A DNA stretch of 64,000 bases from Marinobacterium rhizophilum DSM 18822 (GTDB lineage: Bacteria; Pseudomonadota; Gammaproteobacteria; Pseudomonadales; Balneatricaceae): assembly GCF_000378045.1 (NCBI RefSeq), contig NZ_KB899092.1:1-64000 (forward strand), written 5' to 3'. Positions 1 through 64,000 of this stretch are shown one piece after another. The stretch's first letter is position 1; every line of letters begins with the position of its first letter. Under the pieces are notes generated by a model. It was not told the DNA's origin. It ran no database searches and was given only the letters and a program-made list of their open reading frames with translations. Made by a program: the position numbers and the translations under genes.

Positions 1-1
1 A

Positions 2-61
2 ATCGCCAAGCACGAAGGAAAGCTGGCCAAACTCAAAAAAATGCTGAAAAAAGCCAAGTAA
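2..61 (+). CDS. C-terminal tail of an unidentified Lys-rich protein (partial)
   Basis: The first bases read in one frame as a Lys-rich tail (IAKHEGKLAKLKKMLKKAK) ending in TAA at 59-61. The rest of the gene lies left of the window. A strong intrinsic terminator 20 bases later supports this as a real gene end. The family cannot be named from 19 residues. Confidence 0.6.
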   Translation: MAKHEGKLAKLKKMLKKAK

Positions 62-80
62 CACGGCATGGCTGTTAGAA

Positions 81-115
81 AAAAGGCGAAGGGCTCAAAC
101 CCCTTCGCCTTTTTT
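81..115 (+). terminator. Rho-independent terminator
   Basis: A stem made of AAAAGGCGAAGGGG-like and CCCCTTCGCCTTTT arms around a short CTCAAA loop is followed by a T-run. It ends the partial gene at the left edge. Confidence 0.85.
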
Positions 116-129
116 AGTGGTTCGGTTTT

Positions 130-288
130 ATTAACCCGACGGGTTAATACATGAAGCAGGGATGCTTCATCATTGGCCGCAGGCCAATGCGAACGCCGCG
201 GAAACCAGCATGTCCGCGCACCTGCGCCCGTTTCCGTGGCGTGATGTGCAAATAGGTAGGGAACCTATTTGCACATCAGGTTAATAAC
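130..288 (+). repeat. Multi-hairpin intergenic repeat, copy 1
   Basis: An element of about 155 bp with four stem-loops in order: TTAACCC/GGGTTAA (131-147), ATGAAGC/GCTTCAT (151-170), CATTGGCC/GGCCAATG (171-189) and GATGTGCAAATAGGT/ACCTATTTGCACATC (243-277, a perfect 15-bp stem). The spacer between the third and fourth hairpins reads GAACGCCGCGG...TGTCCGCGCACCTGCGCCCG. Other copies lie at 4386-4777 and 5894-6064 (opposite orientation) and 9934-10090 (same orientation). A shortened relative is at 7845-7950. All lie between genes. Confidence 0.85.
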
Positions 289-374
289 AGGATTGACGAT
301 CAAGGTGTGAGCCCGGGAACCTGCGAATGTAGCGGTTCAATGATTTCGGACACCGATTTAGCTGGTACATTCAC

Positions 375-397
375 CACCGCAGATGCGGTGTTTTTTT
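375..397 (+). terminator. Rho-independent terminator-like hairpin
   Basis: CACCGC-AGAT-GCGGTG followed by seven T. No recognised gene ends just upstream on this strand, so it may end a small RNA or a leftover transcript from the repeat region. Bases 290-476 otherwise hold no recognisable gene. Confidence 0.6.
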
Positions 398-476
398 GCA
401 GTCTTGACTATCCTTGTTGGCGGTTGTCGGCGCCATTGAGGCCCGGCTGCGAGCAGGAAACGGTCAGGAGGCTAAG

Positions 477-677
477 ATGACACATCCGGAATCTGATTAT
501 GACTGGCTTGAAGACAAACTCGGCATTACCTTCGGCGTCGGCCTCGATTGGGAGGCGCAGTACCAGTGCTTCTCGCTCTACACCAAGGCGGGTGGCCAGG
601 AGGAACAAAAGGCAGAGGAACCCGGGCACGGCAGTAGCGACACTATGGCGATTGCGGTTCGGGCGTTGCTGCACTGA
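477..677 (+). CDS. Small hypothetical protein (66 aa)
   Basis: The ATG at 477 follows a strong Shine-Dalgarno (CAGGAGG, about 6 bases upstream). The product is acidic and soluble (starts MTHPESDYDWLEDKLGITFG) with no recognised domain. A competing reading on the other strand (408-797) has no ribosome binding site and looks like a shadow. The gene could be a relic. It is supported only by the ribosome site and acidic composition. Confidence 0.35.
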   Translation: MTHPESDYDWLEDKLGITFGVGLDWEAQYQCFSLYTKAGGQEEQKAEEPGHGSSDTMAIAVRALLH

Positions 678-763
678 AATTGGGTTTGCCTGACCAGCAA
701 GAGGGTAGGAGTTCCTCGCCACGGTTCGATACTGCAGAACCGTGGCAAGACCTTGCGGGTATT

Positions 764-1579
764 TCAGGGGTTTGGATGCCAGCCGGCGTCGGCCCAAAGT
801 TCACCGCTGATGGCGGAGTTGGAAACCATGAAGCAGATGGCGTCGGCGATTTCGGCAGGGCGGATCAGGCGGCCCAGCTGAGTATCCGGCAGTACGTGTT
901 TTTCGATGTACTCTTCCCCGAGGGCTCGCACCATCGGCGTATCCGTGAAGCCGGGATGGATGACCCCGCAGCGCACGCCGTAGAAGATCGCTTCCTTCAT
1001 CAGGGTGGCGGCGGCGCCTTCGAGCCCGGCCTTGGTCGCAGCGTAGGAAATCTGTCCCTTGTTGCCCTGGGACGAGACTGAACCGATAAAGATGATCGCG
1101 CCCTGCACGCCCTCATCAGCCTTCCATTTTGACAAGCCTTCGGCGAAGCGTACCTCGGCGATACGGGCCACCATTTCCAGTGCCCAGTAGACCGGCGCAA
1201 TCAGGTTGACGTCGATGACCAGCTGAAATTTTTCCTGTTCGTAGATGCGGGCCTTGCCGGTATCCTTGTCCAGACGCACGGCCAGAGAGTCGCGGGTGAT
1301 GCCCGCGGCGGGAATACAGATGCTGATGATGCCGAACTTTGCCTGGGCATCGTCGAATACCTTGGCACGGAAGACGGCGTCGGTCACATCGCCCTGGTAG
1401 GGGAAGGCGACCTCGCGACCAACCTCGGTGTTCACCTGCTCGGCATTGACCTGGACCTGTGGCGTCAGATCGACCATCAACACCGCCTTGATGCCCCGGT
1501 TGGCGAGCTCTATTGCAACTGCGTTACCGATGCCGCTTCCGGCTCCGGTGATGATGGCGACTTTATTTTTGATTTCCAC
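764..1579 (-). CDS. Short-chain dehydrogenase/reductase (SDR)
   Basis: An NAD(P)-dependent oxidoreductase of the classical SDR family, 271 aa. The Rossmann cofactor motif TGAGSGIG lies near residues 9-16. The catalytic Ser is in FIGSVSSQ and the YxxxK pair in ISYAATKAG, near residue 175. The usual NNAG motif is replaced by PAAG. The GTG start at 1579 is chosen because GGAGG lies 7 bases upstream and the cofactor strand begins at residue 5. A longer in-frame reading to 1705 adds only unrelated residues. The substrate cannot be told from sequence. It stands alone, divergent from the VIT-family gene. Confidence 0.85.
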   Translation of the reverse strand: MEIKNKVAIITGAGSGIGNAVAIELANRGIKAVLMVDLTPQVQVNAEQVNTEVGREVAFPYQGDVTDAVFRAKVFDDAQAKFGIISICIPAAGITRDSLAVRLDKDTGKARIYEQEKFQLVIDVNLIAPVYWALEMVARIAEVRFAEGLSKWKADEGVQGAIIFIGSVSSQGNKGQISYAATKAGLEGAAATLMKEAIFYGVRCGVIHPGFTDTPMVRALGEEYIEKHVLPDTQLGRLIRPAEIADAICFMVSNSAISGELWADAGWHPNP

Positions 1580-1848
1580 GCTGATGCCTCCATTGAACGG
1601 ATTGTTAAGCATTCTTGAGCTTAGTCGGAAGTTTGTGCATCGCAATAAATACGCGTAAATAGTCCGCAGAGGTGACGCGCGTCCGCGGGCACTCCATCCT
1701 TGCAATTGGCAGGTAACCCTTTAAAACATATAGGGTGACTCGTGCTCTACAACCGGTTCGCGAGGGGACATGGGTGGAGTCACACAAGACGTCGAGGCAG
1801 CCAGGAATGTGGGGCGCCGCGGGCAACCGTCAGTAACAGGGAGATGGC

Positions 1849-2538
1849 ATGAAACATGTTGAGAAGCATAAGACTCACCGTACGGGTTGGCTGCGGGCGG
1901 CCGTACTGGGCGCTAATGACGGTATTGTATCCACCGCAAGTCTTATCCTTGGTGTAGCGGCGGCGGGGGCTGGATCGCACAGCATACTGGTCGCGGGCGT
2001 TGCCGGCCTTGTTGCGGGAGCGATGTCGATGGCGGCCGGCGAGTATGTCTCGGTCAGTTCGCAGGCCGATACCGAGCAGGCCGACCTCGCCAGGGAGAAA
2101 AAAGAACTTGCGGCGGCGCCCGAGCATGAACATGCAGAGCTGACGGCGATTTACGTAAAGCGGGGGCTCGACCCGGCGCTAGCCTTTGATGTGGCGACCC
2201 AGCTGATGCAGCATGATGCGCTGGGCGCTCATGCGCGTGACGAGCTGGGAATCTCCAGTACGCTCGCGGCACGGCCTGTTCAGGCGGCACTGGCATCCGC
2301 TGTTGCGTTTGCCGCCGGTGCGGCGCTGCCGCTGCTGGTTGTTATTCTGCTTCCGGCCAGCACGCTTTTGTGGTTTGTCTCAGGCGGCTCGATGGTGTTT
2401 CTGGCGCTGCTGGGGTACCTGTCGGCGCGCTCGGGAGGTGCACCTGTATTCCCGGCTATCATGCGCGTTACCTTTTGGGGCGCACTGGCAATGGCATTAA
2501 CCGCCGGTGCGGGGGCTCTGCTCGGTGTGGCTGTCTAA
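1849..2538 (+). CDS. VIT1/CCC1-family transporter (putative Fe/Mn transport)
   Basis: A 229-aa membrane protein of the VIT1/CCC1 family, whose members move Fe2+ or Mn2+. Two N-terminal membrane segments carry the family hallmarks GANDGIVST and AGAMSMAAGEYVSV. A charged cytosolic segment follows (residues 75-135, rich in Glu/Asp, including REKKEL and EHEHAEL). Three more hydrophobic segments end the protein. In characterised members the charged loop binds metal. The ATG is preceded by CAGGGAGA. Monocistronic as far as can be seen. Confidence 0.88.
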   Translation: MKHVEKHKTHRTGWLRAAVLGANDGIVSTASLILGVAAAGAGSHSILVAGVAGLVAGAMSMAAGEYVSVSSQADTEQADLAREKKELAAAPEHEHAELTAIYVKRGLDPALAFDVATQLMQHDALGAHARDELGISSTLAARPVQAALASAVAFAAGAALPLLVVILLPASTLLWFVSGGSMVFLALLGYLSARSGGAPVFPAIMRVTFWGALAMALTAGAGALLGVAV

Positions 2539-2775
2539 GGAGCCTAAGTGTGGGTCCCAGCAGGCCTGTCGGGATTTATTCATATTACCCCCGTCAGTTT
2601 CATGTTTTTCACCGCGCACTTAACGCATCACCTCGAGTCCCTGTGCGGTGCAGAGTGGGTAGCGGCTGGCGGCCACCGACGTCAGGCCACCCGAAAGCTG
2701 AATCAATCCGCCGGGGTGTTATCCTGATGGATAATCAGCTTTTCCGGCTGAGGTGCTAACTGCAGAGGAGGGGGC

Positions 2776-3267
2776 GTGAGATATTTTGCGTATGGTTCAA
2801 ACATGTCGCTTTCCCGGCTAAGAGAAAGAGTACCCAGTGCCAGGCGCCTGGGCTGCTATTGGTTGAAAGGGCATCAGTTACGCTTTCACAAGCTAAGCAA
2901 AGACGGATCTGGAAAGTGTGATGCCTATTTCACCGGCAGCGAGGATGACTTTGTTATGGGTGCGCTGTTTGATATCGATCCTGGCGAGAAGAGAGTGCTG
3001 GATATTGCCGAAGGGCTCGGTTTTGGATATTCCGAAAAGTTGGTCCTGCTGCAGAGTCATGAAGAGCACGAAATCGAAGCGTTCACGTACTGCGCACTGA
3101 TAATTGATGGGTCGCTCAAACCGTACTCCTGGTACCTGAACCACGTGCTGGTTGGCGCCAGTGAGTCTGAACTGCCAGATGACTATATTGCAATAATCGA
3201 TGCTGTGGAGAGTGTTCAGGATGTTGATTACATCAGGCATGCGAGAGAAATTGGAATACATCGTTAG
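2776..3267 (+). CDS. Gamma-glutamylcyclotransferase-like protein
   Basis: A 163-aa GGCT-like fold protein. It opens with the diagnostic FAYGSNM motif (residues 4-10), which in the family forms the gamma-glutamyl/oxoproline pocket. An acidic residue in the DIAEGLGFGY segment (around residue 76) sits where the catalytic Glu is expected. The family releases 5-oxoproline from gamma-glutamyl compounds; the true substrate is unknown here. The GTG start follows GAGGAGGGGG. Its base composition is more AT-rich than its neighbours. Bases 2539-2775 hold no gene. Confidence 0.8.
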   Translation: MRYFAYGSNMSLSRLRERVPSARRLGCYWLKGHQLRFHKLSKDGSGKCDAYFTGSEDDFVMGALFDIDPGEKRVLDIAEGLGFGYSEKLVLLQSHEEHEIEAFTYCALIIDGSLKPYSWYLNHVLVGASESELPDDYIAIIDAVESVQDVDYIRHAREIGIHR

Positions 3268-3322
3268 CGGCCGTTGATGTTTACGGTCCCATAGATTCCC
3301 CGGGCACTCCGATATTATTAGC

Positions 3323-3349
3323 CCGGCTGACAAATACATCGTCAGCCGG
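3323..3349 (+). terminator. Hairpin downstream of the GGCT gene
   Basis: CCGGCTGAC / GTCAGCCGG with a 9-base loop, 55 bases after the GGCT stop codon. It has no T-run, so termination is uncertain. Confidence 0.4.
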
Positions 3350-3459
3350 AGCAGTGCCGGAAGTCTGTAGTAGCCAGGTCTCTTTTAAAAAAGATGGCCG
3401 ATTGCGAACCCGGGAAGTCAGATAATAAGTGCCACACTCAGGGTTGAGCTGCGAACAGC

Positions 3460-3473
3460 TTGATCCAGATCAA
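3460..3473 (+). promoter_or_regulatory. FNR/Anr-type operator
   Basis: TTGATCCAGATCAA matches the FNR/Anr/Dnr consensus TTGAT-N4-ATCAA at every fixed position. It lies 125 bases upstream of the start codon at 3598. A TATAAC at 3505-3510 could be the -10. The centre-to-start distance would then be near -50 rather than the canonical -41.5, so promoter geometry is uncertain. It suggests oxygen or redox control of the two membrane proteins that follow. Confidence 0.65.
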
Positions 3474-3597
3474 CCCTCGCTCGGCTGGCGCCTCCGTTCC
3501 CGGCTATAACCCTTCAAGTCATCTAAAGTTAATGTAAATATGGAGTTGTGCGGGTCGCCGGATTTTGGCGAAACTGACATAAACCGGGGGGTGCCGG

Positions 3598-4068
3598 ATG
3601 GCCAACGAACTGATTTTAATGCTGCACCCCAGCTTTGGCGTTCTGGCGATCCTTGCTGCGCTCTGGGTGTTTGTCGAAACGCTGCATATCGATCGACTGA
3701 ATGCTGGGCGGGTTCGTGTTGCCAGTCTGGGCTGCGCGGTGCTGATGTGGCTCAGTTATCTGGTTGGCGGCTACTGGTACGTGCTGTTTTACGGCGCCGA
3801 CAAGGCGCTCATCAACAGCGGACCCTGGCCGTTTGCACATAGCTTCTTCATGGAAACAAAAGAGCATGTGTTTTTTGCCTTGTTGCTGATGGCTTCTTAT
3901 CTTCCGGTCGCGGCGTTCAGTCTGTCCGCCAATCGGGCAGCGCGCGCGGTTGTCCTGTCGGTTGCCGGGTTGATCGTGTTGCTCGGGCTGGCCATGGAAG
4001 GTGCGGGGGCCTTTGTCAGCATGGGCGCCAAGGTTGCCTTGCTTGGCAAGGCCGCAGCGGGAATGTAA
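3598..4068 (+). CDS. Uncharacterised membrane protein (156 aa)
   Basis: Four predicted membrane spans: about residues 10-30, 42-65, 82-105 and 115-140. Conserved-looking polar features include His residues near the first span (MLHPSFG, ETLHIDR) and in HSFFMETKEHVFFA, a possible metal or heme site. The family was not recognised. It is followed after two bases by a second membrane gene and preceded by a perfect FNR/Anr box, so the pair probably forms a low-oxygen-responsive operon. A respiratory or heme-linked role is an inference only. Confidence 0.75.
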   Translation: MANELILMLHPSFGVLAILAALWVFVETLHIDRLNAGRVRVASLGCAVLMWLSYLVGGYWYVLFYGADKALINSGPWPFAHSFFMETKEHVFFALLLMASYLPVAAFSLSANRAARAVVLSVAGLIVLLGLAMEGAGAFVSMGAKVALLGKAAAGM

Positions 4069-4070
4069 CG

Positions 4071-4382
4071 ATGAAAGAAATCAGATTGGGCAAGTACACC
4101 GTCTCTTTCGGTCTGGCACTGGCTGTGACCAGTCTGCTGAGTGCACTGCTGGTCGTTGCAAAGGAAAGCAACGAAGCAACGGTGCTGGCCTGGATGAAAG
4201 CAGCCACGGGCCATCACTGGGTCACGCACGGTGTTATTGATGTGGTGTTGTTTCTGGTGCTCGGGTTTGTCTTTGCCCAGGCGGGATGGGGGGCCAGGAT
4301 GGGTGGCACTGCACTGGCCACAAGCATCGGTATCAGTGTCCTGCTCAGTAGTCTCATCATCGCCGGATTTTTTATCTATTAA
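4071..4382 (+). CDS. Uncharacterised small membrane protein (103 aa)
   Basis: Three predicted membrane spans (about residues 12-30, 54-72 and 82-102), with the polar stretch ATGHHWVTHG between the first two. That stretch holds three His that could bind a cofactor. It begins two bases after the previous stop codon and is almost certainly translated from the same mRNA. No family was recognised. The shared FNR-type box suggests the two proteins act together in the membrane. Confidence 0.7.
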   Translation: MKEIRLGKYTVSFGLALAVTSLLSALLVVAKESNEATVLAWMKAATGHHWVTHGVIDVVLFLVLGFVFAQAGWGARMGGTALATSIGISVLLSSLIIAGFFIY

Positions 4383-4385
4383 CCG

Positions 4386-4777
4386 GGTGGACAAATAGGT
4401 TCCCTACCTAGGAGGCTGTCCGAGCACACGCAACCTACTGCGAACCATCTGAGTTTGGCTGTTTTTTTGTGCTGTTTATTACTCGTCGCAGGCTCCTCGG
4501 TCTGCGACCCCGCTAAAGCGGTTCTTTCCACTTCGTTCCAAGTGTTAAATAGAACCACTATTCGCCTTAAAACACCGCAAAAACCAACTCAAATCAGCCG
4601 ACTCTCGCTACGGCCAGCATTCTCGGACAGCCTCCTAGTTGTCCGTCACCCCACAGCCCTTTAACTCAAGAGAGTGGGCGCGAGTGCGTGGACATGCTGG
4701 TGTCTGAGGCGTTTGCATTGCCCTGCGGGCAATGATGAAGTATCCCTGCTTCATGTATTAACCTGCCGGGTTAATAG
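4386..4777 (-). repeat. Multi-hairpin intergenic repeat, copy 2, split by a MITE
   Basis: Reverse-oriented copy of the element at 130-288. The long hairpin arm GGACAAATAGGT..ACCTA is interrupted at 4408 by the MITE and resumes at GTTGTCC (4638). The other hairpins are present: CATTGCCC/GGGCAATG (4716-4734), ATGAAG/CTTCAT (4735-4754) and ATTAACC/GGTTAAT (4757-4775). CATTGCCC/GGGCAATG differs from CATTGGCC/GGCCAATG of copy 1 by paired changes that keep the stem. Confidence 0.8.
4408..4638. mobile_element. MITE-like element, copy A (nested)
   Basis: About 230 bp with perfect 17-bp ends CTAGGAGGCTGTCCGAG / CTCGGACAGCCTCCTAG. The outer CTAG is best read as a 4-bp target duplication, since the interrupted host repeat would read ACCTAGTTGTCC without it. 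The interior has no transposase. It shares a core (CGCTAAAGCGGTTCTTTCC ... TTAAATAGAACCACTATTCG) with the copies at 49692-49985 and 58811-58980. A YTAR-type 4-bp target is typical of IS5-family transposases, so mobilisation in trans by such an enzyme is inferred. Confidence 0.75.
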
Positions 4778-4867
4778 CCTGTTTGCGGCTTTGGTTAATG
4801 GGAGGCGTCACATTCGGGCCTATAGTGTTGATAGGCCGATACAGTGCATGGAGCACGAGAGCAAAAT

Positions 4868-5833
4868 ATGACTGCTGACACGAATAGATCACCTGCCGAA
4901 CCCTCCGTCGAATCGCTGGGCGGTTCAGGCCTTTCGAGCCTTCTTCGGCGCCTGCTGCTGGCGACCCGTCCGATGTTTCTCACAGCCTCGATACTGCCGG
5001 TGCTGGTGGGCACAAGCTGGGGCTACCGGGTGGGCGGCACGCTGGACTGGACCGCACTGGCGCTGGCGCTGGCTGCCATCGTGCTGATCCATGCGGCGGC
5101 CAATGTGCTGAATGACGTTTTCGATGACCTGGGCGGTACGGACAGGCATAACGACGAACGCATATTTCCGTTCACCGGAGGCTCCCGGTTTATCCAGAAT
5201 GGCGTGATGAGCGTTCGGCAGATGGCGCTCTGGGGCGCTTTTCTATTGATACTGGGTATCGTGTTCGGTCTGGGGCTGGTGGTTCACAGTGGAATGCTGG
5301 TGCTGCTGTTCGGAGTGGCAGGAGTTGCGCTGGGTCTGCTGTATTCAATTCCGCCGATGCAGCTCAATGCCCGCGGGCTCGGTGAGTTGGCCGTTGGCGC
5401 GGGCTTTGGAATTTTGCCGGTGACGGGTGCCGCATGGCTGCAGAGCGGCATTTCCGTCGTGGGGGCGCTGGTGCTGTCTCTGCCCATTGCCTGCTGGATC
5501 ATGGCCATTCTGCTGATGAATGAGGTTCCGGACCTGAAGGCCGATCAGGCGGCAGGAAAACACACGCTGGTGGTGCGCCTGGGCCTGAACCGAACCCGCT
5601 GGCTGTATTTGCTGCTCCAGGTACTGGCATTGGCGATTCTCGCGGTGGCCGTATCACTGGGCATGTTGCAGAGCGCGACGTGGTTGATTCCCGGGATATT
5701 CCTGCTGTTGGCGGCCATCGTTGCTGCCTTTGGCGTCGGGGCTGTGACGGCACGGCTCAAGCGCAGTATCCAGTTGACACTGATGATCCATATGCTGGGC
5801 GGACTCTGGCTGATTGCCTGGATACTGCTGTGA
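4868..5833 (+). CDS. UbiA-family prenyltransferase (MenA-like)
   Basis: An integral membrane prenyltransferase of about 321 aa with eight to nine hydrophobic spans. The first Asp-rich motif is seen in NVLNDVFDD (about residue 80), followed by FPFTGGSR. The second, NEVPDLKAD (about residue 220), is as in MenA/UbiA enzymes that bind polyprenyl diphosphate through Mg2+. The FTGGSR segment favours a MenA-type (1,4-dihydroxy-2-naphthoate) relative over UbiA proper. No other quinone genes are nearby, so the substrate is uncertain. The ATG at 4868 is preferred over an upstream GTG at 4844; both are possible. Confidence 0.82.
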   Translation: MTADTNRSPAEPSVESLGGSGLSSLLRRLLLATRPMFLTASILPVLVGTSWGYRVGGTLDWTALALALAAIVLIHAAANVLNDVFDDLGGTDRHNDERIFPFTGGSRFIQNGVMSVRQMALWGAFLLILGIVFGLGLVVHSGMLVLLFGVAGVALGLLYSIPPMQLNARGLGELAVGAGFGILPVTGAAWLQSGISVVGALVLSLPIACWIMAILLMNEVPDLKADQAAGKHTLVVRLGLNRTRWLYLLLQVLALAILAVAVSLGMLQSATWLIPGIFLLLAAIVAAFGVGAVTARLKRSIQLTLMIHMLGGLWLIAWILL

Positions 5834-5893
5834 GTCGCCATGACCTGATTAACCGTGAACGCCATCACAGGGTCAGGCGCTCGATTTTTTCTG

Positions 5894-6064
5894 GTCGTCA
5901 CCCCACATGCTCTTTAACCCAAAAGAGTGGGCGCAAGTGCGCGAACGTGCCGGGTTCTTCAAAGGGGAAGCGCTGGGGTGCGCACTGGGCCATCTTTTTC
6001 AAAGTAAGGCCCAGTGATGAAGCACCCCCTTGTCCCATGTATGAACGCACCGGGTTCATAACAG
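5894..6064 (-). repeat. Multi-hairpin intergenic repeat, copy 3
   Basis: Reverse-oriented, diverged copy. It starts GTCGTCACCCCACATGCTC, parallel to the right half of copy 2 (GTCACCCCACAGCCC). Hairpins include CACTGGGCC/GGCCCAGTG (about 5985-6015) and TATGAAC/GTTCATA near 6040-6060. The sequences differ from copies 1 and 2 but the order of stems is kept. The 6065-6328 stretch carries no gene. Confidence 0.7.
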
Positions 6065-6328
6065 TAAATCCATCAGCACCAATAATGCTGAGGTTGCCTG
6101 TGATTCGCGCGCCGTTTCCTGCCGTTTATTCTTAAAACTAAAAGTCTTATAGCCAAACATTTGTTTGAGAACTGGCCGAGGCCGGTAAAGCGGCCTAAGT
6201 TTTGTCTGTACTTCATGCATTGGCTTCTCGCCTCAGCGCGAACGCCTCGCTGCCAGTGATCTGTACTGAGCATAAATGGCACCGCTGCGGCAGCGCCGAC
6301 AGGAGTTGAACCCTAAAGGGAGTTTGAC

Positions 6329-7102
6329 ATGAATTTTCAAAGCACGGGCCGCCCGTTAAGCGAGAGCGGCATGGAAGAAGTCTGCGATACCCTGGGTGTT
6401 GCTGCTGCCCAGGTCTGGGCGGTGCTCAGCGTTGAAACCCGGGGATTCGGTTTTCTGGAGAATCGTAAACCGCGTATCCTGTTTGAGCGTCATATATTCC
6501 ACCGCCTGACGGATGGCGCCTATGATCAGGTGAATAGCAATATCAGCAACTCCAAGCCGGGTGCTTATGTCGGCGGTCCTGCCGAATACGACAGACTGGA
6601 AGCGGCCCTGTCACTTGATCGGGAGGCGGCGCTAAAAAGTGCCTCCTGGGGTATTGGCCAGGTGATGGGTTTTAATTACGCAGTGGCAGGTTACCCCAAT
6701 ATCGATGCAATGATCGATGGCATGTTGGCAGACGAAAACACCCAGATGCTGGCCATGGCCAATTTTATAAAGGGCAACGATCTGGCCGCCGCGATGCAAA
6801 GCCGAAACTGGGAGGCCTTTGCCCGTGGCTACAACGGTCCTGCTTTCCGTAAAAATGATTACGATACGCGGCTCGCTGCCGCCCATGCCCGTTTCAAGGT
6901 AGCACTGCCGAATCTCGGGCTGCGTACCGCCCAGGCGGCACTGCTGTTTTTGGGGTTTGATCCGGGCCCTGTCGATGGTGTGCGCGGGCGCAGAACGCGC
7001 TCGGGGCTCATTCAGTTTCAGGAGAACGCCGGCCTTGCCCAAAGTGGAGAGCTGGATCAGGATACCGAATCCGCGCTGCTGCAAGCAGCGTTTCCCAGTT
7101 GA
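6329..7102 (+). CDS. N-acetylmuramidase with C-terminal peptidoglycan-binding domain
   Basis: A 257-aa endolysin-like protein. Residues about 15-190 match the N-acetylmuramidase (DUF3380) family: WAVLSVETRGFGF carries the likely catalytic Glu, followed by PRILFERHIFHRLT and SASWGIGQVMGFNY. Residues about 197-255 form a PG_binding_1 repeat (LGFDPGPVDGVRGRRT). There is no signal peptide. It would cleave glycan strands of murein. Such proteins are usually phage endolysins, but no holin or phage gene adjoins it. It could be a domesticated lysis gene, a toxin/effector, or a prophage relic. AGGGAG precedes the ATG. Confidence 0.87.
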   Translation: MNFQSTGRPLSESGMEEVCDTLGVAAAQVWAVLSVETRGFGFLENRKPRILFERHIFHRLTDGAYDQVNSNISNSKPGAYVGGPAEYDRLEAALSLDREAALKSASWGIGQVMGFNYAVAGYPNIDAMIDGMLADENTQMLAMANFIKGNDLAAAMQSRNWEAFARGYNGPAFRKNDYDTRLAAAHARFKVALPNLGLRTAQAALLFLGFDPGPVDGVRGRRTRSGLIQFQENAGLAQSGELDQDTESALLQAAFPS

Positions 7103-7272
7103 CGAGGACGGCGTGACCACTGTCGTCAGTCTGGCGGTTGGCATCGCTGCCCAAGTATCCAGTGGATGCCAAAAGCTGCTGGCAAGCAACCTGCAGATAA
7201 GGCACTATCTCGGCCTGTATTTACCACTGTGACGGTCGATACGCCGAATTTAATTTTTCAAGGTCTTTATCT

Positions 7273-7809
7273 GTGGCAGTAAAACCAACGATCTATAAAG
7301 CACGGATTTCGCTGTCCGATTTGAACCGTGATTATTATGACACCCTGAACCTCACCATCGCACAGCATCCGTCCGAGACACTCGAACGGATGATGGTGCG
7401 CGTGCTGGCGTATTGTTTAAATGCCCGCGAATACCTGGCCTTTACCAAGGGCCTGAGCGCGGTGGAAGAACCCGATATCTGGGCCCGTACCCTGGATGAC
7501 CAGATTGCGCTCTGGATCGATGTGGGCGAGCCTGCGCTGGAGCGTGTCAAAAAGGCCACGCACCAGGCGCGGGAAGTACGGGTCTACAGCTTCAATTCCA
7601 AGTCGGATGTCTGGTGGGAACAGGGCAAAAGCAAATTCAAGGGACTGAAGGCATCCGTGTATCGTTTTGAATGGCCGGAAATCGAGGCGCTGGCCGCGCT
7701 GGTGGAGCGCACCATGGATCTGTCCGTGACCCTTACCGGGGATTCTGCCTATATCGCGGCGGCCGGTGGCGAATGCGAAGTTTCCTGGACGGTGCTGCAG
7801 CAGGTCTGA
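7273..7809 (+). CDS. yaeQ: YaeQ family protein
   Basis: A 178-aa cytosolic protein of the YaeQ family, which has a PD-(D/E)XK nuclease-like fold and was found in E. coli as a suppressor linked to RfaH. It starts MAVKPTIYKARISLSDLNRD. Other hallmarks are LERMMVRVLAYCLNA, the DQIALWIDVGEP acidic strand (nuclease-type D...E) and YSFNSKSDVWW. Length agrees with the family. The GTG start is the only one consistent with that length. Its biochemical role is not settled. Confidence 0.92.
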   Translation: MAVKPTIYKARISLSDLNRDYYDTLNLTIAQHPSETLERMMVRVLAYCLNAREYLAFTKGLSAVEEPDIWARTLDDQIALWIDVGEPALERVKKATHQAREVRVYSFNSKSDVWWEQGKSKFKGLKASVYRFEWPEIEALAALVERTMDLSVTLTGDSAYIAAAGGECEVSWTVLQQV

Positions 7810-7844
7810 TAGGCCCCAGGTAGCACCGCCGGGCGTGCTTTTCA

Positions 7845-7950
7845 ACCGGTGGACACACAGAGGCAGGGTGTCTGTGTGTCCACCCTGTTACCCGGTTATC
7901 TGGAAGGCCGAATGATGCAGCTTTCCTGCATCGGCTAATCCCGAATCAAC
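7845..7950. repeat. Hairpin cluster between convergent genes (short relative of the multi-hairpin repeat)
   Basis: GGTGGACACACAGA / TCTGTGTGTCCACC (7848-7884, 14-bp stem) is followed by GATGCAG/CTGCATC (7914-7932) and CTAATCCCG. The order and flanking words (AATGATG..., TAA.CCCG) echo the reverse orientation of the element at 130-288 with its middle deleted. It lies between convergent yaeQ and the RIO kinase and may act as a bidirectional terminator. Confidence 0.5.
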
Positions 7951-7958
7951 AAGAGAGC

Positions 7959-8816
7959 TTAGCTTTCCTCCTCGGCTTCGCGCAGTCGCTCCTGGCGGGC
8001 CATTTCCTCGGCAAATACCGACTTGATCTCATCCAGTACCGCGTCGACATCGGCGCTATCGGTGCTTTCGGCAAACTCCCCGGTCAGCTCGATGTCTTCG
8101 TGCAGCTTGCCATCTTCATACAGGGCCCAGATTTCCTTGGCATAGCGGCTGCCCAGCAGTTCAGGTGCGAACTGGCCATAGTAGAGGGTCATGTTGTTGA
8201 CATCCCGCGCCAGCATGGACTGGGCGTGATTGTTGGCTGCTGCATCCACGGCCTGGGGCAGGTCGATAATGACCGGACCGTATTCATCCACTAGTACGTT
8301 GAATTCCGACAGGTCGCCGTGCACCACGCCGGCGCACAGCATGCGCATCACGTAATGCATCAGCAGGGTATGATCCTCCAGCGCCTGCTCAGCGGACATG
8401 GACACGTCGCTCAGGCGCGGTGCGACATCGCCGGCTTCATCGGTGATCAGTTCCATCAGCAGGACGCCGTCCATGCAGCCATAGGGCTGCGGTACGCGCA
8501 CGCCGGCCGCTGCCAGACGGTATAGCGCGTCGACCTCGGCGTTTTGCCAGGTTTCTTCCTGTTGCTTGCGGCCGAATTTGGACCCCTTTTCCATGGCCCG
8601 GGCGCGGCGACTGTTTTTGACCTTGCGGCCTTCCTGGTAGTTGACCGCCTGCTTGAAGCTGCGCTTGCTGGCTTCCTTGTAGACCTTGGCACAGCGAATC
8701 TCGGTGCCGCAGCGCACCACAAAGACATCGGCTTCCTTGCCACTCATGAGTCGGCTGAGTACTTCGTCGACAAGGCCGTCTTCAACCAGGGGGAGTATGC
8801 GTTTTGGAGTTTTCAT
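7959..8816 (-). CDS. RIO-type serine/threonine protein kinase
   Basis: A 285-aa RIO1-family kinase. N-terminal lobe: SGKEADVFVV in place of a Gly-rich loop, with the Lys of AKVYK. Catalytic loop: VHGDLSEFNVLV (Asp and Asn around residues 168-173). Metal-binding Asp: IIDLPQAVD. Bacterial homologues autophosphorylate; their substrates are not established. The acidic tail (EEMARQERLREAEEES) is low complexity. It is single-gene, convergent with yaeQ. Confidence 0.9.
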   Translation of the reverse strand: MKTPKRILPLVEDGLVDEVLSRLMSGKEADVFVVRCGTEIRCAKVYKEASKRSFKQAVNYQEGRKVKNSRRARAMEKGSKFGRKQQEETWQNAEVDALYRLAAAGVRVPQPYGCMDGVLLMELITDEAGDVAPRLSDVSMSAEQALEDHTLLMHYVMRMLCAGVVHGDLSEFNVLVDEYGPVIIDLPQAVDAAANNHAQSMLARDVNNMTLYYGQFAPELLGSRYAKEIWALYEDGKLHEDIELTGEFAESTDSADVDAVLDEIKSVFAEEMARQERLREAEEES

Positions 8817-8987
8817 GGGGCTCTGTTACCTGAACCGGTGGCCGGCTGGAACAGCGCTGGTAGAACAGGCAGGTGTGCAGTGGTGGAACAGCGGCATCCA
8901 GAGGACTCCTTGACAGGCTGGGGCCAAACTCCGGGACGACCCCGGAGCAGGGAGTCTGAGTTTAGCATTGCTGTGCCGCATGCTTCG

Positions 8988-9017
8988 ACCGCCGGGCGCT
9001 GAAACCGGCGGTTTTTT
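8988..9017 (+). terminator. Terminator-like hairpin on the plus strand
   Basis: ACCGCC/GGCGGT arms followed by TTTTTT. Both flanking genes are on the minus strand, so on the plus strand it would only stop antisense transcription. It could instead act as a weak minus-strand stem-loop at the end of the dioxygenase gene. Confidence 0.35.
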
Positions 9018-9047
9018 CGGAATTTAATGCCATTTGGCCGTTGCGTG

Positions 9048-9872
9048 TTAGCTCGACGCTGGCACAGCACCAAACATGAACGCCGATTGCAGGCTGCCCA
9101 TGACCTTGTCTTCAAACACCTTGAGGCCCGGGTCCGCACCGCCGGCGCCCGCGACGACATGCAGTGGCAGCAGGTGTTCTTCGACCGGATGGGAGGCCCG
9201 CCCGCCGGGTGCACGGTCCCAGTGGGCCAGGCGCTTTTCACGCTCGTCCTGTGGCAGAGCCACGGTCTCGGCGAGCCAGCCGTCAAAGAGGACGGAGTCA
9301 GGATCGGGCTGGCTGCCGCCCTGGCGCAGGCGCTGCATGTTATGAAAACTCATGCCGCTGCCAACGATCAGCACATCTTCATCGCGCAACGGCGCCAGCG
9401 CCTTGCCCAGCGCCAGGTGTTCTGCCGGGTCGAGGCCTGCACGCAGCGACAGCTGAACCACTGGAATATCAGCCTCGGGGACGGCGAGTTTGAGCGGAAT
9501 GAATACGCCGTGGTCGAGTCCGCGCTTGTGGTCCTGTACGCAAGGTATGCCGGCGGCGCCGAGAAGGTCCTGGATGCGGTTCGCCAGCTGCGGATTACCG
9601 GGCGCCGGCCACTCGAGCTGATAGGTGTGAGCGGGGAACCCGTAGTAGTCGTACAGCAGGCCAGGTGCTGCCTGGGCATTGACGCTGAACTCTGGCGTTT
9701 CCCAGTGCGCGGAGATCACCAGCAGAGCCCGCGGACGGCGACCGACCTGGTGAATCAGATTGCGCAGCCAGCTTTCCATGTGATCCCAGGTGCCGGCCGG
9801 CGGCCAGTCCATGAAAAAGCAGGGGCCGGCCCCGTGGGGAAGGTACACACTGGGCAAACGCTGATGACTCAT
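9048..9872 (-). CDS. DODA-type class III extradiol dioxygenase (YgiD-like)
   Basis: A 274-aa LigB-superfamily enzyme. Metal ligands are visible as His in YLPHGAGP (residue ~13), His in ISAHWE (residue ~56) and Glu/His later in the chain. LDHGVFIPL and GSGMSFHN are family hallmarks. Homologues open catechol rings such as DOPA at the 4,5 position using Fe2+ or Zn2+. The native substrate is unknown and no aromatic catabolic cluster adjoins. The ATG at 9872 is preceded by AGAGGACATCCC. Confidence 0.88.
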   Translation of the reverse strand: MSHQRLPSVYLPHGAGPCFFMDWPPAGTWDHMESWLRNLIHQVGRRPRALLVISAHWETPEFSVNAQAAPGLLYDYYGFPAHTYQLEWPAPGNPQLANRIQDLLGAAGIPCVQDHKRGLDHGVFIPLKLAVPEADIPVVQLSLRAGLDPAEHLALGKALAPLRDEDVLIVGSGMSFHNMQRLRQGGSQPDPDSVLFDGWLAETVALPQDEREKRLAHWDRAPGGRASHPVEEHLLPLHVVAGAGGADPGLKVFEDKVMGSLQSAFMFGAVPASS

Positions 9873-9933
9873 GGGATGTCCTCTGAAACAGGAGATTGAA
9901 CTAAATGCATACCGGGCGACGGACGCCTGGCAT

Positions 9934-10090
9934 TATTAATCCGGAGGATTAATAGGCGAAACAGTGATGTTTCACCATTGGCCGCAGGCCAATGCGAACG
10001 CCACAGAAACCAGCATGTCCACGCACCTGCGCCCGTTTTTCTGGCGTGATGTACAAATAGGTAGGGAACCTATTTGTACGCCAAGTTAAT
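9934..10090 (+). repeat. Multi-hairpin intergenic repeat, copy 4
   Basis: Same orientation and length as copy 1. Hairpins: ATTAATCC/GGATTAAT (9935-9953), GGCGAAACA/TGTTTCACC, CATTGGCCGCAGGCCAATG (unchanged) and GTACAAATAGGT/ACCTATTTGTAC (10051-10079). Three of the four stems differ from copy 1 by paired substitutions that preserve pairing. The spacer GCATGTCCACGCACCTGCGCCCG is nearly the same as in copy 1. Confidence 0.85.
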
Positions 10091-10092
10091 AA

Positions 10093-10128
10093 GAAAAAGA
10101 CCGTTTATCCGTGTATTTAAACGGTCTT
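10093..10128 (-). terminator. Rho-independent terminator of the DoxX gene
   Basis: On the minus strand AAGACCGTTTA / TAAACGGTCTT closes on a short loop and is followed by TTTTTCTT. It lies 18 bases after the DoxX stop codon. Confidence 0.8.
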
Positions 10129-10145
10129 CGCAGGGCCGCAGGCTA

Positions 10146-10601
10146 TCAGAAACGCAGCCCCAGGCGGCTATCCAGCGAGAAGCGTTCGCCGCCGCGCAGG
10201 AAAACAGCGATGGCAACCAGGCCCCACATCAGTGGATATTCCACCCCGCCGTTGGTCCAGAAAAAGCCGTTGCCGGTGTGCACTGTGAGCGCAACGCCCA
10301 TCAGGATGGCGATGCCCAGCGCCGCCGGGCGGGTCAGCAGGCCCAGCACCAGTGCCAGACCCCCGAAGAACTCGACCAGGCCGGCCAGCAGGGCGAACAG
10401 GTAACCGGGTTCCATTCCCAGGCTCGTGGCGAAGAACTGGCCGGTGGCATCCAGGCCGTAACCGCCAAACCAGCCGAACAGTTTCTGCGCACCGTGAGGC
10501 ATCAGCAACAGGCCGGCGGTGATGCGTATTAAAGGATAGCCCAGCGGTGACAGGCGATCGAACAGGGAAGGGGCAGTCTCGGTGGTCGTGTAGCTGGTCA
10601 T
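10146..10601 (-). CDS. DoxX-family membrane protein
   Basis: A 151-aa membrane protein with four hydrophobic spans. Family hallmarks: PLIRITAGLLLMPHGAQKLF near residue 20, then LLAGLVEFFGGLALVLGLLTRPAALG. DoxX-like proteins are quinone or oxidoreductase-associated membrane proteins; the exact role is unknown. The ATG at 10601 has GGAG 9-10 bases upstream; a longer reading to 10694 lacks this. It is divergent from a LysR-type regulator, the usual arrangement for a regulator and its target. Confidence 0.87.
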   Translation of the reverse strand: MTSYTTTETAPSLFDRLSPLGYPLIRITAGLLLMPHGAQKLFGWFGGYGLDATGQFFATSLGMEPGYLFALLAGLVEFFGGLALVLGLLTRPAALGIAILMGVALTVHTGNGFFWTNGGVEYPLMWGLVAIAVFLRGGERFSLDSRLGLRF

Positions 10602-10707
10602 GGCGGGTCTCCGGTGCGTGCAAGAAGGGTGTTGTCGGTACGTTGAAAAGAAAGACCATGGTATGTTGGTTTCTAAAATTAAAATAGAATGCAAAATTGG
10701 AACTTAT

Positions 10708-10726
10708 GGTTTCCAATATGGAAACC
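10708..10726. promoter_or_regulatory. Candidate LysR-type operator
   Basis: GGTTTCC-AATAT-GGAAACC is a perfect 7-5-7 dyad, with a further TTGGAA half-site at 10697-10702. It lies in the 179-bp gap between divergent doxX-like and lysR-like genes, so it is the likely binding site of the regulator encoded at 10781. Confidence 0.55.
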
Positions 10727-10780
10727 TAAACGGCGCAGTCAGTAACCACAAAGCGATTCGATCCGCAGAGGGCGCGAAGC

Positions 10781-11749
10781 ATGACATCACATATCGGCAG
10801 TGGGTCTTTCAGTTTTGGCGGCATGCTCGGCGGGTCGCTGGAAGATATAAAGGCATTCTGCGCAGTGATTGAGTTTGGCTCGGTTTCGCGCGCCGCGACG
10901 GAAATGGGTGAAACCAAGGGCAGTATCAGCCGGCGAGTATCACGGCTTGAGTCGAGACTCGGTACAGCCCTGTTAGCGCGCACACCCAGGGCGGTGAGCG
11001 CAACGGAGGAAGGGAGTGCCTTTTATGCGAAGGCGCGGGATGCACTTTCATTGCTCGCCGATGCCACCCAGGGCGCCCGCCAGTCGCGTACCGTGCCCCA
11101 CGGTAACCTGCGGGTTACCGCGCCGATGGATATCGGTCTCGATGTGCTGCCCCCTCTGCTGGTGCGGTTTCGGGCGCTGCATCCCCAGATTACAGTAGAA
11201 CTGCTGCTGACTGACGCCGCGCTGGATCTGGCGGCCAATCGGGTTGACCTGGCGCTGCGGGCGACGTCGGGCAACCTGCCGGATATGGGATACCGGGCAT
11301 CGGCGCTGGTGGACTTTCGCATGCGGCTCTATGGCGCACCGGCTTACCTGGCTGCGCGGGGTACGCTCGAAAGCCCACAGGATCTGGAGACCCAGGACCT
11401 GGTAACCTCCCGGGAACTGGTCGGTGCTGCCAGCCTGTCGCTGTTTAACGAGAAGGGCCGCAAGGTCGAGGTGACAGCACGACCTGTGGCCCGTACCACG
11501 GACTACGCCAGCGTACACCGGATTGTTCAGGCGGGCGGCGGAATTGGCATACTGCCGGACCTTATCGCCGGGGCGAGCCTCGCGGCCGGCCTCATTGAAC
11601 CGGTGCTGGCGCAGTGGCACCTGGGGGGCGGCAAGCTGTATGCCATCAGCCTCAGTGGTGATCAGGCGCCGGCACGGGTCAGTGTGTTTCGTGATTTTAT
11701 TCGCGCCGAGCTCAATAATGCCGGTTCCGCAGTCACTGCTGATCACTGA
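10781..11749 (+). CDS. LysR-family transcriptional regulator
   Basis: A 322-aa regulator. The winged helix-turn-helix lies at residues about 20-80 (LEDIKAFCAVIEFGSVSRAA, then GSISRRVSRLESRLG). The rest is an effector-binding domain of the CrgA/DsdC-like clade (GNLRVTAPMDIGLDVLPPLL). The N-terminus has about 17 extra residues rich in Gly/Ser; the start at 10781 has GAGGGC before it. It probably controls the divergent DoxX gene through the dyad at 10708-10726. Confidence 0.88.
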   Translation: MTSHIGSGSFSFGGMLGGSLEDIKAFCAVIEFGSVSRAATEMGETKGSISRRVSRLESRLGTALLARTPRAVSATEEGSAFYAKARDALSLLADATQGARQSRTVPHGNLRVTAPMDIGLDVLPPLLVRFRALHPQITVELLLTDAALDLAANRVDLALRATSGNLPDMGYRASALVDFRMRLYGAPAYLAARGTLESPQDLETQDLVTSRELVGAASLSLFNEKGRKVEVTARPVARTTDYASVHRIVQAGGGIGILPDLIAGASLAAGLIEPVLAQWHLGGGKLYAISLSGDQAPARVSVFRDFIRAELNNAGSAVTADH

Positions 11750-11793
11750 CACGGCGCCCTGAGAGCCGGTCCGTCCATGGCGGTTTTGCTCGT

Positions 11794-12816
11794 TCACGGC
11801 GGCACATTCGGCAGGGCTTGAGCTGCGGCTTTCATGCGCAGGTAGCGTTCCGCCGTGCCGGGGTGGCTCAGTCCGCGCGTGTGACGAATGGATGCCGGGA
11901 AGTCGGTTCCCAGGCGACGCCAGAATTCCACGCCCGGCGCGAGCGCATAGCCTGCCCGGTGCAGCAGCACCAGTGCCTGCAGATCGGCTTCCAGCTCCCA
12001 GCGCAGCGCCCGGTGGTGCACGCCAAGGGTGGCGCCGATGCCAGGGCTCGGATACCCCTGGGTCAGGGCCAGCAGATCGAGCAGTGCGCCGAGCAGCAGA
12101 TTTTGCAGCTGCTTGTCGATATGCTGCAGGCCGTTATGGGCCAGCTCGTGGGCGATAACGAGTGCCAGCTCATTATCCTCCTGGGCATAGGCGAGCATGG
12201 CCTGGGTCACTCGAACCTGCTGACCATCGGCGTAGGCGTTGATGACGCTGCTGCGGCTGAGGCGAATGGGCCAGTCACACAGCGTATCAGGCCACAGCTT
12301 GACGACTATAAACGCATCGCCGCGCGCAAGCTCCAGGTTCAGTGGCCCTGATACCGCGTGCAACGTTTCATCGACAGTATCCATATCCTCAATGCTGCGA
12401 CCCTGCAGGCGCAGCAGGCGGTCACCTGCCCGCAGTCCGGCACGGGCTGCCGGGCTGCCGGGAACAGGTGTGCGTAGCATCGGTTGTCGATCCAGCGTGT
12501 AGAGCGTTCGGGCGGCGTCGCGGCGCGACGGCGCATAGCTGGCAATGCTGTGCAGGCGCAGCCCGTAATCACTGCGCTGTTGTACCGGGCACAGGTCACG
12601 GGCAGCGGCGATAAGCAGCGGTCGTGCCACGCGGGCCAGACGGTACTCGCGCGCGTGCTGGCGAACCAGGGCTTCGCTACGCTGGTGTTCCGTTTCGGTC
12701 GTGATCGCATCCGCCGTGGGTGGGTCGGGCAGGGGGAGGGTGCTGGCGCAGGCGCTCAGCAACAGTGCAGATACCAGTGCAGGTACAGTACGGGACGCTG
12801 AGCATGAAATGCGCAT
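11794..12816 (-). CDS. M48-family metalloprotease lipoprotein with PDZ-like segment
   Basis: A 340-aa lipoprotein: signal peptide with lipobox LLSACAS at about residues 19-25. A PDZ-like region (PGSPAARAGLRAGDRLLRLQ) lies near residues 118-160. The HExxH zinc motif is HELAH (about residue 220), with a downstream ELEADLQAL segment giving the third ligand Glu. It would act in the periplasm or on the outer membrane as a zinc endopeptidase, possibly in envelope quality control. PDZ before the catalytic motif is unusual relative to BepA/LoiP. Monocistronic. Confidence 0.85.
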   Translation of the reverse strand: MRISCSASRTVPALVSALLLSACASTLPLPDPPTADAITTETEHQRSEALVRQHAREYRLARVARPLLIAAARDLCPVQQRSDYGLRLHSIASYAPSRRDAARTLYTLDRQPMLRTPVPGSPAARAGLRAGDRLLRLQGRSIEDMDTVDETLHAVSGPLNLELARGDAFIVVKLWPDTLCDWPIRLSRSSVINAYADGQQVRVTQAMLAYAQEDNELALVIAHELAHNGLQHIDKQLQNLLLGALLDLLALTQGYPSPGIGATLGVHHRALRWELEADLQALVLLHRAGYALAPGVEFWRRLGTDFPASIRHTRGLSHPGTAERYLRMKAAAQALPNVPP

Positions 12817-13145
12817 CAGTCACCGGCAGGGGGCAGGTTGACGTTGCCATTTTCTGCTGTGACCCTTGAGGCTGGAGGTCTGCGTCGTGGGCCTGCAGTG
12901 TCGCGTTCTGTCCATGTGCTGATCACCTTTTGAGCGGCCATGTTGACGTGCTTGCGCCGCCTTGACAGGACCAAAGGCGCCGAGCGTGGGGTGAAGTCAG
13001 TGTAGCAGCCAAAAAGCGGCGCAAAAGGTGCTTGAATCGGGATGTTTAGGTCCCGGCCTCACTTGATCCGCAGGCGGCATTCGTCCATGCTGCACGGCAT
13101 TCGCCGATGCACCGGCGAGCCCATTTTTAAAGGCAGGGCCGAACC
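12817..13145. other. Gene-free stretch (329 bp)
   Basis: No convincing ORF. It contains divergent upstream regions of the M48 gene and the DUF2750-srkA pair. No strong sigma70 promoter or operator stood out. Confidence 0.5.
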
Positions 13146-13544
13146 ATGACGTACAAACTGACAGAGCAGCAGCGGATCAAGGTTACCGCCCGCGACGCGC
13201 AGGAACGATTTGACCACTTTCTGCAAAAAGTGGCGGACTGGGAAGAAATTTGGAGCCTGAGTGACGCCGAAGGCTGCGTCATGCTGACCACCGAGGATGG
13301 TGAAGGCTGTCTGCCGGTATGGCCGCATCCGGACTACGCGCTGGACTGGGCCACCGAAGGCTGGGAGGGCTGCGAGGCGCTGAAAATCGATCTGCAGGCG
13401 TGGTTTGACCGCTGGTCCAGCGGCCTGGATGAAGACGGCATTCTGGTGGCGGTGTTCCCGCGTCTGGATGAAGAAGGTGTACTGTTGTCGGCCGGCGAAC
13501 TGACCGAGTCGATCGAAACGCTGTTGGGAGCTGGTGGTGACTGA
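13146..13544 (+). CDS. DUF2750 family protein
   Basis: A 132-aa acidic, Trp-rich cytosolic protein. The motifs ARDAQERFDHFLQKVAD, EIWSLSDAEG and PVWPHPDYALDWA fit the DUF2750 family. Function is unknown. It overlaps the start of srkA by eight bases, so the two are translationally coupled. An AAAGGCAGGG element lies upstream of the ATG. Confidence 0.85.
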   Translation: MTYKLTEQQRIKVTARDAQERFDHFLQKVADWEEIWSLSDAEGCVMLTTEDGEGCLPVWPHPDYALDWATEGWEGCEALKIDLQAWFDRWSSGLDEDGILVAVFPRLDEEGVLLSAGELTESIETLLGAGGD

Positions 13545-14556
13545 GCACAACTCTGACGCTCACTCCGGTTCAAGCGCGGACACGACTGCGCATCCGTTTG
13601 AAACCCTGACGCCTGAATTCATCATGGATGCGGTGGAGGCGCTGGGGTATCTGTGCGATGGCGTCATCTTTGCGCTGAACAGCTATGAAAACCGTGTTTA
13701 TCAGGTCGGCGTTGAAGATCAGGCACCGTTGATTGCCAAGTTTTACCGGCCGGCCCGCTGGAGCGAAGCCCAGATACTGGAAGAACATGCCCTGTGTTAC
13801 GAAATGGAGGAGCATGAACTGCCGGTGGTAGCGCCCTGGCGTGATGCCGATGGACGTAGCCTGTTCGAGCGCGAAGGGTTCTTCTTTGCGCTCTATCCAC
13901 GCCGCGGCGGTCGGGCACCGGAGTTTGACAACCTGGACAACCTGCTCATCCTGGGGCGTTTTCTGGGGCGCATGCACGCCATCGGGGCGAAGAAGCCGTT
14001 TTTGCACCGTCCGGTACTCAACAGCCAGACGTACGGCCATGACAGCGTGGCGTTACTGCACGAGGACTTTATTCCGCGGGATCTGCGCCTGGCGTACGAG
14101 ACCCTGAGCCGTGATGTGCTCAAACTGGTGGATGAAGCCATGGCAGAGCCCACAACACTGATTCGAGTGCATGGTGATTGTCACGCCGGCAACGTGCTGT
14201 GGCGCGACAACACGCCAAACTTTGTCGATTTCGACGATGCTCGAATGGCGCCAGCGGTGCAGGATATCTGGATGTTGCTGTCGGGTGATCGCAACAGCCA
14301 GCAGCGTCAGCTGTGCGAGGTGGTGGACGGTTATAACGAGTTTTACGACTTTCATCCACGCGAGCTGCGCCAGATTGAAGCACTGCGAACCCTTCGCATC
14401 ATGCACTATTCGGCCTGGCTGGCACGGCGCTGGAATGATCCTGCATTTCCTCGGGCGTTTCCCTGGTTTAACACCGAGCGTTACTGGAGCGAGCACATCC
14501 TCGAGTTGCGTGAGCAGTTTGCCGCCTTGCAGGAACCTCCCCTGCGGCTGCTATAG
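13537..14556 (+). CDS. srkA: Stress response kinase A (YihE/RdoA)
   Basis: A 339-aa protein of the choline kinase/APH fold. Brenner motif RVHGDCHAGNVL (about residues 210-221); metal-binding VDFDDARMAPAVQD; N-terminal lobe FALNSYENRVYQVG and LIAKFYRPARW typical of SrkA. In E. coli SrkA counteracts MazEF-linked death during envelope stress. The GTG start overlaps the DUF2750 stop; GTG 13534 is equally possible. Homology begins at about residue 20 (HPFETLTPEFIMDAV). Confidence 0.92.
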   Translation: MTEHNSDAHSGSSADTTAHPFETLTPEFIMDAVEALGYLCDGVIFALNSYENRVYQVGVEDQAPLIAKFYRPARWSEAQILEEHALCYEMEEHELPVVAPWRDADGRSLFEREGFFFALYPRRGGRAPEFDNLDNLLILGRFLGRMHAIGAKKPFLHRPVLNSQTYGHDSVALLHEDFIPRDLRLAYETLSRDVLKLVDEAMAEPTTLIRVHGDCHAGNVLWRDNTPNFVDFDDARMAPAVQDIWMLLSGDRNSQQRQLCEVVDGYNEFYDFHPRELRQIEALRTLRIMHYSAWLARRWNDPAFPRAFPWFNTERYWSEHILELREQFAALQEPPLRLL

Positions 14557-14619
14557 TGATCGGCGTGTGCCGAACCTACGGTAGCGTGACAAATATTGGC
14601 AAAGGTAAAGGATGCAGGC

Positions 14620-15603
14620 ATGACACCATTGCATGGACCTGATGGTTTGATTTACGCATTTTTGATGGACCGAAAGGGCGGTGCCCGCGCGCTGGGCTGG
14701 GATGAGGTCGGCCAGTGGGATGCCTCGCAGGGTCTGCTTTGGCTGCATCTTGACTATTCCCATGAAGCCACACGTGGCTGGCTTTCGGATGGCAGTGGAT
14801 TGCCGCCGCTGGCCGTGGAGTCGCTGCTGATGGAAGACACGCGACCCCGTGCCGCCCCGTTGGGCGCAGGTCTCCTATTGGCGCTACGCGGGGTGAATCT
14901 GAACCCTGAAGCCGACCCCGAGGACATGGTGTCGATCCGGCTTTATGTCACCGCCGATCTGATCGTCAGTACGCGCAAACGCAGACTGTTATCGGTGTCA
15001 GACATGGTCGCCGAGATGTACAGCGGCATCGGCCCTGTCGACAGTGGTGATTTCCTGGTGAGTCTGGCCGACAGGCTGGTCACGCGGATGAGCGATACGG
15101 TGGACGAGTTTGAAGACCGCGTCGCAGATCTTGAAGAGCAGGTCTTGTACAGTGGTAACGGTGAATTGCGCCAGCCGTTGGCCCAGTTGCGGCGCCAGAC
15201 CATTGGTCTGCGCCGCTACCTGGCACCACAGCGCGAGGCGCTGGCACGGGTGGTCAACGAGCCGCTGGGCTGGATGAGTGACCATGCACGCATGCGCATG
15301 CGTGAGGTGTCCGACCGCCTGGTACGCCATATAGAAGACCTGGATGCAGTGCGCGAGCGCGCGGCCGTCACGCAGGAAGAGCTCATGAGTCGCTTGTCGG
15401 ATCAGCTCAACAGCCGGCTCTATGTACTGTCGCTGGTGGCGGCCATTTTCCTGCCCCTGGGCTTTTTGACCGGGCTGCTGGGAATCAATGTAGGTGGAGT
15501 GCCGGGGGCTGAAAACCCCTCGGCCTTTATGGAGTTTTCGCTCTTTTTGGTCGTGCTGGTCGCGGTACAGATATGGATCTTCCGCCGCAAGCGCTGGCTC
15601 TGA
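14620..15603 (+). CDS. zntB: Zinc transporter ZntB (CorA superfamily)
   Basis: A 327-aa inner-membrane CorA-fold transporter. A long cytosolic N-terminal domain is followed by a coiled-coil stalk (residues about 160-260). Two C-terminal spans are separated by the GIN motif (GLLGINVGGVPG), which replaces CorA GMN and is typical of ZntB. It ends in FRRKRWL. The ATG at 14620 has AAAGG 8 bases upstream. Its last ~37 codons (from 15490) are the left edge of a tandem duplication; the duplicate fragment lies at 17410-17514. Confidence 0.9.
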   Translation: MTPLHGPDGLIYAFLMDRKGGARALGWDEVGQWDASQGLLWLHLDYSHEATRGWLSDGSGLPPLAVESLLMEDTRPRAAPLGAGLLLALRGVNLNPEADPEDMVSIRLYVTADLIVSTRKRRLLSVSDMVAEMYSGIGPVDSGDFLVSLADRLVTRMSDTVDEFEDRVADLEEQVLYSGNGELRQPLAQLRRQTIGLRRYLAPQREALARVVNEPLGWMSDHARMRMREVSDRLVRHIEDLDAVRERAAVTQEELMSRLSDQLNSRLYVLSLVAAIFLPLGFLTGLLGINVGGVPGAENPSAFMEFSLFLVVLVAVQIWIFRRKRWL

Positions 15604-15630
15604 CGGCGATTTATGACAGAGAGTAACGCC

Positions 15631-16059
15631 ATGTTGGAAATGATTGGTTGGCGCGAGTGGATGTCGCTGCCGGAACTGGGTATCGAGCACATCAAGGCCA
15701 AGGTCGATACCGGCGCCCGTACTTCCTGCTTGCATGCGTTCAAGCTGGAGCACTTTCACGAGCGCGGAGCGCTCTGGGTGGCTGCCGATGTTCACCCTGT
15801 ACAGAATAACCAGGAGCAGGTGCTGCATTTTGTTGCGCCGGTGCTGGATGAACGATCGGTCACCGATTCGGGTGGCCATCGTGAAAAGCGTGTCGTCATT
15901 CAGACGCTCGCCCGCCTGGGCGAGCATGAATGGCCTATCGAGATGACGCTGACCAATCGCGACAGCATGAAATTTCGCATGCTGCTCGGGCGCACCGCCA
16001 TGCTCAACCGTTTTGCCGTCGATCCGGCGGCCTCATTTTTGTTAGGAGCTAAGCCATGA
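15631..16059 (+). CDS. rimB: RimB, retropepsin-like protease of the RimK system (copy 1)
   Basis: A 142-aa protein of the 'ATP-dependent zinc protease' family (PF05618-type), known in Pseudomonas as RimB. The aspartic protease-like signature is [13 protein letters not shown] (residues 24-36). Also present are [18 protein letters not shown] and DPAASFL. Family members trim glutamate chains added by RimK. The ATG at 15631 is chosen because the paralogue at 17567 begins at the same residue; an upstream ATG at 15613 is also open. It overlaps rimK by 4 bases (ATGA). Confidence 0.88.
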
Positions 16060-16961
16060 AGCTGGCGATTCTTTCCCGCAATGCGCAGCTGTACTCCACC
16101 CGTCGCATGGTGGAAGCTGCCAAGGCGCGCGGTCATGACGTACAGGTCGTCGATGTCCTCAAGTGCTACATGAACATCAACATGCAGCACCCTGAAATTC
16201 ATGTAAAAGGCGAGGTGCTGTCTGATTTCGATGCGGTGATTCCGCGTATTGGGGCATCGGTCACCTTCTACGGCACGGCGGTACTGCGTCAATTTGAAAT
16301 GATGGGCACTTATCCGCTGAACGAGTCGGTGGCCATTTCCCGCTCCCGCGACAAGCTGCGCTCCATGCAGCTGCTGTCGCGCAAGGGCATCGGTCTGCCG
16401 ATCACCGGTTTTGCCAACAAGCCCGCCGATATCCCCGATCTGGTGGAAATGGTGGGCGGCGCGCCGCTGGTGATCAAGTTGCTCGAAGGCACCCAGGGCA
16501 TCGGCGTGGTACTGGCTGAAACCCGTCAGGCAGCCGAGAGCGTGCTTGAAGCCTTCATGGGACTCAAGGCCTCCGTCATGGTGCAGGAGTACATCAAGGA
16601 AGCCGGCGGTGCGGATATCCGTTGCTTCGTCATCGGTGACAAGGTGATTGCTGCGATGAAACGCCAGGCCAAGGCCGGTGAATTCCGCTCCAACCTGCAC
16701 CGTGGTGGTGCGGCCAGCCTGGTGCGCCTGACGCCTGAAGAGCGCAGCACTGCCGTGCGCGCGGCGCGTACCATGGGCCTTAACGTGGCAGGTGTAGATA
16801 TACTGCGCTCCAACCACGGCCCGCTGGTGATGGAAGTCAACTCGTCACCGGGTCTGGAAGGTATCGAAACGGCCACCGGGCTGGATGTTGCCGACCGGAT
16901 CATCCAGTTCATCGAAAAGAACCACAGTAGCCTCAAGACCCGCACCCGCGGCAAGGGCTGA
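16056..16961 (+). CDS. rimK: RimK, ribosomal protein S6-glutamate ligase (copy 1)
   Basis: A 301-aa ATP-grasp ligase. Family start [17 protein letters not shown]; substrate/ATP region [20 protein letters not shown]; Gly-rich loop [16 protein letters not shown]-binding [16 protein letters not shown]; Mg2+-binding [14 protein letters not shown]. It adds Glu residues to the C-terminus of S6 (or makes poly-alpha-Glu). Translationally coupled to rimB. Compared with copy 2 the differences cluster in the first ~60 residues, while the catalytic middle is nearly the same. Confidence 0.94.
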
Positions 16962-17006
16962 TCTGACTTGACCCCGAAAGGGTGATTTAGCGTCTTGGCT
17001 CACTTC

Positions 17007-17045
17007 AAAGCCCCGGTTTACCTTTCACGGTGACCGGGGCTTTTT
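17007..17045 (+). terminator. Rho-independent terminator after rimK copy 1
   Basis: AAAGCCCCGGT / ACCGGGGCTTTTT around a 15-base loop, 45 bases after the rimK stop. It isolates copy 1 from copy 2. The corresponding position after rimK copy 2 lacks this hairpin. Confidence 0.85.
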
Positions 17046-17113
17046 GTCAGGGGCAGGGCGGAAGATGCTGAGTGCGCGGATGTGCCATGCGGCTCTGTAC
17101 CCTGAAGCCGCCC

Positions 17114-17398
17114 TCAGGCACCCCGCCGGCTCAGGGCCAGGGTGCTTTTCAGGCGAGAGCGGCCAAAGGCGGCGATGGCCAGAAACTCGTTCACTTCCAC
17201 CGGTACGTCTATGTAGTCCGTTTCGCTTTGCCATTCGTCACGATCATGATCCGGGTCAGTGAGATAGACAAAGCGCTGGTCAGCGGCGGTAATAATGACC
17301 CAGTGGGGGGCCTTGTTGCGGTTCAGGCGCCAGGTGCTGATCAGGCTGATCAGGACATCACCGTTTTGAATATGCTCCTGCAGCTGCGCCGGCGTCAT
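17114..17398 (-). pseudogene. Truncated GNAT-C39 peptidase (3' fragment)
   Basis: About 94 codons matching almost residue for residue the last quarter of the intact gene at 19161-20273 (QLQEHIQNGDVLISLISTWR ... LSRR). Everything upstream, including the GNAT domain and catalytic Cys, is missing because the tandem duplication breakpoint falls here. An ATG chances to open it, but no ribosome site is seen. The C39 His and Asp region (HWVIITAAD) is present but would be inactive alone. Confidence 0.85.
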
Positions 17399-17409
17399 CT
17401 CCTGGTTAC

Positions 17410-17514
17410 GTCGGCGCCATAACCGGTACCGACAACCACCGTGCGTTCTTGGAATTTTCTATGTTACCGTTGCTGCTGGTCGCGCTGCAGTTATGGATAT
17501 TCCGCCGTAAGTGA
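17410..17514 (+). pseudogene. zntB 3' remnant
   Basis: Reads VGAITGTDNHRAFLEFS then LLLVALQLWIFRRK before a TGA. This parallels the ZntB tail VGGVPGAENPSAFMEFS ... VLVAVQIWIFRRK. It starts directly after the truncated C39 fragment and precedes rimB copy 2 just as zntB precedes rimB copy 1. It marks the left end of the second duplication unit. Confidence 0.85.
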
Positions 17515-17566
17515 TGGCTTTAATTGGATTTTTCTAACTTTATCGACGTAGGAACGGAAACTAGCG

Positions 17567-17989
17567 ATGCTGGAAGCCATAGGGTGGCGCGAGTGGATGT
17601 CGTTACCGGAACTGGGGATAAACCGGATCAAGGCCAAGGTCGATACGGGGGCCCGTACTTCCTGCCTGCATGCCTTTCGGGTAGAGCCCTTCCGTGACAA
17701 GGGCGCGCTCTGGGTCGCGGCCGACATGCATCCGATACAGGGCGACCAGGAGACGGTGCTGAGCTTCGTGGCACCGGTACTGGACGAGCGCCTGGTGTCG
17801 GACTCCGGTGGTCATCGGGAACAGCGTTTTGTGATCGACACGCTGGCGCGAATGGGTGAGCACGAATGGCGCATCGAGATGACGCTGACCAACCGCGACA
17901 GCATGAAATTTCGCATGCTGCTGGGACGCACCGCGATGCACGGTCGCTTTACCGTCGATCCGGCCGCCTCGTTCCTTCAAGGAGAATAA
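17567..17989 (+). CDS. rimB: RimB, retropepsin-like protease (copy 2)
   Basis: A 140-aa paralogue of the gene at 15631. It keeps [14 protein letters not shown] and [14 protein letters not shown], and differs mainly in the middle ([13 protein letters not shown]). AGGAA lies 12 bases before the ATG. It ends two bases before rimK copy 2, where copy 1 has an overlap. Retention of all key residues suggests both copies are functional. Confidence 0.88.
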
Positions 17990-17991
17990 TA

Positions 17992-18897
17992 ATGAGACTG
18001 GCAATACTGTCACGAAATTCCAAACTCTATTCGACGCGCCGGCTGGTCGAGGCCGCTCAGGAGCGGGGGCACGAGGTCAAGGTGGTCGACGTGCTCAGCT
18101 GCTATATGAACATCAATATGCAGCAGCCGGAAATCCACGTGAAGGGGGACGTGCTGCAGGGGTTCGACGCCGTCATACCGCGCATCGGCGCCTCGGTGAC
18201 CTTTTACGGCACCGCGGTGCTGCGCCAGTTTGAAATGATGGGCACCTATCCGCTGAACGAGTCGGTGGCCATCTCCCGTTCGCGGGACAAGCTGCGCTCC
18301 ATGCAGCTGCTGTCGCGCAAGGGCATTGGCCTGCCGATAACCGGGTTTGCCAACAAGCCGGCCGATATTCCCGACTTGGTGGACATGGTCGGCGGTGCCC
18401 CGCTGGTCATCAAGCTGCTGGAAGGCACCCAAGGTATTGGCGTGGTGCTGGCCGAAACCCGCCAGGCGGCCGAAAGCGTACTGGAGGCCTTCATGGGCTT
18501 GAAGGCGTCGGTCATGGTGCAGGAATACATCAAGGAAGCTGGCGGGGCAGACATCCGCTGCTTCGTGATCGGCGACAAGGTCATTGCGGCCATGAAGCGC
18601 CAGGCCAAACCCGGCGAGTTCCGCTCCAACCTGCACCGCGGCGGCACCGCCACCCTGGTGCGCCTGACGCCGGAAGAGCGCAGCACCGCGGTGCGGGCCG
18701 CCCGTACCATGGGCCTGAACGTGGCCGGTGTCGACATCCTGCGTTCGAGTCATGGCCCGGTGGTGATGGAGGTTAACTCCTCGCCCGGCCTCGCGGGCAT
18801 CGAAGCCGCGACCGGTCTCGACGTCGCCGGCCGCATCATCGAGTTCATCGAGAAGACCTCCGCCATCCACAAGACCCGCACCCGCGGCAAGGGCTGA
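17992..18897 (+). CDS. rimK: RimK, S6-glutamate ligase (copy 2)
   Basis: A 301-aa paralogue of 16056-16961 with the ATP-grasp motifs intact ([27 protein letters not shown]). The ATG at 17992 follows AAGGAGA; a longer open frame from 17866 runs inside rimB and is not used. The N-terminal 60 residues carry most of the differences (for example [19 protein letters not shown]), a region next to the protein-substrate site. The pair may have diverged in target choice; this is inference. Confidence 0.93.
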
Positions 18898-19160
18898 TCA
18901 CCGATCATTCGGGCGAGGAAGGACAGGGGCGGCAAGGTTGTGCGCCCCTGTCCCGGCTGGCATCTTGCGCCGCGATGACGTGCTCGGCCAACAGCCGAAA
19001 CGGCATTATTGAGATGGGAATGCCGTGCGACGCCGTCACCTGAATATCCACCCTGCCTGTCTTTCCCTCAGCCGCACTGGTTCTGTCGCCCAAAAGTGTG
19101 GGTGCGTGGACCATCCCTTGCGTGTATGGCCCCCGTCAGACTGGCAGTCCCAGTGCGAGC

Positions 19161-20273
19161 TCAGGGGCTGCGCCGGCTCAGTGCCACGGTGCTCTTGAGG
19201 CGCGAACGGCCAAAGGCGGCCATGGCCAGGAATTCGTTCACCTCCACCGGCACGTCGATGTAGTCGGTCTGGCTTTGCCATTCGTCGCGATCGTGATCCG
19301 GATCGGTCAGGTAGACAAAGCGCTTATCCGCGGCGGTAATAATGACCCAGTGGGGCGCCTTGTTGCGGTTCAGGCGCCAGGTGCTGATCAGGCTGATCAG
19401 GACATCACCGTTTTGAATATGCTCCTGCAGCTGGGCCAGGGTCATTTCGCGCTCACGGATGTCGACGCCGGTTTCCAGCAGTTGCTCGGTAAAGTCTTCG
19501 TGGGCCAGGGTGATGACCTGCTTTTTTTCAGGATTGCGAACACTGTCGATAAAGGGCACCTGAGTGCTGTTGCAGTACAGACGCACAGCGAAGCCGCGGC
19601 GCCATGCACTGAGCGCCAGCCCCTGGGGAGAGCAGCCGCCATGCCCTGCGGTCATGAAGATGGTGGTGGATTCGCGCCAGATCTGCAGCTCTTCGCGTCG
19701 GGTCATGCGGTATTCGGGTACCAGGGCATGCATGCCCATCATCAGGCTGGCCGGGCCACAGGTAAAGGGTGTGGTCTGTTCATAGAAGGCGGTGCGGGTC
19801 TTGCTGCCAGCCAGTGCCTGGCGGCGGATGGGCTTCTCCATCTTCAGTGCGCTGGCGCCGTCTTCGTAATAGTTCTCGATCGTGCCGATGGGACGGTAGC
19901 CGCTCTGTTCATAGAGCGCGATGGCACTGCGGTTGCCCACGTTGACTTCCAGGCGCATGAAAACGCAGAGCTGCTCCCGAGCGCTTGTCTCGGCATCCAG
20001 CAGCAACTGGCGAGCAATGCCGCGTCCGCGCATCTGCGGCAGTACGGCCAGCGAGTAGAGGCGGGCCAGGTGGGTGCCCTTGCGGTACAGCACCAGGGTG
20101 TAGCCGGCAATTTCCTCGTCACTGAAGGCCAGCAGCAGGCTCGCATGACCGTGTTTGATCAGGCGCTGAAAGCTGCGCCGTGACAGCTGATCACTGCTGA
20201 AACACTGCTGTTCGATATCGAGCAGGGTATCTATGTCGGCGCGGGTGGCCGGGCGGGTGCTCAGGGTTTTCAA
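19161..20273 (-). CDS. GNAT acetyltransferase - C39-like peptidase fusion
   Basis: About 370 aa. Residues about 1-150 are a RimI-like GNAT domain (TRPATRADIDTLLDIEQQCF, then LPQMRGRGIARQLL for acetyl-CoA binding). The rest is a C39-like cysteine peptidase: Cys in YEQTTPFTCGPASLMM, His in APHWVIITAAD and the downstream DPDHD. This architecture recurs next to RimK-like ligases in Proteobacteria. The TTG at 20273 is preferred because the family starts just before the GNAT strand; an ATG at 20354 would add 27 residues. It converges on rimK copy 2 and is divergent from the RLAN ligase. Confidence 0.85.
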   Translation of the reverse strand: MKTLSTRPATRADIDTLLDIEQQCFSSDQLSRRSFQRLIKHGHASLLLAFSDEEIAGYTLVLYRKGTHLARLYSLAVLPQMRGRGIARQLLLDAETSAREQLCVFMRLEVNVGNRSAIALYEQSGYRPIGTIENYYEDGASALKMEKPIRRQALAGSKTRTAFYEQTTPFTCGPASLMMGMHALVPEYRMTRREELQIWRESTTIFMTAGHGGCSPQGLALSAWRRGFAVRLYCNSTQVPFIDSVRNPEKKQVITLAHEDFTEQLLETGVDIREREMTLAQLQEHIQNGDVLISLISTWRLNRNKAPHWVIITAADKRFVYLTDPDHDRDEWQSQTDYIDVPVEVNEFLAMAAFGRSRLKSTVALSRRSP

Positions 20274-20612
20274 GCTTGTTTGTCCAAAGAAACCGTTGGA
20301 AAAAGAGCAGGCTCGGGACGGCAGGAAATTACCGGCAAGTAAGCCATGCTGCATGAACGTAGCACCATTGGCCCTGGCCAATGCGATCGCTTTCAAAGCC
20401 CGGTAAAGTGACTAAATACCACCCGGCTTTCAAGGATCAAAATCAAACGGGCAGGGATGCCTGCGTGGTTGTCAGGCCAATAATATCACTGCAATCCGGC
20501 CCCGGTATGCGGGCTGAATTAAATTTATTCGAGGGCCTGCCAAGGTCTTGTATCGGCAGGCGCCGGGCGCGCATAATCGCGAAAATTCACCCCTGCTGGA
20601 ATAGCCAAAACG

Positions 20613-22094
20613 ATGTCTTCTTCTTTTTACGTTGTGGTCGATGACCTGGCTGACTGGGCGCCCTATTACCCCAGTAAAGACGTCATTTCCTTTGATCAGT
20701 ATCTGGCCCTGGCGGACAACACCAAGCGCTCCGGCCGCGTGCGCATCATCAACTGCTGTCGCAACAGCCGGGCGCTGGGCCGGGGCTATTATTGCTCGCT
20801 GCTGGCCGAGGCGCGGGATCATCACGTGATTCCGTCGGTGCGGGTGATCAATGATCTGCGCCGCAAGTCGCTCTATACCCTGCAACTGGATGGGTTGGGC
20901 AGTACCCTGGACAGTCTGGCCGGTCGTATTTCGGGGGATCAGTCCAGGATCGAGCTGCGCATTTTCTTCGGTGAAGTGCTGATGAGCGAGCTGTCGCCTA
21001 TCGCAAAGCAGCTGTTTGAGCGCTTTGCGTGCCCGGTGCTGGAGGTGCGTCTGAAGCGGGGCAAGGTATGGCAGGTGGATAGCATTCGTCAGCTGTCGCT
21101 ACGCGATATCAAGCTTGAGAGCGAGCAGGAGCTGTTTGCGGCGGCGCTGGAGCGGTTCAGCAACCGCATGTGGCGCAAGCCCCGTGCCCGCACGCGTTAC
21201 CGCTTTGATCTGGCCATGCTGGTGGACCCGGATGAGGCACTGCCTCCAAGCGACAAGGATGCCATCAAGCAGTTCATCGACAGTGGGCGTCAGCTGGGCA
21301 TCAATGTGGAGCTGATCGGCAAGCGCGATCTGATGCGCCTGCCGGAATACGATGGCCTGTTTATTCGTGAAACCACGGCCATCGACCATCACACCTACCG
21401 CTTTGCCAAAAAGGCCGAGGCGGAGGGGCTGGTGGTGCTGGATGATCCGACCTCGATTCTGCGCTGTACCAACAAGGTGTACCTGGCTGAACTGCTGCGC
21501 ATCAACAAGATCGCCACACCCGCGACCCGCATAGTCAGCAACACCGATAAGGCCGCGCTGGATGAGATGATCCAGGCGCTGGGTTTCCCCATTGTGCTGA
21601 AGATCCCCGATGGCGCCTTTTCCCGCGGTATGATCAAGGCGCATAACCGTCAGGAGCTGCTTGCCGGTTTGAAGGAATTGCTGCATAGCTCGTCCCTGGT
21701 GCTGGCGCAGGAGTTTCTGTACACAGATTACGACTGGCGTATAGGTGTGTTGAACAACAAGCCGTTGTTTGCGTGCCGATACTACATGGTCAAGGATCAC
21801 TGGCAGATCTACCGGCATGGCAGTAGCGGTGATGTGGATTCCGGTGGCTTCGATACGCTGCCCACCTACGAAGTACCGCCCGCCGTACTGGAAGCGGCGC
21901 TTAAGGCGACTCGCCTGATCGGTGATGGTCTCTATGGCGTGGACCTGAAACAGAGTGGCGACCGGGTGGTGGTGATTGAGGTGAACGACAACCCGAGTAT
22001 CGATGAGGGGGTGGAAGACCGTTTTCTTGGCGTGGCGCTCTATCACGAAATCATGGCCGAATTTCTGCGCCGCATGGAGTTGAATCGCCGTTAG
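20613..22094 (+). CDS. RimK-like ATP-grasp ligase with RLAN N-terminal domain
   Basis: A 493-aa protein. The N-terminal ~160 residues match the RLAN (RimK-like ATP-grasp N-terminal) domain (SSFYVVVDDLADWAPYYPSK ... RGYYCSLLAEARDHHVIPS). The C-terminal ATP-grasp has KIPDGAFSRGMIKA, DYDWRIGVLNNKPLFACRY and the Mg2+ site VIEVNDNPSID. Likely an alpha-L-glutamate or other amino acid ligase acting on a peptide. The ATG follows a weak ribosome site. Together with the divergent GNAT-C39 gene and rimB-rimK it forms a peptide-modification cluster. Confidence 0.88.
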   Translation: MSSSFYVVVDDLADWAPYYPSKDVISFDQYLALADNTKRSGRVRIINCCRNSRALGRGYYCSLLAEARDHHVIPSVRVINDLRRKSLYTLQLDGLGSTLDSLAGRISGDQSRIELRIFFGEVLMSELSPIAKQLFERFACPVLEVRLKRGKVWQVDSIRQLSLRDIKLESEQELFAAALERFSNRMWRKPRARTRYRFDLAMLVDPDEALPPSDKDAIKQFIDSGRQLGINVELIGKRDLMRLPEYDGLFIRETTAIDHHTYRFAKKAEAEGLVVLDDPTSILRCTNKVYLAELLRINKIATPATRIVSNTDKAALDEMIQALGFPIVLKIPDGAFSRGMIKAHNRQELLAGLKELLHSSSLVLAQEFLYTDYDWRIGVLNNKPLFACRYYMVKDHWQIYRHGSSGDVDSGGFDTLPTYEVPPAVLEAALKATRLIGDGLYGVDLKQSGDRVVVIEVNDNPSIDEGVEDRFLGVALYHEIMAEFLRRMELNRR

Positions 22095-22201
22095 TCTGGG
22101 CCAGGTTATGACCCGCGGGTGCTGTATCGCTGCCAGGCAGGCAAAGGGGCGGTGCCCGTTTTTAGGGTGCAAGGGTGTCGCGGCGCTCGAAAAAAAGGCA
22201 C

Positions 22202-22240
22202 AAAAAAACCGGCGCCTGACAAAAGGTACGCCGGTTTTTT
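22202..22240. terminator. Bidirectional terminator between RLAN ligase and cold-shock gene
   Basis: AAAAAACCGGCG / CGCCGGTTTTTT around a 14-base loop. It has A-tract and T-tract on both sides, so it can end transcription from either convergent gene. Confidence 0.88.
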
Positions 22241-22255
22241 AGTTGTCAGAACGTC

Positions 22256-22459
22256 TTAGATGACGCTGACGTTCTCAGCCTGAGGACCTTTCTGGCCCTG
22301 AGTCACGTCGAACTGTACTTTCTGGCCTTCAGCCAGGGTACGGAAGCCGTCGCCAGTGATAGCGCGGAAGTGAACGAATACGTCCGGACCGTTATCCTGA
22401 GCAATGAAACCGTAACCTTTTTCTTCGTTGAACCACTTAACAGTGCCAGTAGTAGACAT
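22256..22459 (-). CDS. CspA-family cold-shock protein
   Basis: A 67-aa single cold-shock domain. RNP1 is KGYGFI and RNP2 is VFVHF, with the [14 protein letters not shown] start. It binds single-stranded RNA and DNA as an RNA chaperone or antiterminator. A strong promoter lies 182 bases upstream, so the transcript has a leader of about 175 bases, as in cspA-type genes whose leader senses temperature. Confidence 0.95.
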
Positions 22460-22640
22460 TGTTGAACTCCATAAGGATTTTGTTTTACGTAAAGCCCGGC
22501 AGTATCGTAAACGACAGCCACCAAGGCGGGTCTAGCTGAGAAATGCAGGAATTCCGTTATGAAGATCAGAACCATACTAACTACTAAGAGGAGCATCGTG
22601 CGTTGTCATCAAACTGGAGCTGTATTTCAAGCTTGTTAGG

Positions 22641-22668
22641 AGGATAGCGAATTCTAGGGGGAAGTCAA
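22641..22668 (-). promoter_or_regulatory. Sigma70 promoter of the cold-shock gene
   Basis: On the minus strand TTGACT (22663-22668) and TATCCT (22641-22646) are separated by 16 bases. Transcription would start near 22635, giving a 5' leader of about 175 bases before the ATG at 22459. Confidence 0.65.
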
Positions 22669-22679
22669 CTCCAAATGAC

Positions 22680-23171
22680 GGACACGTATGGATATTTTCA
22701 GGTGCTGTAAAGTTGGCTGGGCTTTGGTTCTTGTTGCGGTGCAATGCAGGCGGGAATTACCATGCTCACGGCTTCTGGTCGCGGCCAGCCTGGATTGTAT
22801 TGTGCCCGGCACAGGGGCAGAACGGTGTGGTACAGGTGTGCTGCAAGGCTGCGTCTCGAGCTGTGCGCAGACCCGCTGGCCGGTCACTCGACCCTTCCAT
22901 GGCAGGGCGGGTGAATGCAGCAGGATCTATCTCCCAGGGGGTGTTGTCGTGGTACGGTCATTGCAGCAGAATATCGTGCCACATCTGTGGCGGGAACGTT
23001 GCCTCTTGGGCTTCATTGGGCGTTTCCGATAACCGGTGGCCCAGTCTGTACCCCGGCACCGTCAGCACGTGCATGTGTTTTTAGGGGTGACGACAAGGAA
23101 ACAGGGGGCGCCTGCTTGCCCGCCAGATTAATAATACGGCAGGACGACACTTGCCGCTTGAGAGCAAATCT
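22680..23171. other. Gene-free stretch (~490 bp)
   Basis: Several open frames (for example 22688-23032) lack ribosome sites and have Cys/Trp/Arg-rich composition unlike real proteins. I see the upstream region of DUF3422 but no clear RNA gene or operator. Confidence 0.5.
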
Positions 23172-24440
23172 ATGTATACACACCCCTTGCGTGACCAGAT
23201 TATTGGCGAAGTGCATGCTCGGCCGTTTCAACAGATCAGCGCGCCTCTGGCGTTGCTTCAGATTGCCATTTTGCATGATGACCAGGCTCAGGATGCGATA
23301 GAGCGCAGGGTACGGGAGCTCGCGGTTAAGCAAGGTTTTGAGCTGGACGCGGCGGGTTGTGGCTTCTTTTTCACCCGTCAGGGTGAGCGCGCTCTGCGAT
23401 ACGAGCCGCACAGCGAATTTTACAGCCTCACATTTTACCGGTTTGGCGACACCGTTGTCCCTGAAATACCTTCTGGCTGGAACGAGCAGTTACCGGGCGC
23501 TTTCCTGTGCGGCGTTGAGGTGCTGTTTCGAAGTGAAGCGCCTGATTTCGACGGCTGGGCGGAAGAGCACTTCAACCCGGATCGGCCGGGTGCCTCCCAG
23601 ATCAACGGGTCCGATGTAATGGGGCACGCGGCGGCGCTGCGTACCGATTTTCGTGCCCGCAGTGACAGCGGCTTCAACCGCGTATTGGTGCAGGATCAGG
23701 GCGGTATGACGCTGTTCCAGGCCGGCCGGCTGTTGCAGCGTATCTGCGAGATCGAAACCTATCGTCACATGGCGCTGCTGGCGCTCCCGCTGGCGCTGGA
23801 AACCATGCCCATGGTGTCACAGCTGGATCAGCAGCTGGCCGGCGTGGTGGAGCGTATTGCCGAGCCCGACAGCGATGCTGCGTTGCTGTTGCAGGAACTG
23901 ATGGCGCTGGCGGCCCAGGTTGAGGATCTGTCGGCCCATACCGCGAATCGCTTTTCGGCCACCGAGGCGTATTTTGCCCTGGTGGACCGGCGCATAGCCG
24001 AGCTGCGCGAGTCGCGTATCGAAGGCCTGCAGACGGTTGAGCAGTTCATGGAGCGGCGGCTGGATCCGGCCCACCGTACCTGTCGCTCGACCGGTGAGCG
24101 TATCGAGCGGCTGTCGCAACGTATCGGCCGGTCGACCGACCTGATCCGCTCCCAGGTCGACCTGTCGATAGAGAACCAGAGCCGCGATCTGCTGCGCGGT
24201 ATCAATCACCGTGCCCGCAGTCAGCTGCGTCTGCAGGCCAAGCTTGAAAGCTTCACGGTGATCGTGGTGACCTACTACGCCTTCGACCTGATCGACCGCT
24301 CGCTGCGCAACGTAGTGGTGGATGAATCGCTTGAAACCCGTGCCAGCTTCATCCTCAGTGCCTCGGTGCCGATCATCGCACTGGTGCTGTTCTGGTATGT
24401 TCGGCGGCTGCTTAAGGCGTATGACAAGGACGAGGAATGA
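23172..24440 (+). CDS. DUF3422 family membrane protein
   Basis: A 422-aa protein. The N-terminus (HPLRDQIIGEVHARPFQQI) and mid-region (AHTANRFSATEAYFALVDRRI, then GLQTVEQFMERRLDPAHRTC) are typical of DUF3422. A long helical region ends in two hydrophobic spans (about residues 350-415) and a short charged tail. Function is unknown; the layout suggests a cytosolic coiled-coil domain anchored in the inner membrane. The ATG at 23172 is the first residue that matches the family. Confidence 0.88.
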   Translation: MYTHPLRDQIIGEVHARPFQQISAPLALLQIAILHDDQAQDAIERRVRELAVKQGFELDAAGCGFFFTRQGERALRYEPHSEFYSLTFYRFGDTVVPEIPSGWNEQLPGAFLCGVEVLFRSEAPDFDGWAEEHFNPDRPGASQINGSDVMGHAAALRTDFRARSDSGFNRVLVQDQGGMTLFQAGRLLQRICEIETYRHMALLALPLALETMPMVSQLDQQLAGVVERIAEPDSDAALLLQELMALAAQVEDLSAHTANRFSATEAYFALVDRRIAELRESRIEGLQTVEQFMERRLDPAHRTCRSTGERIERLSQRIGRSTDLIRSQVDLSIENQSRDLLRGINHRARSQLRLQAKLESFTVIVVTYYAFDLIDRSLRNVVVDESLETRASFILSASVPIIALVLFWYVRRLLKAYDKDEE

Positions 24441-24460
24441 CGTTCAGCGGGGGTATCCTG

Positions 24461-25375
24461 TTACCGCTCGCCAGGTTCATCAGCGTACAGGCTCAGCGAC
24501 TGCAGCGTGGCCTTGAACGCCTCGGCCGCCGGCGGAATCCAGCGGTCCTTGCGTTGAATCAGGGCTATTTGCCGCGTGATGCGCGGTTCCAGCAGGGGCC
24601 GTACGCTCAGCTCCGTCTCGTCCAGTGAGCCGACGCCCAGCGAGGGCAGCACGGCTATGCCCAGGCCCGCCTGGGTGAGGGCAATGGCGGAGGACATATA
24701 ACTGACTTCAAATGCCACCTGCAGATTCCAGGTGGCAAGGATGGCGTTCTTGTCCATCAGGTGGCGCACACTGGTTCCGGTTCGCATGGCAATCAGTGAT
24801 TCAGCGCCCAGTGCCTTCCATGTAACAGCCGAATTCTGTGCCAGGGGATGCGCTGCCGGCAGTACCGCCACCAGCGCATCCTGGGCCAGCAGCGTCGTGG
24901 AGTAACCCGCGGCGAGTTCGGGCGTCAATACGGTGATGCCAAGGTCGGCATCCGATGCCTCGACAGCCGCGATGATGCCATCGGCCGGACAGTCGATAAT
25001 CTGTATGTCGATGGCGGGGTATTGCCGGCAGAAGCTCGCGAGTGCGGCGGGCACGAGCGACGTTGCAATGGATGGCAGCACCGCCAGTTTGACGCTGCCC
25101 TGTTCCAGGTCGGTGATGGAGCGAATGTCGGCAAGGGTGCGTTCCATGTCCCGGACCATGCGCCGCGCATCGGGCAGCAGGTAGCGGCCGGCGACGGTCA
25201 GATTGACGGACCGGGTGGTGCGGTCAAACAGTTTGACGTTCAGCGCGGTTTCCAGATCACGAATAATGACGCTCAGCGTGGGCTGGGTTATGTGCAGGCG
25301 CTCGGCGGCGCGCGTGAAGTTTTGTTCCGCCGCGACCGTCAAAAATGCGCGCAGGTGGCGTATGTCTACATTCAT
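24461..25375 (-). CDS. LysR-family regulator of the AtuA-like/TRAP operon
   Basis: A 304-aa LysR regulator. The HTH is MNVDIRHLRAFLTVAAEQNF followed by AAERLHITQPTLSVIIRDLE. The effector domain follows from about residue 90. It is divergent from the operon at 25469 with a 93-bp AT-rich gap that holds a dyad, so it most likely controls that operon in response to the transported substrate. Confidence 0.9.
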   Translation of the reverse strand: MNVDIRHLRAFLTVAAEQNFTRAAERLHITQPTLSVIIRDLETALNVKLFDRTTRSVNLTVAGRYLLPDARRMVRDMERTLADIRSITDLEQGSVKLAVLPSIATSLVPAALASFCRQYPAIDIQIIDCPADGIIAAVEASDADLGITVLTPELAAGYSTTLLAQDALVAVLPAAHPLAQNSAVTWKALGAESLIAMRTGTSVRHLMDKNAILATWNLQVAFEVSYMSSAIALTQAGLGIAVLPSLGVGSLDETELSVRPLLEPRITRQIALIQRKDRWIPPAAEAFKATLQSLSLYADEPGER

Positions 25376-25403
25376 AGAAAATCTCTATTTATACATACAA
25401 ATA

Positions 25404-25418
25404 ATTCGTTTAAACAAT
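25404..25418. promoter_or_regulatory. Candidate LysR operator
   Basis: ATTCGTTTAAACAAT, a near-perfect dyad around GTTTAAAC, lies within the AT-rich 93-bp divergent promoter region. It is the best candidate for the LysR-type site. Confidence 0.4.
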
Positions 25419-25468
25419 ATAACAGGGAGTGATTCAATCGCGGTATCCAATCAAACCGGGAACAGATA

Positions 25469-26881
25469 ATGACAACGCGTCTGATGGTCGGTGGCGGTGC
25501 AGGGTTTGCAGGTGATCGTGTTGATGCTGCACTCGCGGTCGCTCAGGATCTCGCGACCCATACGGGTCCCCGCTACCTTGTTTTTGAAACCCTGGCCGAG
25601 CGCACGCTGGCACTGAGCCAGGACCCGATTGCACGGGGCGAACGCGAACAGATGATGCTGCGCCGACTGCGCGTTGTGCTCCCGGTCTGCCTTGAGGCGG
25701 GCATTCCGCTGATCGGAAATTTCGGTTCCTGGAATCCAGAGCAAACGGCTGAAAAAATTGTCAGCCTGTGCGCAGAGCTGGGATGCCGGATTCCCCGGGT
25801 TGCCATTGTGACCGGCGACGACCTGCTCGAGCACTGTTCGGTCGAGCAAATTCTCGGTCTCGATCTGGATGCCCAGCCCGAAACCGATGAACAGCTGACA
25901 TCGGCCAACGTCTATCTGGGCGCCTTTCCGATTGCTCAGGCGCTGGATCAGGGCGCTGATCTGGTCATCACCGGTCGGGTTGCCGATCCTGCGCTGGTGC
26001 TCGGGCCCATGATCAGCACCTTTGGCCTGGCCGAGACGGACTGGGACGCGCTGGCATGCGGCACCCTGGCGGGACACCTGATTGAGTGCGGCGCGCAGAT
26101 TTGCGGTGGCTACTTTGCCGACCCGGGTTTCAAGGATGTGCCGGATCTGGCGTCGGTTGGTTTCCCGATCGTGGAAATATCCGACACCTTTGACTGCCTG
26201 ATCCGCAAGGCCGCCGGCACCGGTGGCTGCGTCACTGAACGCACGGTGATTGAACAGCTGTTGTATGAAATTCACGATCCGGCGGCCTACCTGACCCCCG
26301 ACGTGGTGCTGGATATCAGTGGCGTCAGCGTCACGGAGCTGGGGGCTGACCGGGTGCGGGTCAGCCATGCCCGCGGCAAGCCCCGGCCTGACCGGCTCAA
26401 GGCGACGCTGTGCTTCAATGCCGGCTGGATAGGTGAAGCCGAGATTTCCTATGCCGGGCCCAACGCCATCAGCCGTGCGCGACTGGCGATAGACATCATT
26501 CGTGCCCGGGCGGCCAGGCTGGATGCCGGTTTGCCGTTGCGGTGTGACCTTGTGGGTGTGGTCAGCGCCTTTGGCTGCAAGGCAGGCCTGTCGGATTCAA
26601 TTACTCAATTGCAGACGTCGCTTGGTGCGCTGCCAGGCTGGCCCGAGGATGTGCGTGTGCGGGTTGCGACCCTGGCACCCCAGCGTGAGCGGGTGGCTGA
26701 ATTGCTGGCCGAGGTAGAGGCGCTGTACACCACAGGGCCCGCCGGCGGAGGCGGTGTGCGCACCAGTATCCATCGGCGCATCACCACGGCCGCGGCGGCT
26801 GTACCGCGTGATCTCGTTTCCACCGCGCTGGTTTTTTCCAAGCCGTTAGAGGGAGACCGCGATGTCCGTATCTCTGGTTGA
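25469..26881 (+). CDS. AtuA-family protein (DUF1446)
   Basis: A 470-aa cytosolic protein of the acyclic terpene utilisation AtuA N-terminal family. Hallmarks are VGGGAGFAGDR near the start, IPLIGNFGSWNP, ITGRVADPALVLGPMI and RKAAGTGGCVTERT. The founding member is in the Pseudomonas citronellol/geraniol pathway, but most homologues lie with transporters and act on unknown hydroxyacyl substrates. It overlaps the next gene by 20 bases. Confidence 0.88.
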   Translation: MTTRLMVGGGAGFAGDRVDAALAVAQDLATHTGPRYLVFETLAERTLALSQDPIARGEREQMMLRRLRVVLPVCLEAGIPLIGNFGSWNPEQTAEKIVSLCAELGCRIPRVAIVTGDDLLEHCSVEQILGLDLDAQPETDEQLTSANVYLGAFPIAQALDQGADLVITGRVADPALVLGPMISTFGLAETDWDALACGTLAGHLIECGAQICGGYFADPGFKDVPDLASVGFPIVEISDTFDCLIRKAAGTGGCVTERTVIEQLLYEIHDPAAYLTPDVVLDISGVSVTELGADRVRVSHARGKPRPDRLKATLCFNAGWIGEAEISYAGPNAISRARLAIDIIRARAARLDAGLPLRCDLVGVVSAFGCKAGLSDSITQLQTSLGALPGWPEDVRVRVATLAPQRERVAELLAEVEALYTTGPAGGGGVRTSIHRRITTAAAAVPRDLVSTALVFSKPLEGDRDVRISG

Positions 26882-27209
26882 AGTACCGCTGCATCAGGTT
26901 GCGCACGCCCGTGCCGGTGACAAGGGCAACCGCCTGAACATATCGCTGGTCGCCTACAACCCGGAACTCTGGCCCTGGCTGATGGAGCAGGTAACCGAGG
27001 CCGTCGTGCTGGCCGGATTTGCCGGTCGCAGTCCCAGTGGGGTAAAGCGCTATGTGCTGCCCCAGCTCAGGGCCATGAATTTCGTCATCGATGATGTGCT
27101 GGAAGGCGGTGTCAACCGCTCGCTGGCGCTGGATCGTCATGGCAAGACACTGTCGTATCTGTTGCTGTCGCTGACCGTACGGGTACCCGCACAGTTGCTG
27201 ACGCGTTAA
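26862..27209 (+). CDS. AtuA-like C-terminal domain protein
   Basis: A 115-aa protein matching the small domain that follows AtuA (VPLHQVAHARAGDKGNRLNI, LPQLRAMNFVIDDVLEGGV). In many homologues this domain is fused to the AtuA N-terminal domain; here it is a separate, overlapping gene. It probably forms a complex with the 25469 product. AGGGAGA lies before the ATG, inside the upstream gene. Confidence 0.85.
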   Translation: MSVSLVEVPLHQVAHARAGDKGNRLNISLVAYNPELWPWLMEQVTEAVVLAGFAGRSPSGVKRYVLPQLRAMNFVIDDVLEGGVNRSLALDRHGKTLSYLLLSLTVRVPAQLLTR

Positions 27210-27290
27210 TCCAAACCGAAAATCCGCGGGCATTGAGTGATCAATGCCGACGGCGGGTTCCATACTGCAATAAAAATAAGGCTAACAGAC

Positions 27291-28250
27291 ATGTTCAAGA
27301 AACTGCTCGCTGTCACCGCTACAGTCACGGCACTGTCCAGTACCGTTGCGCTTGGTGAAACGGATCTGCTGATCGGTACGACATCGGCCTCCTCCAGTCA
27401 CTACGGGTACTTTGTCGCGGTATCAAAGCTCATTAACAGTGCCGTGCCGGACGTCAAGAGTTCGGTCGCCGAAACTGGCGCCACCCTGGATAACCTGCGC
27501 CGCTTGAGTCGCAATCAGGTGGATATCGGCCTGATCACGACCAATACCCTGTATGAGGCCTATAACGGGGTCGACAGCTTCGAGGGGAAGGCTGTGCCGT
27601 CGAAATTGCTGTGGATTTATTCGCTGGCACCACAGAATGTGGCCGTGCGTGCCGACGCCGACGTGACCCGTCTGTCACAGCTGGCGGGCATGGCTTTCAA
27701 TCCGGGCATTCGGGGTTCCTCGACCGAAGCCACCAGTGAGCGGGTGCTGCAGCTGCTGGATATCAGTCCGGACTACGTTCGCGGCTCCACCAGCGACGTC
27801 GTGAATGCGATCAAGGACAATCGGGTGGTGGGCTACGTCAAGTCAGGCGCCGGGTTCAAGCTCGATGCCTCTACGCGTGATATCGCCGCCCAGACACCGC
27901 TGCACATTCTGGGATTAGCGCCCGAGCAGATTGCAAAGGTGGAAACGGCCTTGCCTCAGCTGTCGATATTCAATGTGCCGGCTATCGACGAAATGCAGGT
28001 TCCGGCCTACAGCACCTGGGGCTTTGCGGTGGGTGCTTCGGCCAGCGAAAAACTGGACGACGAGGTGGCCTACGCGATCATCAGGGCCGTGATGGAGGAT
28101 GATTCGCAGCAGGTCGCGGCCATGGCCAGCCTCAAGGGCCTGAACCTGGCTGAGATGACCCTGGCTTACGCCACATCGCCGCTGCATCCTGCCACCGTGC
28201 GCTATCTGCAGGAAAAGGGTTACGAAGTACCGGCGCGCCTGATCCAATAA
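27291..28250 (+). CDS. TAXI-family TRAP transporter solute-binding protein
   Basis: A 319-aa periplasmic protein. Signal peptide MFKKLLAVTATVTALSSTVALG with predicted cleavage after ALG. The mature part starts LLIGTTSASSSHYGYF, matching the TAXI (TRAP-associated extracytoplasmic immunogenic) family motif (G-T-x-x-x-G-x-Y). It delivers a small organic acid to the fused permease encoded next. The start at 27291 is set by the signal peptide. Confidence 0.9.
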   Translation: MFKKLLAVTATVTALSSTVALGETDLLIGTTSASSSHYGYFVAVSKLINSAVPDVKSSVAETGATLDNLRRLSRNQVDIGLITTNTLYEAYNGVDSFEGKAVPSKLLWIYSLAPQNVAVRADADVTRLSQLAGMAFNPGIRGSSTEATSERVLQLLDISPDYVRGSTSDVVNAIKDNRVVGYVKSGAGFKLDASTRDIAAQTPLHILGLAPEQIAKVETALPQLSIFNVPAIDEMQVPAYSTWGFAVGASASEKLDDEVAYAIIRAVMEDDSQQVAAMASLKGLNLAEMTLAYATSPLHPATVRYLQEKGYEVPARLIQ

Positions 28251-28273
28251 GCTAATTGCTGGATACCGACACG

Positions 28274-30190
28274 ATGATACCTTTTGATCACATTCGTGAG
28301 CGACTGGGACAGCTGATCGCCTTTGCGCTGGTGTGCTTTGTGCTCTTCACCTCGGCGTTTGGCGAACTGACCAGTCTGATACAGCGCCCGGTCTTTCTGT
28401 TGCTGGTCATTTTGCTGGGCACGCTGCACTTCCCGCTGTGGCGCAAAAGCCGCCTGCGGCCGCTGGGCCGGCTGATCGATCTGGCCATGGCGGCTATGGC
28501 GCTGGTCGCCTGCGGCTACATCATTGCCAAGTCGGATGACATCATGACCGGGCTGCCGATGGCGCAAACGCTTGATCTGGTGCTGTGCTGGGGGCTGGTG
28601 GTGCTGCTGCTGGAACTTGCGCGCCGTACTGTGGGCTGGATATTCCCGCTGATGGTCGTCCTGATGCTGGCCTATACGCTGCTGGGGGCTGATTTGCCTG
28701 AACCCCTGCGCCATCGCGGATTTGATATCTACTTCGTGACCGAAACGCTGTTTCTCGGTGACCTGGGGTTATGGGGCATGTTGCTGGGGGTAGCGGCGAC
28801 GGTGATTGCCGCCTTTACGGTCTTCGGCAGTCTGCTGCTGCAGTCGGGTGGGGGGCAGGCGTTGCTGAACCTGTCTCTGCGTGTGGGTGGTCGCTCCAGG
28901 GGTGGTGCGGCCAAGATTGCGACCATCGCCTCAGGGCTGTTTGGCATGGTGTCTGGCAGCTCCGTGGCCAATGTGGCGACCACCGGCAATTTCACCATCC
29001 CGATGATGCGCAGGCTCGGCTACCCGCCTGCGCTGGCGGGCGGTGTCGAGGCGGTGGCGTCAACCGGAAGTCAGCTGGCGCCGCCCATCATGGGCGCGGC
29101 TGCCTTTATCATGGCGGAGCTGATCGACAAGCCGTATACGGAAATTGCCCTGGGGGCCGTGCTGCCGGCATTGCTGTTCTATGGGGCGATCTTTCTGACC
29201 ATTCATTTTCTGGCCATTCGACTGCGGCTGGATCCGGTTCCCGAAAGCGAGCTGCCGAGCTGGCGTCAGGCGCTGAATCCGACCTATCTGCTGCCGGTCG
29301 TGGCGGCCTTTGCCGGGCTGCTGTTCGGCATTGTCAGCGGCAACAGCATCCAGACCACCGCGTTCTATGCGATTTGCGGTGTGGTCATCGGCTTTGTCGG
29401 TGTCCGTTTGCCCATCGGTTCCAGGGCGAAGCCCGAGACCGAATCCGTTGCGGTGATACTGGCCGCCATTGCAACCGATGTTGCCAAGGGACTGGTGGTG
29501 GTCGGTGTCCTGCTGGCCTGTGCCCAGATCCTGGTGGCCATGATCAACCTGACGGGTGTCGGTGTGGCCATGGCTTCGGGCATCCTGGCGCTGGCGGGTG
29601 ACAGTGCCCTGAGTGTGGCGATCATCGTGGCGCTGGTTTGCATGATCATGGGCATGGGTGTGCCGACAACGGCGGCCTATGTGCTGGTGGCCTCGGTCAT
29701 GGCGCCGGCGCTGACGAACATGGGGTTCGAGCCCTATGCGGCCCACATGTTTGTGTTTTTCTACGCGACCTTGTCCGTCATTACGCCGCCGGTCTGTATA
29801 GCAGTCTTTGTGGCGGCCGGTATTGCCGGTGAGCGCTGGATCAGGGTCGCCCGGTGGGCGCTGACGTTGTCGGCCGTTACCTACCTCATACCCTTTCTGT
29901 TTCTGTTTTCCCCGGGGTATCTGGGACAGGGCGGGGCCATGGCAATCATCAATGCGGTGATCTTTGGAGGCGTGATCTGCGTTGCCGTCAGCGTGCTGCT
30001 CAGTGGGCTGGTGGCGCGTAATGTGCCGGCGCTGCTGACCTGGTTGGTTGTTGCGGTATGTGCAGCCTGGCCATCGCTCTATGTTCAGGCCGGTGCCCTG
30101 GCGCTGCTGGGACCCGCCGTCTGGCTGCTGCGTCGGCACCTGCGCGTGCAGGACCTGCCTGTCGCGGCGCAGCCCAGTCGCGTGCTGTAG
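28274..30190 (+). CDS. TRAP transporter fused permease
   Basis: A 638-aa inner-membrane protein. An N-terminal four-helix DctQ-like part is joined to a DctM-like part of about 12 spans (GGRSRGGAAKIATIASGLFG, SGSSVANVATTGNFTIPMM, STGSQLAPPIMGAAAFIMAE). It is the type found with TAXI binding proteins and uses an ion gradient. ATG 28274 is used; an upstream TTG at 28256 is possible. It completes an operon: two AtuA-like proteins, binding protein, permease. Confidence 0.92.
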   Translation: MIPFDHIRERLGQLIAFALVCFVLFTSAFGELTSLIQRPVFLLLVILLGTLHFPLWRKSRLRPLGRLIDLAMAAMALVACGYIIAKSDDIMTGLPMAQTLDLVLCWGLVVLLLELARRTVGWIFPLMVVLMLAYTLLGADLPEPLRHRGFDIYFVTETLFLGDLGLWGMLLGVAATVIAAFTVFGSLLLQSGGGQALLNLSLRVGGRSRGGAAKIATIASGLFGMVSGSSVANVATTGNFTIPMMRRLGYPPALAGGVEAVASTGSQLAPPIMGAAAFIMAELIDKPYTEIALGAVLPALLFYGAIFLTIHFLAIRLRLDPVPESELPSWRQALNPTYLLPVVAAFAGLLFGIVSGNSIQTTAFYAICGVVIGFVGVRLPIGSRAKPETESVAVILAAIATDVAKGLVVVGVLLACAQILVAMINLTGVGVAMASGILALAGDSALSVAIIVALVCMIMGMGVPTTAAYVLVASVMAPALTNMGFEPYAAHMFVFFYATLSVITPPVCIAVFVAAGIAGERWIRVARWALTLSAVTYLIPFLFLFSPGYLGQGGAMAIINAVIFGGVICVAVSVLLSGLVARNVPALLTWLVVAVCAAWPSLYVQAGALALLGPAVWLLRRHLRVQDLPVAAQPSRVL

Positions 30191-30255
30191 GCGCTGATCA
30201 GGTGACTGAGCCGGCCGGCCTGAGCGCCGGCCTGTTGCGCAAAAGCGCCTTTGCC

Positions 30256-30287
30256 AAAAAGCCCGCCAGTTTCCTGGCGGGCTTTTT
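30256..30287 (+). terminator. Rho-independent terminator of the TRAP operon
   Basis: AAAAAGCCCGCCAG-TTTC-CTGGCGGGCTTTTT, a strong hairpin with T-run 66 bases after the permease stop. A-tracts on the other side let it also serve the minus strand. Confidence 0.92.
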
Positions 30288-30358
30288 GACATCGTTGATG
30301 TGAACATCTGCTGATTCGAATATCTGCCGAATCCTGGCCTCAGGCCAAGTCCGCCGGC

Positions 30359-31204
30359 TTAGTCGACGAGCAGTGCCTTGGCATGGAAGCGCAGATGGTC
30401 TTCGATAAAGCTCGAAATAAAGAAGTAGCTGTGGTCAAAGTCCGGCTGCATGCGCAGCTGCAGCGGGTGTCCGGCTGCTTCGCAGGCGGCCTGCAGGGTT
30501 TCGGGCTTGAGCTGCACGGCCATAAAGTCGTCCGCCTCGCCCTGATCCACCAGCAGTGGCAGGCGTTCTGTCAGCTCGCTGCGAATCAGCTCGCAGGCAT
30601 CGTACTGTGCCCAGGTGCTGCGGTCCTCACCCAGGTAGCCGCTGAAGGCTTTCTCGCCCCAGGGGCACTGGCTGGGGTTGCTGATGGGCGCGAAGGCCGA
30701 CACAGACGCATAGCGGCCCGGGTTTTTCAGCGCGCTGATGAGGGCGCCATGGCCACCCATGGAGTGGCCGCTGATGCTGCGCCTGTCGCTCACCGGAAAG
30801 CTGGCTTCAATCAGTGCCGGCAGTTCGATATTGACGTAGTCGTACATGCGATAGTGGCTGCTCCAGGGCGCCTGGGTGGCATTGACGTAAAAGCCTGCGC
30901 CGCTGCCAAAATCATAGCTGTCGTGCTCGCCCGGCATATCAAAGCCGCGCGGGCTGGTGTCGGGGCAGACAAGTACCAGGCCGAGCTCCGAGGCCACGCG
31001 CAGGGCGCCCGCCTTCTGAGTGAAGTTTTCATCTGTGCAGGTCAGGCCCGAGAGCCAGTAAAGGCTGTGGCAGGGGGCACTGAGGGTCTGTTCAGGCAGG
31101 TAGATGGCAAAAATCATGTCGCAATCAAGGCTGCTGGAGCGGTGGCGATAGCGCTCGAGCCAACCATTGAAGGCGCGGTTACGGGAAATACGTTCCAGGC
31201 TCAT
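30359..31204 (-). CDS. fghA: S-formylglutathione hydrolase
   Basis: A 281-aa alpha/beta hydrolase (esterase D family). The nucleophile is Ser in [11 protein letters not shown] (about residue 147); [15 protein letters not shown] is the family motif around the oxyanion hole. Asp (EADDFM) and His (FDHSYFF) complete the triad. It hydrolyses S-formylglutathione to formate and glutathione in formaldehyde detoxification. The ATG at 31204 fits the family start [14 protein letters not shown]. It lies downstream of frmA on the same strand. Confidence 0.95.
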
Positions 31205-31265
31205 GGTGATGTATCCGGGTAGGGTGATAGAAAAAACCGCACATCGCTTCTGTAGCGCGCAGATA

Positions 31266-31293
31266 ACACAAAGGGCCATCAGGCCCTTTGTGT
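31266..31293 (-). terminator. Hairpin between frmA and fghA
   Basis: ACACAAAGGGCC-ATCA-GGCCCTTTGTGT, a 12-bp perfect stem in the 112-bp gap. There is no T-run on the minus strand, so it may attenuate or stabilise the frmA transcript rather than stop it. Confidence 0.6.
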
Positions 31294-31316
31294 GTACTTG
31301 CGATGTTCAGGCGGGA

Positions 31317-32447
<1,131 letters not shown>

Positions 32448-32676
32448 TTAAAGAATATGGCGTTCTGTACCTTAGCCCGGACAAGCGCGTTTGTCTGGGT
32501 GTTGTTCACCCTGGTGGCGGGTGATGCCGGGTGAGCCCTGGGCGGCGGTGACAGTAATACGAAGCCGCCAGTTTATCGAGTGGCACGGACAAGGTTAAGT
32601 GTTCTGGCTGCACAACATTGTTGCCCAACTGCAATAATGCGATTTTGGCTGGCCCGCAATCGGGCTGCGCCAGGCT

Positions 32677-33300
32677 TCACGCCCGCAGCGTCAGTGGGCG
32701 TGCGCGAGCGAGGAAGCTGAGAATGTCGCGCCGGCTGATCACGCCATTGAGCTGGTTATGACGATTGATCACGGGCAGGGCATTAAGATCCCGCTCCAGC
32801 ATCAGTAATGCGACCTGGCGAATATTTTCGTTCTCGCTGACCGCGATAACCGGTTGCTGCATGAGTGTGCTGATCGGGCCGCCGCTGACAAAGCTGATCT
32901 TGCCATCGCGAATCATCAGGCACTTGAGTACTTCGGTGCGGGTCAGCATGCCTACCAGCTGCGCCGGCGGGTCTATGACCACAAGCTGCGCGATATCGTG
33001 CTGTTGCATGAGGTGCCAGGCATCACCCAGATTTTGCAAGGTGGTAATGGTGATGGGCGGGTATGACATCAGGCTGGCGACAGTGCCTGTTGTCTGGTCG
33101 TCTGATTGCGGCCGTGACGGTTCGCTCAAGGCCGGGTCACGGTAAAGCCGTGTAGGGTCGAGCCGAGCGGCGCCACGCGACTTCTGCGCGGGCGACCGGG
33201 GTCTTGCTATGGTACGGGGCTGGCCCAGGTAAATTCTGAGCTGGTCCGATGTCCCTTCGAATACAGGCCCCGCCGAAGAGAAAAGTTTAAACAAGCTCAA
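32677..33300 (-). CDS. CBS-domain protein
   Basis: A 207-aa protein. Residues 1-70 are basic and unassigned. Residues about 72-135 and 142-205 are two CBS motifs (LVVIDPPAQLVGMLTRTEVL, then INRHNQLNGVISRRDILSFL) that together form a Bateman module binding adenine nucleotides. It has no enzymatic partner domain, so it is likely a stand-alone sensor. Divergent from the peroxiredoxin gene, with 200 bp between them. Confidence 0.88.
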   Translation of the reverse strand: MSLFKLFSSAGPVFEGTSDQLRIYLGQPRTIARPRSPAQKSRGAARLDPTRLYRDPALSEPSRPQSDDQTTGTVASLMSYPPITITTLQNLGDAWHLMQQHDIAQLVVIDPPAQLVGMLTRTEVLKCLMIRDGKISFVSGGPISTLMQQPVIAVSENENIRQVALLMLERDLNALPVINRHNQLNGVISRRDILSFLARARPLTLRA

Positions 33301-33500
33301 GCTCCAGGCGACGTTGCCTGCCTGGCAACCTGTGATTGCTTTAAGATTAGACCAAGTTGCAGGCGCCTTGTAGCACGATACCCAGGTCAGTAATGGTGCA
33401 CAAACGTGTTCGTCGCGGCGATGAATGGCTACACTGCGGCATGGGTGTAATGCAGGCTCAACCCAGAGCCGATCTCGGTTCCACTATCAGGAGTATTCAG

Positions 33501-33974
33501 ATGATACAGACAGGTGACAGGATTCCGGCCGTTAACATAACCGTGCTGACGGCTGAGGGGCAGGAAACCCTGCCGGCGAGCGAGCTGTTTGCCGCAAAGA
33601 AGGTTGTGCTGTTTGCATTGCCAGGGGCTTTTACGCCCACCTGCTCAAATACCCATTTGCCGGGCTACGTGGTCAAGGCGGATGACTTCTTTGCCAAGGG
33701 CGTTGATATGATCGCCTGCCTGTCCGTCAACGATGCTTTTGTCATGCGTGCCTGGGGCGAAAGTCAGAATGCCGAGGCCATTACGATGCTGGCCGACGGC
33801 GGTGGTGCCCTGACGCAAGCGCTGGGGCTGGGCGTCGATACGGGGGACTTTGGCGGCATGCGCTCGCGTCGTTATGCCATGCTTATCGAGGACGGTGTAG
33901 TCACTGCCCTCAACGTCGAAGAGCCGAAAAAATTCGAAGTCAGCGACGCCGATACGATGCTGGCGCTGCTGTAA
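33501..33974 (+). CDS. Peroxiredoxin (Prx5/AhpE-like redoxin)
   Basis: A 157-aa redoxin. The peroxidatic Cys is in PGAFTPTCSNTHLPGY (about residue 49), the signature of the Prx5 group. A second Cys in MIACLSVNDAFVM could resolve. It reduces H2O2 and alkyl peroxides using glutaredoxin or thioredoxin. CAGGAG lies 10 bases before the ATG; an upstream ATG at 33393 is not used. Confidence 0.93.
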   Translation: MIQTGDRIPAVNITVLTAEGQETLPASELFAAKKVVLFALPGAFTPTCSNTHLPGYVVKADDFFAKGVDMIACLSVNDAFVMRAWGESQNAEAITMLADGGGALTQALGLGVDTGDFGGMRSRRYAMLIEDGVVTALNVEEPKKFEVSDADTMLALL

Positions 33975-34146
33975 GACCCAGGGGGAAGCGCGCTACTGCG
34001 GTGGGATTTGATGCAGGTCAATTCCCGCTGTATCGGCCGGGTTGCATCGCTATCGGGCCATGGGAAATTTGAGCTGCGTCAATATTCGCACCGGCAGATG
34101 CGGATAATCTCTGTTGTAACTGCAATGCAATACAGAGGTGACGCAA

Positions 34147-34278
34147 ATGTTCGGTCTGGATGTCTACAGCTTAGAAGTGTTACTGCCAAGTGTTGTTGGA
34201 GTACTGGCGATCGCATCGGTCATGACGTGGGGGTGTGTACGGGTCTGTCATCTGGTGAAGCAGGATCCGCACCGTTAA
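34147..34278 (+). CDS. Small single-pass membrane protein (43 aa)
   Basis: Encoded by 43 codons and too short for standard ORF lists. GAGGTGACGCAA places a good ribosome site before the ATG. It starts MFGLDVYSLEVLLPSVVGV; one hydrophobic span (about residues 12-33) follows, then a short Cys/His/Lys tail ending HLVKQDPHR. A strong terminator follows at 34344. The layout (short acidic outside, one span, basic inside) is that of small membrane subunits, but no partner is evident. Confidence 0.6.
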   Translation: MFGLDVYSLEVLLPSVVGVLAIASVMTWGCVRVCHLVKQDPHR

Positions 34279-34343
34279 TCGGGTGTTGCCTGTTCACCGG
34301 GTCAGCCTCTCAGGCCTTCAGTACCCACTGAAAATCCCAACAT

Positions 34344-34380
34344 AAACCGCGCAACGCAGCTTGCGCGGTTTATTTGTTTT
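34344..34380 (+). terminator. Rho-independent terminator
   Basis: AAACCGCGCAA-CGCAGC-TTGCGCGGTTT followed by ATTTGTTTT. It ends the small membrane protein transcript, and possibly read-through from the peroxiredoxin gene. Confidence 0.85.
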
Positions 34381-34617
34381 GGCCTTTGCTAGCGGGTCAT
34401 GCGCTGCTGCGTACGCGCGTACTCTTTAATGCGCGTTGGGCCCCATCCATCTAAATTAAAACGTAAATTAAAATTAAAAATTTTTATTCGCCGGGGGCGT
34501 TCGTCCCGAATAGTAACGCCTATACTTTTATCAGGTTCAGCTGTATAGCTGCTGTTACGCTTTAGCGGTTTGGGCCAGAGGCTTTGGCCTTGTCGCCACC
34601 GGAGTGTGGGCTGAAAT

Positions 34618-35226
34618 ATGAACACTTTATCTGGGCAAAGGTTAATGGAAGACCTTGGATTGCCCTATTTCAGGACGATCTCGACATTTGGTGCGCTAAG
34701 CGACACCACTGTTGTGCACCTGATCAGGTGCGGTGAAGTACAGGCACTGGAGCCCGGCGAAATACTGTTCGAGGCGGGTGATCCGTCCGAAGGGTTCTAT
34801 ATCATTCTCAAAGGCCAGCTGGCCTTCCATAAATACCACCAAGGCCATTACGGCTTTATCCGCAACTACCATTTTGGCGAGAACATCGGCTTCGTCGGCA
34901 TGATCGCGCTACATCGGCGTATCGGGCGCGCGCGTGCGGTGGGCGAGGTGATCGTGGTGAAAATTTCCACTCGACTGTTCAATGATCTGTATGAAACCAA
35001 TACGCAGGAATTTGCCCTGCTGCTGATGAACCTGTCGAGGGATATGGCCCGAGGCATTCGCGCCGTGGACAACCTGCTTGTGGAGCAGCATTACTCGGCG
35101 ATGAATGCACAGGGCCGTAAAGCGGTCGCTGCCGATGTTGACGAGGTGGACCTCGAAACGGCAGATGTCGCGACAGCGGATACGGGTAGGGCGGCAAAGG
35201 TGCGATACCTGGCCGGGCTACGCTAG
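34618..35226 (+). CDS. Cyclic nucleotide-binding domain protein
   Basis: A 202-aa protein with one cNMP-binding fold (residues about 20-140: LEPGEILFEAGDPSEGFYII is the beta-roll; FGENIGFVGMIALHRRIGRA is the phosphate cassette). There is no DNA-binding helix-turn-helix after it. The last 50 residues are acidic and low complexity. The upstream region has an unusually AT-rich run around 34455-34480 that may hold its promoter. Likely a regulatory subunit of an unknown system. Confidence 0.82.
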   Translation: MNTLSGQRLMEDLGLPYFRTISTFGALSDTTVVHLIRCGEVQALEPGEILFEAGDPSEGFYIILKGQLAFHKYHQGHYGFIRNYHFGENIGFVGMIALHRRIGRARAVGEVIVVKISTRLFNDLYETNTQEFALLLMNLSRDMARGIRAVDNLLVEQHYSAMNAQGRKAVAADVDEVDLETADVATADTGRAAKVRYLAGLR

Positions 35227-35383
35227 CAGCCTAACCCGGCCAGACTCCTAGCAGACTGTTGAAAAACTACCTGCGTTGCTATTGCGGCGTTAAAAATCGG
35301 ATCAAATCGGTCTTTCCCTCGCTACGACCGGCTAAGCCCGACAGGCAGCTAGGTAGCCTAAACTAACCCGGACAGCCTCCTAG
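35223..35383. mobile_element. MITE-like element, copy B (composite, diverged)
   Basis: CTAG at 35248-35251, followed by CAGACTGTTGAAAAAC, pairs with a right end AACCCGGACAGCCTCCTAG ending at 35383. An internal end GACAGGCAGCTAG lies at about 35341-35352. The segment TCGGTCTTTCCCTCGCTACG is shared with the 49692 and 58811 copies. It may be two insertions or one element with a partial duplication. It fills the gap between the cNMP gene and the DUF2058 gene. Confidence 0.6.
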
Positions 35384-35387
35384 GCGC

Positions 35388-35933
35388 TTACCACATCAGA
35401 TCGTCCGGTATCTGGTAGTCGGCATAGGGGTCGTCTTCATCGGGCTTGGCTTCGGGCTTGATGCGAATCACGCGATCGGGTGCCTTTTCTTCGACCCGGG
35501 CGGCGATATCATCGGGCATAAGTCCATAGCCTGGCTCCAGTACAACGATGGCGAGCTGGCCACGGCTGAGCTGGTTGTGCAGCGAGCGATCCAGGTGCAG
35601 CGTTTTAATGACACGGTTATGTACAAAGTTGTAGGGCATGCTGCCCTCTTTGGGCGGCGCGCTGGTGTGTTGCTGGATCAGTTGCAGGGCTTCGGCCAGG
35701 CCGGCCTTGCGGGCTTTATCTTCCTCGCGCTGCTGATTTAGCGCGCGGTCCCGCTCCTGCTTTTCCTGACGCTGGCGTTCAATATCCGACTGGACATTGG
35801 TGTCCGGATCCTCTGCCTTGATGCCGGACTTGCGCAGCTTGGTCTGCTTGCGCTTGGTGTCTTTGGCCTTTTTTGCCTGCCCCTTGTTCGCCAGGCCCAT
35901 GTTCAGGAGTTGATCCTGCAGTGTGCGCGCCAT
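35388..35933 (-). CDS. DUF2058 (YaiL-like) nucleoprotein/polynucleotide-associated enzyme family
   Basis: A 181-aa protein. It has a basic N-terminal half (LQDQLLNMGLANKGQAKKAK then KRKQTKLRKSGIK), a coiled-coil middle (residues about 50-85) and a C-terminal domain (MPYNFVHNRVIKTLHLDRSL). It matches the YaiL/DUF2058 family, whose function is not established. The N-terminus suggests nucleic acid binding. The ATG at 35933 fits the family length. Confidence 0.88.
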   Translation of the reverse strand: MARTLQDQLLNMGLANKGQAKKAKDTKRKQTKLRKSGIKAEDPDTNVQSDIERQRQEKQERDRALNQQREEDKARKAGLAEALQLIQQHTSAPPKEGSMPYNFVHNRVIKTLHLDRSLHNQLSRGQLAIVVLEPGYGLMPDDIAARVEEKAPDRVIRIKPEAKPDEDDPYADYQIPDDLMW

Positions 35934-36114
35934 CTTCGTAACTACCCGTGACTGAAAAACAGCCGCACTATAGCATAATCACCCTCCTGATTAGGAGCCG
36001 CAGAGCAGTGTCGGTTACCGGGGGCTGGTGTACTATGTCGGCTGCTTGCGCCGGGGGCATCGATGTCCGCCCCGAGGACAAGAACTCATCGAGCACAGTG
36101 CTGGAGTCTGTTGC

Positions 36115-36762
36115 GTGTCTGACCTTATCGAACTGTTTCCTGCCATCCTGGCGCTTACTCTGTTATCGGTCTCGCCGGGGCTGGATACTCTGCTCACGGT
36201 GCGCAATTCAGCCCGCGGCGGCGTGGCCGCGGGTGTGGTGACCAGCTTTGGCATCTGTAGCGGGCTATTTGTCCATGCGGTGTTGTCCGCACTGGGCATA
36301 TCGGTGTTGTTGATGCAGTCGGCGGTGCTGTTCGGTGCGCTCAAATTTGCCGGCGCCGGCTACCTGGTCTGGCTGGGCTGGGGCAGTCTTCGCCAGGCGC
36401 TGCGCGGCCGTGCGCAACAGGCCTCGGCTGATGCGGTGCAGGCGGTGGCGAAACGGCAGGTTTCCTATGCGCGCTGTGCGCGTGAGGGCTTGCTGTCCAA
36501 CGTGCTTAATCCCAAAACCATCATTTTTTACATGGCGTTTTTGCCGCAGTTTATTGACCCCGCAGGCGCTGTTCTGGCTCAGGCACTGCTGCTGGCTACG
36601 CTGCATTTTGTGATTGCCATGAGCTGGCAGTCATTGCTGGCCGTGTTGACCTGCCGGGTACAGGGCTGGGTCCGAATGCCGGCGCTGCGGGTACTCTGTC
36701 ATGGGGTTACCGGTCTGGTGATGGTGGTGCTGGGGGTGCGCCTGGCGCTGGCAAAACTCTGA
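36115..36762 (+). CDS. LysE/RhtB-family amino acid exporter
   Basis: A 215-aa membrane protein with six spans. Family motifs: SVSPGLDTLLTVRNSARGGV near residue 20, FAGAGYLVWLGWGSLR, and NVLNPKTIIFYMAFLPQFID. Members export amino acids or homoserine lactones. The GTG start at 36115 has GGAG upstream; the upstream frame from 36028 is not supported. A second LysE gene lies at 38838. Confidence 0.9.
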   Translation: MSDLIELFPAILALTLLSVSPGLDTLLTVRNSARGGVAAGVVTSFGICSGLFVHAVLSALGISVLLMQSAVLFGALKFAGAGYLVWLGWGSLRQALRGRAQQASADAVQAVAKRQVSYARCAREGLLSNVLNPKTIIFYMAFLPQFIDPAGAVLAQALLLATLHFVIAMSWQSLLAVLTCRVQGWVRMPALRVLCHGVTGLVMVVLGVRLALAKL

Positions 36763-36818
36763 ACAGGCTGTTGCGTACCGGGCGGCGGCAATCGAGAAAT
36801 TGATCACTGAGGTGAAGG

Positions 36819-37382
36819 ATGCGAATAGCGGTATTTTGCGGATCGGCGGATGGCCGTCCCGGCAGTCGATACAAGGAGGCGGCTTTTGAGCTGGGCCAGG
36901 TTCTGGCGGGTCGAGGCGTTGACGTCGTATACGGCGGTGCCCGGGTTGGACTTATGGGGGCGGTGGCCAGTGGTGCCCTGAGCGTCGGCGGCAAGGTGAT
37001 TGGCGTGCTGCCCAAGGGGCTGGCGGAGCGTGAGCTGGCGCATCCTGAGCTTACCGAGCTGCGGCTGGTGGAGACCATGCATCAGCGCAAGGCGCTGATG
37101 TCGGATCTTGCCGATGCGTTTATTGCGCTGCCAGGCGGCGTGGGGACCTTTGAGGAAATTTTTGAAATCTGGTGCTGGGCCCAGCTGGGCATTCACCACA
37201 AGCCGTTTGGCCTGCTGAGCATCGACGGTTACTACGACAAGCTGGTGGAGTTTATTCGCCAAAGCAGCGATCAGGGCTTTGTACGCCCAGAGTATGTAGA
37301 CATGCTGCTGGTCGAAAGCGAGGCCGGCCCCTTGCTCAGTGCTTTTGATTCGTACCGTCCGCCTGCGGACAAGTGGGGCTGA
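36819..37382 (+). CDS. LOG family protein (cytokinin riboside 5'-monophosphate phosphoribohydrolase-like)
   Basis: A 187-aa Rossmann-fold protein. The nucleotide-binding motif PGGVGTFEE (about residues 105-113) and VYGGARVGLMGAVA define the LOG family, formerly annotated as lysine decarboxylase. Family members cleave ribose-phosphate from nucleoside 5'-monophosphates. The physiological role in this genus is unknown. It follows the LysE gene by 56 bases and may share its mRNA. Confidence 0.93.
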   Translation: MRIAVFCGSADGRPGSRYKEAAFELGQVLAGRGVDVVYGGARVGLMGAVASGALSVGGKVIGVLPKGLAERELAHPELTELRLVETMHQRKALMSDLADAFIALPGGVGTFEEIFEIWCWAQLGIHHKPFGLLSIDGYYDKLVEFIRQSSDQGFVRPEYVDMLLVESEAGPLLSAFDSYRPPADKWG

Positions 37383-37519
37383 CAGGCATCCGCGCCGCCG
37401 CGGCTGCCTGTCGAGTCAGAGGTATGCAGATAAGGCGCGCCAAGTGAGCAGCGCAAGCATCTCGCGACGGGTTGCCCTGGAGCCTGGGGGGCTATCGCTA
37501 CTATGGAGGCGCAGCGTGC

Positions 37520-38095
37520 TTACTGGCGCACGCCCTCGATATTGAAGTCCATATAGATGGTTTCGGCCATGGGACCCAGGTTGTAGTCGATGCCGAATTC
37601 CTTCAGCTTAAGTTCGGCGGTGCCCTCAAAGCCGGCCCGATAGCCGCCCCAGGGGTCATCGCCTTCACCCACGCGGGTCACATCGATGGTTACCGGCTTG
37701 GTGACTCCGTGCAGGCTCAGGTCGCCCTTGAGTACGCCGCTGCCGTCACCATTGGTTTTGTAGGATGTGCTGACGAAGGTGATTTCAGGGTAGGTGGATA
37801 CGTCCAGAAATTCTGAACTGCGCAGGTGCTTGTCGCGTTCAGCCTGGTTGGTGTTGACGCTGGCGGCATCGATGGTGATGGTGACGCTGGAACTGTTAGG
37901 ATCTGCGGCATCGTAATTAAAGCTGCCACTGAATTTTTCCAGCCGCCCGGTGACCCAGCTGAAGCCCAGGTGATTGACCCGGAACAGGATGGACGCGTGG
38001 GCGCCCTCTGTGTCGATTACATATTCGGCGGCATACACTGGGCTTGCGGCCAGCAGTGCGCCCAGTGCCAGGCTTTTGATCAGGTGCGTGTTCAT
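37520..38095 (-). CDS. YceI-family periplasmic protein
   Basis: A 191-aa secreted lipocalin-like protein. Signal peptide MNTHLIKSLALGALLAASPVYA with cleavage after VYA. YVIDTEGAHASILFRVNHLG and GDLSLHGVTKPVTI are YceI signatures. The family binds isoprenoid quinone-like lipids. It overlaps the upstream cytochrome b561 gene by four bases (ATGA), which suggests the two proteins act together. Confidence 0.93.
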   Translation of the reverse strand: MNTHLIKSLALGALLAASPVYAAEYVIDTEGAHASILFRVNHLGFSWVTGRLEKFSGSFNYDAADPNSSSVTITIDAASVNTNQAERDKHLRSSEFLDVSTYPEITFVSTSYKTNGDGSGVLKGDLSLHGVTKPVTIDVTRVGEGDDPWGGYRAGFEGTAELKLKEFGIDYNLGPMAETIYMDFNIEGVRQ

Positions 38096-38664
38096 GGCGT
38101 CTCCCGTTTGATACCAAGAATGCGAGTCAGGGTTGAATCTTTGTCAATGAAATGATGTTTCAGCGCTGCCAGTGCATGGAGGCAGGACAGTGCGATCAAT
38201 GCAGTGGAACTCCAGTAGTGCAGCATGCCCGCCCGGTCGGCCTGGTGATGCATTTCGATGGGCAACGCCGGCACCGAGAACCAGTTGAACACGGCTACAG
38301 CGTGACCATCGGCGCTAGACATGACGTATCCCGAGAGCAGTGCGGTCAGCATCAGCAGATAGAGCAGGGCATGGGCGGTTTTGGTCAGCAGGCGGGTGGC
38401 GTGGCCGTGGCCAGGCAGGGCGCGGGGGGCTCGATCCACGCAACGGCAAAGCAGGCGCAGGCCCAGCGCGAACAGCATGATCATGCCCAGGCTGCGGTGC
38501 CAGTGGGGCAGCGTTTTGTAATTGGGGTCGTAGTAACTCATGTCGATTATATAGAGGCCGAGGAAGTACAGCCCGAACACCGCGACAGCCATGAGCCAGT
38601 GCAGGCTTATGATCGGCCAGCCATAACAGTCGTCATCGTTTTTGAGTTTCAACTTTACCGCCAT
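38092..38664 (-). CDS. Cytochrome b561
   Basis: A 190-aa diheme membrane cytochrome of the bacterial CybB type with four spans. Likely heme-ligating His are in ISLHWLMA, LPHWHRSLG, TAHALLYLLM and LHALAALKHH. It transfers electrons between quinol and a periplasmic partner. The ATG at 38664 follows AAAGGT; an upstream in-frame extension to 38787 is not used. It is translationally coupled to the YceI gene, a common pair. Confidence 0.92.
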   Translation of the reverse strand: MAVKLKLKNDDDCYGWPIISLHWLMAVAVFGLYFLGLYIIDMSYYDPNYKTLPHWHRSLGMIMLFALGLRLLCRCVDRAPRALPGHGHATRLLTKTAHALLYLLMLTALLSGYVMSSADGHAVAVFNWFSVPALPIEMHHQADRAGMLHYWSSTALIALSCLHALAALKHHFIDKDSTLTRILGIKRETP

Positions 38665-38837
38665 GGTGTACCTTTGCTGTTCCTGAGCCGAAGACCTGTT
38701 GGGGGCCTGTTGCAATCGGTTGGTTAGTCCATTGCGTACAGTATAGGTTCCGCAGCCAGGTACGCCCGGCTGGGCGGTGAGCGGCATCAGACACCGCTTC
38801 GATATTTGTTCACATCAACATAAGGATGCTTTACCCC

Positions 38838-39455
38838 ATGACATGGATGAGCTGGTTGTCACTCTGTGCGATCTGCGTGGCGGGCGCTGTCTCGCCTGGT
38901 CCGAGCCTTGCCGTTGTGCTGCAGCATACCCTGGGCGGCGGGTGTCGGCATGGCATGCTGACCGGCGTTTTTCACGCGCTCGGTGTGGCGCTTTGGGCGC
39001 TGGTGACGGTGGCAGGACTGTCGGTGCTGATTCTGGGGTCCGAGGGGCTGTACCGCCTGGTGACGCTGGCCGGTGCCGCCTACCTTGCCTGGCTGGGCGT
39101 GAAGGCACTGCGAAGTTCGGGCACCGGGGCACTGCGGGCCCAGGCGAGTGTGCCCGCCAGTGCGCTGCAGGCCAGCCGTGATGGCTTCATGATTTCGCTG
39201 CTCAACCCGAAGCTTGCGGTGTTCTTTCTGGCGCTCTTTTCCCAGTTTGTAACCCCCGGCATGTCGCTGGCGGGTCAGGCGCTGATGATCGCGACGGCCG
39301 GGGTGATCGACGGACTCTGGTATTGCCTGGTCGCGCTGTTCCTGTCCCGCACCAGGGTGCTGGCCTGGCTAGCCAGGCGCGCCCGCATTATCGATCGCGC
39401 CACCGGCGTGATCCTGTTATTGGTTGCCCTGCGCGTGGTGCAACTGCAGGCTTAG
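38838..39455 (+). CDS. LysE/RhtB-family exporter
   Basis: A 205-aa protein with six predicted spans. CVAGAVSPGPSLAVVLQHTL, GAAYLAWLGVKALR and SLLNPKLAVFFLALFSQFV match the family. ATG 38838 fits the ribosome site AAGGA; ATG 38826 is too close to it. It is oriented toward ffs. Confidence 0.9.
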   Translation: MTWMSWLSLCAICVAGAVSPGPSLAVVLQHTLGGGCRHGMLTGVFHALGVALWALVTVAGLSVLILGSEGLYRLVTLAGAAYLAWLGVKALRSSGTGALRAQASVPASALQASRDGFMISLLNPKLAVFFLALFSQFVTPGMSLAGQALMIATAGVIDGLWYCLVALFLSRTRVLAWLARRARIIDRATGVILLLVALRVVQLQA

Positions 39456-39487
39456 CGCAGGGATTTTTTCTTTTGCAATCAAACCTT

Positions 39488-39515
39488 TTGCATTCTTCTT
39501 CGAGGTTGGTATACT
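39488..39515 (+). promoter_or_regulatory. Sigma70 promoter of ffs
   Basis: TTGCAT (39488-39493) and TATACT (39510-39515) with a 16-base spacer. Transcription would begin near 39522, leaving a leader of about 35 bases before the mature 4.5S RNA. Confidence 0.75.
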
Positions 39516-39557
39516 GCGCCCCTGTCTCGTTCGAGGCTGGTCAGACGACCATGTTAT

Positions 39558-39667
39558 GGTAGCTCTGCCGGTCCTCCCGCAACGATAAACCGTGAATCTG
39601 GTCAGGCCCGGAAGGGAGCAGCCACAGCGGTCGACTCGTGTGCCGGGATGTGGCTGGTGGAGCTGCC
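39558..39667 (+). ncRNA. ffs: 4.5S RNA of the signal recognition particle
   Basis: The conserved SRP domain IV is present: GGTCAGGCCCGGAAGGGAGC is the Ffh-binding asymmetric and symmetric loop region, and GTGTGCCGGGATG closes the hairpin. The ends GGTAGCTC / GAGCTGCC pair, giving about 110 nt, close to E. coli 4.5S (114 nt). A short C-rich run and TTTT follow. It binds Ffh to target membrane proteins. A decayed integrase begins about 90 bases downstream. Confidence 0.95.
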
Positions 39668-39755
39668 CCCAGATTTTCATAACTCCCTGTTTTGCCTAGA
39701 GTTATCGGTTGTTACGCCCTGTTTTGCATGCCAGTGCGACACACAGGTGCGACAC

Positions 39756-40412
39756 ATGGCCAGACCTTCCGCGTATATTGAGTCCTCTCGGCACTCTATT
39801 TTCTACTTTTGTATCCGAATACCTAAGCCTCTGCGTTCATCTTTTCCGAGACCGGATATCCGTCGTTCGCTTGAGACCAAGTGCAGGCGTGAAGCAGTCA
39901 TCCGCCGCGCCTCGATGCTGGAGCAGGTGCAGTCGTTGTTCTCGTCTGTTGAGGAAGGGCGTAAAGCAGACCTATCTAGACTCTCCTAGAGGCGACCTGA
40001 AAGCCTTTCTAAGCTCCGCTCTGAGCCATGTAGCGCTCGGCATAGATCAGACGCTAAAAGCCACTGAGAGGACTTCTCCAAGGCTGTCTGCTGTGCTTGA
40101 CGAGTACCTGAAGGTCCAGCGTATGGAAGGCGTCAGCGAGAAGGCAATAGGAGACAAACAGTCCGTCGTAGAGTTGCTGATACGGATCGTCGGAGACCTC
40201 CCCATCCATAGCTACCAGCGCGAGCAGGCTCAAGCATTCAAGCAGACCGCCCTTAAACTACCTACGCGAGTGAATTAGAAGGATAAGGTTCTGCTGGAGA
40301 AGGCTATAGCCGAAGCCACCACGACCATCAGTCCGACGACCTTCAACAACTACGTCAAGTACCTGACAGCTATGTTCACGTATGCCGTGCGGGAGGAGTA
40401 CTGCGAGAAGAA
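39756..40412 (+). pseudogene. Tyrosine recombinase (DUF6538-type integrase), broken
   Basis: The reading starts MARPSAYIESSRHSIFYFCI with RIPKPLRSSFPRPDIRRSLE, the N-terminal domain seen in DUF6538 integrases. A frameshift near 39960-40000 moves the frame; the core-binding region continues (LDEYLKVQRMEGVSEKAIGD then LLIRIVGDLPI). An in-frame stop lies at 40276-40278, and residues SPTTFNNYVKYLTAMFTYAV follow before the gene is cut at 40412 by an IS3 remnant. The catalytic domain (Arg...Tyr) is lost. It lies immediately downstream of ffs. Confidence 0.8.
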
Positions 40413-40556
40413 CTGATCTACGCTGAACAGTATCGGACGTTAGAAGAAGCGAAATCAACGATATTCGAATACATCGAAGTGTTTTATAACCGCATACATA
40501 GACACTCGGCTTTGGGGTATATCAGTCCGGCGGGGTATGAGCGCAAATGCGCATAG
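40413..40556 (+). pseudogene. IS3-family transposase OrfB, C-terminal remnant
   Basis: Reads LIYAEQYRTLEEAKSTIFEY then IEVFYNRIHRHSALGYISPA, the conserved C-terminal end of IS3-family OrfB integrases, ending at TAG. The last catalytic Glu region is included (TLEEAKSTIFEYIEVFYN). The 5' part and left end are missing. TGTCTAATTTTTGTGGGTAG, just after it, is probably the IS right end. Confidence 0.85.
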
Positions 40557-41559
40557 CCCAGTGTCTAATTTTTGTGGGTAGGGCACACCAAATACCCTAG
40601 CCATGAACTCAGCAACTCAACCTGAAGTTCTCTCGTGGCATAAAATGTTGTTACTGAAAAACGACACCAAGAATTTTAGGACTAATTCCTAGTGCAACGT
40701 GTCGACACAAACGCGAATAAGACGCATGAGCTTAATGCTCTGTATTGGTGCATGACACTCCCTATGTCGCGCTGTTGCTCGTAGCACTTGGGCTGCCGCG
40801 AACGTATTGGAGCTTAATGGGCGGGGTGTGACGAAGAATTTTTGGTTAGCCATCTTTCGTATTTTTCAGGTTCGTCGTATTTGATAAGTCACCAGTTATC
40901 TAGCTGGATGATGCATCGACGCACTTAAATTAGAGAGTTTTAATGTTGAGGTATGGCTCAATAACTTCCTGATATATCGGCGATATCTTTTACAGTATTT
41001 CGTTTATTGCCGATTAAAACGAATGCTTGAAAACAAGGTTAACGTGCACACGAAAAACGAAGTTGGACGATAACATCGTGTTTGTCGTTCAACAAACCGA
41101 TTGGTTTAGGAAAAAACCCTTGGGATATCCGTCGCATATTGGCTACGCTTTCGATCAGCGTGTTTGAAAGGGCACGATCAGATAGCAGTCGATCACGCAA
41201 AGCCACGGGATCCTGTAAGGACTCGCCGGGCTACCAGGCACATGACTCACAGTGGACGGATATCGCTGTTGGACGTCATAACCTTGGTTGGTTGTAGACC
41301 CACCACCGCATATTCCTCCCTGTTGAAGTCGTGATGACATCGTACGACGTGTCATAGGTGCTTCATTACTGCGAAGCGTGAAGCAAACAGGCATCTGGGT
41401 TTCCTCCAGTGGGGTACGTCGTAACGCAGGCGAATGGACCCAGCATTGGGGAATCCATCCATGCTACACGAGTGCGGAGCGAGCTGCCCCCTGGTTTAGT
41501 TTCATCCGCTAGGATGGCCCGAAGAAAACAAGGGCAACAAGGACAGAGAGGACAGTGAC
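40557..41559. other. Gene-free, decayed accessory DNA (~1 kb)
   Basis: No ORF with a credible start or composition. It is more AT-rich at 40850-41060. A hairpin GTTGGACGA/TCGTTCAAC lies at 41062-41093. GAGCTGCCCCC at 41481-41491 repeats the 3' end of ffs (39660-39670). AAGGACAGAGAGGA near 41538-41553 serves as the ribosome site for luxR. Confidence 0.6.
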
Positions 41560-42327
41560 GTGCCGGACTTAACGGACCTCGAACTCTGCATCGAGCTGAT
41601 CCACTCCGCTGAGACTCCAGAAGAGGCCTTCAGTTACTTCTGCCAGATCGTTGAGGCCAGCGGTTATGACCGGGTGGTGTACAGCCTACTTACCGATCAC
41701 CCTTCACTCGGACTACCGAAATTGCACGGACTTGCTTCCAGCTATCCAGAAGACTGGATGAAGCACTACAACGAGCACGAATACCTCAAGATCGATCCGG
41801 TAGTGCAGGAAGTGCTGAAGATCGGGCGGCCATGCTTTTGGAATGATGTGATCACCAATACTGACCTCTCCGAAGATGCCAACCGCCTCTTGCACGAAGG
41901 GGCTGACGCTGGTCTCCAGTCCGGCATCTCTTTTCCGATGGTCGGACTGGCGGGGGAGGTGGCTGGTTTCGCAATTGCTCGCTCAGATCCGGCCCCTACG
42001 AAAAATGACTACGACCTCATGGCCCGACTCTACCTGTTGGGCACCTTCTTTCACGAAACGTACCGGAACATGTATCGGCAGCAAAAGCGCGGGGAGATAC
42101 CCCAGCTGACTGAGCGCGAACACGATGTCTTGCTCTGGGCTGCCGAAGGCAAAACGGACCAGGAGATCGCCATCATCCTCGGCATCACCTTTCACACCGT
42201 CCGCTTTCATTGGCGGCAAATATTCCGAAAGCTCGATGTGAAGGGGAGGAGCTATGCGATCACGAAATCCATCAGGTTGGGGCTGGTCACGCCGGAGATC
42301 GTGCGGGCGCCCTACCAACATTGGTAG
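41560..42327 (+). CDS. LuxR-type quorum-sensing regulator (solo)
   Basis: A 255-aa regulator. Residues about 15-165 form the autoinducer-binding domain with the conserved AHL-pocket residues visible: Trp and Tyr in DWMKHYNEHEY, Asp-Pro in KIDPVV and Trp in CFWND. Residues about 183-245 are the LuxR HTH (LTEREHDVLLWAAEGKTDQE then IILGITFHTVRFHWRQIFRK). No luxI-type synthase is in the window, so it may sense signals from elsewhere. GTG start with GAGAGGA upstream. It lies in a mobile-type island. The lux-box-like dyad overlaps its last codons. Confidence 0.92.
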   Translation: MPDLTDLELCIELIHSAETPEEAFSYFCQIVEASGYDRVVYSLLTDHPSLGLPKLHGLASSYPEDWMKHYNEHEYLKIDPVVQEVLKIGRPCFWNDVITNTDLSEDANRLLHEGADAGLQSGISFPMVGLAGEVAGFAIARSDPAPTKNDYDLMARLYLLGTFFHETYRNMYRQQKRGEIPQLTEREHDVLLWAAEGKTDQEIAIILGITFHTVRFHWRQIFRKLDVKGRSYAITKSIRLGLVTPEIVRAPYQHW

Positions 42328-42356
42328 GTTCGGTAATGAGAAGCAGTATCTATCAT
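42311..42356 (+). promoter_or_regulatory. Candidate lux box and LuxR-dependent promoter
   Basis: CCTACCAACATTGGTAGG (42311-42328) is a perfect 8-2-8 dyad with CT-N12-AG spacing, the lux/las-rhl box pattern. A TATCAT -10 lies at 42351-42356 with no good -35. Transcription from it would begin near 42362, putting the dyad centre at about -43, the usual place for LuxR-class activators that overlap the -35. The next gene starts at 42502 behind GGGGGG. Confidence 0.65.
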
Positions 42357-42501
42357 TTTATTAGAAGGAAATCGTTTTTTTAATAATGGTTTTACTAACG
42401 CGTTGTTAATGCCATGGTTGGATTTTGTGTGTTCGCTTAGGTGGGGAATTAAACTTAAACTTTGACACGACTAACTCAGATTATTACGGGGGGTTAACGC
42501 G

Positions 42502-44944
42502 ATGAATAAAAATGTTTCGATAGGACTGTCGGTACTTATTTTAATAATTCTCTATGCACCGGTCGCGTCATCTAATGAACCTTATCTCGTAAGTGATATT
42601 AATCCAGGTGGTGGCGGAAGCAGTCCAATGGACACAGTTAGTATGGGAGGATTCGTTTACTTTTCTGCTAATGATTTTGGTGATTTTGGTCGTGAGTTGT
42701 GGAAAAGTGATGGTACCAATGAAGGGACTGTTTCGGTCAAGGATATCTTTCCCGGCAGTAGTAGCAACCCAGACTCTCTAACTCCTATAGGAAATAAGTT
42801 GTTTTTTGTTGCACGTGATGAAACTAGTAATGAAGAATTATGGATAAGTGACGGAACCGAATCTGGAACCTTTATGGTTAAAGATATCAATCCTTTTGGA
42901 AGCAGCAATATAGAGTATCTTACCGACGTAAATGGAACTTTATTTTTCGCGGCTGACGATGGTGTTCACGGGAAGGAGCTGTGGAAAAGTGATGGTACTG
43001 AGGCTGGCACTATAATGGTAAGTGATATTAACACTGAGTTTTTTGATGCAGGCAGTTTCCCGGAAGAGCTAACCAATGTTAATGGAGTTTTGTTTTTCAG
43101 CGCAGCTAATAATGATGCCGTAGGCACTGAGCTATGGAAAAGTGATGGCACTGATGCGGGGACTGTATTGGTTAAGGATTTGAATACTTCTTATCAACAT
43201 AGTGGAGACCCTCATTCACTCATATCTGCAAATGGGCTACTGTATTTTTAATACTGCGGTTGGTTTTTGGGTCAGTGATGGTACAGAAGCTGGGACGGTG
43301 TTAGTTCCAGTTCCATTTGAGTTTTTTTACACTTCGGCAAGCAGATACTATATGGATGGATACATTTATTGTAGTTGTGGACCGACCTCATTTGATGCTG
43401 AGTTATGGAAGTTAAACACTAACACATTCGAGTGGGTCCTAGTTAAAGACATTTTTTCAGGTGAGTGGGGGGGGAGTAATCCATCAACATTTAAGTCAGA
43501 TAATGGAATATTGTATTTTGTTGCTAGAACCGCTTCTTCTGGTTATGAGCCTTGGCGTAGCGACGGTACTGAAGCGGGAACCTATCAATTAAAAGATGTA
43601 CGTGAGGGAGTCGAAAGTTCCACTGAGGGCTTGGTATTTAAAAGCCATATTATAAACGGAAATCTATACTTTGCTGCTAACGATGGCATAAATGGAAAAG
43701 AGTTGTGGGTGAGTGATGGGTCGCCGGAAGGTACTTTAATGGTGTCAGATATTTGGCCTGGTGAGAACAGTTCGGACCCTGATTTTTTTGCCAGTGTAAG
43801 CGAAACCCTATTTTTTAAAGCCTATGAAGTTAATAACGGGATTGAGTTATGGGCGTTGAACACAGGTAGTGTTGATTCGGATGGGGACGGCATTAATGAT
43901 AGTACAGACAATTGTCCGGCTGTACCCAACCCGGTGCAGGTAGACAGCGATGGTGATGGGCTGGGAGATGCTTGCGACCCCTTCCCCAACGACCCGGACA
44001 ATGATGCCGATGGCGATGGATTCGGTGCCGACGTCGATAACTGTCCGGCGGTGGCCAACCCCAGCCAGACCGATGCTGACGCTGACGGCCTCGGCGATGC
44101 CTGTGACGCTTACCCCAACGACCCGGACGATGATGCCGATGGCGATGGATTCGGTGCGGACGTCGACAACTGTCCGGCGGTGGCCAACCCCGGCCAGGAA
44201 GATGCCGACGGAGACGGTATCGGCGATGCCTGCGATGGCCTGATCGATTCGGATGGCGACGGGATCGAAGATGGGCTAGACAACTGCCCGCTTGATCCTA
44301 ATCCTGGCCAATTAGACTCTGATGGAGACGGTATCGGCGACCAGTGCGATGTAAATGGCAACACCGATGTGGATGGCGACGGCGTTTCTGACCGAAAGGA
44401 TAACTGTCCGATTGTCGCTAACCCGAGCCAGGCCGACGCAGATGGCGACGGCGTCGGCGACGCTTGCGATGCTACACCAGATGAATCCGATACCGACAGA
44501 GATGGTGAGTCAGACACGACAGATAACTGCCCGGCAACTCCGAACCCTGATCAGTCTGATACAGATGGCAACGGTGTGGGTGACGCCTGTGAAAAACTCA
44601 CGGGTAAAGGCGACATGGATGGCGATGGTGTTGTTGACAACAAAGACAACTGTCCATTCATTCCTAACGCCAGTCAAAGCGATTTGAACGGCGACGGTGT
44701 AGGCGATGCCTGCGATGTTCCGCCACCGTCAGTCAGCGATGCGGACGGCGATGGATTCGTTGATTCCGCAGATAACTGTCCCCTAGTTGCAAATGATCCT
44801 CAGACCGATACCGATGGCGACGGTATGGGCGATGCCTGCGACGATGACATCGATGACGATGGCCTGCCCAATCACCGTGATGATTGCCCAGCTCTAGGGG
44901 ACCTTGGAAACGGCATTGATCGCAAAGGCTGCCCAATCATTTAA
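42502..44944 (+). pseudogene. Secreted ELWxxDGT-repeat / thrombospondin type 3 repeat protein (one frameshift)
   Basis: An exported protein of about 813 aa if the frame is restored. Signal peptide MNKNVSIGLSVLILIILYAPVA. Residues about 30-450 carry seven to nine ELWxxDGT..GT repeats (RELWKSDGTNEGT, KELWKSDGTEAGT, TELWKSDGTDAGT, YEPWRSDGTEAGT), likely a beta-propeller. From 43870 there are about nine Ca2+-binding TSP3 repeats (DSDGDGINDSTDNCP, DADGDGIGDACD). The frame shifts at a T5 run (43245-43249): dropping one T restores NGLLYFNTAVGF. This could be mutation, phase variation or a sequencing error. The first 1.3 kb is AT-rich compared with the rest. Confidence 0.8.
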
Positions 44945-44953
44945 GGCTACGTT

Positions 44954-44979
44954 GCCCCGGGGACCACTGGCCCCGGGGC
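44954..44979 (+). terminator. Hairpin after the TSP3 gene
   Basis: GCCCCGGGG-ACCACTGG-CCCCGGGGC, a perfect 9-bp GC stem 10 bases after the stop codon. No T-run, so it may work with Rho or stabilise the 3' end. Confidence 0.55.
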
Positions 44980-45049
44980 CCAATGCTCTGCCAACGACAA
45001 CCGAGGCGGATGCCCCAAGCAACGGACGCTGAAAACGGAGGAGCCCACC

Positions 45050-46894
45050 ATGCGGTACCCATTGACCTTTTCAGCCGGGATACGATCCCTTCGAATAGAA
45101 TGGATCCGCAGAGCCAGTAAGTCTGGTGCGTTGGTGCTGGCCACCGCCCTCATGGTTTCTCTCTTCCCGCCAAAGACCCAAGCCGAAAGTTGGAATGACA
45201 TGTTTAAAGGCATGGCCCGAGACATGATCGAGGAGGGCACGCGGGCTATCCGGGAAAGCAACGACCGTTCCGACCGAAACAATCGACAACAACAACCGTA
45301 CGAGCAGCAACCCCATCAGCCCTACCAGCAACCCCAACAGCAGTACCAATACCAGCAACCCGCTCAGCAGCCTGTACAACGCTCAAGCCAGTATTCCAGA
45401 GCCCAGATCCAAGACATCCAAACCCGTCTCCAAATGCTGGGCTACAACCCCGGCCCGGCCGATGGCCTGTTTGGCGACAAGACGGCCAAGGCGATTGCGC
45501 AGTTTGAGATTGACCAGGGGTTGCCGGTGACGGGAAAGCCAGGTCGGACGCTGATAATCGCACTTCACAGCGCCGTAGCACAGTCGAACCGGAGCTATCA
45601 GGCAGGTGCCGGGGCTCGGGCGGGACAGTCGATTGGGCAATCAGCGTCGAGTCGATCGGAGCTTTCTCCTTCAGTGCCTGATATGTCGAAGGATCCAACG
45701 GTACAGGCGATGACGCGCTGCATGAACGCCTACACCCAGTGTCGTAGGCAGTCACTTGCTTCTCCACAAGTGTGTGCGCAGCAATATAGAGTCTGTTTAG
45801 TCGGCGAACCCACTGAATATCGTCCGGTGAAGCCGAGAAAAGAGAGTGCTGTCGCCCACCAGAAGCTCACTCCATCGAAGCCAGAGTCGGTTCACCAAAA
45901 GGCCCACAAGCTGCCAGATCCTGACCCTATAGAGGAAGTCAAAGCGACAGCGATTGCTGCCGCACAGACCCTAAACGCAGCGCAAGATAAAGACGTTTCG
46001 GTGGGTAAACAGGCAGAGGTCCCTCAAATCGATCAGCGAGAGCTTCAATTAAAAACTTCGACGACCCGAAGGACACTTATAACCACCAGTCCTACTGAGT
46101 TCTTCTGGACAAGTATGGGTAACGAGCTGAATCAGGCCGCGACTACCTTGCATCAAGTTAACGAACGAAACAAAGCACTGCGTCGGCATGCCCGCAAGCT
46201 ACACAAGGCGTTAGAGGTCTGCTGTTCCTGCTCCTACAGGAATGAAATACTCGATGAATTCATCAAATGGCAGGCGGAAGCCCTCTGGAGCACCCAGGTA
46301 ACCCAAAATGCGATGGGGACATTGCAGGGAAATGTTGATTTTGGGCACCTGATCCCGTCACGGGAGCAGGACAGGGAAAGGCTAATTGCAATGGCTCCAC
46401 CACCCTGCGAGCCTCCTACTGATATCCCTGAACCCTCGGTAGAGGCTAACGACAGAGGTATCTCAGTCAATCGTAAAGTAGATTGGGGGCTGGTACCGGA
46501 CAACTTCCGGCTACCAACACCGCCCAAGAAGCAGACACGTGGTGATCTGCTGTATACAGCACATGTACAGATACCCGGGCGTCTGAGGACAACTGCGATT
46601 GATTATTACAACCGACATAGGCTCCCTGGCTATGATGACCTGACACGAATAGAAGAGGACATCTATGAAAAAGATGTGGCCCCGTTCAGGGATGATCCTG
46701 TGCTTCACTGTTACTACGTGAGCCCTGACTTCCAGGGGTCTAAGGTCATTCGGTACTGGTATCGGAAACGACCGGATGAGTTCGATGCTAATTATCTGAG
46801 ATCGCGCCTGAGAAACCACCCGATACTCCATATCAGGGCGCCAAATGACAAGTGTCCACAGGACATCGATACGGCGATGGCGATGCAGTTTTAG
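45050..46894 (+). CDS. Secreted Gln-rich protein with peptidoglycan-binding domain
   Basis: A 614-aa protein. The N-terminus is long and basic before a hydrophobic span (SGALVLATALMVSLFPPKTQ) and a possible cleavage site AES. A Gln/Pro/Tyr-rich linker follows (residues 78-115). PG_binding_1 is at about residues 120-175 (IQTRLQMLGYNPGPADGLFG). The C-terminal ~350 residues are not recognised; Cys pairs (CMNAYTQCRR, CCSCSYRNE) suggest disulfides. GGAGG precedes the ATG. It may act on or anchor to the cell wall and is next to the quorum-linked exoprotein. Confidence 0.75.
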   Translation: MRYPLTFSAGIRSLRIEWIRRASKSGALVLATALMVSLFPPKTQAESWNDMFKGMARDMIEEGTRAIRESNDRSDRNNRQQQPYEQQPHQPYQQPQQQYQYQQPAQQPVQRSSQYSRAQIQDIQTRLQMLGYNPGPADGLFGDKTAKAIAQFEIDQGLPVTGKPGRTLIIALHSAVAQSNRSYQAGAGARAGQSIGQSASSRSELSPSVPDMSKDPTVQAMTRCMNAYTQCRRQSLASPQVCAQQYRVCLVGEPTEYRPVKPRKESAVAHQKLTPSKPESVHQKAHKLPDPDPIEEVKATAIAAAQTLNAAQDKDVSVGKQAEVPQIDQRELQLKTSTTRRTLITTSPTEFFWTSMGNELNQAATTLHQVNERNKALRRHARKLHKALEVCCSCSYRNEILDEFIKWQAEALWSTQVTQNAMGTLQGNVDFGHLIPSREQDRERLIAMAPPPCEPPTDIPEPSVEANDRGISVNRKVDWGLVPDNFRLPTPPKKQTRGDLLYTAHVQIPGRLRTTAIDYYNRHRLPGYDDLTRIEEDIYEKDVAPFRDDPVLHCYYVSPDFQGSKVIRYWYRKRPDEFDANYLRSRLRNHPILHIRAPNDKCPQDIDTAMAMQF

Positions 46895-47029
46895 GTGTTG
46901 GCGTATGGGTAACGGGATAGCGACTGCTTCTTTACGAAGTTCAAGCCCGCATTTCCCGCTAAAATGCGCTGAGCCTTACTTTTCCCGACCAGCCTCCATT
47001 CAGGGCATGCCTCATAATTCGGGGATGCT

Positions 47030-47057
47030 GCCCGACGGTACAAGACCGCCGTCGGGC
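47030..47057. terminator. Bidirectional hairpin between convergent genes
   Basis: GCCCGACGG / CCGTCGGGC stem between the PG-binding protein and the Spy-like gene, with no T-run. Confidence 0.5.
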
Positions 47058-47064
47058 GTTGCGG

Positions 47065-47619
47065 TTACCAGCCCATCATGCCTTGCCGGCCGAACTCGTG
47101 CAGCTTGTCTTTCTGTTCCGGCGTCAGCAGCTCTTCAATCTGGCTCTGCGTCTCTATCCAGTCCTTGGTCATTTGCTGGCTCAGATCGAATACACGCTGC
47201 TGCTGCTCACCGATTGCCTCGGCATCGCGCTTTTCGGCGAAGAAGAGCTGACGTAGCTTGGCGGACTCTTCATGCATCTTGCCCATGAGGTCCCAACGTT
47301 TCTTCTGTAACTCCTGATGGATCTGAGAAACCTTTTGCTGCTGATCGTCATTCAGCTCGAGCATCTGGAACATGCCGCCATAACCGTGCATCGGTGCGCA
47401 GCCGCCCATCATGCCCGGCCCCATCATCGAGCCATATCCCATGCCGTATCCCATGCCATGGCCCTGTGCCGCCCAGTCGGGATGATCTTTTCCGCCTGTA
47501 CCCATCATGGAACCGGACATCATGCCGGAGCCGTGCGCAAATACCGTGGATGCGTTACCAAGAAGACCTAGCGTCAGTGCCAACGCAAGCCCTGCGTGCT
47601 TCGCCCGTGGTGCTTTCAT
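47065..47619 (-). CDS. Spy/CpxP-family periplasmic protein, Met/His/Gly-rich
   Basis: A 184-aa protein. Signal peptide ends at VFA before HGSGMM. Residues 30-80 are rich in Met, Gly and His (MGYGMGYGSMMGPGMMGG), a likely metal-binding stretch (Cu/Ag/Zn type). Residues about 85-175 form the Spy/CpxP helical bundle (MLELNDDQQQKVSQIHQELQ; LTPEQKDKLHEF). Probably a periplasmic chaperone or metal sensor. An FNR-like box lies about 100 bases upstream. The MFS gene is on the same strand, further upstream. Confidence 0.85.
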   Translation of the reverse strand: MKAPRAKHAGLALALTLGLLGNASTVFAHGSGMMSGSMMGTGGKDHPDWAAQGHGMGYGMGYGSMMGPGMMGGCAPMHGYGGMFQMLELNDDQQQKVSQIHQELQKKRWDLMGKMHEESAKLRQLFFAEKRDAEAIGEQQQRVFDLSQQMTKDWIETQSQIEELLTPEQKDKLHEFGRQGMMGW

Positions 47620-47712
47620 CGCTCAAACCTCTGCTGTTTCGAATTCATGAAGGCGCGTACTGCGCCAATGCGCTCTTTCATACCCATGCTAGTCCGGAAT
47701 TGGATTCAGGTT

Positions 47713-47726
47713 CTGATACAGATCAA
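47713..47726 (-). promoter_or_regulatory. FNR/Anr-like operator upstream of the Spy-like gene
   Basis: On the minus strand TTGATCTGTATCAG matches TTGAT-N4-ATCAA with one mismatch. It lies about 95 bases upstream of the start codon. Weaker than the site at 3460. Confidence 0.4.
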
Positions 47727-47917
47727 CGAAAGGGACGAGCGTGCGCTCACATTGAACTGGCAGCCTCTGTGGGGGCATTTTCCTGGATAAGCGGCAGCAC
47801 TGCTTCGGGAACGGGTCGTGAAAGAATGCGGAATGCCTTCACTGAAAAGGCTAACGGCGGGCCGCACGATTAACAGGTAGACGTTGCTTCAGTTGCCGCG
47901 CCGGTTTAGGCGATGTC

Positions 47918-49120
47918 TTACTCTTTTTCGTGCTGCAGGCCGGGTTTCCAGCGCAGGCCCATGAGCGCAATGACGCAGAAGGCCGCCCCTGTATAGAAGG
48001 TGGCTGATGCGCCGAGGCGGTCCCACAATAATCCGGCAATGACGCTGGCCAGCAGCATGGCAAGGCCGCAAACAAGGTTGAAGAAGCCAAACGCGGTGCC
48101 GCGCAGGTCGGCGGGTGCGGTTTTCGCCACCATTGTCGCCAGCAGCCCCTGGGTAATGCCCATATGCAGGCCCCAGAGTGAAACGCCCGCCAGTATTACA
48201 GACCAGTGTGCCTCGATGGCCAGGACCAGGTCGGCAGCGATCAGTACCAGTAAGCCGAAGGTGAGTAGTTTATGGTGGCTCATGCGGTCCGAAAGCTGGC
48301 CAAAGGGGTATGCCGAAAGAGAATAGATCAGGCTCATCAGGACCATGACCAGCGGCACCAGGGCGACGGGGATGCCGCCCTGCAGTGCCCGCAATACCAG
48401 AAAGGCCTCACTGAAGCGCGCGAGTGTAAACACGGCACCCACCATCACCACCCACCAGTACGGCATGCCGAGGCGACGAAGGTTGTCGCGACGGATCGGG
48501 TTGGTGCGCGGTACGCCCTGGGGCGGGGCGGGCTCGTGCAGGCCGAAGATCAGCAGGCCGACGGCCGCCAGGGCTGGAATCGTGGCAACCCAGAATACGG
48601 CCCGAAAGTCATTGGCCCACAAGAGCATCAGCCCCACCGCGAGTAGCGGGCCGAGAAATGCGCCGACGGTATCGAGTGACTGGCGCAGGCCGAATGCAGC
48701 CCCACGCAGGTGCGAGGGTGTGATATCTGCGACAAGCGCATCGCGTGGTGCGCCACGAATGCCTTTTCCGACCCGATCCAGTACTCGGGCCGACAACAGG
48801 AAGCCGATCGTTGGTGCGATGGCAAACAGGGGTTTTGCTATGGCGGCCAGGCCGTAGCCGAGTACAGCGAGCCCTTTGCGCTTGCCCAGATAGTCACTGA
48901 TTGATCCGGAAAATACCTTGACGATCAGCGCCGTGGACTCCGCCAGTCCTTCAATGAAGCCTACGGCTAACGCGCTGGCACCCAGTGTAGTGACCATGAA
49001 CATCGGCAACAGACTGTGGATCATCTCGGAGGACATGTCCATCAGCATGCTGACAAAGCCCAGTATCCATATTCCGGTCGGAATTTTCCTCAGCGCGGCG
49101 CCCGCGGTATCGGTTTTCAT
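47918..49120 (-). CDS. MFS transporter
   Basis: A 400-aa major facilitator with about 12 spans. Motifs: SGSISDYLGKRKGLAVLGYG (motif A), RVLDRVGKGIRGAPRDALVA and AAFGLRQSLDTVGAFLGPLL. This resembles MFS members annotated as drug or metal resistance, but the substrate is unknown. ATG 49120 with AGGA is preferred over TTG 49162. The downstream Spy-like gene is about 300 bases away on the same strand. Confidence 0.88.
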   Translation of the reverse strand: MKTDTAGAALRKIPTGIWILGFVSMLMDMSSEMIHSLLPMFMVTTLGASALAVGFIEGLAESTALIVKVFSGSISDYLGKRKGLAVLGYGLAAIAKPLFAIAPTIGFLLSARVLDRVGKGIRGAPRDALVADITPSHLRGAAFGLRQSLDTVGAFLGPLLAVGLMLLWANDFRAVFWVATIPALAAVGLLIFGLHEPAPPQGVPRTNPIRRDNLRRLGMPYWWVVMVGAVFTLARFSEAFLVLRALQGGIPVALVPLVMVLMSLIYSLSAYPFGQLSDRMSHHKLLTFGLLVLIAADLVLAIEAHWSVILAGVSLWGLHMGITQGLLATMVAKTAPADLRGTAFGFFNLVCGLAMLLASVIAGLLWDRLGASATFYTGAAFCVIALMGLRWKPGLQHEKE

Positions 49121-49377
49121 GCGTCCTGTGCCGTTTGCCTTGATCGATTCGCAGTTTTTCAACTGTTCTTTAAAGCACTAGCAGACGCACCCGGGATGGT
49201 GCAACCGGGTTGTGATTGATTTCCGGTCGGCTCCGGCAGCAGGGCGCTGCGTGCGGTGCGCTGGCCGATAGCGCCAATCTGCGCCAGACTTTGCGCAATC
49301 GGTGCCGGCATCGGCGGCGCAGACTGGGAAGCGTGGAGTGTCAAAAACGCAGCGGCGAATGAACGAAGGAACATGCC

Positions 49378-49695
49378 ATGGACGCAGAGTTAGCAGATTC
49401 GGCGGTGACGCTGAGCGCGGAGTACATTGCGGGGCTGTCAGTGCTGGCCACGGTGGGGCTGGTGGTGATGTGGGGGCTGTTTTGGCGCGCAGTGGCCCAT
49501 TCCAAGGAAAATATCATGGATATACTGCGCAGCCCGTCATTTTTCAAAACTGTTACGGTGATGGGCGTGATTGCGGCCACGGTGGTGCTGAGTCTGGCCG
49601 GGCGGCTTGAAGGCAATATTACCGGCGCAATTCTCAGCGGTATCGCGGGCTATGTGCTGGGGCAGCTGTCGAGCAAGAGCGACGCGGACAGGTAG
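49378..49695 (+). CDS. Small membrane protein (105 aa)
   Basis: Two hydrophobic segments (about residues 17-37 and 58-75) and a third weaker one near the C-terminus (ITGAILSGIAGYVLGQLSSK). No family was recognised. GAAGGAAC gives a ribosome site. The stop codon (TAG at 49693-49695) overlaps the left end of a MITE, so the insertion may have set the C-terminus. Confidence 0.7.
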   Translation: MDAELADSAVTLSAEYIAGLSVLATVGLVVMWGLFWRAVAHSKENIMDILRSPSFFKTVTVMGVIAATVVLSLAGRLEGNITGAILSGIAGYVLGQLSSKSDADR

Positions 49696-49985
49696 CAGCC
49701 TGTCGGACTTACCACTGATCTACTCGGCTCGGGCATCCTGCTTCGCCCTACCTCCTGCATCCATGCAGTCGTGCGGGAAAGCCGCTTCTCTTATGCAAAG
49801 AGGGGTCATTTTATGTACTCTTTTTTACTCGTCGCAGGCTCCTCGGCCTGCGGCCCCGCTAAAGCGGTTCTTTCCACTTCGTTCCAAGTGTTAAATAGAA
49901 CCACTATTCGCCTCAAAAGAGCTCAAAAACTGCCGCAAATCGGTCTTTCCCTCGCTACGATCGGCCAACTCCGACAGGCTGCTAG
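49692..49985. mobile_element. MITE-like element, copy C
   Basis: Ends GTAGCAGCCTGTCGGACTT / CCGACAGGCTGCTAG. The interior is nearly the same as copy A in the segment CTCGTCGCAGGCTCCTCGGC ... TTAAATAGAACCACTATTCG. It adds a block (ACCACTGATCTACTCGGC) shared with copy D. About 290 bp; no ORF of its own. Flanks are GTAG/CTAG. Confidence 0.75.
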
Positions 49986-50087
49986 GTTTGTGATTCCGGG
50001 CCGGCACTTCGATGCAGCCTTTCCTGATACGGATATTACGCTGTGACTGCCCGGGCCAAGCGCTGCCGGCCCGGGCGCTGTGCCAGT

Positions 50088-50948
50088 TTATTCCACCAGG
50101 GTATCTTTGCGGTAGCGGAACGGGTGTGCCGGGTAGGTACCCATGATGCGCACGTCCTTGGCGAAGAAATCCAGTTCCTGCAATGCGTACTGCATGGAGC
50201 GCTGATCCGGGTGACCTTCGACATCCAGGTGGAAGCTGGTGGCCTGCATCGTATCTGAGGCCATGTAGCTTTCCAGCTTGATGGCGTTGACGCCGTTGGT
50301 GGCAAATCCGCCCAGTGCCTTGTACAGCGCGGCCGGCATGTTGCGCACGGCAAACATGATGGAGGTCATGAAGGTGACCGCCGGATCGAACGCCGGCATC
50401 TGGCTGGTCTTGGATAAAATCAGGAAGCGCGTGGTGTTGCCGGTTTTGTCCTGGAAGTTGTCCCGCAGGATATCCAGGCCGTAGAGCTCGGCGGCCAGGC
50501 TTGATGCGATGGCGGCCTGATGCTTTTTGGGTGCGGCTGCAAGTTCCGCGGCGGCACCTGCCGTGTCCAGGCTGGCGATGGGTTCAATTCCCAGAGACTT
50601 GAGGTGGGTATCGCACTGGGCCAGCGCCTGGGGGTGGGACGCAGCTTCGGTGATGTCTTCGATGCGGCTGCCCGGAATGCCAAGCAGGCAGTGATTCACC
50701 GGCTCAAAGTGTTCGCCGATAATATGCAGCTCGGTTTTGGGCATCAGGCGGTAGATTTCCTCCACCCGGCCCGCGGTGGAGTTCTCCAGCGGAATCATGG
50801 CAAGGTCGGCTTCCTCGCGTTCCACCATAAACATGGCGTCGGCAAAGGTCTCGCAGGCAAAGGCGTCCATTTCCGGATGAACACGGACGCAGGACAGGTG
50901 CGAATAGGCACCTTTGTAACCCTGGAATGCGATGATCTTGTTGCTCAC
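50088..50948 (-). CDS. pheA: Monofunctional prephenate dehydratase
   Basis: A 286-aa enzyme. Residues about 5-185 are the catalytic domain (IAFQGYKGAYSHLS; the Thr of TTRFLIL). Residues about 200-280 are an ACT domain. The usual Phe-binding ESRP is replaced by LESYM (AIKLESYMASDTMQATSFHL), the form typical of alphaproteobacterial enzymes. There is no fused chorismate mutase, unlike many gammaproteobacterial PheA. It converts prephenate to phenylpyruvate. The ATG at 50948 is fixed by the family start. Confidence 0.92.
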   Translation of the reverse strand: MSNKIIAFQGYKGAYSHLSCVRVHPEMDAFACETFADAMFMVEREEADLAMIPLENSTAGRVEEIYRLMPKTELHIIGEHFEPVNHCLLGIPGSRIEDITEAASHPQALAQCDTHLKSLGIEPIASLDTAGAAAELAAAPKKHQAAIASSLAAELYGLDILRDNFQDKTGNTTRFLILSKTSQMPAFDPAVTFMTSIMFAVRNMPAALYKALGGFATNGVNAIKLESYMASDTMQATSFHLDVEGHPDQRSMQYALQELDFFAKDVRIMGTYPAHPFRYRKDTLVE

Positions 50949-51048
50949 GATAACCGACCTTGAAAATCAGATTGCTGTAATGGGGCGGCCATTATTGCAT
51001 AGCCGCGCAGGGCTGGAAAAATATTATGATCCGGATGCCCTGATGCAA

Positions 51049-51651
51049 TCAGGAATCGGTACTGGTGGGCGTTTCAATCCGGCGGGCCGTCCAGTAGTGG
51101 CGCTTCCAGTAGGGGTTGCGCATATCGGAGATGATCACGCCCTGGCTGGTGGAGGCATGCAGGAAACGGCCATTTTCAATATAGATACCGGCGTGCCGGC
51201 CAAAGGTGCCGGTCTTGAAAAACACCAAATCACCCGCGCGCAGTTGCTTGGCGGTGATGGTATCGCCCACGGCGAGCAGACCTTCGGTGGTGCGTGGCAG
51301 CTCCTGGTTAAAGTACGTGCGAAAGCCATGCTGAATTAGTGCGGAGCAGTCGATGCCATTACGGCCGGTGCCCCCATAGAGGTAAGGTGTGCCACGCCAC
51401 TCGCGGTGCAGCTCGTACAGCCGACTGACGATGTTCTGTGCCGGTGACGGCGTTTCGGCTGGCACGACTACATCGGCGGGGGGGAGCGTAACGACGGGCC
51501 CGGAGCAGCCGTGCAGCAGTGCCAGGCAAAGGCCGGCGAGCAGCACCAGAGCACCACGGGTCGCGCGGCAGTGGCGGCGCTGATAGCGACCGGCATCGGG
51601 CCTTGCATGGGGTGTTGGATTGAGCGCGGTGCTGCTGGATGTAGTTGTCAT
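51049..51651 (-). CDS. NlpC/P60 lipoprotein peptidase
   Basis: A 200-aa lipoprotein with lipobox LLHGCSG (about residues 45-51). NlpC/P60 follows: catalytic Cys in GRNGIDCSALIQHG, His in GTFGRHAGIYIENG, and a third polar residue in FLHASTSQG. It cleaves peptide cross-links in murein. The N-terminus (about 30 residues before the signal) is unusually long, so an internal start may be used. Confidence 0.88.
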   Translation of the reverse strand: MTTTSSSTALNPTPHARPDAGRYQRRHCRATRGALVLLAGLCLALLHGCSGPVVTLPPADVVVPAETPSPAQNIVSRLYELHREWRGTPYLYGGTGRNGIDCSALIQHGFRTYFNQELPRTTEGLLAVGDTITAKQLRAGDLVFFKTGTFGRHAGIYIENGRFLHASTSQGVIISDMRNPYWKRHYWTARRIETPTSTDS

Positions 51652-51813
51652 GGCCGCGTTCGGCGCTCCCTGCGAAAGTGTCCTAGCTTATTATCGTGCG
51701 GCGGTTAGAGTTAGCTTAGCCCAAACGATCAACGGACGGAGTAAAAGCTGTGGGGCTTTTCAACAGCCTTTTAATCCATCCGATTGTTGGTTAAAGCTCG
51801 AGTTGAGCCTAAA

Positions 51814-53283
51814 TCAGCTGCGGGCCTTGTGGCTGTCACGACCGCTGTTTGAGCGGGTGCTGCTCTGCCCGTTGTCACGCGTGTTACGGCGCGCGTCGCT
51901 TGTGCGGCTGCGTGGCTTGCTGGCCGCCGGGCTGCCCGCGCTGTTTCCTGACGTGTTGCCTGCGCTGCGGGGTTTGGCCGTGCTGCTGCGCTGCTCGCCG
52001 GCGGCGTCGGGCTGGCGTGGTGTGGCCGGGCGCGGGCCCTTGCTTTTCTTGTGTGACTTGCCGGTCTTCAGCTCGGTCTTTTTCTTCGCCTTGGACTTGG
52101 CCTTGCTTTTTTTGGCTTGCTTGTCGGCCCGGGGTTCAGGCTTGGTGGGTTCCAGGCCCGCTATCTTGCGGCGTTTGAGCGGCTGTTGCAGGTAGCGCTC
52201 GATGCGCCCGACTCTTGGCCAGTCCAGCGAATCGACGATAGACAGCGCGATACCCTGCGAGCCGTCACGCCCGGCACGTCCGGCGCGGTGAATATAGGAA
52301 TCGGCCTTGAGCGGCAGGTTCAGGTTGATGACATGGGTGATGTTCGCCAGATCGAGGCCGCGGGAGGCAACATCGGTGGCCACCAGTACCTTAAGCCGGC
52401 CACGGCGAAGTTGCTTCATGTGCAGGGTGCGTTCGCCCTGGTCCATTTCGCCGTGCAGGCCGTCACACATGATGCCCATGGCGCGCACGATCGAAACCCA
52501 TTGTTCAACCTGCTTGCGCGTGTTGACGAATACCATTGCCTGATCGATGGTTTCGTCGCTGATCAGTGCCTTGAACAGCGCCAGCTTGTGTTCGTCGTTA
52601 TCGGCCCGCAGGATGGCATGCTCGATATTGCCGGCGACGGAGCGCGCGTTGCTGACAGCAACCTGGCTGGCTTCGGGCTTGAGCAGTTTGCCGGCCAGCA
52701 GCTGGATGGCGGCGGATTCCAGCGTGGCGGAGAACATCAGCGTCTGGTGATCGACCGGCACCAGGCTGGCGACTTCGTTTAGCGGCTCCTGAAAGCCCAG
52801 GTCCAGCATGCGGTCGGCTTCGTCGATGACCAGCAGGTTGACGTCGCTGAGATCGACCCAGCCCTTTTCGTCCAACTCAAGCAGGCGGCCCGGCGTGGCG
52901 ATCAGCAGGTCCATGCCGGCTTCCAGAATCTGTTTCTGGTTGCCATAGGGCACGCCGCCGACGATCAGGGCGCAGTCCATGGACAGCTCGGCGGCAAAGG
53001 ATTCCACCACCCGCAGAATCTGGCTGGCCAGCTCCCGGGTGGGGCTCAGAATCAGCACGCGCGGTGACAGGCCTGTGCGCGGTGGCTGATCCAGCAAGTG
53101 CTGCAGCGCAGGCAACAGGAAGGCGAGCGTTTTGCCACTGCCGGTGGGCGCGGTGGCAAGGATGTCCTGGCCATCGAGGGTCAGCGGAATGGATTGCTGC
53201 TGGATCGGTGTCGGGCTTGAAAAGCCGGACTCGATCAGGTGCTGTTGCAGTTCGAGATCTAAATCGAGGTCGAGAAAGGACAT
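51814..53283 (-). CDS. DEAD-box RNA helicase with basic tail
   Basis: A 489-aa helicase. Motifs: Q-motif (GFSSPTPIQQQSIPLTL), I (APTGSGKT), Ia (PTRELASQ), II (VIDEADRML), III (FSATL) and VI (HRAGRAGRDG). The C-terminal ~130 residues are a Lys/Arg/Ser-rich low-complexity tail, as in SrmB/RhlE relatives. It works in RNA remodelling such as ribosome assembly. Divergent from rapA. Confidence 0.93.
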   Translation of the reverse strand: MSFLDLDLDLELQQHLIESGFSSPTPIQQQSIPLTLDGQDILATAPTGSGKTLAFLLPALQHLLDQPPRTGLSPRVLILSPTRELASQILRVVESFAAELSMDCALIVGGVPYGNQKQILEAGMDLLIATPGRLLELDEKGWVDLSDVNLLVIDEADRMLDLGFQEPLNEVASLVPVDHQTLMFSATLESAAIQLLAGKLLKPEASQVAVSNARSVAGNIEHAILRADNDEHKLALFKALISDETIDQAMVFVNTRKQVEQWVSIVRAMGIMCDGLHGEMDQGERTLHMKQLRRGRLKVLVATDVASRGLDLANITHVINLNLPLKADSYIHRAGRAGRDGSQGIALSIVDSLDWPRVGRIERYLQQPLKRRKIAGLEPTKPEPRADKQAKKSKAKSKAKKKTELKTGKSHKKSKGPRPATPRQPDAAGEQRSSTAKPRSAGNTSGNSAGSPAASKPRSRTSDARRNTRDNGQSSTRSNSGRDSHKARS

Positions 53284-53563
53284 CGTTCGTGGGTTCGCCA
53301 GCTAAACTGTTTTGAATGGCTGCATAGAATACAGCAAAAGCGCCATCACAGGCGTGCATTAATTTCGCAGTCTTGGATAGGTTTGCGCACAGGGCAGGCC
53401 GGTTTGGCGCCGACTGCCAGGTAGCCGGCAGCCCGCAGTGAGTCATGCAGGGCGTGAAATCAGGCAAGTCAGTGCCACAGGCGCGTTGCGACTTGTTCAT
53501 AGAGGCCCCAGCCCCTATCATGCGCAGCCTAAAACATTCAGCAGTGAAAGCGAGTAAAGTACA

Positions 53564-56425
53564 TTGTCAAGGCCGCAGTTTTCCCCCGGTCAGCGCTGGA
53601 TCAGCAACACCGAATCGGAGCTTGGGCTCGGTGTTGTTGTCGAGCAGGCGGGGCGTAGCGTCACCCTCAATTTCCCGGCAGTCGAAGAGCAGCGCACCTA
53701 CGCGGTGACGAATGCACCGCTCAGCCGTGTCGAATACCCGGTGGGCGACAAGGTTCGCAGCACCTCCGGCATTGAGCTGCAGATCACCGAACGACAGGAG
53801 CTGAATGGCTGTCTTTTTTACCACGGTATTGATCAGCACGGTGAAAGCCTGACGCTGGCAGAGCTTGAACTCGACAGCCGCGTGCGTTTCAGCAAGCCGC
53901 AGGACCGTCTGTTTGCCGGTCAGGTCGACAAGAACAGTGCCTACCTGCTGCGTGTCGAAACCCAGGAACACCTGCACCGCCATCGGCAGTCCGAGGCCTA
54001 TGGCTTGCTCGGCGGCCGGGTCCAGCTGCTGCCGCACCAGTACTTTATCGCCAGTCAGGTGGCGCGTCGTCCGGTGCAGCGCGTTTTGCTGGCGGATGAA
54101 GTGGGGCTTGGCAAGACTGTTGAAGCGGGCCTGATCATGCATCAGCTGCTGTGCAGCGGTCGCGCTCAGCGTGTGCTGGTGGTGGTGCCCGACAGCCTGG
54201 TGCACCAGTGGCTGGTGGAAATGCTGCGCCGCTTCAATCTGCGTTTCAGCATTCTGGATCCGTTGCGCTGCGTGGCGCTGGAAGCCGCTGGCGAGGGCAA
54301 TCCGTTTGAGAGTGCCCAGCTGGTGCTTTGCAGCCTGTCATTCCTGACCGGTGATGACGATCGCCATCGTGCGGCGCTGGAAGCGGACTGGGACCTGCTG
54401 GTGGTCGATGAAGCCCACCACCTGGGCTGGAGCGAAGAAGCCGCCAGTCACAGCTATAACGCCATCGAATCCCTGGCCAAGAGCATTCCGGGCCTGCTGT
54501 TGCTCACCGCCACGCCTGAGCAGCTGGGTCAGGATGGCCACTTCGCGCGCCTGCGTCTGCTGGATCCCGACCGCTACCACGATCTGCAGGCCTTCCGCGA
54601 TGAAGAATCCGAATACCGCACCATCAGTAACCTGGTTCAGCGTCTCCAGGCCGAAGACGTGCGCGAGCAGCTGCGCGATGCACCGGAACTGATAGAATCG
54701 CTGGAACATTACCTGGGTGAAGCTGCACTGGAACCGCTGCGTGCGGAACTGGCCGACGGTGATATCGAGCACCTGGTGGCCGATGCCGTTGCCAGCCTGC
54801 TGGATCGCCATGGTACCGGCCGGGTGCTGTTCCGCAACACCCGCGACGGTGTGCAGGGGTTCCCCAAGCGCGAACTGTACCGCTATCCGCTGCCGCAGCC
54901 CGAAGCCTATGCCGACGTGCTGGTGGATACCAATCTTGATGCCGTGCTGCATCCCGAAGCGGGCTTTGATGAAGACTGGCTCGACTGGGATCCTCGGGTC
55001 GAGTGGCTGTCCGACTGGCTGCGTGAGCACCGTGACGACAAGACCCTGGTGATCTGCGCGCGCAAGAACACCGCCCGGGCGCTGGAAAAACAGCTGCGCC
55101 TGTTCGAGGGTGTCAAGGCGGCGGTGTTCCACGAGGGCATGAGTCTGCTGGAGCGTGATCGCGCGGCGGCCTATTTTGCCGATGAAGACGACAGCGCCCA
55201 AGTGCTGATCTGCTCGGAAATCGGCAGTGAAGGGCGTAACTTCCAGTTTGCTCACCACCTGGTGCTGTTTGATCTGCCGCTCAATCCTGACCTGCTCGAG
55301 CAGCGTATTGGCCGTCTGGACCGCATTGGCCAGCGCCATGACGTACAGATTCACGTGCCTTATTTCGAACAGAGTCCGCAGGCGGTACTGCTGAACTGGT
55401 TTGACCTGGGCATCAATGCCTTCAAGCGCTGCAACCCGGCAGGGCAGGCCCTGTTCCAGCAGTTCGCGCCGGCACTGCGTGAGTTGCTGCTGTGCTATGA
55501 CGAAGCCGAGCTAGAACAGTTGCTGGACGATACCCGTCACCGTGCCGACGAACTGCTGGAGCAGTTGCAGGCCGGGCGCGATCGTCTGCTGGAGCTGAAT
55601 TCCTGCCAGCCTGAGCCCGCCGCACAGATTATCGAACAGGTGGCCGAGGCATCGCGCTCACTGGAGCTGGCCGGTTACATGGAGCGGGTCTTCGATCTCT
55701 TCGGTGTTGAACAGCAGACCCATGGTCCCGATAGTCTGGTGCTGCATCCGGGTAACCACATGCCGGTATCGAGCTTGCCGGGCCTGCCGGAGGACGGTAT
55801 TACCGCGACCTTCCAGCGCGCGCTGGCGTTGTCCCGTGAGGACATGCAGTTCCTGACCTGGGAGCATCCGCTGGTAAGCGGTGCGATGGAGCTGATCAGC
55901 GATGGCGAATTCGGCAATACTGCCCTGTGCAGCCTCAAGCTGCCGCCGTTGCCGCCGGGTACCCTGTTGCTCGAGGCCTTCTTCAACCTCCGCTGCACGG
56001 CACCGCGCGCGTTGCAGATGCAGCGCTATCTGGGGCAGCACTCGGTGCGTCTGGTGCTCGACAACAACGGCAACGACCTCAGCGGCATCATTACGCACAG
56101 CCACCTTAACAAACTGGCCTCACGTGTTGGGCGACGCACCGCTCAGTCGCTGGTGGGTCATGCCAGGCCGCAGATCGCCGAGATGGTGGAGAAGGCTGAA
56201 AAACTGGCCGCCGTCCAGGACAACCCGGTACGCGAACAGGCCCGGGCCCGGGCCGAAGCGGTGTTGGGGGGCGAAATTACCCGCATGCGGGCACTGGCTC
56301 AGGTCAATCCCAATATCCGTGCTGAAGAAATCGAGCTGCTGGAGCAGCAGCTGGGGCAGGTTCAGGCTCAGATTGACCTGGTGCAGCTTGAGCTCGATGC
56401 GCTGCGTATCGCGGTGGTTGAATGA
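53564..56425 (+). CDS. rapA: RNA polymerase-associated protein RapA (HepA)
   Basis: A 953-aa SWI2/SNF2 ATPase. It has the Tudor-like N-terminus (PGQRWISNTESELGLGVVV), Walker A in LADEVGLGKTVEAGLIMHQL, DEAH-type VVDEAHHLGW and helicase motif VI RIGRLDRIGQRHD. Length and order fit E. coli RapA (968 aa). It recycles RNA polymerase after transcription. A TTG start is used at 53564, preceded by GCGAG. Confidence 0.95.
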   Translation: MSRPQFSPGQRWISNTESELGLGVVVEQAGRSVTLNFPAVEEQRTYAVTNAPLSRVEYPVGDKVRSTSGIELQITERQELNGCLFYHGIDQHGESLTLAELELDSRVRFSKPQDRLFAGQVDKNSAYLLRVETQEHLHRHRQSEAYGLLGGRVQLLPHQYFIASQVARRPVQRVLLADEVGLGKTVEAGLIMHQLLCSGRAQRVLVVVPDSLVHQWLVEMLRRFNLRFSILDPLRCVALEAAGEGNPFESAQLVLCSLSFLTGDDDRHRAALEADWDLLVVDEAHHLGWSEEAASHSYNAIESLAKSIPGLLLLTATPEQLGQDGHFARLRLLDPDRYHDLQAFRDEESEYRTISNLVQRLQAEDVREQLRDAPELIESLEHYLGEAALEPLRAELADGDIEHLVADAVASLLDRHGTGRVLFRNTRDGVQGFPKRELYRYPLPQPEAYADVLVDTNLDAVLHPEAGFDEDWLDWDPRVEWLSDWLREHRDDKTLVICARKNTARALEKQLRLFEGVKAAVFHEGMSLLERDRAAAYFADEDDSAQVLICSEIGSEGRNFQFAHHLVLFDLPLNPDLLEQRIGRLDRIGQRHDVQIHVPYFEQSPQAVLLNWFDLGINAFKRCNPAGQALFQQFAPALRELLLCYDEAELEQLLDDTRHRADELLEQLQAGRDRLLELNSCQPEPAAQIIEQVAEASRSLELAGYMERVFDLFGVEQQTHGPDSLVLHPGNHMPVSSLPGLPEDGITATFQRALALSREDMQFLTWEHPLVSGAMELISDGEFGNTALCSLKLPPLPPGTLLLEAFFNLRCTAPRALQMQRYLGQHSVRLVLDNNGNDLSGIITHSHLNKLASRVGRRTAQSLVGHARPQIAEMVEKAEKLAAVQDNPVREQARARAEAVLGGEITRMRALAQVNPNIRAEEIELLEQQLGQVQAQIDLVQLELDALRIAVVE

Positions 56426-56496
56426 TCGCGCAGCACCCATGCACCTCTCCTGGGCCGGCACTGTTGCCGGCTCTTACCCCTGATTGGAGTTAAACT

Positions 56497-57849
56497 TTGC
56501 TATTCACCGATCTGCCCCTGGATAAACGCCTGCTCAAGCTGCTTGAGCAGCTGAACTTCAGTCAGGCGACTGAAATTCAGCAACAGGCGATTCCGTTTGC
56601 GCTTCACGATCGTGACCTGATTGCGTCCTCCAAGACGGGGTCCGGCAAGACGCTGGCCTACCTGGTGCCCGCCCTGCAGCGGGTCACCAAGCGCAAATCA
56701 CTGACTAAACGCGACCCGCGCGTACTGATTCTGGTGCCCACGCGCGAACTTGCCGGGCAGGTGTATGGCCAGCTGCGTGCCTTGCTGGCCGGCAGCAATC
56801 TGAAGGGGGTGCTCATTCAGGGTGGCGAGAACTTTAACGACCAGGAAAAGATGCTGCGCCGGGACCCCGACTTTGTCGTTGCAACGCCGGGGCGTTTGGC
56901 GAATCACCTGGACGCCCGCACCCTGGTGCTGGCCGGGCTTGAAATGCTGGTGCTGGATGAAGCCGACCGCATGCTGGATCTGGGTTTTGCCGATCAGTTG
57001 CGCCAGATCAATGCCGCCGCCAATCATCGCCTGCGCCAGACGCTGTTGTTTTCCGCCACGCTGGATCATGCCGAGGTTGAGGCCCTGGCCAGTGACCTGC
57101 TGAAGAACCCCAAGCGTATCGCCATTGATGCCGTGACCCGGCCCCATGAAGATATCCGCCAGCGCTTTTTCCTGTGTGATCATCTGGATCACAAGCAGGC
57201 ACTGCTGACCCACCTGCTCAAGCATGAAAAGTTTCAGCAGGTGATTATTTTCACCGCCACGCGCGGCGATACAGAAAGACTGGCGCAGTGGCTTGGCGAA
57301 CAAGGCCTTAAAACTGCGGCGCTCAGCGGCGAGCTGGCCCAGGGCGAGCGCAATCGCATCATGGACGCTTTCAGTCGAGGGCAGCAGCAGGTGCTGGTAA
57401 CGACCGATCTGGCGTCCCGCGGGCTCGATCTGCTTAACGTGTCCCTGGTCATCAACTTCGACTTGCCCCGCCATAGCGAGGAGTATGTGCACCGGATCGG
57501 TCGCACAGGCCGTGCCGGCGCCAAGGGGGATGCCGTTTCCCTGGTGGGTCCCAAGGACTGGGACAGCCTGACGCGCATTCGCCGAATGCTGCAGCAGGAT
57601 ATCGAGTTTTCCGAGATCGCTGGCCTAGTCGGCAAGTTCAAGGGGCTGGTGCCAGCGCCGGTCAAACCGCCCAAGGTACCGGTGCAGGCCGCCGCCGCGC
57701 CTATGGGGCGCAAGGCGCGCAACAAGCGCAAGGAGGCGCCACAGCGGCCAAGACCGGGACGCGCCAAGAGCAAGGTGGTGTCGGACGATGGTTTCGCCCC
57801 CATGCTGCGCAGTAAAAAGCCGGCTGTGCCCGATACAGACGACGAATAA
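56497..57849 (+). CDS. DEAD-box RNA helicase (SrmB-type)
   Basis: A 450-aa helicase. Motifs: Q-motif (NFSQATEIQQQAIPFAL), SKTGSGKT, PTRELAGQ, LDEADRML, FSATL, HRIGRTGRAG. QGGENFNDQEKMLRRDPDFV resembles SrmB. Basic C-terminal tail. TTG start with TGGAG 9 bases upstream. Follows rapA by 71 bases, perhaps in one operon. Confidence 0.92.
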   Translation: MLFTDLPLDKRLLKLLEQLNFSQATEIQQQAIPFALHDRDLIASSKTGSGKTLAYLVPALQRVTKRKSLTKRDPRVLILVPTRELAGQVYGQLRALLAGSNLKGVLIQGGENFNDQEKMLRRDPDFVVATPGRLANHLDARTLVLAGLEMLVLDEADRMLDLGFADQLRQINAAANHRLRQTLLFSATLDHAEVEALASDLLKNPKRIAIDAVTRPHEDIRQRFFLCDHLDHKQALLTHLLKHEKFQQVIIFTATRGDTERLAQWLGEQGLKTAALSGELAQGERNRIMDAFSRGQQQVLVTTDLASRGLDLLNVSLVINFDLPRHSEEYVHRIGRTGRAGAKGDAVSLVGPKDWDSLTRIRRMLQQDIEFSEIAGLVGKFKGLVPAPVKPPKVPVQAAAAPMGRKARNKRKEAPQRPRPGRAKSKVVSDDGFAPMLRSKKPAVPDTDDE

Positions 57850-57952
57850 TCAATTACATTCTCGCGCCTTTGCAAACACCGCCGCCGGGGCTTGCCCGCT
57901 GGAGGTGTTTGCACGATACTGGCGCGCTTTGAAAACTGGTGGGAGTGACTCG

Positions 57953-58435
57953 ATGGAGATCACCAAAGATTGTGTGGTGCAGTTCCATTACAACCTGCGC
58001 GATGCCGATGGCAGCGAGCTGGAAAACAGCCGCAAGGGCGATCCGATGGCATACCTGCATGGGCATCAGAACATGATGGCCGGTCTGGAAAAGGCCATGG
58101 AAGGGCACAGCGCCGGTGACGTATTCAGTGTGACCCTGGCGCCGGAAGACGCCTACGGCTCGCGCAAGGACGACGCCGAGCAGCGTATTCCGGTTAAGCA
58201 CCTGCAGGGTTCGAAAAAATGGCGTCCGGGCATGGTTGCTTCCGTGCAGACCGATCAGGGTGTGCGTCAGGTGCAGATTCTGAAGGTCGGGAAATTCATG
58301 GTCACCGTGGATACCAACCATCCGCTGGCGGGCAAGACCCTCACCTTTGATGTTGAAGTGACCGACGTACGTGCGGCCAGTGCCGAAGAGATTTCCCACG
58401 GCCACGCCCATGGCGTGGGCGGTCATCACCATTAA
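57953..58435 (+). CDS. slyD: SlyD-type FKBP peptidyl-prolyl isomerase
   Basis: A 160-aa protein. FKBP halves flank an IF domain; hallmarks are LHGHQNMMAGLEKAMEGHSA and PEDAYGSRKDDAEQRIPV. The C-terminal tail is His-rich (SHGHAHGVGGHHH), a nickel-binding feature of SlyD. It isomerises Pro bonds and feeds Ni2+ to hydrogenase or urease in some species. AGTGAC and GGGAG lie before the ATG. Confidence 0.92.
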   Translation: MEITKDCVVQFHYNLRDADGSELENSRKGDPMAYLHGHQNMMAGLEKAMEGHSAGDVFSVTLAPEDAYGSRKDDAEQRIPVKHLQGSKKWRPGMVASVQTDQGVRQVQILKVGKFMVTVDTNHPLAGKTLTFDVEVTDVRAASAEEISHGHAHGVGGHHH

Positions 58436-58524
58436 GCGGATTTTCTGATCCAAAGGTTGTCAGCGGCGCCCTGATCGGCCAAGCTGACCGACCTCACAAC
58501 CGCAACAGAACGAGTGGAGAGAAC

Positions 58525-58806
58525 ATGGCAACTGCAAGTGCACGTCACATCCTGGTTAAAAGCGAAGCCAAATGTCTGGAACTGAAGGCCAGCATTGAAG
58601 CCGGTGCCGATTTCGCCCAGGCGGCACGCGAATTCTCTGAATGCCCCTCCGGCGCCCGTGGTGGCGATCTTGGCAACTTTGGCCGCGGCCAGATGGTGCC
58701 TGAGTTCGACCAGGTCGTATTCAGCGCGCCGCTGAACCAGGTTCAGGGACCGGTCAAGACTCAGTTTGGTTACCACCTGCTGGAAGTCACCGCTCGCAAA
58801 GACTAA
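58525..58806 (+). CDS. ppiC: Parvulin-type peptidyl-prolyl isomerase
   Basis: A 93-aa single parvulin domain (ASARHILVKSEAKCLELKAS; GARGGDLGNFGRGQMVPEFD; TQFGYHLLEV). It lacks a signal peptide, like E. coli PpiC. It catalyses cytosolic Pro isomerisation. AGTGGAGAG lies before the ATG. A MITE begins four bases after the stop. Confidence 0.93.
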   Translation: MATASARHILVKSEAKCLELKASIEAGADFAQAAREFSECPSGARGGDLGNFGRGQMVPEFDQVVFSAPLNQVQGPVKTQFGYHLLEVTARKD

Positions 58807-58810
58807 AGGT

Positions 58811-58980
58811 CTAGACAGCCTGTCGGGCTTGGCCGGTCGTAGCGAGGGAAAGGCCGATTTGAGTTAGTTTTTGCACTCTTTTGAGGCAAATAGTGGTTCT
58901 ATTTAACGAAAAATAGAGCAAAAAGTGACCAAGGTCGGCTTTTCCGCAGTAGATCAGTGTTAAGTCCGACAGGTTGTTAG
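58811..58980. mobile_element. MITE-like element, copy D
   Basis: CTAGACAGCCTGTCGGGCTT ... AAGTCCGACAGGTTGTTAG, 170 bp. Read on the minus strand it matches copy C with an internal block of about 90 bp (CTCGTCGCAGGCTCC...) missing. TTAAATAGAACCACTATTTG and CCTTTCCCTCGCTACGACCG are shared. Flanks CTAG/TTAG agree with a YTAR target. Confidence 0.75.
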
Positions 58981-58991
58981 GCGATGCGCAA

Positions 58992-59019
58992 AAGACGGCA
59001 GCCTGTGGGCTGCCGTCTT
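58992..59019. terminator. Terminator hairpin between parvulin and ChaN-like genes
   Basis: AAGACGGCAGCC-TGTG-GGCTGCCGTCTT. On the minus strand it is followed by TTTGCGC. It ends the convergent ChaN-like and parvulin transcripts. Confidence 0.75.
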
Positions 59020-59023
59020 GCGT

Positions 59024-59953
59024 TCAGTTGGACGATGGCGTGGCCTGGCTGGCGTCTATGGCGGTGTCGCCGCAATAGTCTTTTTCCCCGATCGCCGAGG
59101 TGAACCAGAGGTAGTCCGCGACCTGGTTCGATACCAGCTCGTCGCCGCCGACCACTTCACCGTCATCGCCCACGGGTGCCAGTAGAATCACGCTAATATC
59201 GTCCCGCTCCAGATGGCGGGGTACGCCCAGATCCTTGCGCACATGATATCCTCCGGCGACCAGCACTGCCGTCTTGTTTGTGGCATGCTGATCGAGCTGC
59301 GCGGCCATGCGCGCGTCCCGGGCCAGCTGGATCTCGACCATGGACTCGAGCCGCTTGGCCGGCACCGGCTCGCAGTGCTGCGCGCTGATCTCGTTGGCAA
59401 TGTGCTCGCGAACGGTTGTCGCCACGCCGCTGCGGGTTTTTTGTTCCCGCTCCGGCAGTGCGTCGGTTTGCCCCTGGTAAATTGCCTTTATCTGCGCCTG
59501 GTTCAGGTTGCCGCCGACCAGGTGGCCACCCAGTTGCAACACGTTTCGGTACAGGCGGCCATAGGTAGCCCAGTCCCAGCCCGGCGTGACCGGCTCCAGT
59601 GCCGCTTTAAGTTCGCCCTTTGACGTGCTGATGCCCAGTTCGTCCAGCGCAAGATCCGATTCCAGCATCTCGAACACCACGCGGGTGCCGGGCGTGACCA
59701 GTTCTTCGAGCAGCAGTGTCTCGACAGCGTGATGCTCGGGGTTGTCGTGCTGTTCGCCGATCAGAATCACTTTCTTGCGCGCGAGTTTGAGATAGAGATC
59801 GTCGGGGGACAGCGTTTGCATGCTGCTCAGATCGAGTATTTCGCCGGGGTGGCGCCGGGGCTCGGCAGTATCGGTCGTTTGCGACAGCGCAGTGCCGGTC
59901 AAGCCGAGGTAAAGGCACAGCGTGGCGGCGAGGGCTGTTCGGGTTACTGGCAT
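59024..59953 (-). CDS. ChaN-family (DUF399) heme/iron-associated protein
   Basis: A 309-aa secreted protein. Signal peptide MPVTRTALAATLCLYLGLTG with Sec-type cleavage near ALS. The ChaN fold follows: VILIGEQHDNPEHHAVETLL and VVFEMLESDLALDEL; LVAGGYHVRKDLGVPRHL near the end. Family members bind cofacial heme; heme ligands are not conserved in all. The ATG at 59953 follows AGGAG; the longer frame to 60217 lacks a ribosome site. Confidence 0.85.
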   Translation of the reverse strand: MPVTRTALAATLCLYLGLTGTALSQTTDTAEPRRHPGEILDLSSMQTLSPDDLYLKLARKKVILIGEQHDNPEHHAVETLLLEELVTPGTRVVFEMLESDLALDELGISTSKGELKAALEPVTPGWDWATYGRLYRNVLQLGGHLVGGNLNQAQIKAIYQGQTDALPEREQKTRSGVATTVREHIANEISAQHCEPVPAKRLESMVEIQLARDARMAAQLDQHATNKTAVLVAGGYHVRKDLGVPRHLERDDISVILLAPVGDDGEVVGGDELVSNQVADYLWFTSAIGEKDYCGDTAIDASQATPSSN

Positions 59954-60200
59954 CGTTCGGGCTCCTGTTGTGTAACGCCGGCGTTGGGCGCCATGATGAA
60001 ATGACATCGGCCACAGCGCAATGACAACACCATAAACAATTCTGGCTGATTGCCACCTTAATTTTCGTGGTACCCGTACAGGGTCTTTCGTCTGGCTCTG
60101 TCTTTCGCATCCCTGCGGCTTTTTGTCGAGGGTCCGGGTTGCACCGAGGCTGCCGAAAACGGCATTATGTGGTGTATCACCATCAGCGCAGGATCGCAGC

Positions 60201-60434
60201 ATGAGCAAGTCAATCAAGGTGGTCGTTACCCGTAAAAAGGATCACGAGGCGCCAGATCCGGCGCGCCAGCAACGTATCGATGAGGCCATCGGCTTTGTTC
60301 GCGGCCTGCGCAAGAAAGGCGACAATCTCAAGGTTATGTGCGACAAGCTTAACGAGCACGGCCACCTCTGTCCCGACGGCTCCGCCTGGACCTACGATAG
60401 CCTCAATGAATTCATTCACCAGCATCAGCTGTAA
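60201..60434 (+). CDS. Small hypothetical protein (77 aa)
   Basis: A 77-aa basic protein, starting MSKSIKVVVTRKKDHEAPDP. The C-terminal half (NLKVMCDKLNEHGHLCPDGS then WTYDSLNEFIHQ) resembles the small helical motif found in recombinases ('L..G..TP.G..WT...V'). AGGA lies upstream of ATG 60201. Not recognised as a named family. It lies ahead of minC by 82 bases. Confidence 0.7.
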   Translation: MSKSIKVVVTRKKDHEAPDPARQQRIDEAIGFVRGLRKKGDNLKVMCDKLNEHGHLCPDGSAWTYDSLNEFIHQHQL

Positions 60435-60516
60435 GTCGCTACCCCTTGGCGACACAAGTTCAGTAGAATAATCGGCTTTAGGGCCGGCGCAGTGCCGCAG
60501 CAGAAGGACCAGGTGC

Positions 60517-61257
60517 ATGAATCAACTCAGCTTCCAGCTAAAGGGAAGTGTTGTAACCGCGATCGTACTCGAACTGTACCGCTATTCCCGCGCCCAATTC
60601 GGCGAAGATCTTGGCGCCAAGGTGCGCCAGGCGCCGATGTTTTTTCATCAGACGCCGGTGGTCATCAGTCTTGAAAAGCTTGAGTCCGATGCGCTACCCA
60701 TCGATTTTGTCGAGTTGATCAGCCTGTGCCGTGAATTCGGTTTGCGCCCGATGGCGTTCAAGGGCGCGCCGCCTGAACTCGGTGATGCCCTTGAGGCGAC
60801 CGGGCTGGTGCTGATTCCCGCAGGGCAGGCCGGGCGGGCCGCCATGCCTGAGCCACCCGCGGCTCCGGTTGCTGCAGCGTCGGAGCCCGAAGTCGTGGTG
60901 CGCACGGTGGTGGAGGAAAAACTGGTCCACCGCCCCAGCAAGATCATTACCCGTCCTATCCGTTCTGGCCAGCAGGTGTATGCCGAGGGCTGCGACCTGA
61001 TCGTGATGGCGCCGGTAAGCGAAGGCGCGGAGATTCTGGCTGACGGCCATATTCATGTTTACGGTGCCTTGCGGGGCCGGGCGCTGGCGGGCGTGCGCGG
61101 GGATGTTCAGGCACGCATCTTCTGTCAGAGCCTGGAAGCTGAGCTGGTTTCTGTGGCCGGTAATTTTAAATTGAGCGACAGTCTGCAGGAGCTCGCCTGG
61201 AAAGCGCCGGCCCAGGTGTACCTGCAAGACGACACGTTGCATGTGGCTGCGCTTTGA
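60517..61257 (+). CDS. minC: Septum site-determining protein MinC
   Basis: A 246-aa protein. N-terminal domain (residues 1-105) inhibits FtsZ (LSFQLKGSVVTAIVLELYR). After an Ala/Pro-rich linker comes the C-terminal beta-helix (residues 140-246: RPIRSGQQVYAEGCDLIVMA, VYGALRGRALAGVRGD) that binds MinD. GAAGGACCAGGTGC gives the ribosome site. The stop at 61257 lies 48 bases before minD. Confidence 0.95.
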   Translation: MNQLSFQLKGSVVTAIVLELYRYSRAQFGEDLGAKVRQAPMFFHQTPVVISLEKLESDALPIDFVELISLCREFGLRPMAFKGAPPELGDALEATGLVLIPAGQAGRAAMPEPPAAPVAAASEPEVVVRTVVEEKLVHRPSKIITRPIRSGQQVYAEGCDLIVMAPVSEGAEILADGHIHVYGALRGRALAGVRGDVQARIFCQSLEAELVSVAGNFKLSDSLQELAWKAPAQVYLQDDTLHVAAL

Positions 61258-61304
61258 TGAATACTCGCGAACCGGGTGTAGCAGGCAGAATTGAGGAGAG
61301 GGTG

Positions 61305-62117
61305 TTGGCTAAAATTATCGTGGTGACCTCCGGCAAGGGAGGTGTAGGTAAAACGACCAGTAGCGCTGCTATCGGCACAGGGCTGGCGTTGCGGGGCTTT
61401 AAAACCGCCATTATCGATTTTGATGTTGGCCTGCGTAACCTCGATCTGATCATGGGCTGTGAGCGGCGCGTGGTGTACGACTTTGTCAATGTCCTCAACA
61501 AGGAAGCAACCCTGAATCAGGCGCTGATCAAGGACAAGCGCACGCCGAATCTGTTCATACTGCCGGCCTCCCAGACCCGCGACAAGGATGCCCTGACGCA
61601 GGAAGGCGTACAGGCTGTGCTGAATGAGCTGTCCCGCGATTTCGATTACATCGTCTGCGATTCCCCGGCCGGCATCGAAAAAGGCGCGCAGATGGCGCTT
61701 TATTACGCCGACATCGCGGTGGTGGTAACCAACCCAGAGGTCTCGTCGGTACGTGATTCCGACCGCATTCTGGGTATTCTGCAGAGCAAGACGCGTCGTG
61801 TGGAGGCCGGTGAAGATCCGGTGGAAGAGCATCTGCTGCTGACCCGTTACAGCCCGGCCCGTGTACAGGCCGGCGAGATGCTCAGTGTGCAGGATGTGGA
61901 GGACATTCTGGCGATTCCGCTGATCGGGGTCATTCCTGAATCCGAAGCCGTCCTCAAGGCGTCCAACCAGGGTATGCCGGTTATTCTTGATCAGGAAACC
62001 GAGGCCGGCCAGGCCTACAGCGATGCCGTGGCGCGCCTGCTGGGCGATCAAGTTGAGCATCGCTTTCTGGAAGTACAGAAAAAGGGCTTTTTCAAGCGCC
62101 TGCTGGGAGGTAAGTAG
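61305..62117 (+). CDS. minD: Septum site-determining ATPase MinD
   Basis: A 270-aa deviant Walker A ATPase. [20 protein letters not shown] carries KGGVGKT. Walker [11 protein letters not shown]-terminal amphipathic membrane helix ([10 protein letters not shown]). It recruits MinC to the membrane and oscillates with MinE. TTG at 61305 with GAGGAG 6 bases before gives 270 aa, as in E. coli; GTG 61302 is also possible. The upstream open frame from 61254 is not used. Confidence 0.96.
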
Positions 62118-62371
62118 TGAGCATTTTCGATTACTTTCGCAGCAAAACAAAGAACGCGTCTGCGTCAGTTGCCAAGGAGCGGCTGCAAATCATCGTCGCT
62201 CACGAACGCGGGCAGCGTCAGCAGCCGGATTACCTGCCGCAGATGCAACAGGAAATCCTTGATGTAATCCGCAAGTACGTAGCGATCGACCAGGAAAGTG
62301 TCAACATTCAGCTGGAAAACAACGATCACTGCTCGGTGCTCGAGCTGAACGTGACCCTGCCGGACCGATAA
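62117..62371 (+). CDS. minE: Cell division topological specificity factor MinE
   Basis: An 84-aa protein. N-terminal membrane-targeting and anti-MinCD segment ([20 protein letters not shown]), then the C-terminal dimer domain ([14 protein letters not shown]). GTG start overlaps the minD stop by one base (TAGTG), so the two are coupled. It spatially restricts MinCD. Confidence 0.96.
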
Positions 62372-62536
62372 GTTTGTGCCAGTACGCCGGTGGTTTGAGA
62401 TCCCGTCCTGGGGCTCAGGCCACCGCCAGCGTTCCCCCGCAAGCCGTCGCAGATGCAGTGGTGGCCTGATAACCACAGGCCTCCGGTGTCCCTTTTTCTG
62501 CAGGCCTTTCCCGTACGGTTAGGACATTGTCTTTGC

Positions 62537-62590
62537 TCTGAACGGTCGTTCAGACCGATGGTTTTTCACCTTTCACCTTTCACCTTTCAG
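62537..62590 (+). repeat. Hairpin and TTTCACC tandem repeat between convergent genes
   Basis: TCTGAAC-GGTC-GTTCAGA (62537-62554) followed by TTTTT (62562-62566) may act as a weak terminator for minE. Three exact TTTCACC heptamers follow (62564-62584) and overlap the 3' end of the next minus-strand gene, changing its last codons. Confidence 0.5.
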
Positions 62591-63055
62591 CAGTGCGCGC
62601 ACCCGGTCTACTGTTCGGTTGGGGAACTGGCGGTAATCGGGGTAGGGCGTGAGCAAAATGTTATCTCGTACCCATACCCGCCCTTCGGTATCCAGTGGCA
62701 TGAAATTGGCGGTATCCAGTCCCAGGCGCTGCCAGCTGGCCTTGCCGGCGATCAGGTGCCAGCGGGCGTCGAGTAGCAGGCTGTCGGCGAAACAGATCAC
62801 CTCGTCCTCGTGCAGTACTGCTTGATCCCGGTAATCCTGCCAGCGCATGCTGGCTGGACTGCACAGTTTGGCCAGTATGCTGAAAATCTTGCGCCAGTGA
62901 TTGCCGTTGTGACGGATCAGCGCCGGTACATCGGGCGCCTGTGGGCAAACATCGGCCTGCGGCCAGAGAGGGCGGTTGGGCAGGTACAGTGCGACGCGGG
63001 CGTCAGGAGCGCCTAGCAGCGCACAGTCCTGTGTCATGGTGGTTGATGGTGTCAT
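62573..63055 (-). CDS. Uncharacterised protein (160 aa), DUF6942-like
   Basis: A 160-aa cytosolic protein (VALYLPNRPLWPQADVCPQA; IRHNGNHWRKIFSILAKLCS). It resembles a small uncharacterised family found next to hrpB, possibly DUF6942; that name is not certain. Its start overlaps the hrpB stop by four bases (ATGA). The heptamer repeat forms part of its C-terminal codons (LLKGER). Confidence 0.7.
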   Translation of the reverse strand: MTPSTTMTQDCALLGAPDARVALYLPNRPLWPQADVCPQAPDVPALIRHNGNHWRKIFSILAKLCSPASMRWQDYRDQAVLHEDEVICFADSLLLDARWHLIAGKASWQRLGLDTANFMPLDTEGRVWVRDNILLTPYPDYRQFPNRTVDRVRALLKGER

Positions 63056-64000
63056 TTGCGCCGCTTTACTCCCGCGCCGGGGGGCGCAGTCAGTGGATTG
63101 TCGGGCCAGTGGTGTTTGGGGTAACGGCCTTTCATGTCCTTTTGCACCTCGCGATAACTGTTGCTCCAGAAACTCGCCAGATCCTGGGTCACCTGCAGTG
63201 GACGCTGAGCCGGTGACAGCAGGTGCAGCTTGAGGGCAAGCGTGCCGATGCGGGGCGTTTGCGAGCAGCCGAACAGTTCCTGCAGTTTGACGGCAAGTAC
63301 CGGCGGGTCCTGTTCGTAGTCGATGCGTGCGCGATGGCCGGAGGGGAGCTGATACTGTTCCGGCGCCAGTTCATTAAGCTGCTGGGGCAGGGGCCAGGGC
63401 AGCAGGCTGTGCAGGATGGCGCTCAGGTCCAGTGCGGCAAAATGATTGATGTGACTGACCCTGTCGAGCCAGGGCAGCAGCCAGGTCTCCAGGGTATCCA
63501 GCAGGGCAGTATCCGACAGGTCGGGCCACTCGGTCTCAGTACTGCTACCCATTTTCTGCAGCAGGTCCTGGTGGCGTACAAAGGCTACCCGGGTACGCCA
63601 GCGCTGCAGGTTCTGGGTCCAGGGCAGCAACCCCAAGCCGCGTTTTCGGACCAGGGCGCAAAGCGCATGGGCACGGGCCTGTGGCTCAATGCTGTGCAGA
63701 GATTCACGACTTAGAATCAGGCTGCCGACCCTGCGCTGGCGTTCGGCGATCAGGCGGTTTTCGCTGTCCTGCCACTGCACGTGTTCGCGGGTTTGTACCA
63801 GTGGAGCCAGAACGTCGTCAAACAGCGCAGGATCCAGAGCGGTGGCCAACTGGATTCTGTCCACGGCGTCCCCGCTGCGTCCGCTCAGCTGCGCCGTTGC
63901 CAGCCAGGGCGCATTGCGCAGTGGGTCTTCGGGGTTGATCCGTGCCGAACGGCCATTGCTGAGCTTGTAGTCCAGCCCCTGGGACTGGCGCCGCGCAGCA
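63052..64000 (-). CDS. hrpB: ATP-dependent helicase HrpB, C-terminal part (runs off the right edge)
   Basis: The reading frame is open to the window edge. Residues GLDYKLSNGRSARINPEDPL, WLPWLDRVSHINHF (in the window reading LPWLDRVSHINHFAALDL) and AGVKRRK at the end match the C-terminal region of HrpB, a DEAH-type helicase of unknown physiological substrate. The helicase motifs lie beyond the edge. ORF callers start it at an internal GTG (63864), which is not the real start. Coupled to the DUF6942-like gene. Confidence 0.88.
   Translation of the reverse strand, partial: AARRQSQGLDYKLSNGRSARINPEDPLRNAPWLATAQLSGRSGDAVDRIQLATALDPALFDDVLAPLVQTREHVQWQDSENRLIAERQRRVGSLILSRESLHSIEPQARAHALCALVRKRGLGLLPWTQNLQRWRTRVAFVRHQDLLQKMGSSTETEWPDLSDTALLDTLETWLLPWLDRVSHINHFAALDLSAILHSLLPWPLPQQLNELAPEQYQLPSGHRARIDYEQDPPVLAVKLQELFGCSQTPRIGTLALKLHLLSPAQRPLQVTQDLASFWSNSYREVQKDMKGRYPKHHWPDNPLTAPPGAGVKRRK

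Follow-up and report, generated by a model that had tools for sequence, protein, structure and literature searches.

For the majority of LuxR solos, to our knowledge, the genes they control are not known. By analogy, the nearest known case to the locus described here is QscR of Pseudomonas aeruginosa, a solo that activates a single linked operon, PA1895-1897, from a site at -54 to -29 (available part of PMC6113619), while the Pseudomonas solos that were tested are, in the available part of PMC8546723, mostly without effect on their neighbours. In the accessible text of PMC7432010 a lux box is a dyad of 20 bp, NNCT-N12-AGNN, located in the promoter of a target gene. Here we analyse a locus of Marinobacterium rhizophilum DSM 18822 (GCF_000378045.1, a 58-contig draft of 5.36 Mb) in a stretch of 64,000 nucleotides, NZ_KB899092.1 positions 1-64,000, hereafter the window. 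We consider it likely that an island-borne LuxR solo, probably sensing foreign acyl-homoserine lactones (AHLs), uses a class-II lux box to activate an exoprotein gene linked to it. Among the papers listed by a literature search, none was, by its title and the start of its abstract, on this LuxR-box-exoprotein module, whose features are the following.

39566..39662, + strand: SRP RNA gene (Rfam RF00169, 76.7 bits), likely island integration site
39709..40413, + strand: broken integrase-like stretch, from a reading of the sequence
41560..42327, + strand: LuxR-type regulator, apparent solo, 255 aa, GTG start; Autoind_bind and GerE/LuxR helix-turn-helix domains, recognition helix HTVRFHW
42310..42329, no strand assigned: putative lux box, 20-mer CCCTACCAACATTGGTAGGT, CT-N12-AG, overlapping the luxR stop codon; dyads also in Ferrimonas and Catenovulum
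42351..42356, + strand: candidate -10 hexamer TATCAT, 5/6 matches to TATAAT, offset 41 from the start of the 20-mer
42502..43251, + strand: first piece of the ELWxxDGT repeat gene, 249 aa, TIGR04534 261 bits, 41-42% G+C; the frame ends here; probably inserted relative to Ferrimonas
43202..44944, + strand: second piece, ELWxxDGT/TSP3, a 580-aa open frame in another frame; TIGR04534 159.9 bits, TSP_3 264.3 bits
45050..46894, + strand: peptidoglycan-binding exoprotein, 614 aa, PG_binding_1 53.9 bits, with QAESWND after a signal-peptide-like start; Ferrimonas match

Island setting and downstream genes

The SRP RNA site is kept in all six same-genus genomes and similarity beyond it ends variously, from 39679 to 40413 (homologous DNA reaches 40412-40413 in the genomes G001 and G002); this position has the look of a hotspot for integration within the genus. 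The integrase-like open reading frame gave no Pfam, NCBIfam or PHROG match. Within 39566-41500, after this broken stretch, a piece reads like the end of an IS3 transposase. The island-borne character attributed to the regulator agrees with the SRP RNA site, with the variable sequence past it among same-genus genomes and with the G+C content, which is 55-57% in luxR, drops to 41-42% immediately past the box and is back at 55-61% in the TSP3 half.

Among 57 genomes of relatives, its own included, the window genome alone has a close match to this LuxR. The next best protein shares 33% identity with it over residues 64-245 (E 2.8e-22); in the six same-genus genomes, the best match (E 5.7e-10) lies in the DNA-binding part. 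A single-protein scan of genome contigs, which detects close relatives only, gave one match, in Ferrimonas sediminicola, and this is the one genome of 14 from Ferrimonas with a close LuxR. Given this patchy distribution, luxR was very probably acquired horizontally.

The F. sediminicola protein (locus L003) is the closest relative found, 59-60% identical to the window LuxR. Its module holds an ISL3-type transposase and is flanked by a 121-nt direct repeat (76%; L003 5577-5697 and 9913-10033) that reaches into tRNA-Leu. The next gene starts 128 bases after the luxR stop and encodes a peptidoglycan-binding exoprotein (PG_binding_1, 54.0 bits) which is 38% identical to the window protein at 45050-46894 over residues 29-176 (E 1.5e-23); aligned over the whole length, the two show 32% identity with long gaps. 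No ELWxxDGT gene lies between the Ferrimonas luxR and box and this exoprotein. Plasmids searched for the peptidoglycan-binding protein gave no match.

The original prediction had made the ELWxxDGT/TSP3 protein the main target of the regulator, with the peptidoglycan-binding protein only "perhaps" controlled as well. The Ferrimonas gene order reverses this ranking: there the box directly precedes the exoprotein gene, so the candidate named with a "perhaps" is the conserved one. The ELWxxDGT/TSP3 gene of the window is an addition, with an AT-rich first half and a reading frame broken in two. On sequence comparison, then, the exoprotein of 45050-46894 is the conserved partner of luxR and the box, and we read the ELWxxDGT/TSP3 gene as a later insert relative to Ferrimonas. 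When the Ferrimonas leader was compared with the window sequence before 45050 or after the -10, no homology stood out from that of shuffled sequences (157 and 159 of 500 were as good), and the comparison thus gave no right edge for the insert.

The insert raises the question of whether the module still works. The box could be real and the module decaying, the inserted frame-split gene now separating the switch from its conserved target so that nothing useful is controlled. The frame split, the G+C step at the insert and the broken integrase-like stretch upstream would fit such decay. However, each of luxR, the box, the -10 and the gene for the peptidoglycan-binding protein is open or intact, the 105 bases from 44944 to 45050 permit read-through, and the change of frame, at 43202-43251, is a single break in an otherwise open gene of a draft assembly, which could be real or a sequencing error. 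We therefore regard decay as unlikely, and a functional switch upstream of the conserved exoprotein gene as the better reading.

The regulator and its relatives

The window LuxR has both domains of the AHL-type LuxR family (Autoind_bind, 103 bits for a threshold of 23; GerE, 54.2 bits for a threshold of 23.5), and its nearest solved relatives are RhlR, CviR, QscR and LasR. Residues described as typical of quorum-sensing LuxR proteins in the available part of PMC4338825 (W57, Y61, D70, P71, W85, G113, E178, L182 and G188 of TraR) correspond to W66, Y70, D79, P80, W94, G122, E187, L191 and G197 here, the equivalents being placed through RhlR and CviR alignments. These features support assignment to the AHL type and would suit an AHL response. 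Autoind_bind has one match in the genome. No LuxI was found there by a PF00765 (Autoind_synth) search, which covers the LuxI type of AHL synthase: the sole match is an exosortase-system acyltransferase (TIGR03694, 243.7 bits). Hence the window LuxR looks like a solo, and the absence of luxI first noticed in the window extends to the whole genome for LuxI-type synthases. Beside the acyltransferase, a 200-aa open reading frame (L002 447-1049) reads like a GNAT or LuxI-like enzyme; it gave no Pfam or NCBIfam match.

Solos that respond to other ligands, act without ligand or repress are on record (PMC10134790, in the part available), and the window LuxR might bind its box in one of these ways. This seems less probable still than decay of the module, since the equivalents of the nine AHL-type residues are present in all three proteins with the recognition helix discussed below (window, Ferrimonas and Catenovulum) and the spacing from box to -10 is of the activator type, as for the -54 to -29 site of QscR (PMC6113619, same part). 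An AHL-responsive activator thus remains our preferred reading.

The LuxR of the Catenovulum plasmid pCadTS8_1 (locus L051) is 30% identical to the window protein and has a similar recognition helix. Indeed, the motif T[VI]R[FY]HW is common to the window, Ferrimonas and Catenovulum proteins and was absent from ten LuxR loci and 30 further loci that we read, as well as from the Rhizobium CB3060 and Aeromonas plasmid LuxRs; in its wider form, T[VI]R[FYW]HW, it occurred among 214 loci compared only in the window genome, Ferrimonas and Catenovulum. A composite pattern of box and HW helix matched once in each of its sources (window, L003, L051) but in none of 359 further genomes sampled from the class and in no viral contig. 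The helix-only pattern likewise matched 0 viral contigs, and profile searches of viral contigs gave no relative. The bare box pattern was present in at least 120 viral stretches, which we take as chance since none has an HW helix among the matches listed.

In the tree, the window and Ferrimonas proteins are grouped (99/97) and joined by Catenovulum (97/92). On the best tree an Asticcacaulis LuxR falls, with weak support, inside this group (92/45, long branches), so that the three HW proteins do not form a single clade. The Asticcacaulis protein carries ENTVNSHF in its helix, luxI is present, and no box of the window type was found at its luxR.

The dyad and its promoter context

The 18-mer CCTACCAACATTGGTAGG, read from the sequence at 42311-42328, contains the luxR stop codon TAG (42325-42327), and its CT-N12-AG spans 42312-42327; extended to 20 nucleotides, it has the NNCT-N12-AGNN form of a lux box. 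The spacing, the overlap with the stop and the TATCAT hexamer are all as first described. The dyad is real as well, but not the "perfect" 18-bp one that had been announced: two 8-bp arms enclose a central non-symmetric CA, which leaves the 18-mer with 2 mismatches to its own reverse complement. Its centre, 42319.5, lies about 42.5 bases upstream of the predicted start near 42362, so the proposed activator distance holds, in agreement with the conserved dyads and the -10 spacing considered below. The CTACCA half of the window-type box recurs in las/rhl boxes of P. aeruginosa. A literature text search for one las/rhl-type 16-mer gave no match.

The dyad is kept in both other loci (2/2) whose LuxR has the HW-type helix, so the comparison across homologous loci that had been proposed as a check came out in favour of the original prediction on this point. 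In Ferrimonas, CTACCGTTCCCGGTAG spans the luxR stop at the same position as in the window, in the form CTACCG-N4-CGGTAG. Position, CT-N12-AG and arm symmetry are preserved, and the inner pair is changed from A-T in the window to G-C in both arms; 11 of 16 set positions match the window 18-mer, and the site is missed by a window-box search at 3 mismatches. Random synonymous codings yielded such a dyad in 1867 of 200000 cases for the Ferrimonas luxR tail and in 4029 of 200000 for the window tail, and coding need explains the dyad poorly. In Catenovulum, CTACCAAAATTGGTAG lies 5 bases past the luxR stop, outside the coding sequence. The gene after it encodes a secreted-looking protein of 346 aa; by eye, its start (LSGCGDSD) resembles that of a lipoprotein, and neither Pfam nor PHROG gave a match.

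No -35 was seen in the window, and a promoter scan gave no + strand sigma-70 site there. We lined up the three HW-type loci with eight other LuxR loci with boxes (n=11), two of the eight (L038, L039) being chosen by eye and failing the dyad filter. The best TATAAT match stands at offset 41 or 42 in 6 of these eight (in L068 offsets 42 and 33 tie; L038 has no -10 match). Over the 11 loci, the mean number of matches is 3.09 at offset 41 and 2.45 at offset 42, versus 0.91-2.18 at the 23 other offsets from 30 to 54. The window fits this usual spacing well. Ferrimonas and Catenovulum fit it loosely: Ferrimonas has TAGCAT (4/6) at offset 41 and a better match, CATAAT, at offset 50, and the better match in Catenovulum, TATATT, is at offset 44. 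Moreover, the 15 post-stop bases with the -10 are identical at 10 of 15 positions between the window and Ferrimonas, and the neighbouring bins at 5, 5 and 3 of 15.

The dyad might also be read as an RNA hairpin at the luxR end, a terminator or stabiliser rather than a DNA site. Fold predictions for the window and Catenovulum RNAs contain such a hairpin, and the paired change in Ferrimonas would suit an RNA stem too. However, the hairpin is missing from the predicted Ferrimonas fold, the z-scores of the fold analysis are -0.28, -1.16 and -1.42, no T run follows the dyad, the + strand terminator scan was negative there, and the -10 spacing is common to LuxR/LuxI loci. On the terminator scan and the fold results we set this reading aside as very improbable.

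Symmetry by itself is modest evidence, since dyads of similar size are not rare in the window: those with 8-bp arms and a 2-nt gap number 4, versus 1.0 expected from 30 first-order Markov sequences, and those that also have CT-N12-AG number 2 (at 42311 and 62537) versus 0.07. The case for a lux box is therefore carried by place and conservation. A dyad due to chance, for which these four might be cited, is scarcely credible given that the window contains a single CTACC-N6-GGTAG (0.01 expected), as do L003 and L051, always at the luxR 3' end (0.00-0.01 expected across the three). The dyad is thus, on comparative grounds, very probably a lux box.

Other dyads were noted. The second CT-N12-AG dyad, TCTGAACGGTCGTTCAGA at 62537-62554, follows a minD-like gene and stands immediately past the 3' end of an oppositely oriented open reading frame (62573-63055); it is possibly a terminator. 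CCTACCAANNTTGGTAGG with up to 2 mismatches was found at one other place in the 5.36 Mb genome, as was its backwards control; this 2-mismatch copy, TTTACCAAATTTGGTAGG (G000:C2:382002-382019, L035), is no excess over the control.

A proposed circuit and its place among known systems

In the circuit that we propose, the LuxR solo and its lux box would form a small, horizontally acquired module. LuxR dimers with a ligand, most likely an AHL from other bacteria, would bind 42310-42329, a site whose centre is near -42.5, and bring RNA polymerase to the -10 at 42351, giving class-II activation without a -35. Transcription would run rightwards, reading first the frame-split ELWxxDGT/TSP3 gene that now lies between the promoter and the putative conserved target, and would have to continue into 45050 to reach it. 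The mostly ineffective solos of PMC8546723 count against this explanation, as does the number of comparison loci with the box and helix type, which is two. The claim of a "new regulon" was too strong, as a single box is seen and QscR-type solos with one linked operon are known.

That the same layout recurs in two other bacteria suggests a portable means by which a bacterium listens to its neighbours. More tentatively, these loci may be mobile listening cassettes, in which an HW-helix LuxR solo, an ACC/GGT box and a class-II promoter set in the place of luxI would drive exchangeable secreted cargo and spread at SRP-RNA or tRNA sites and on plasmids. The cargo would be the peptidoglycan-binding protein in two genera and an unrelated secreted-looking protein in a third, the ELWxxDGT/TSP3 protein being added here. 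In Ferrimonas, a few hundred bases contain the receptor, the site, the promoter and the conserved target, which makes the circuit testable in one reporter experiment. If AHLs switch it on, this would be a clean case of a non-producer that responds to the signals of others by altering its surface or secreted proteins, and a horizontally mobile one.

Like QscR (PMC6113619, in the part available), the window combines a LuxR solo, a site of the CT-N12-AG type and a linked target. In contrast to qscR and its operon, which are divergent and whose host makes AHLs, the window luxR and its proposed target point the same way, the luxR stop lies within the box and the genome search gave no LuxI. The other comparison is with standard luxR-lux box-luxI loci. 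Counting as a box any CT-N12-AG close to the luxR 3' end whose arms form six or more pairs, we find one in 6 of the ten other LuxR loci, five with a TGT...ACA core and one (L043) with ATC...GAT. In L043 the dyad, AACTATCATTTTTGATAGTT, is in the luxR stop region and the next open reading frame looks like a pirin, not luxI. In all three scanned loci of the standard layout (L037, L041, L042), Pfam identifies the next gene as luxI. The window resembles these and other standard loci in having the box between luxR and the next gene and the -10 at offset 41-42. It differs from them in its core (ACC...GGT for TGT...ACA), in its helix (xTVRFHW for an ERTVxFHL-like one) and in what follows, an exoprotein gene where the standard loci have luxI.
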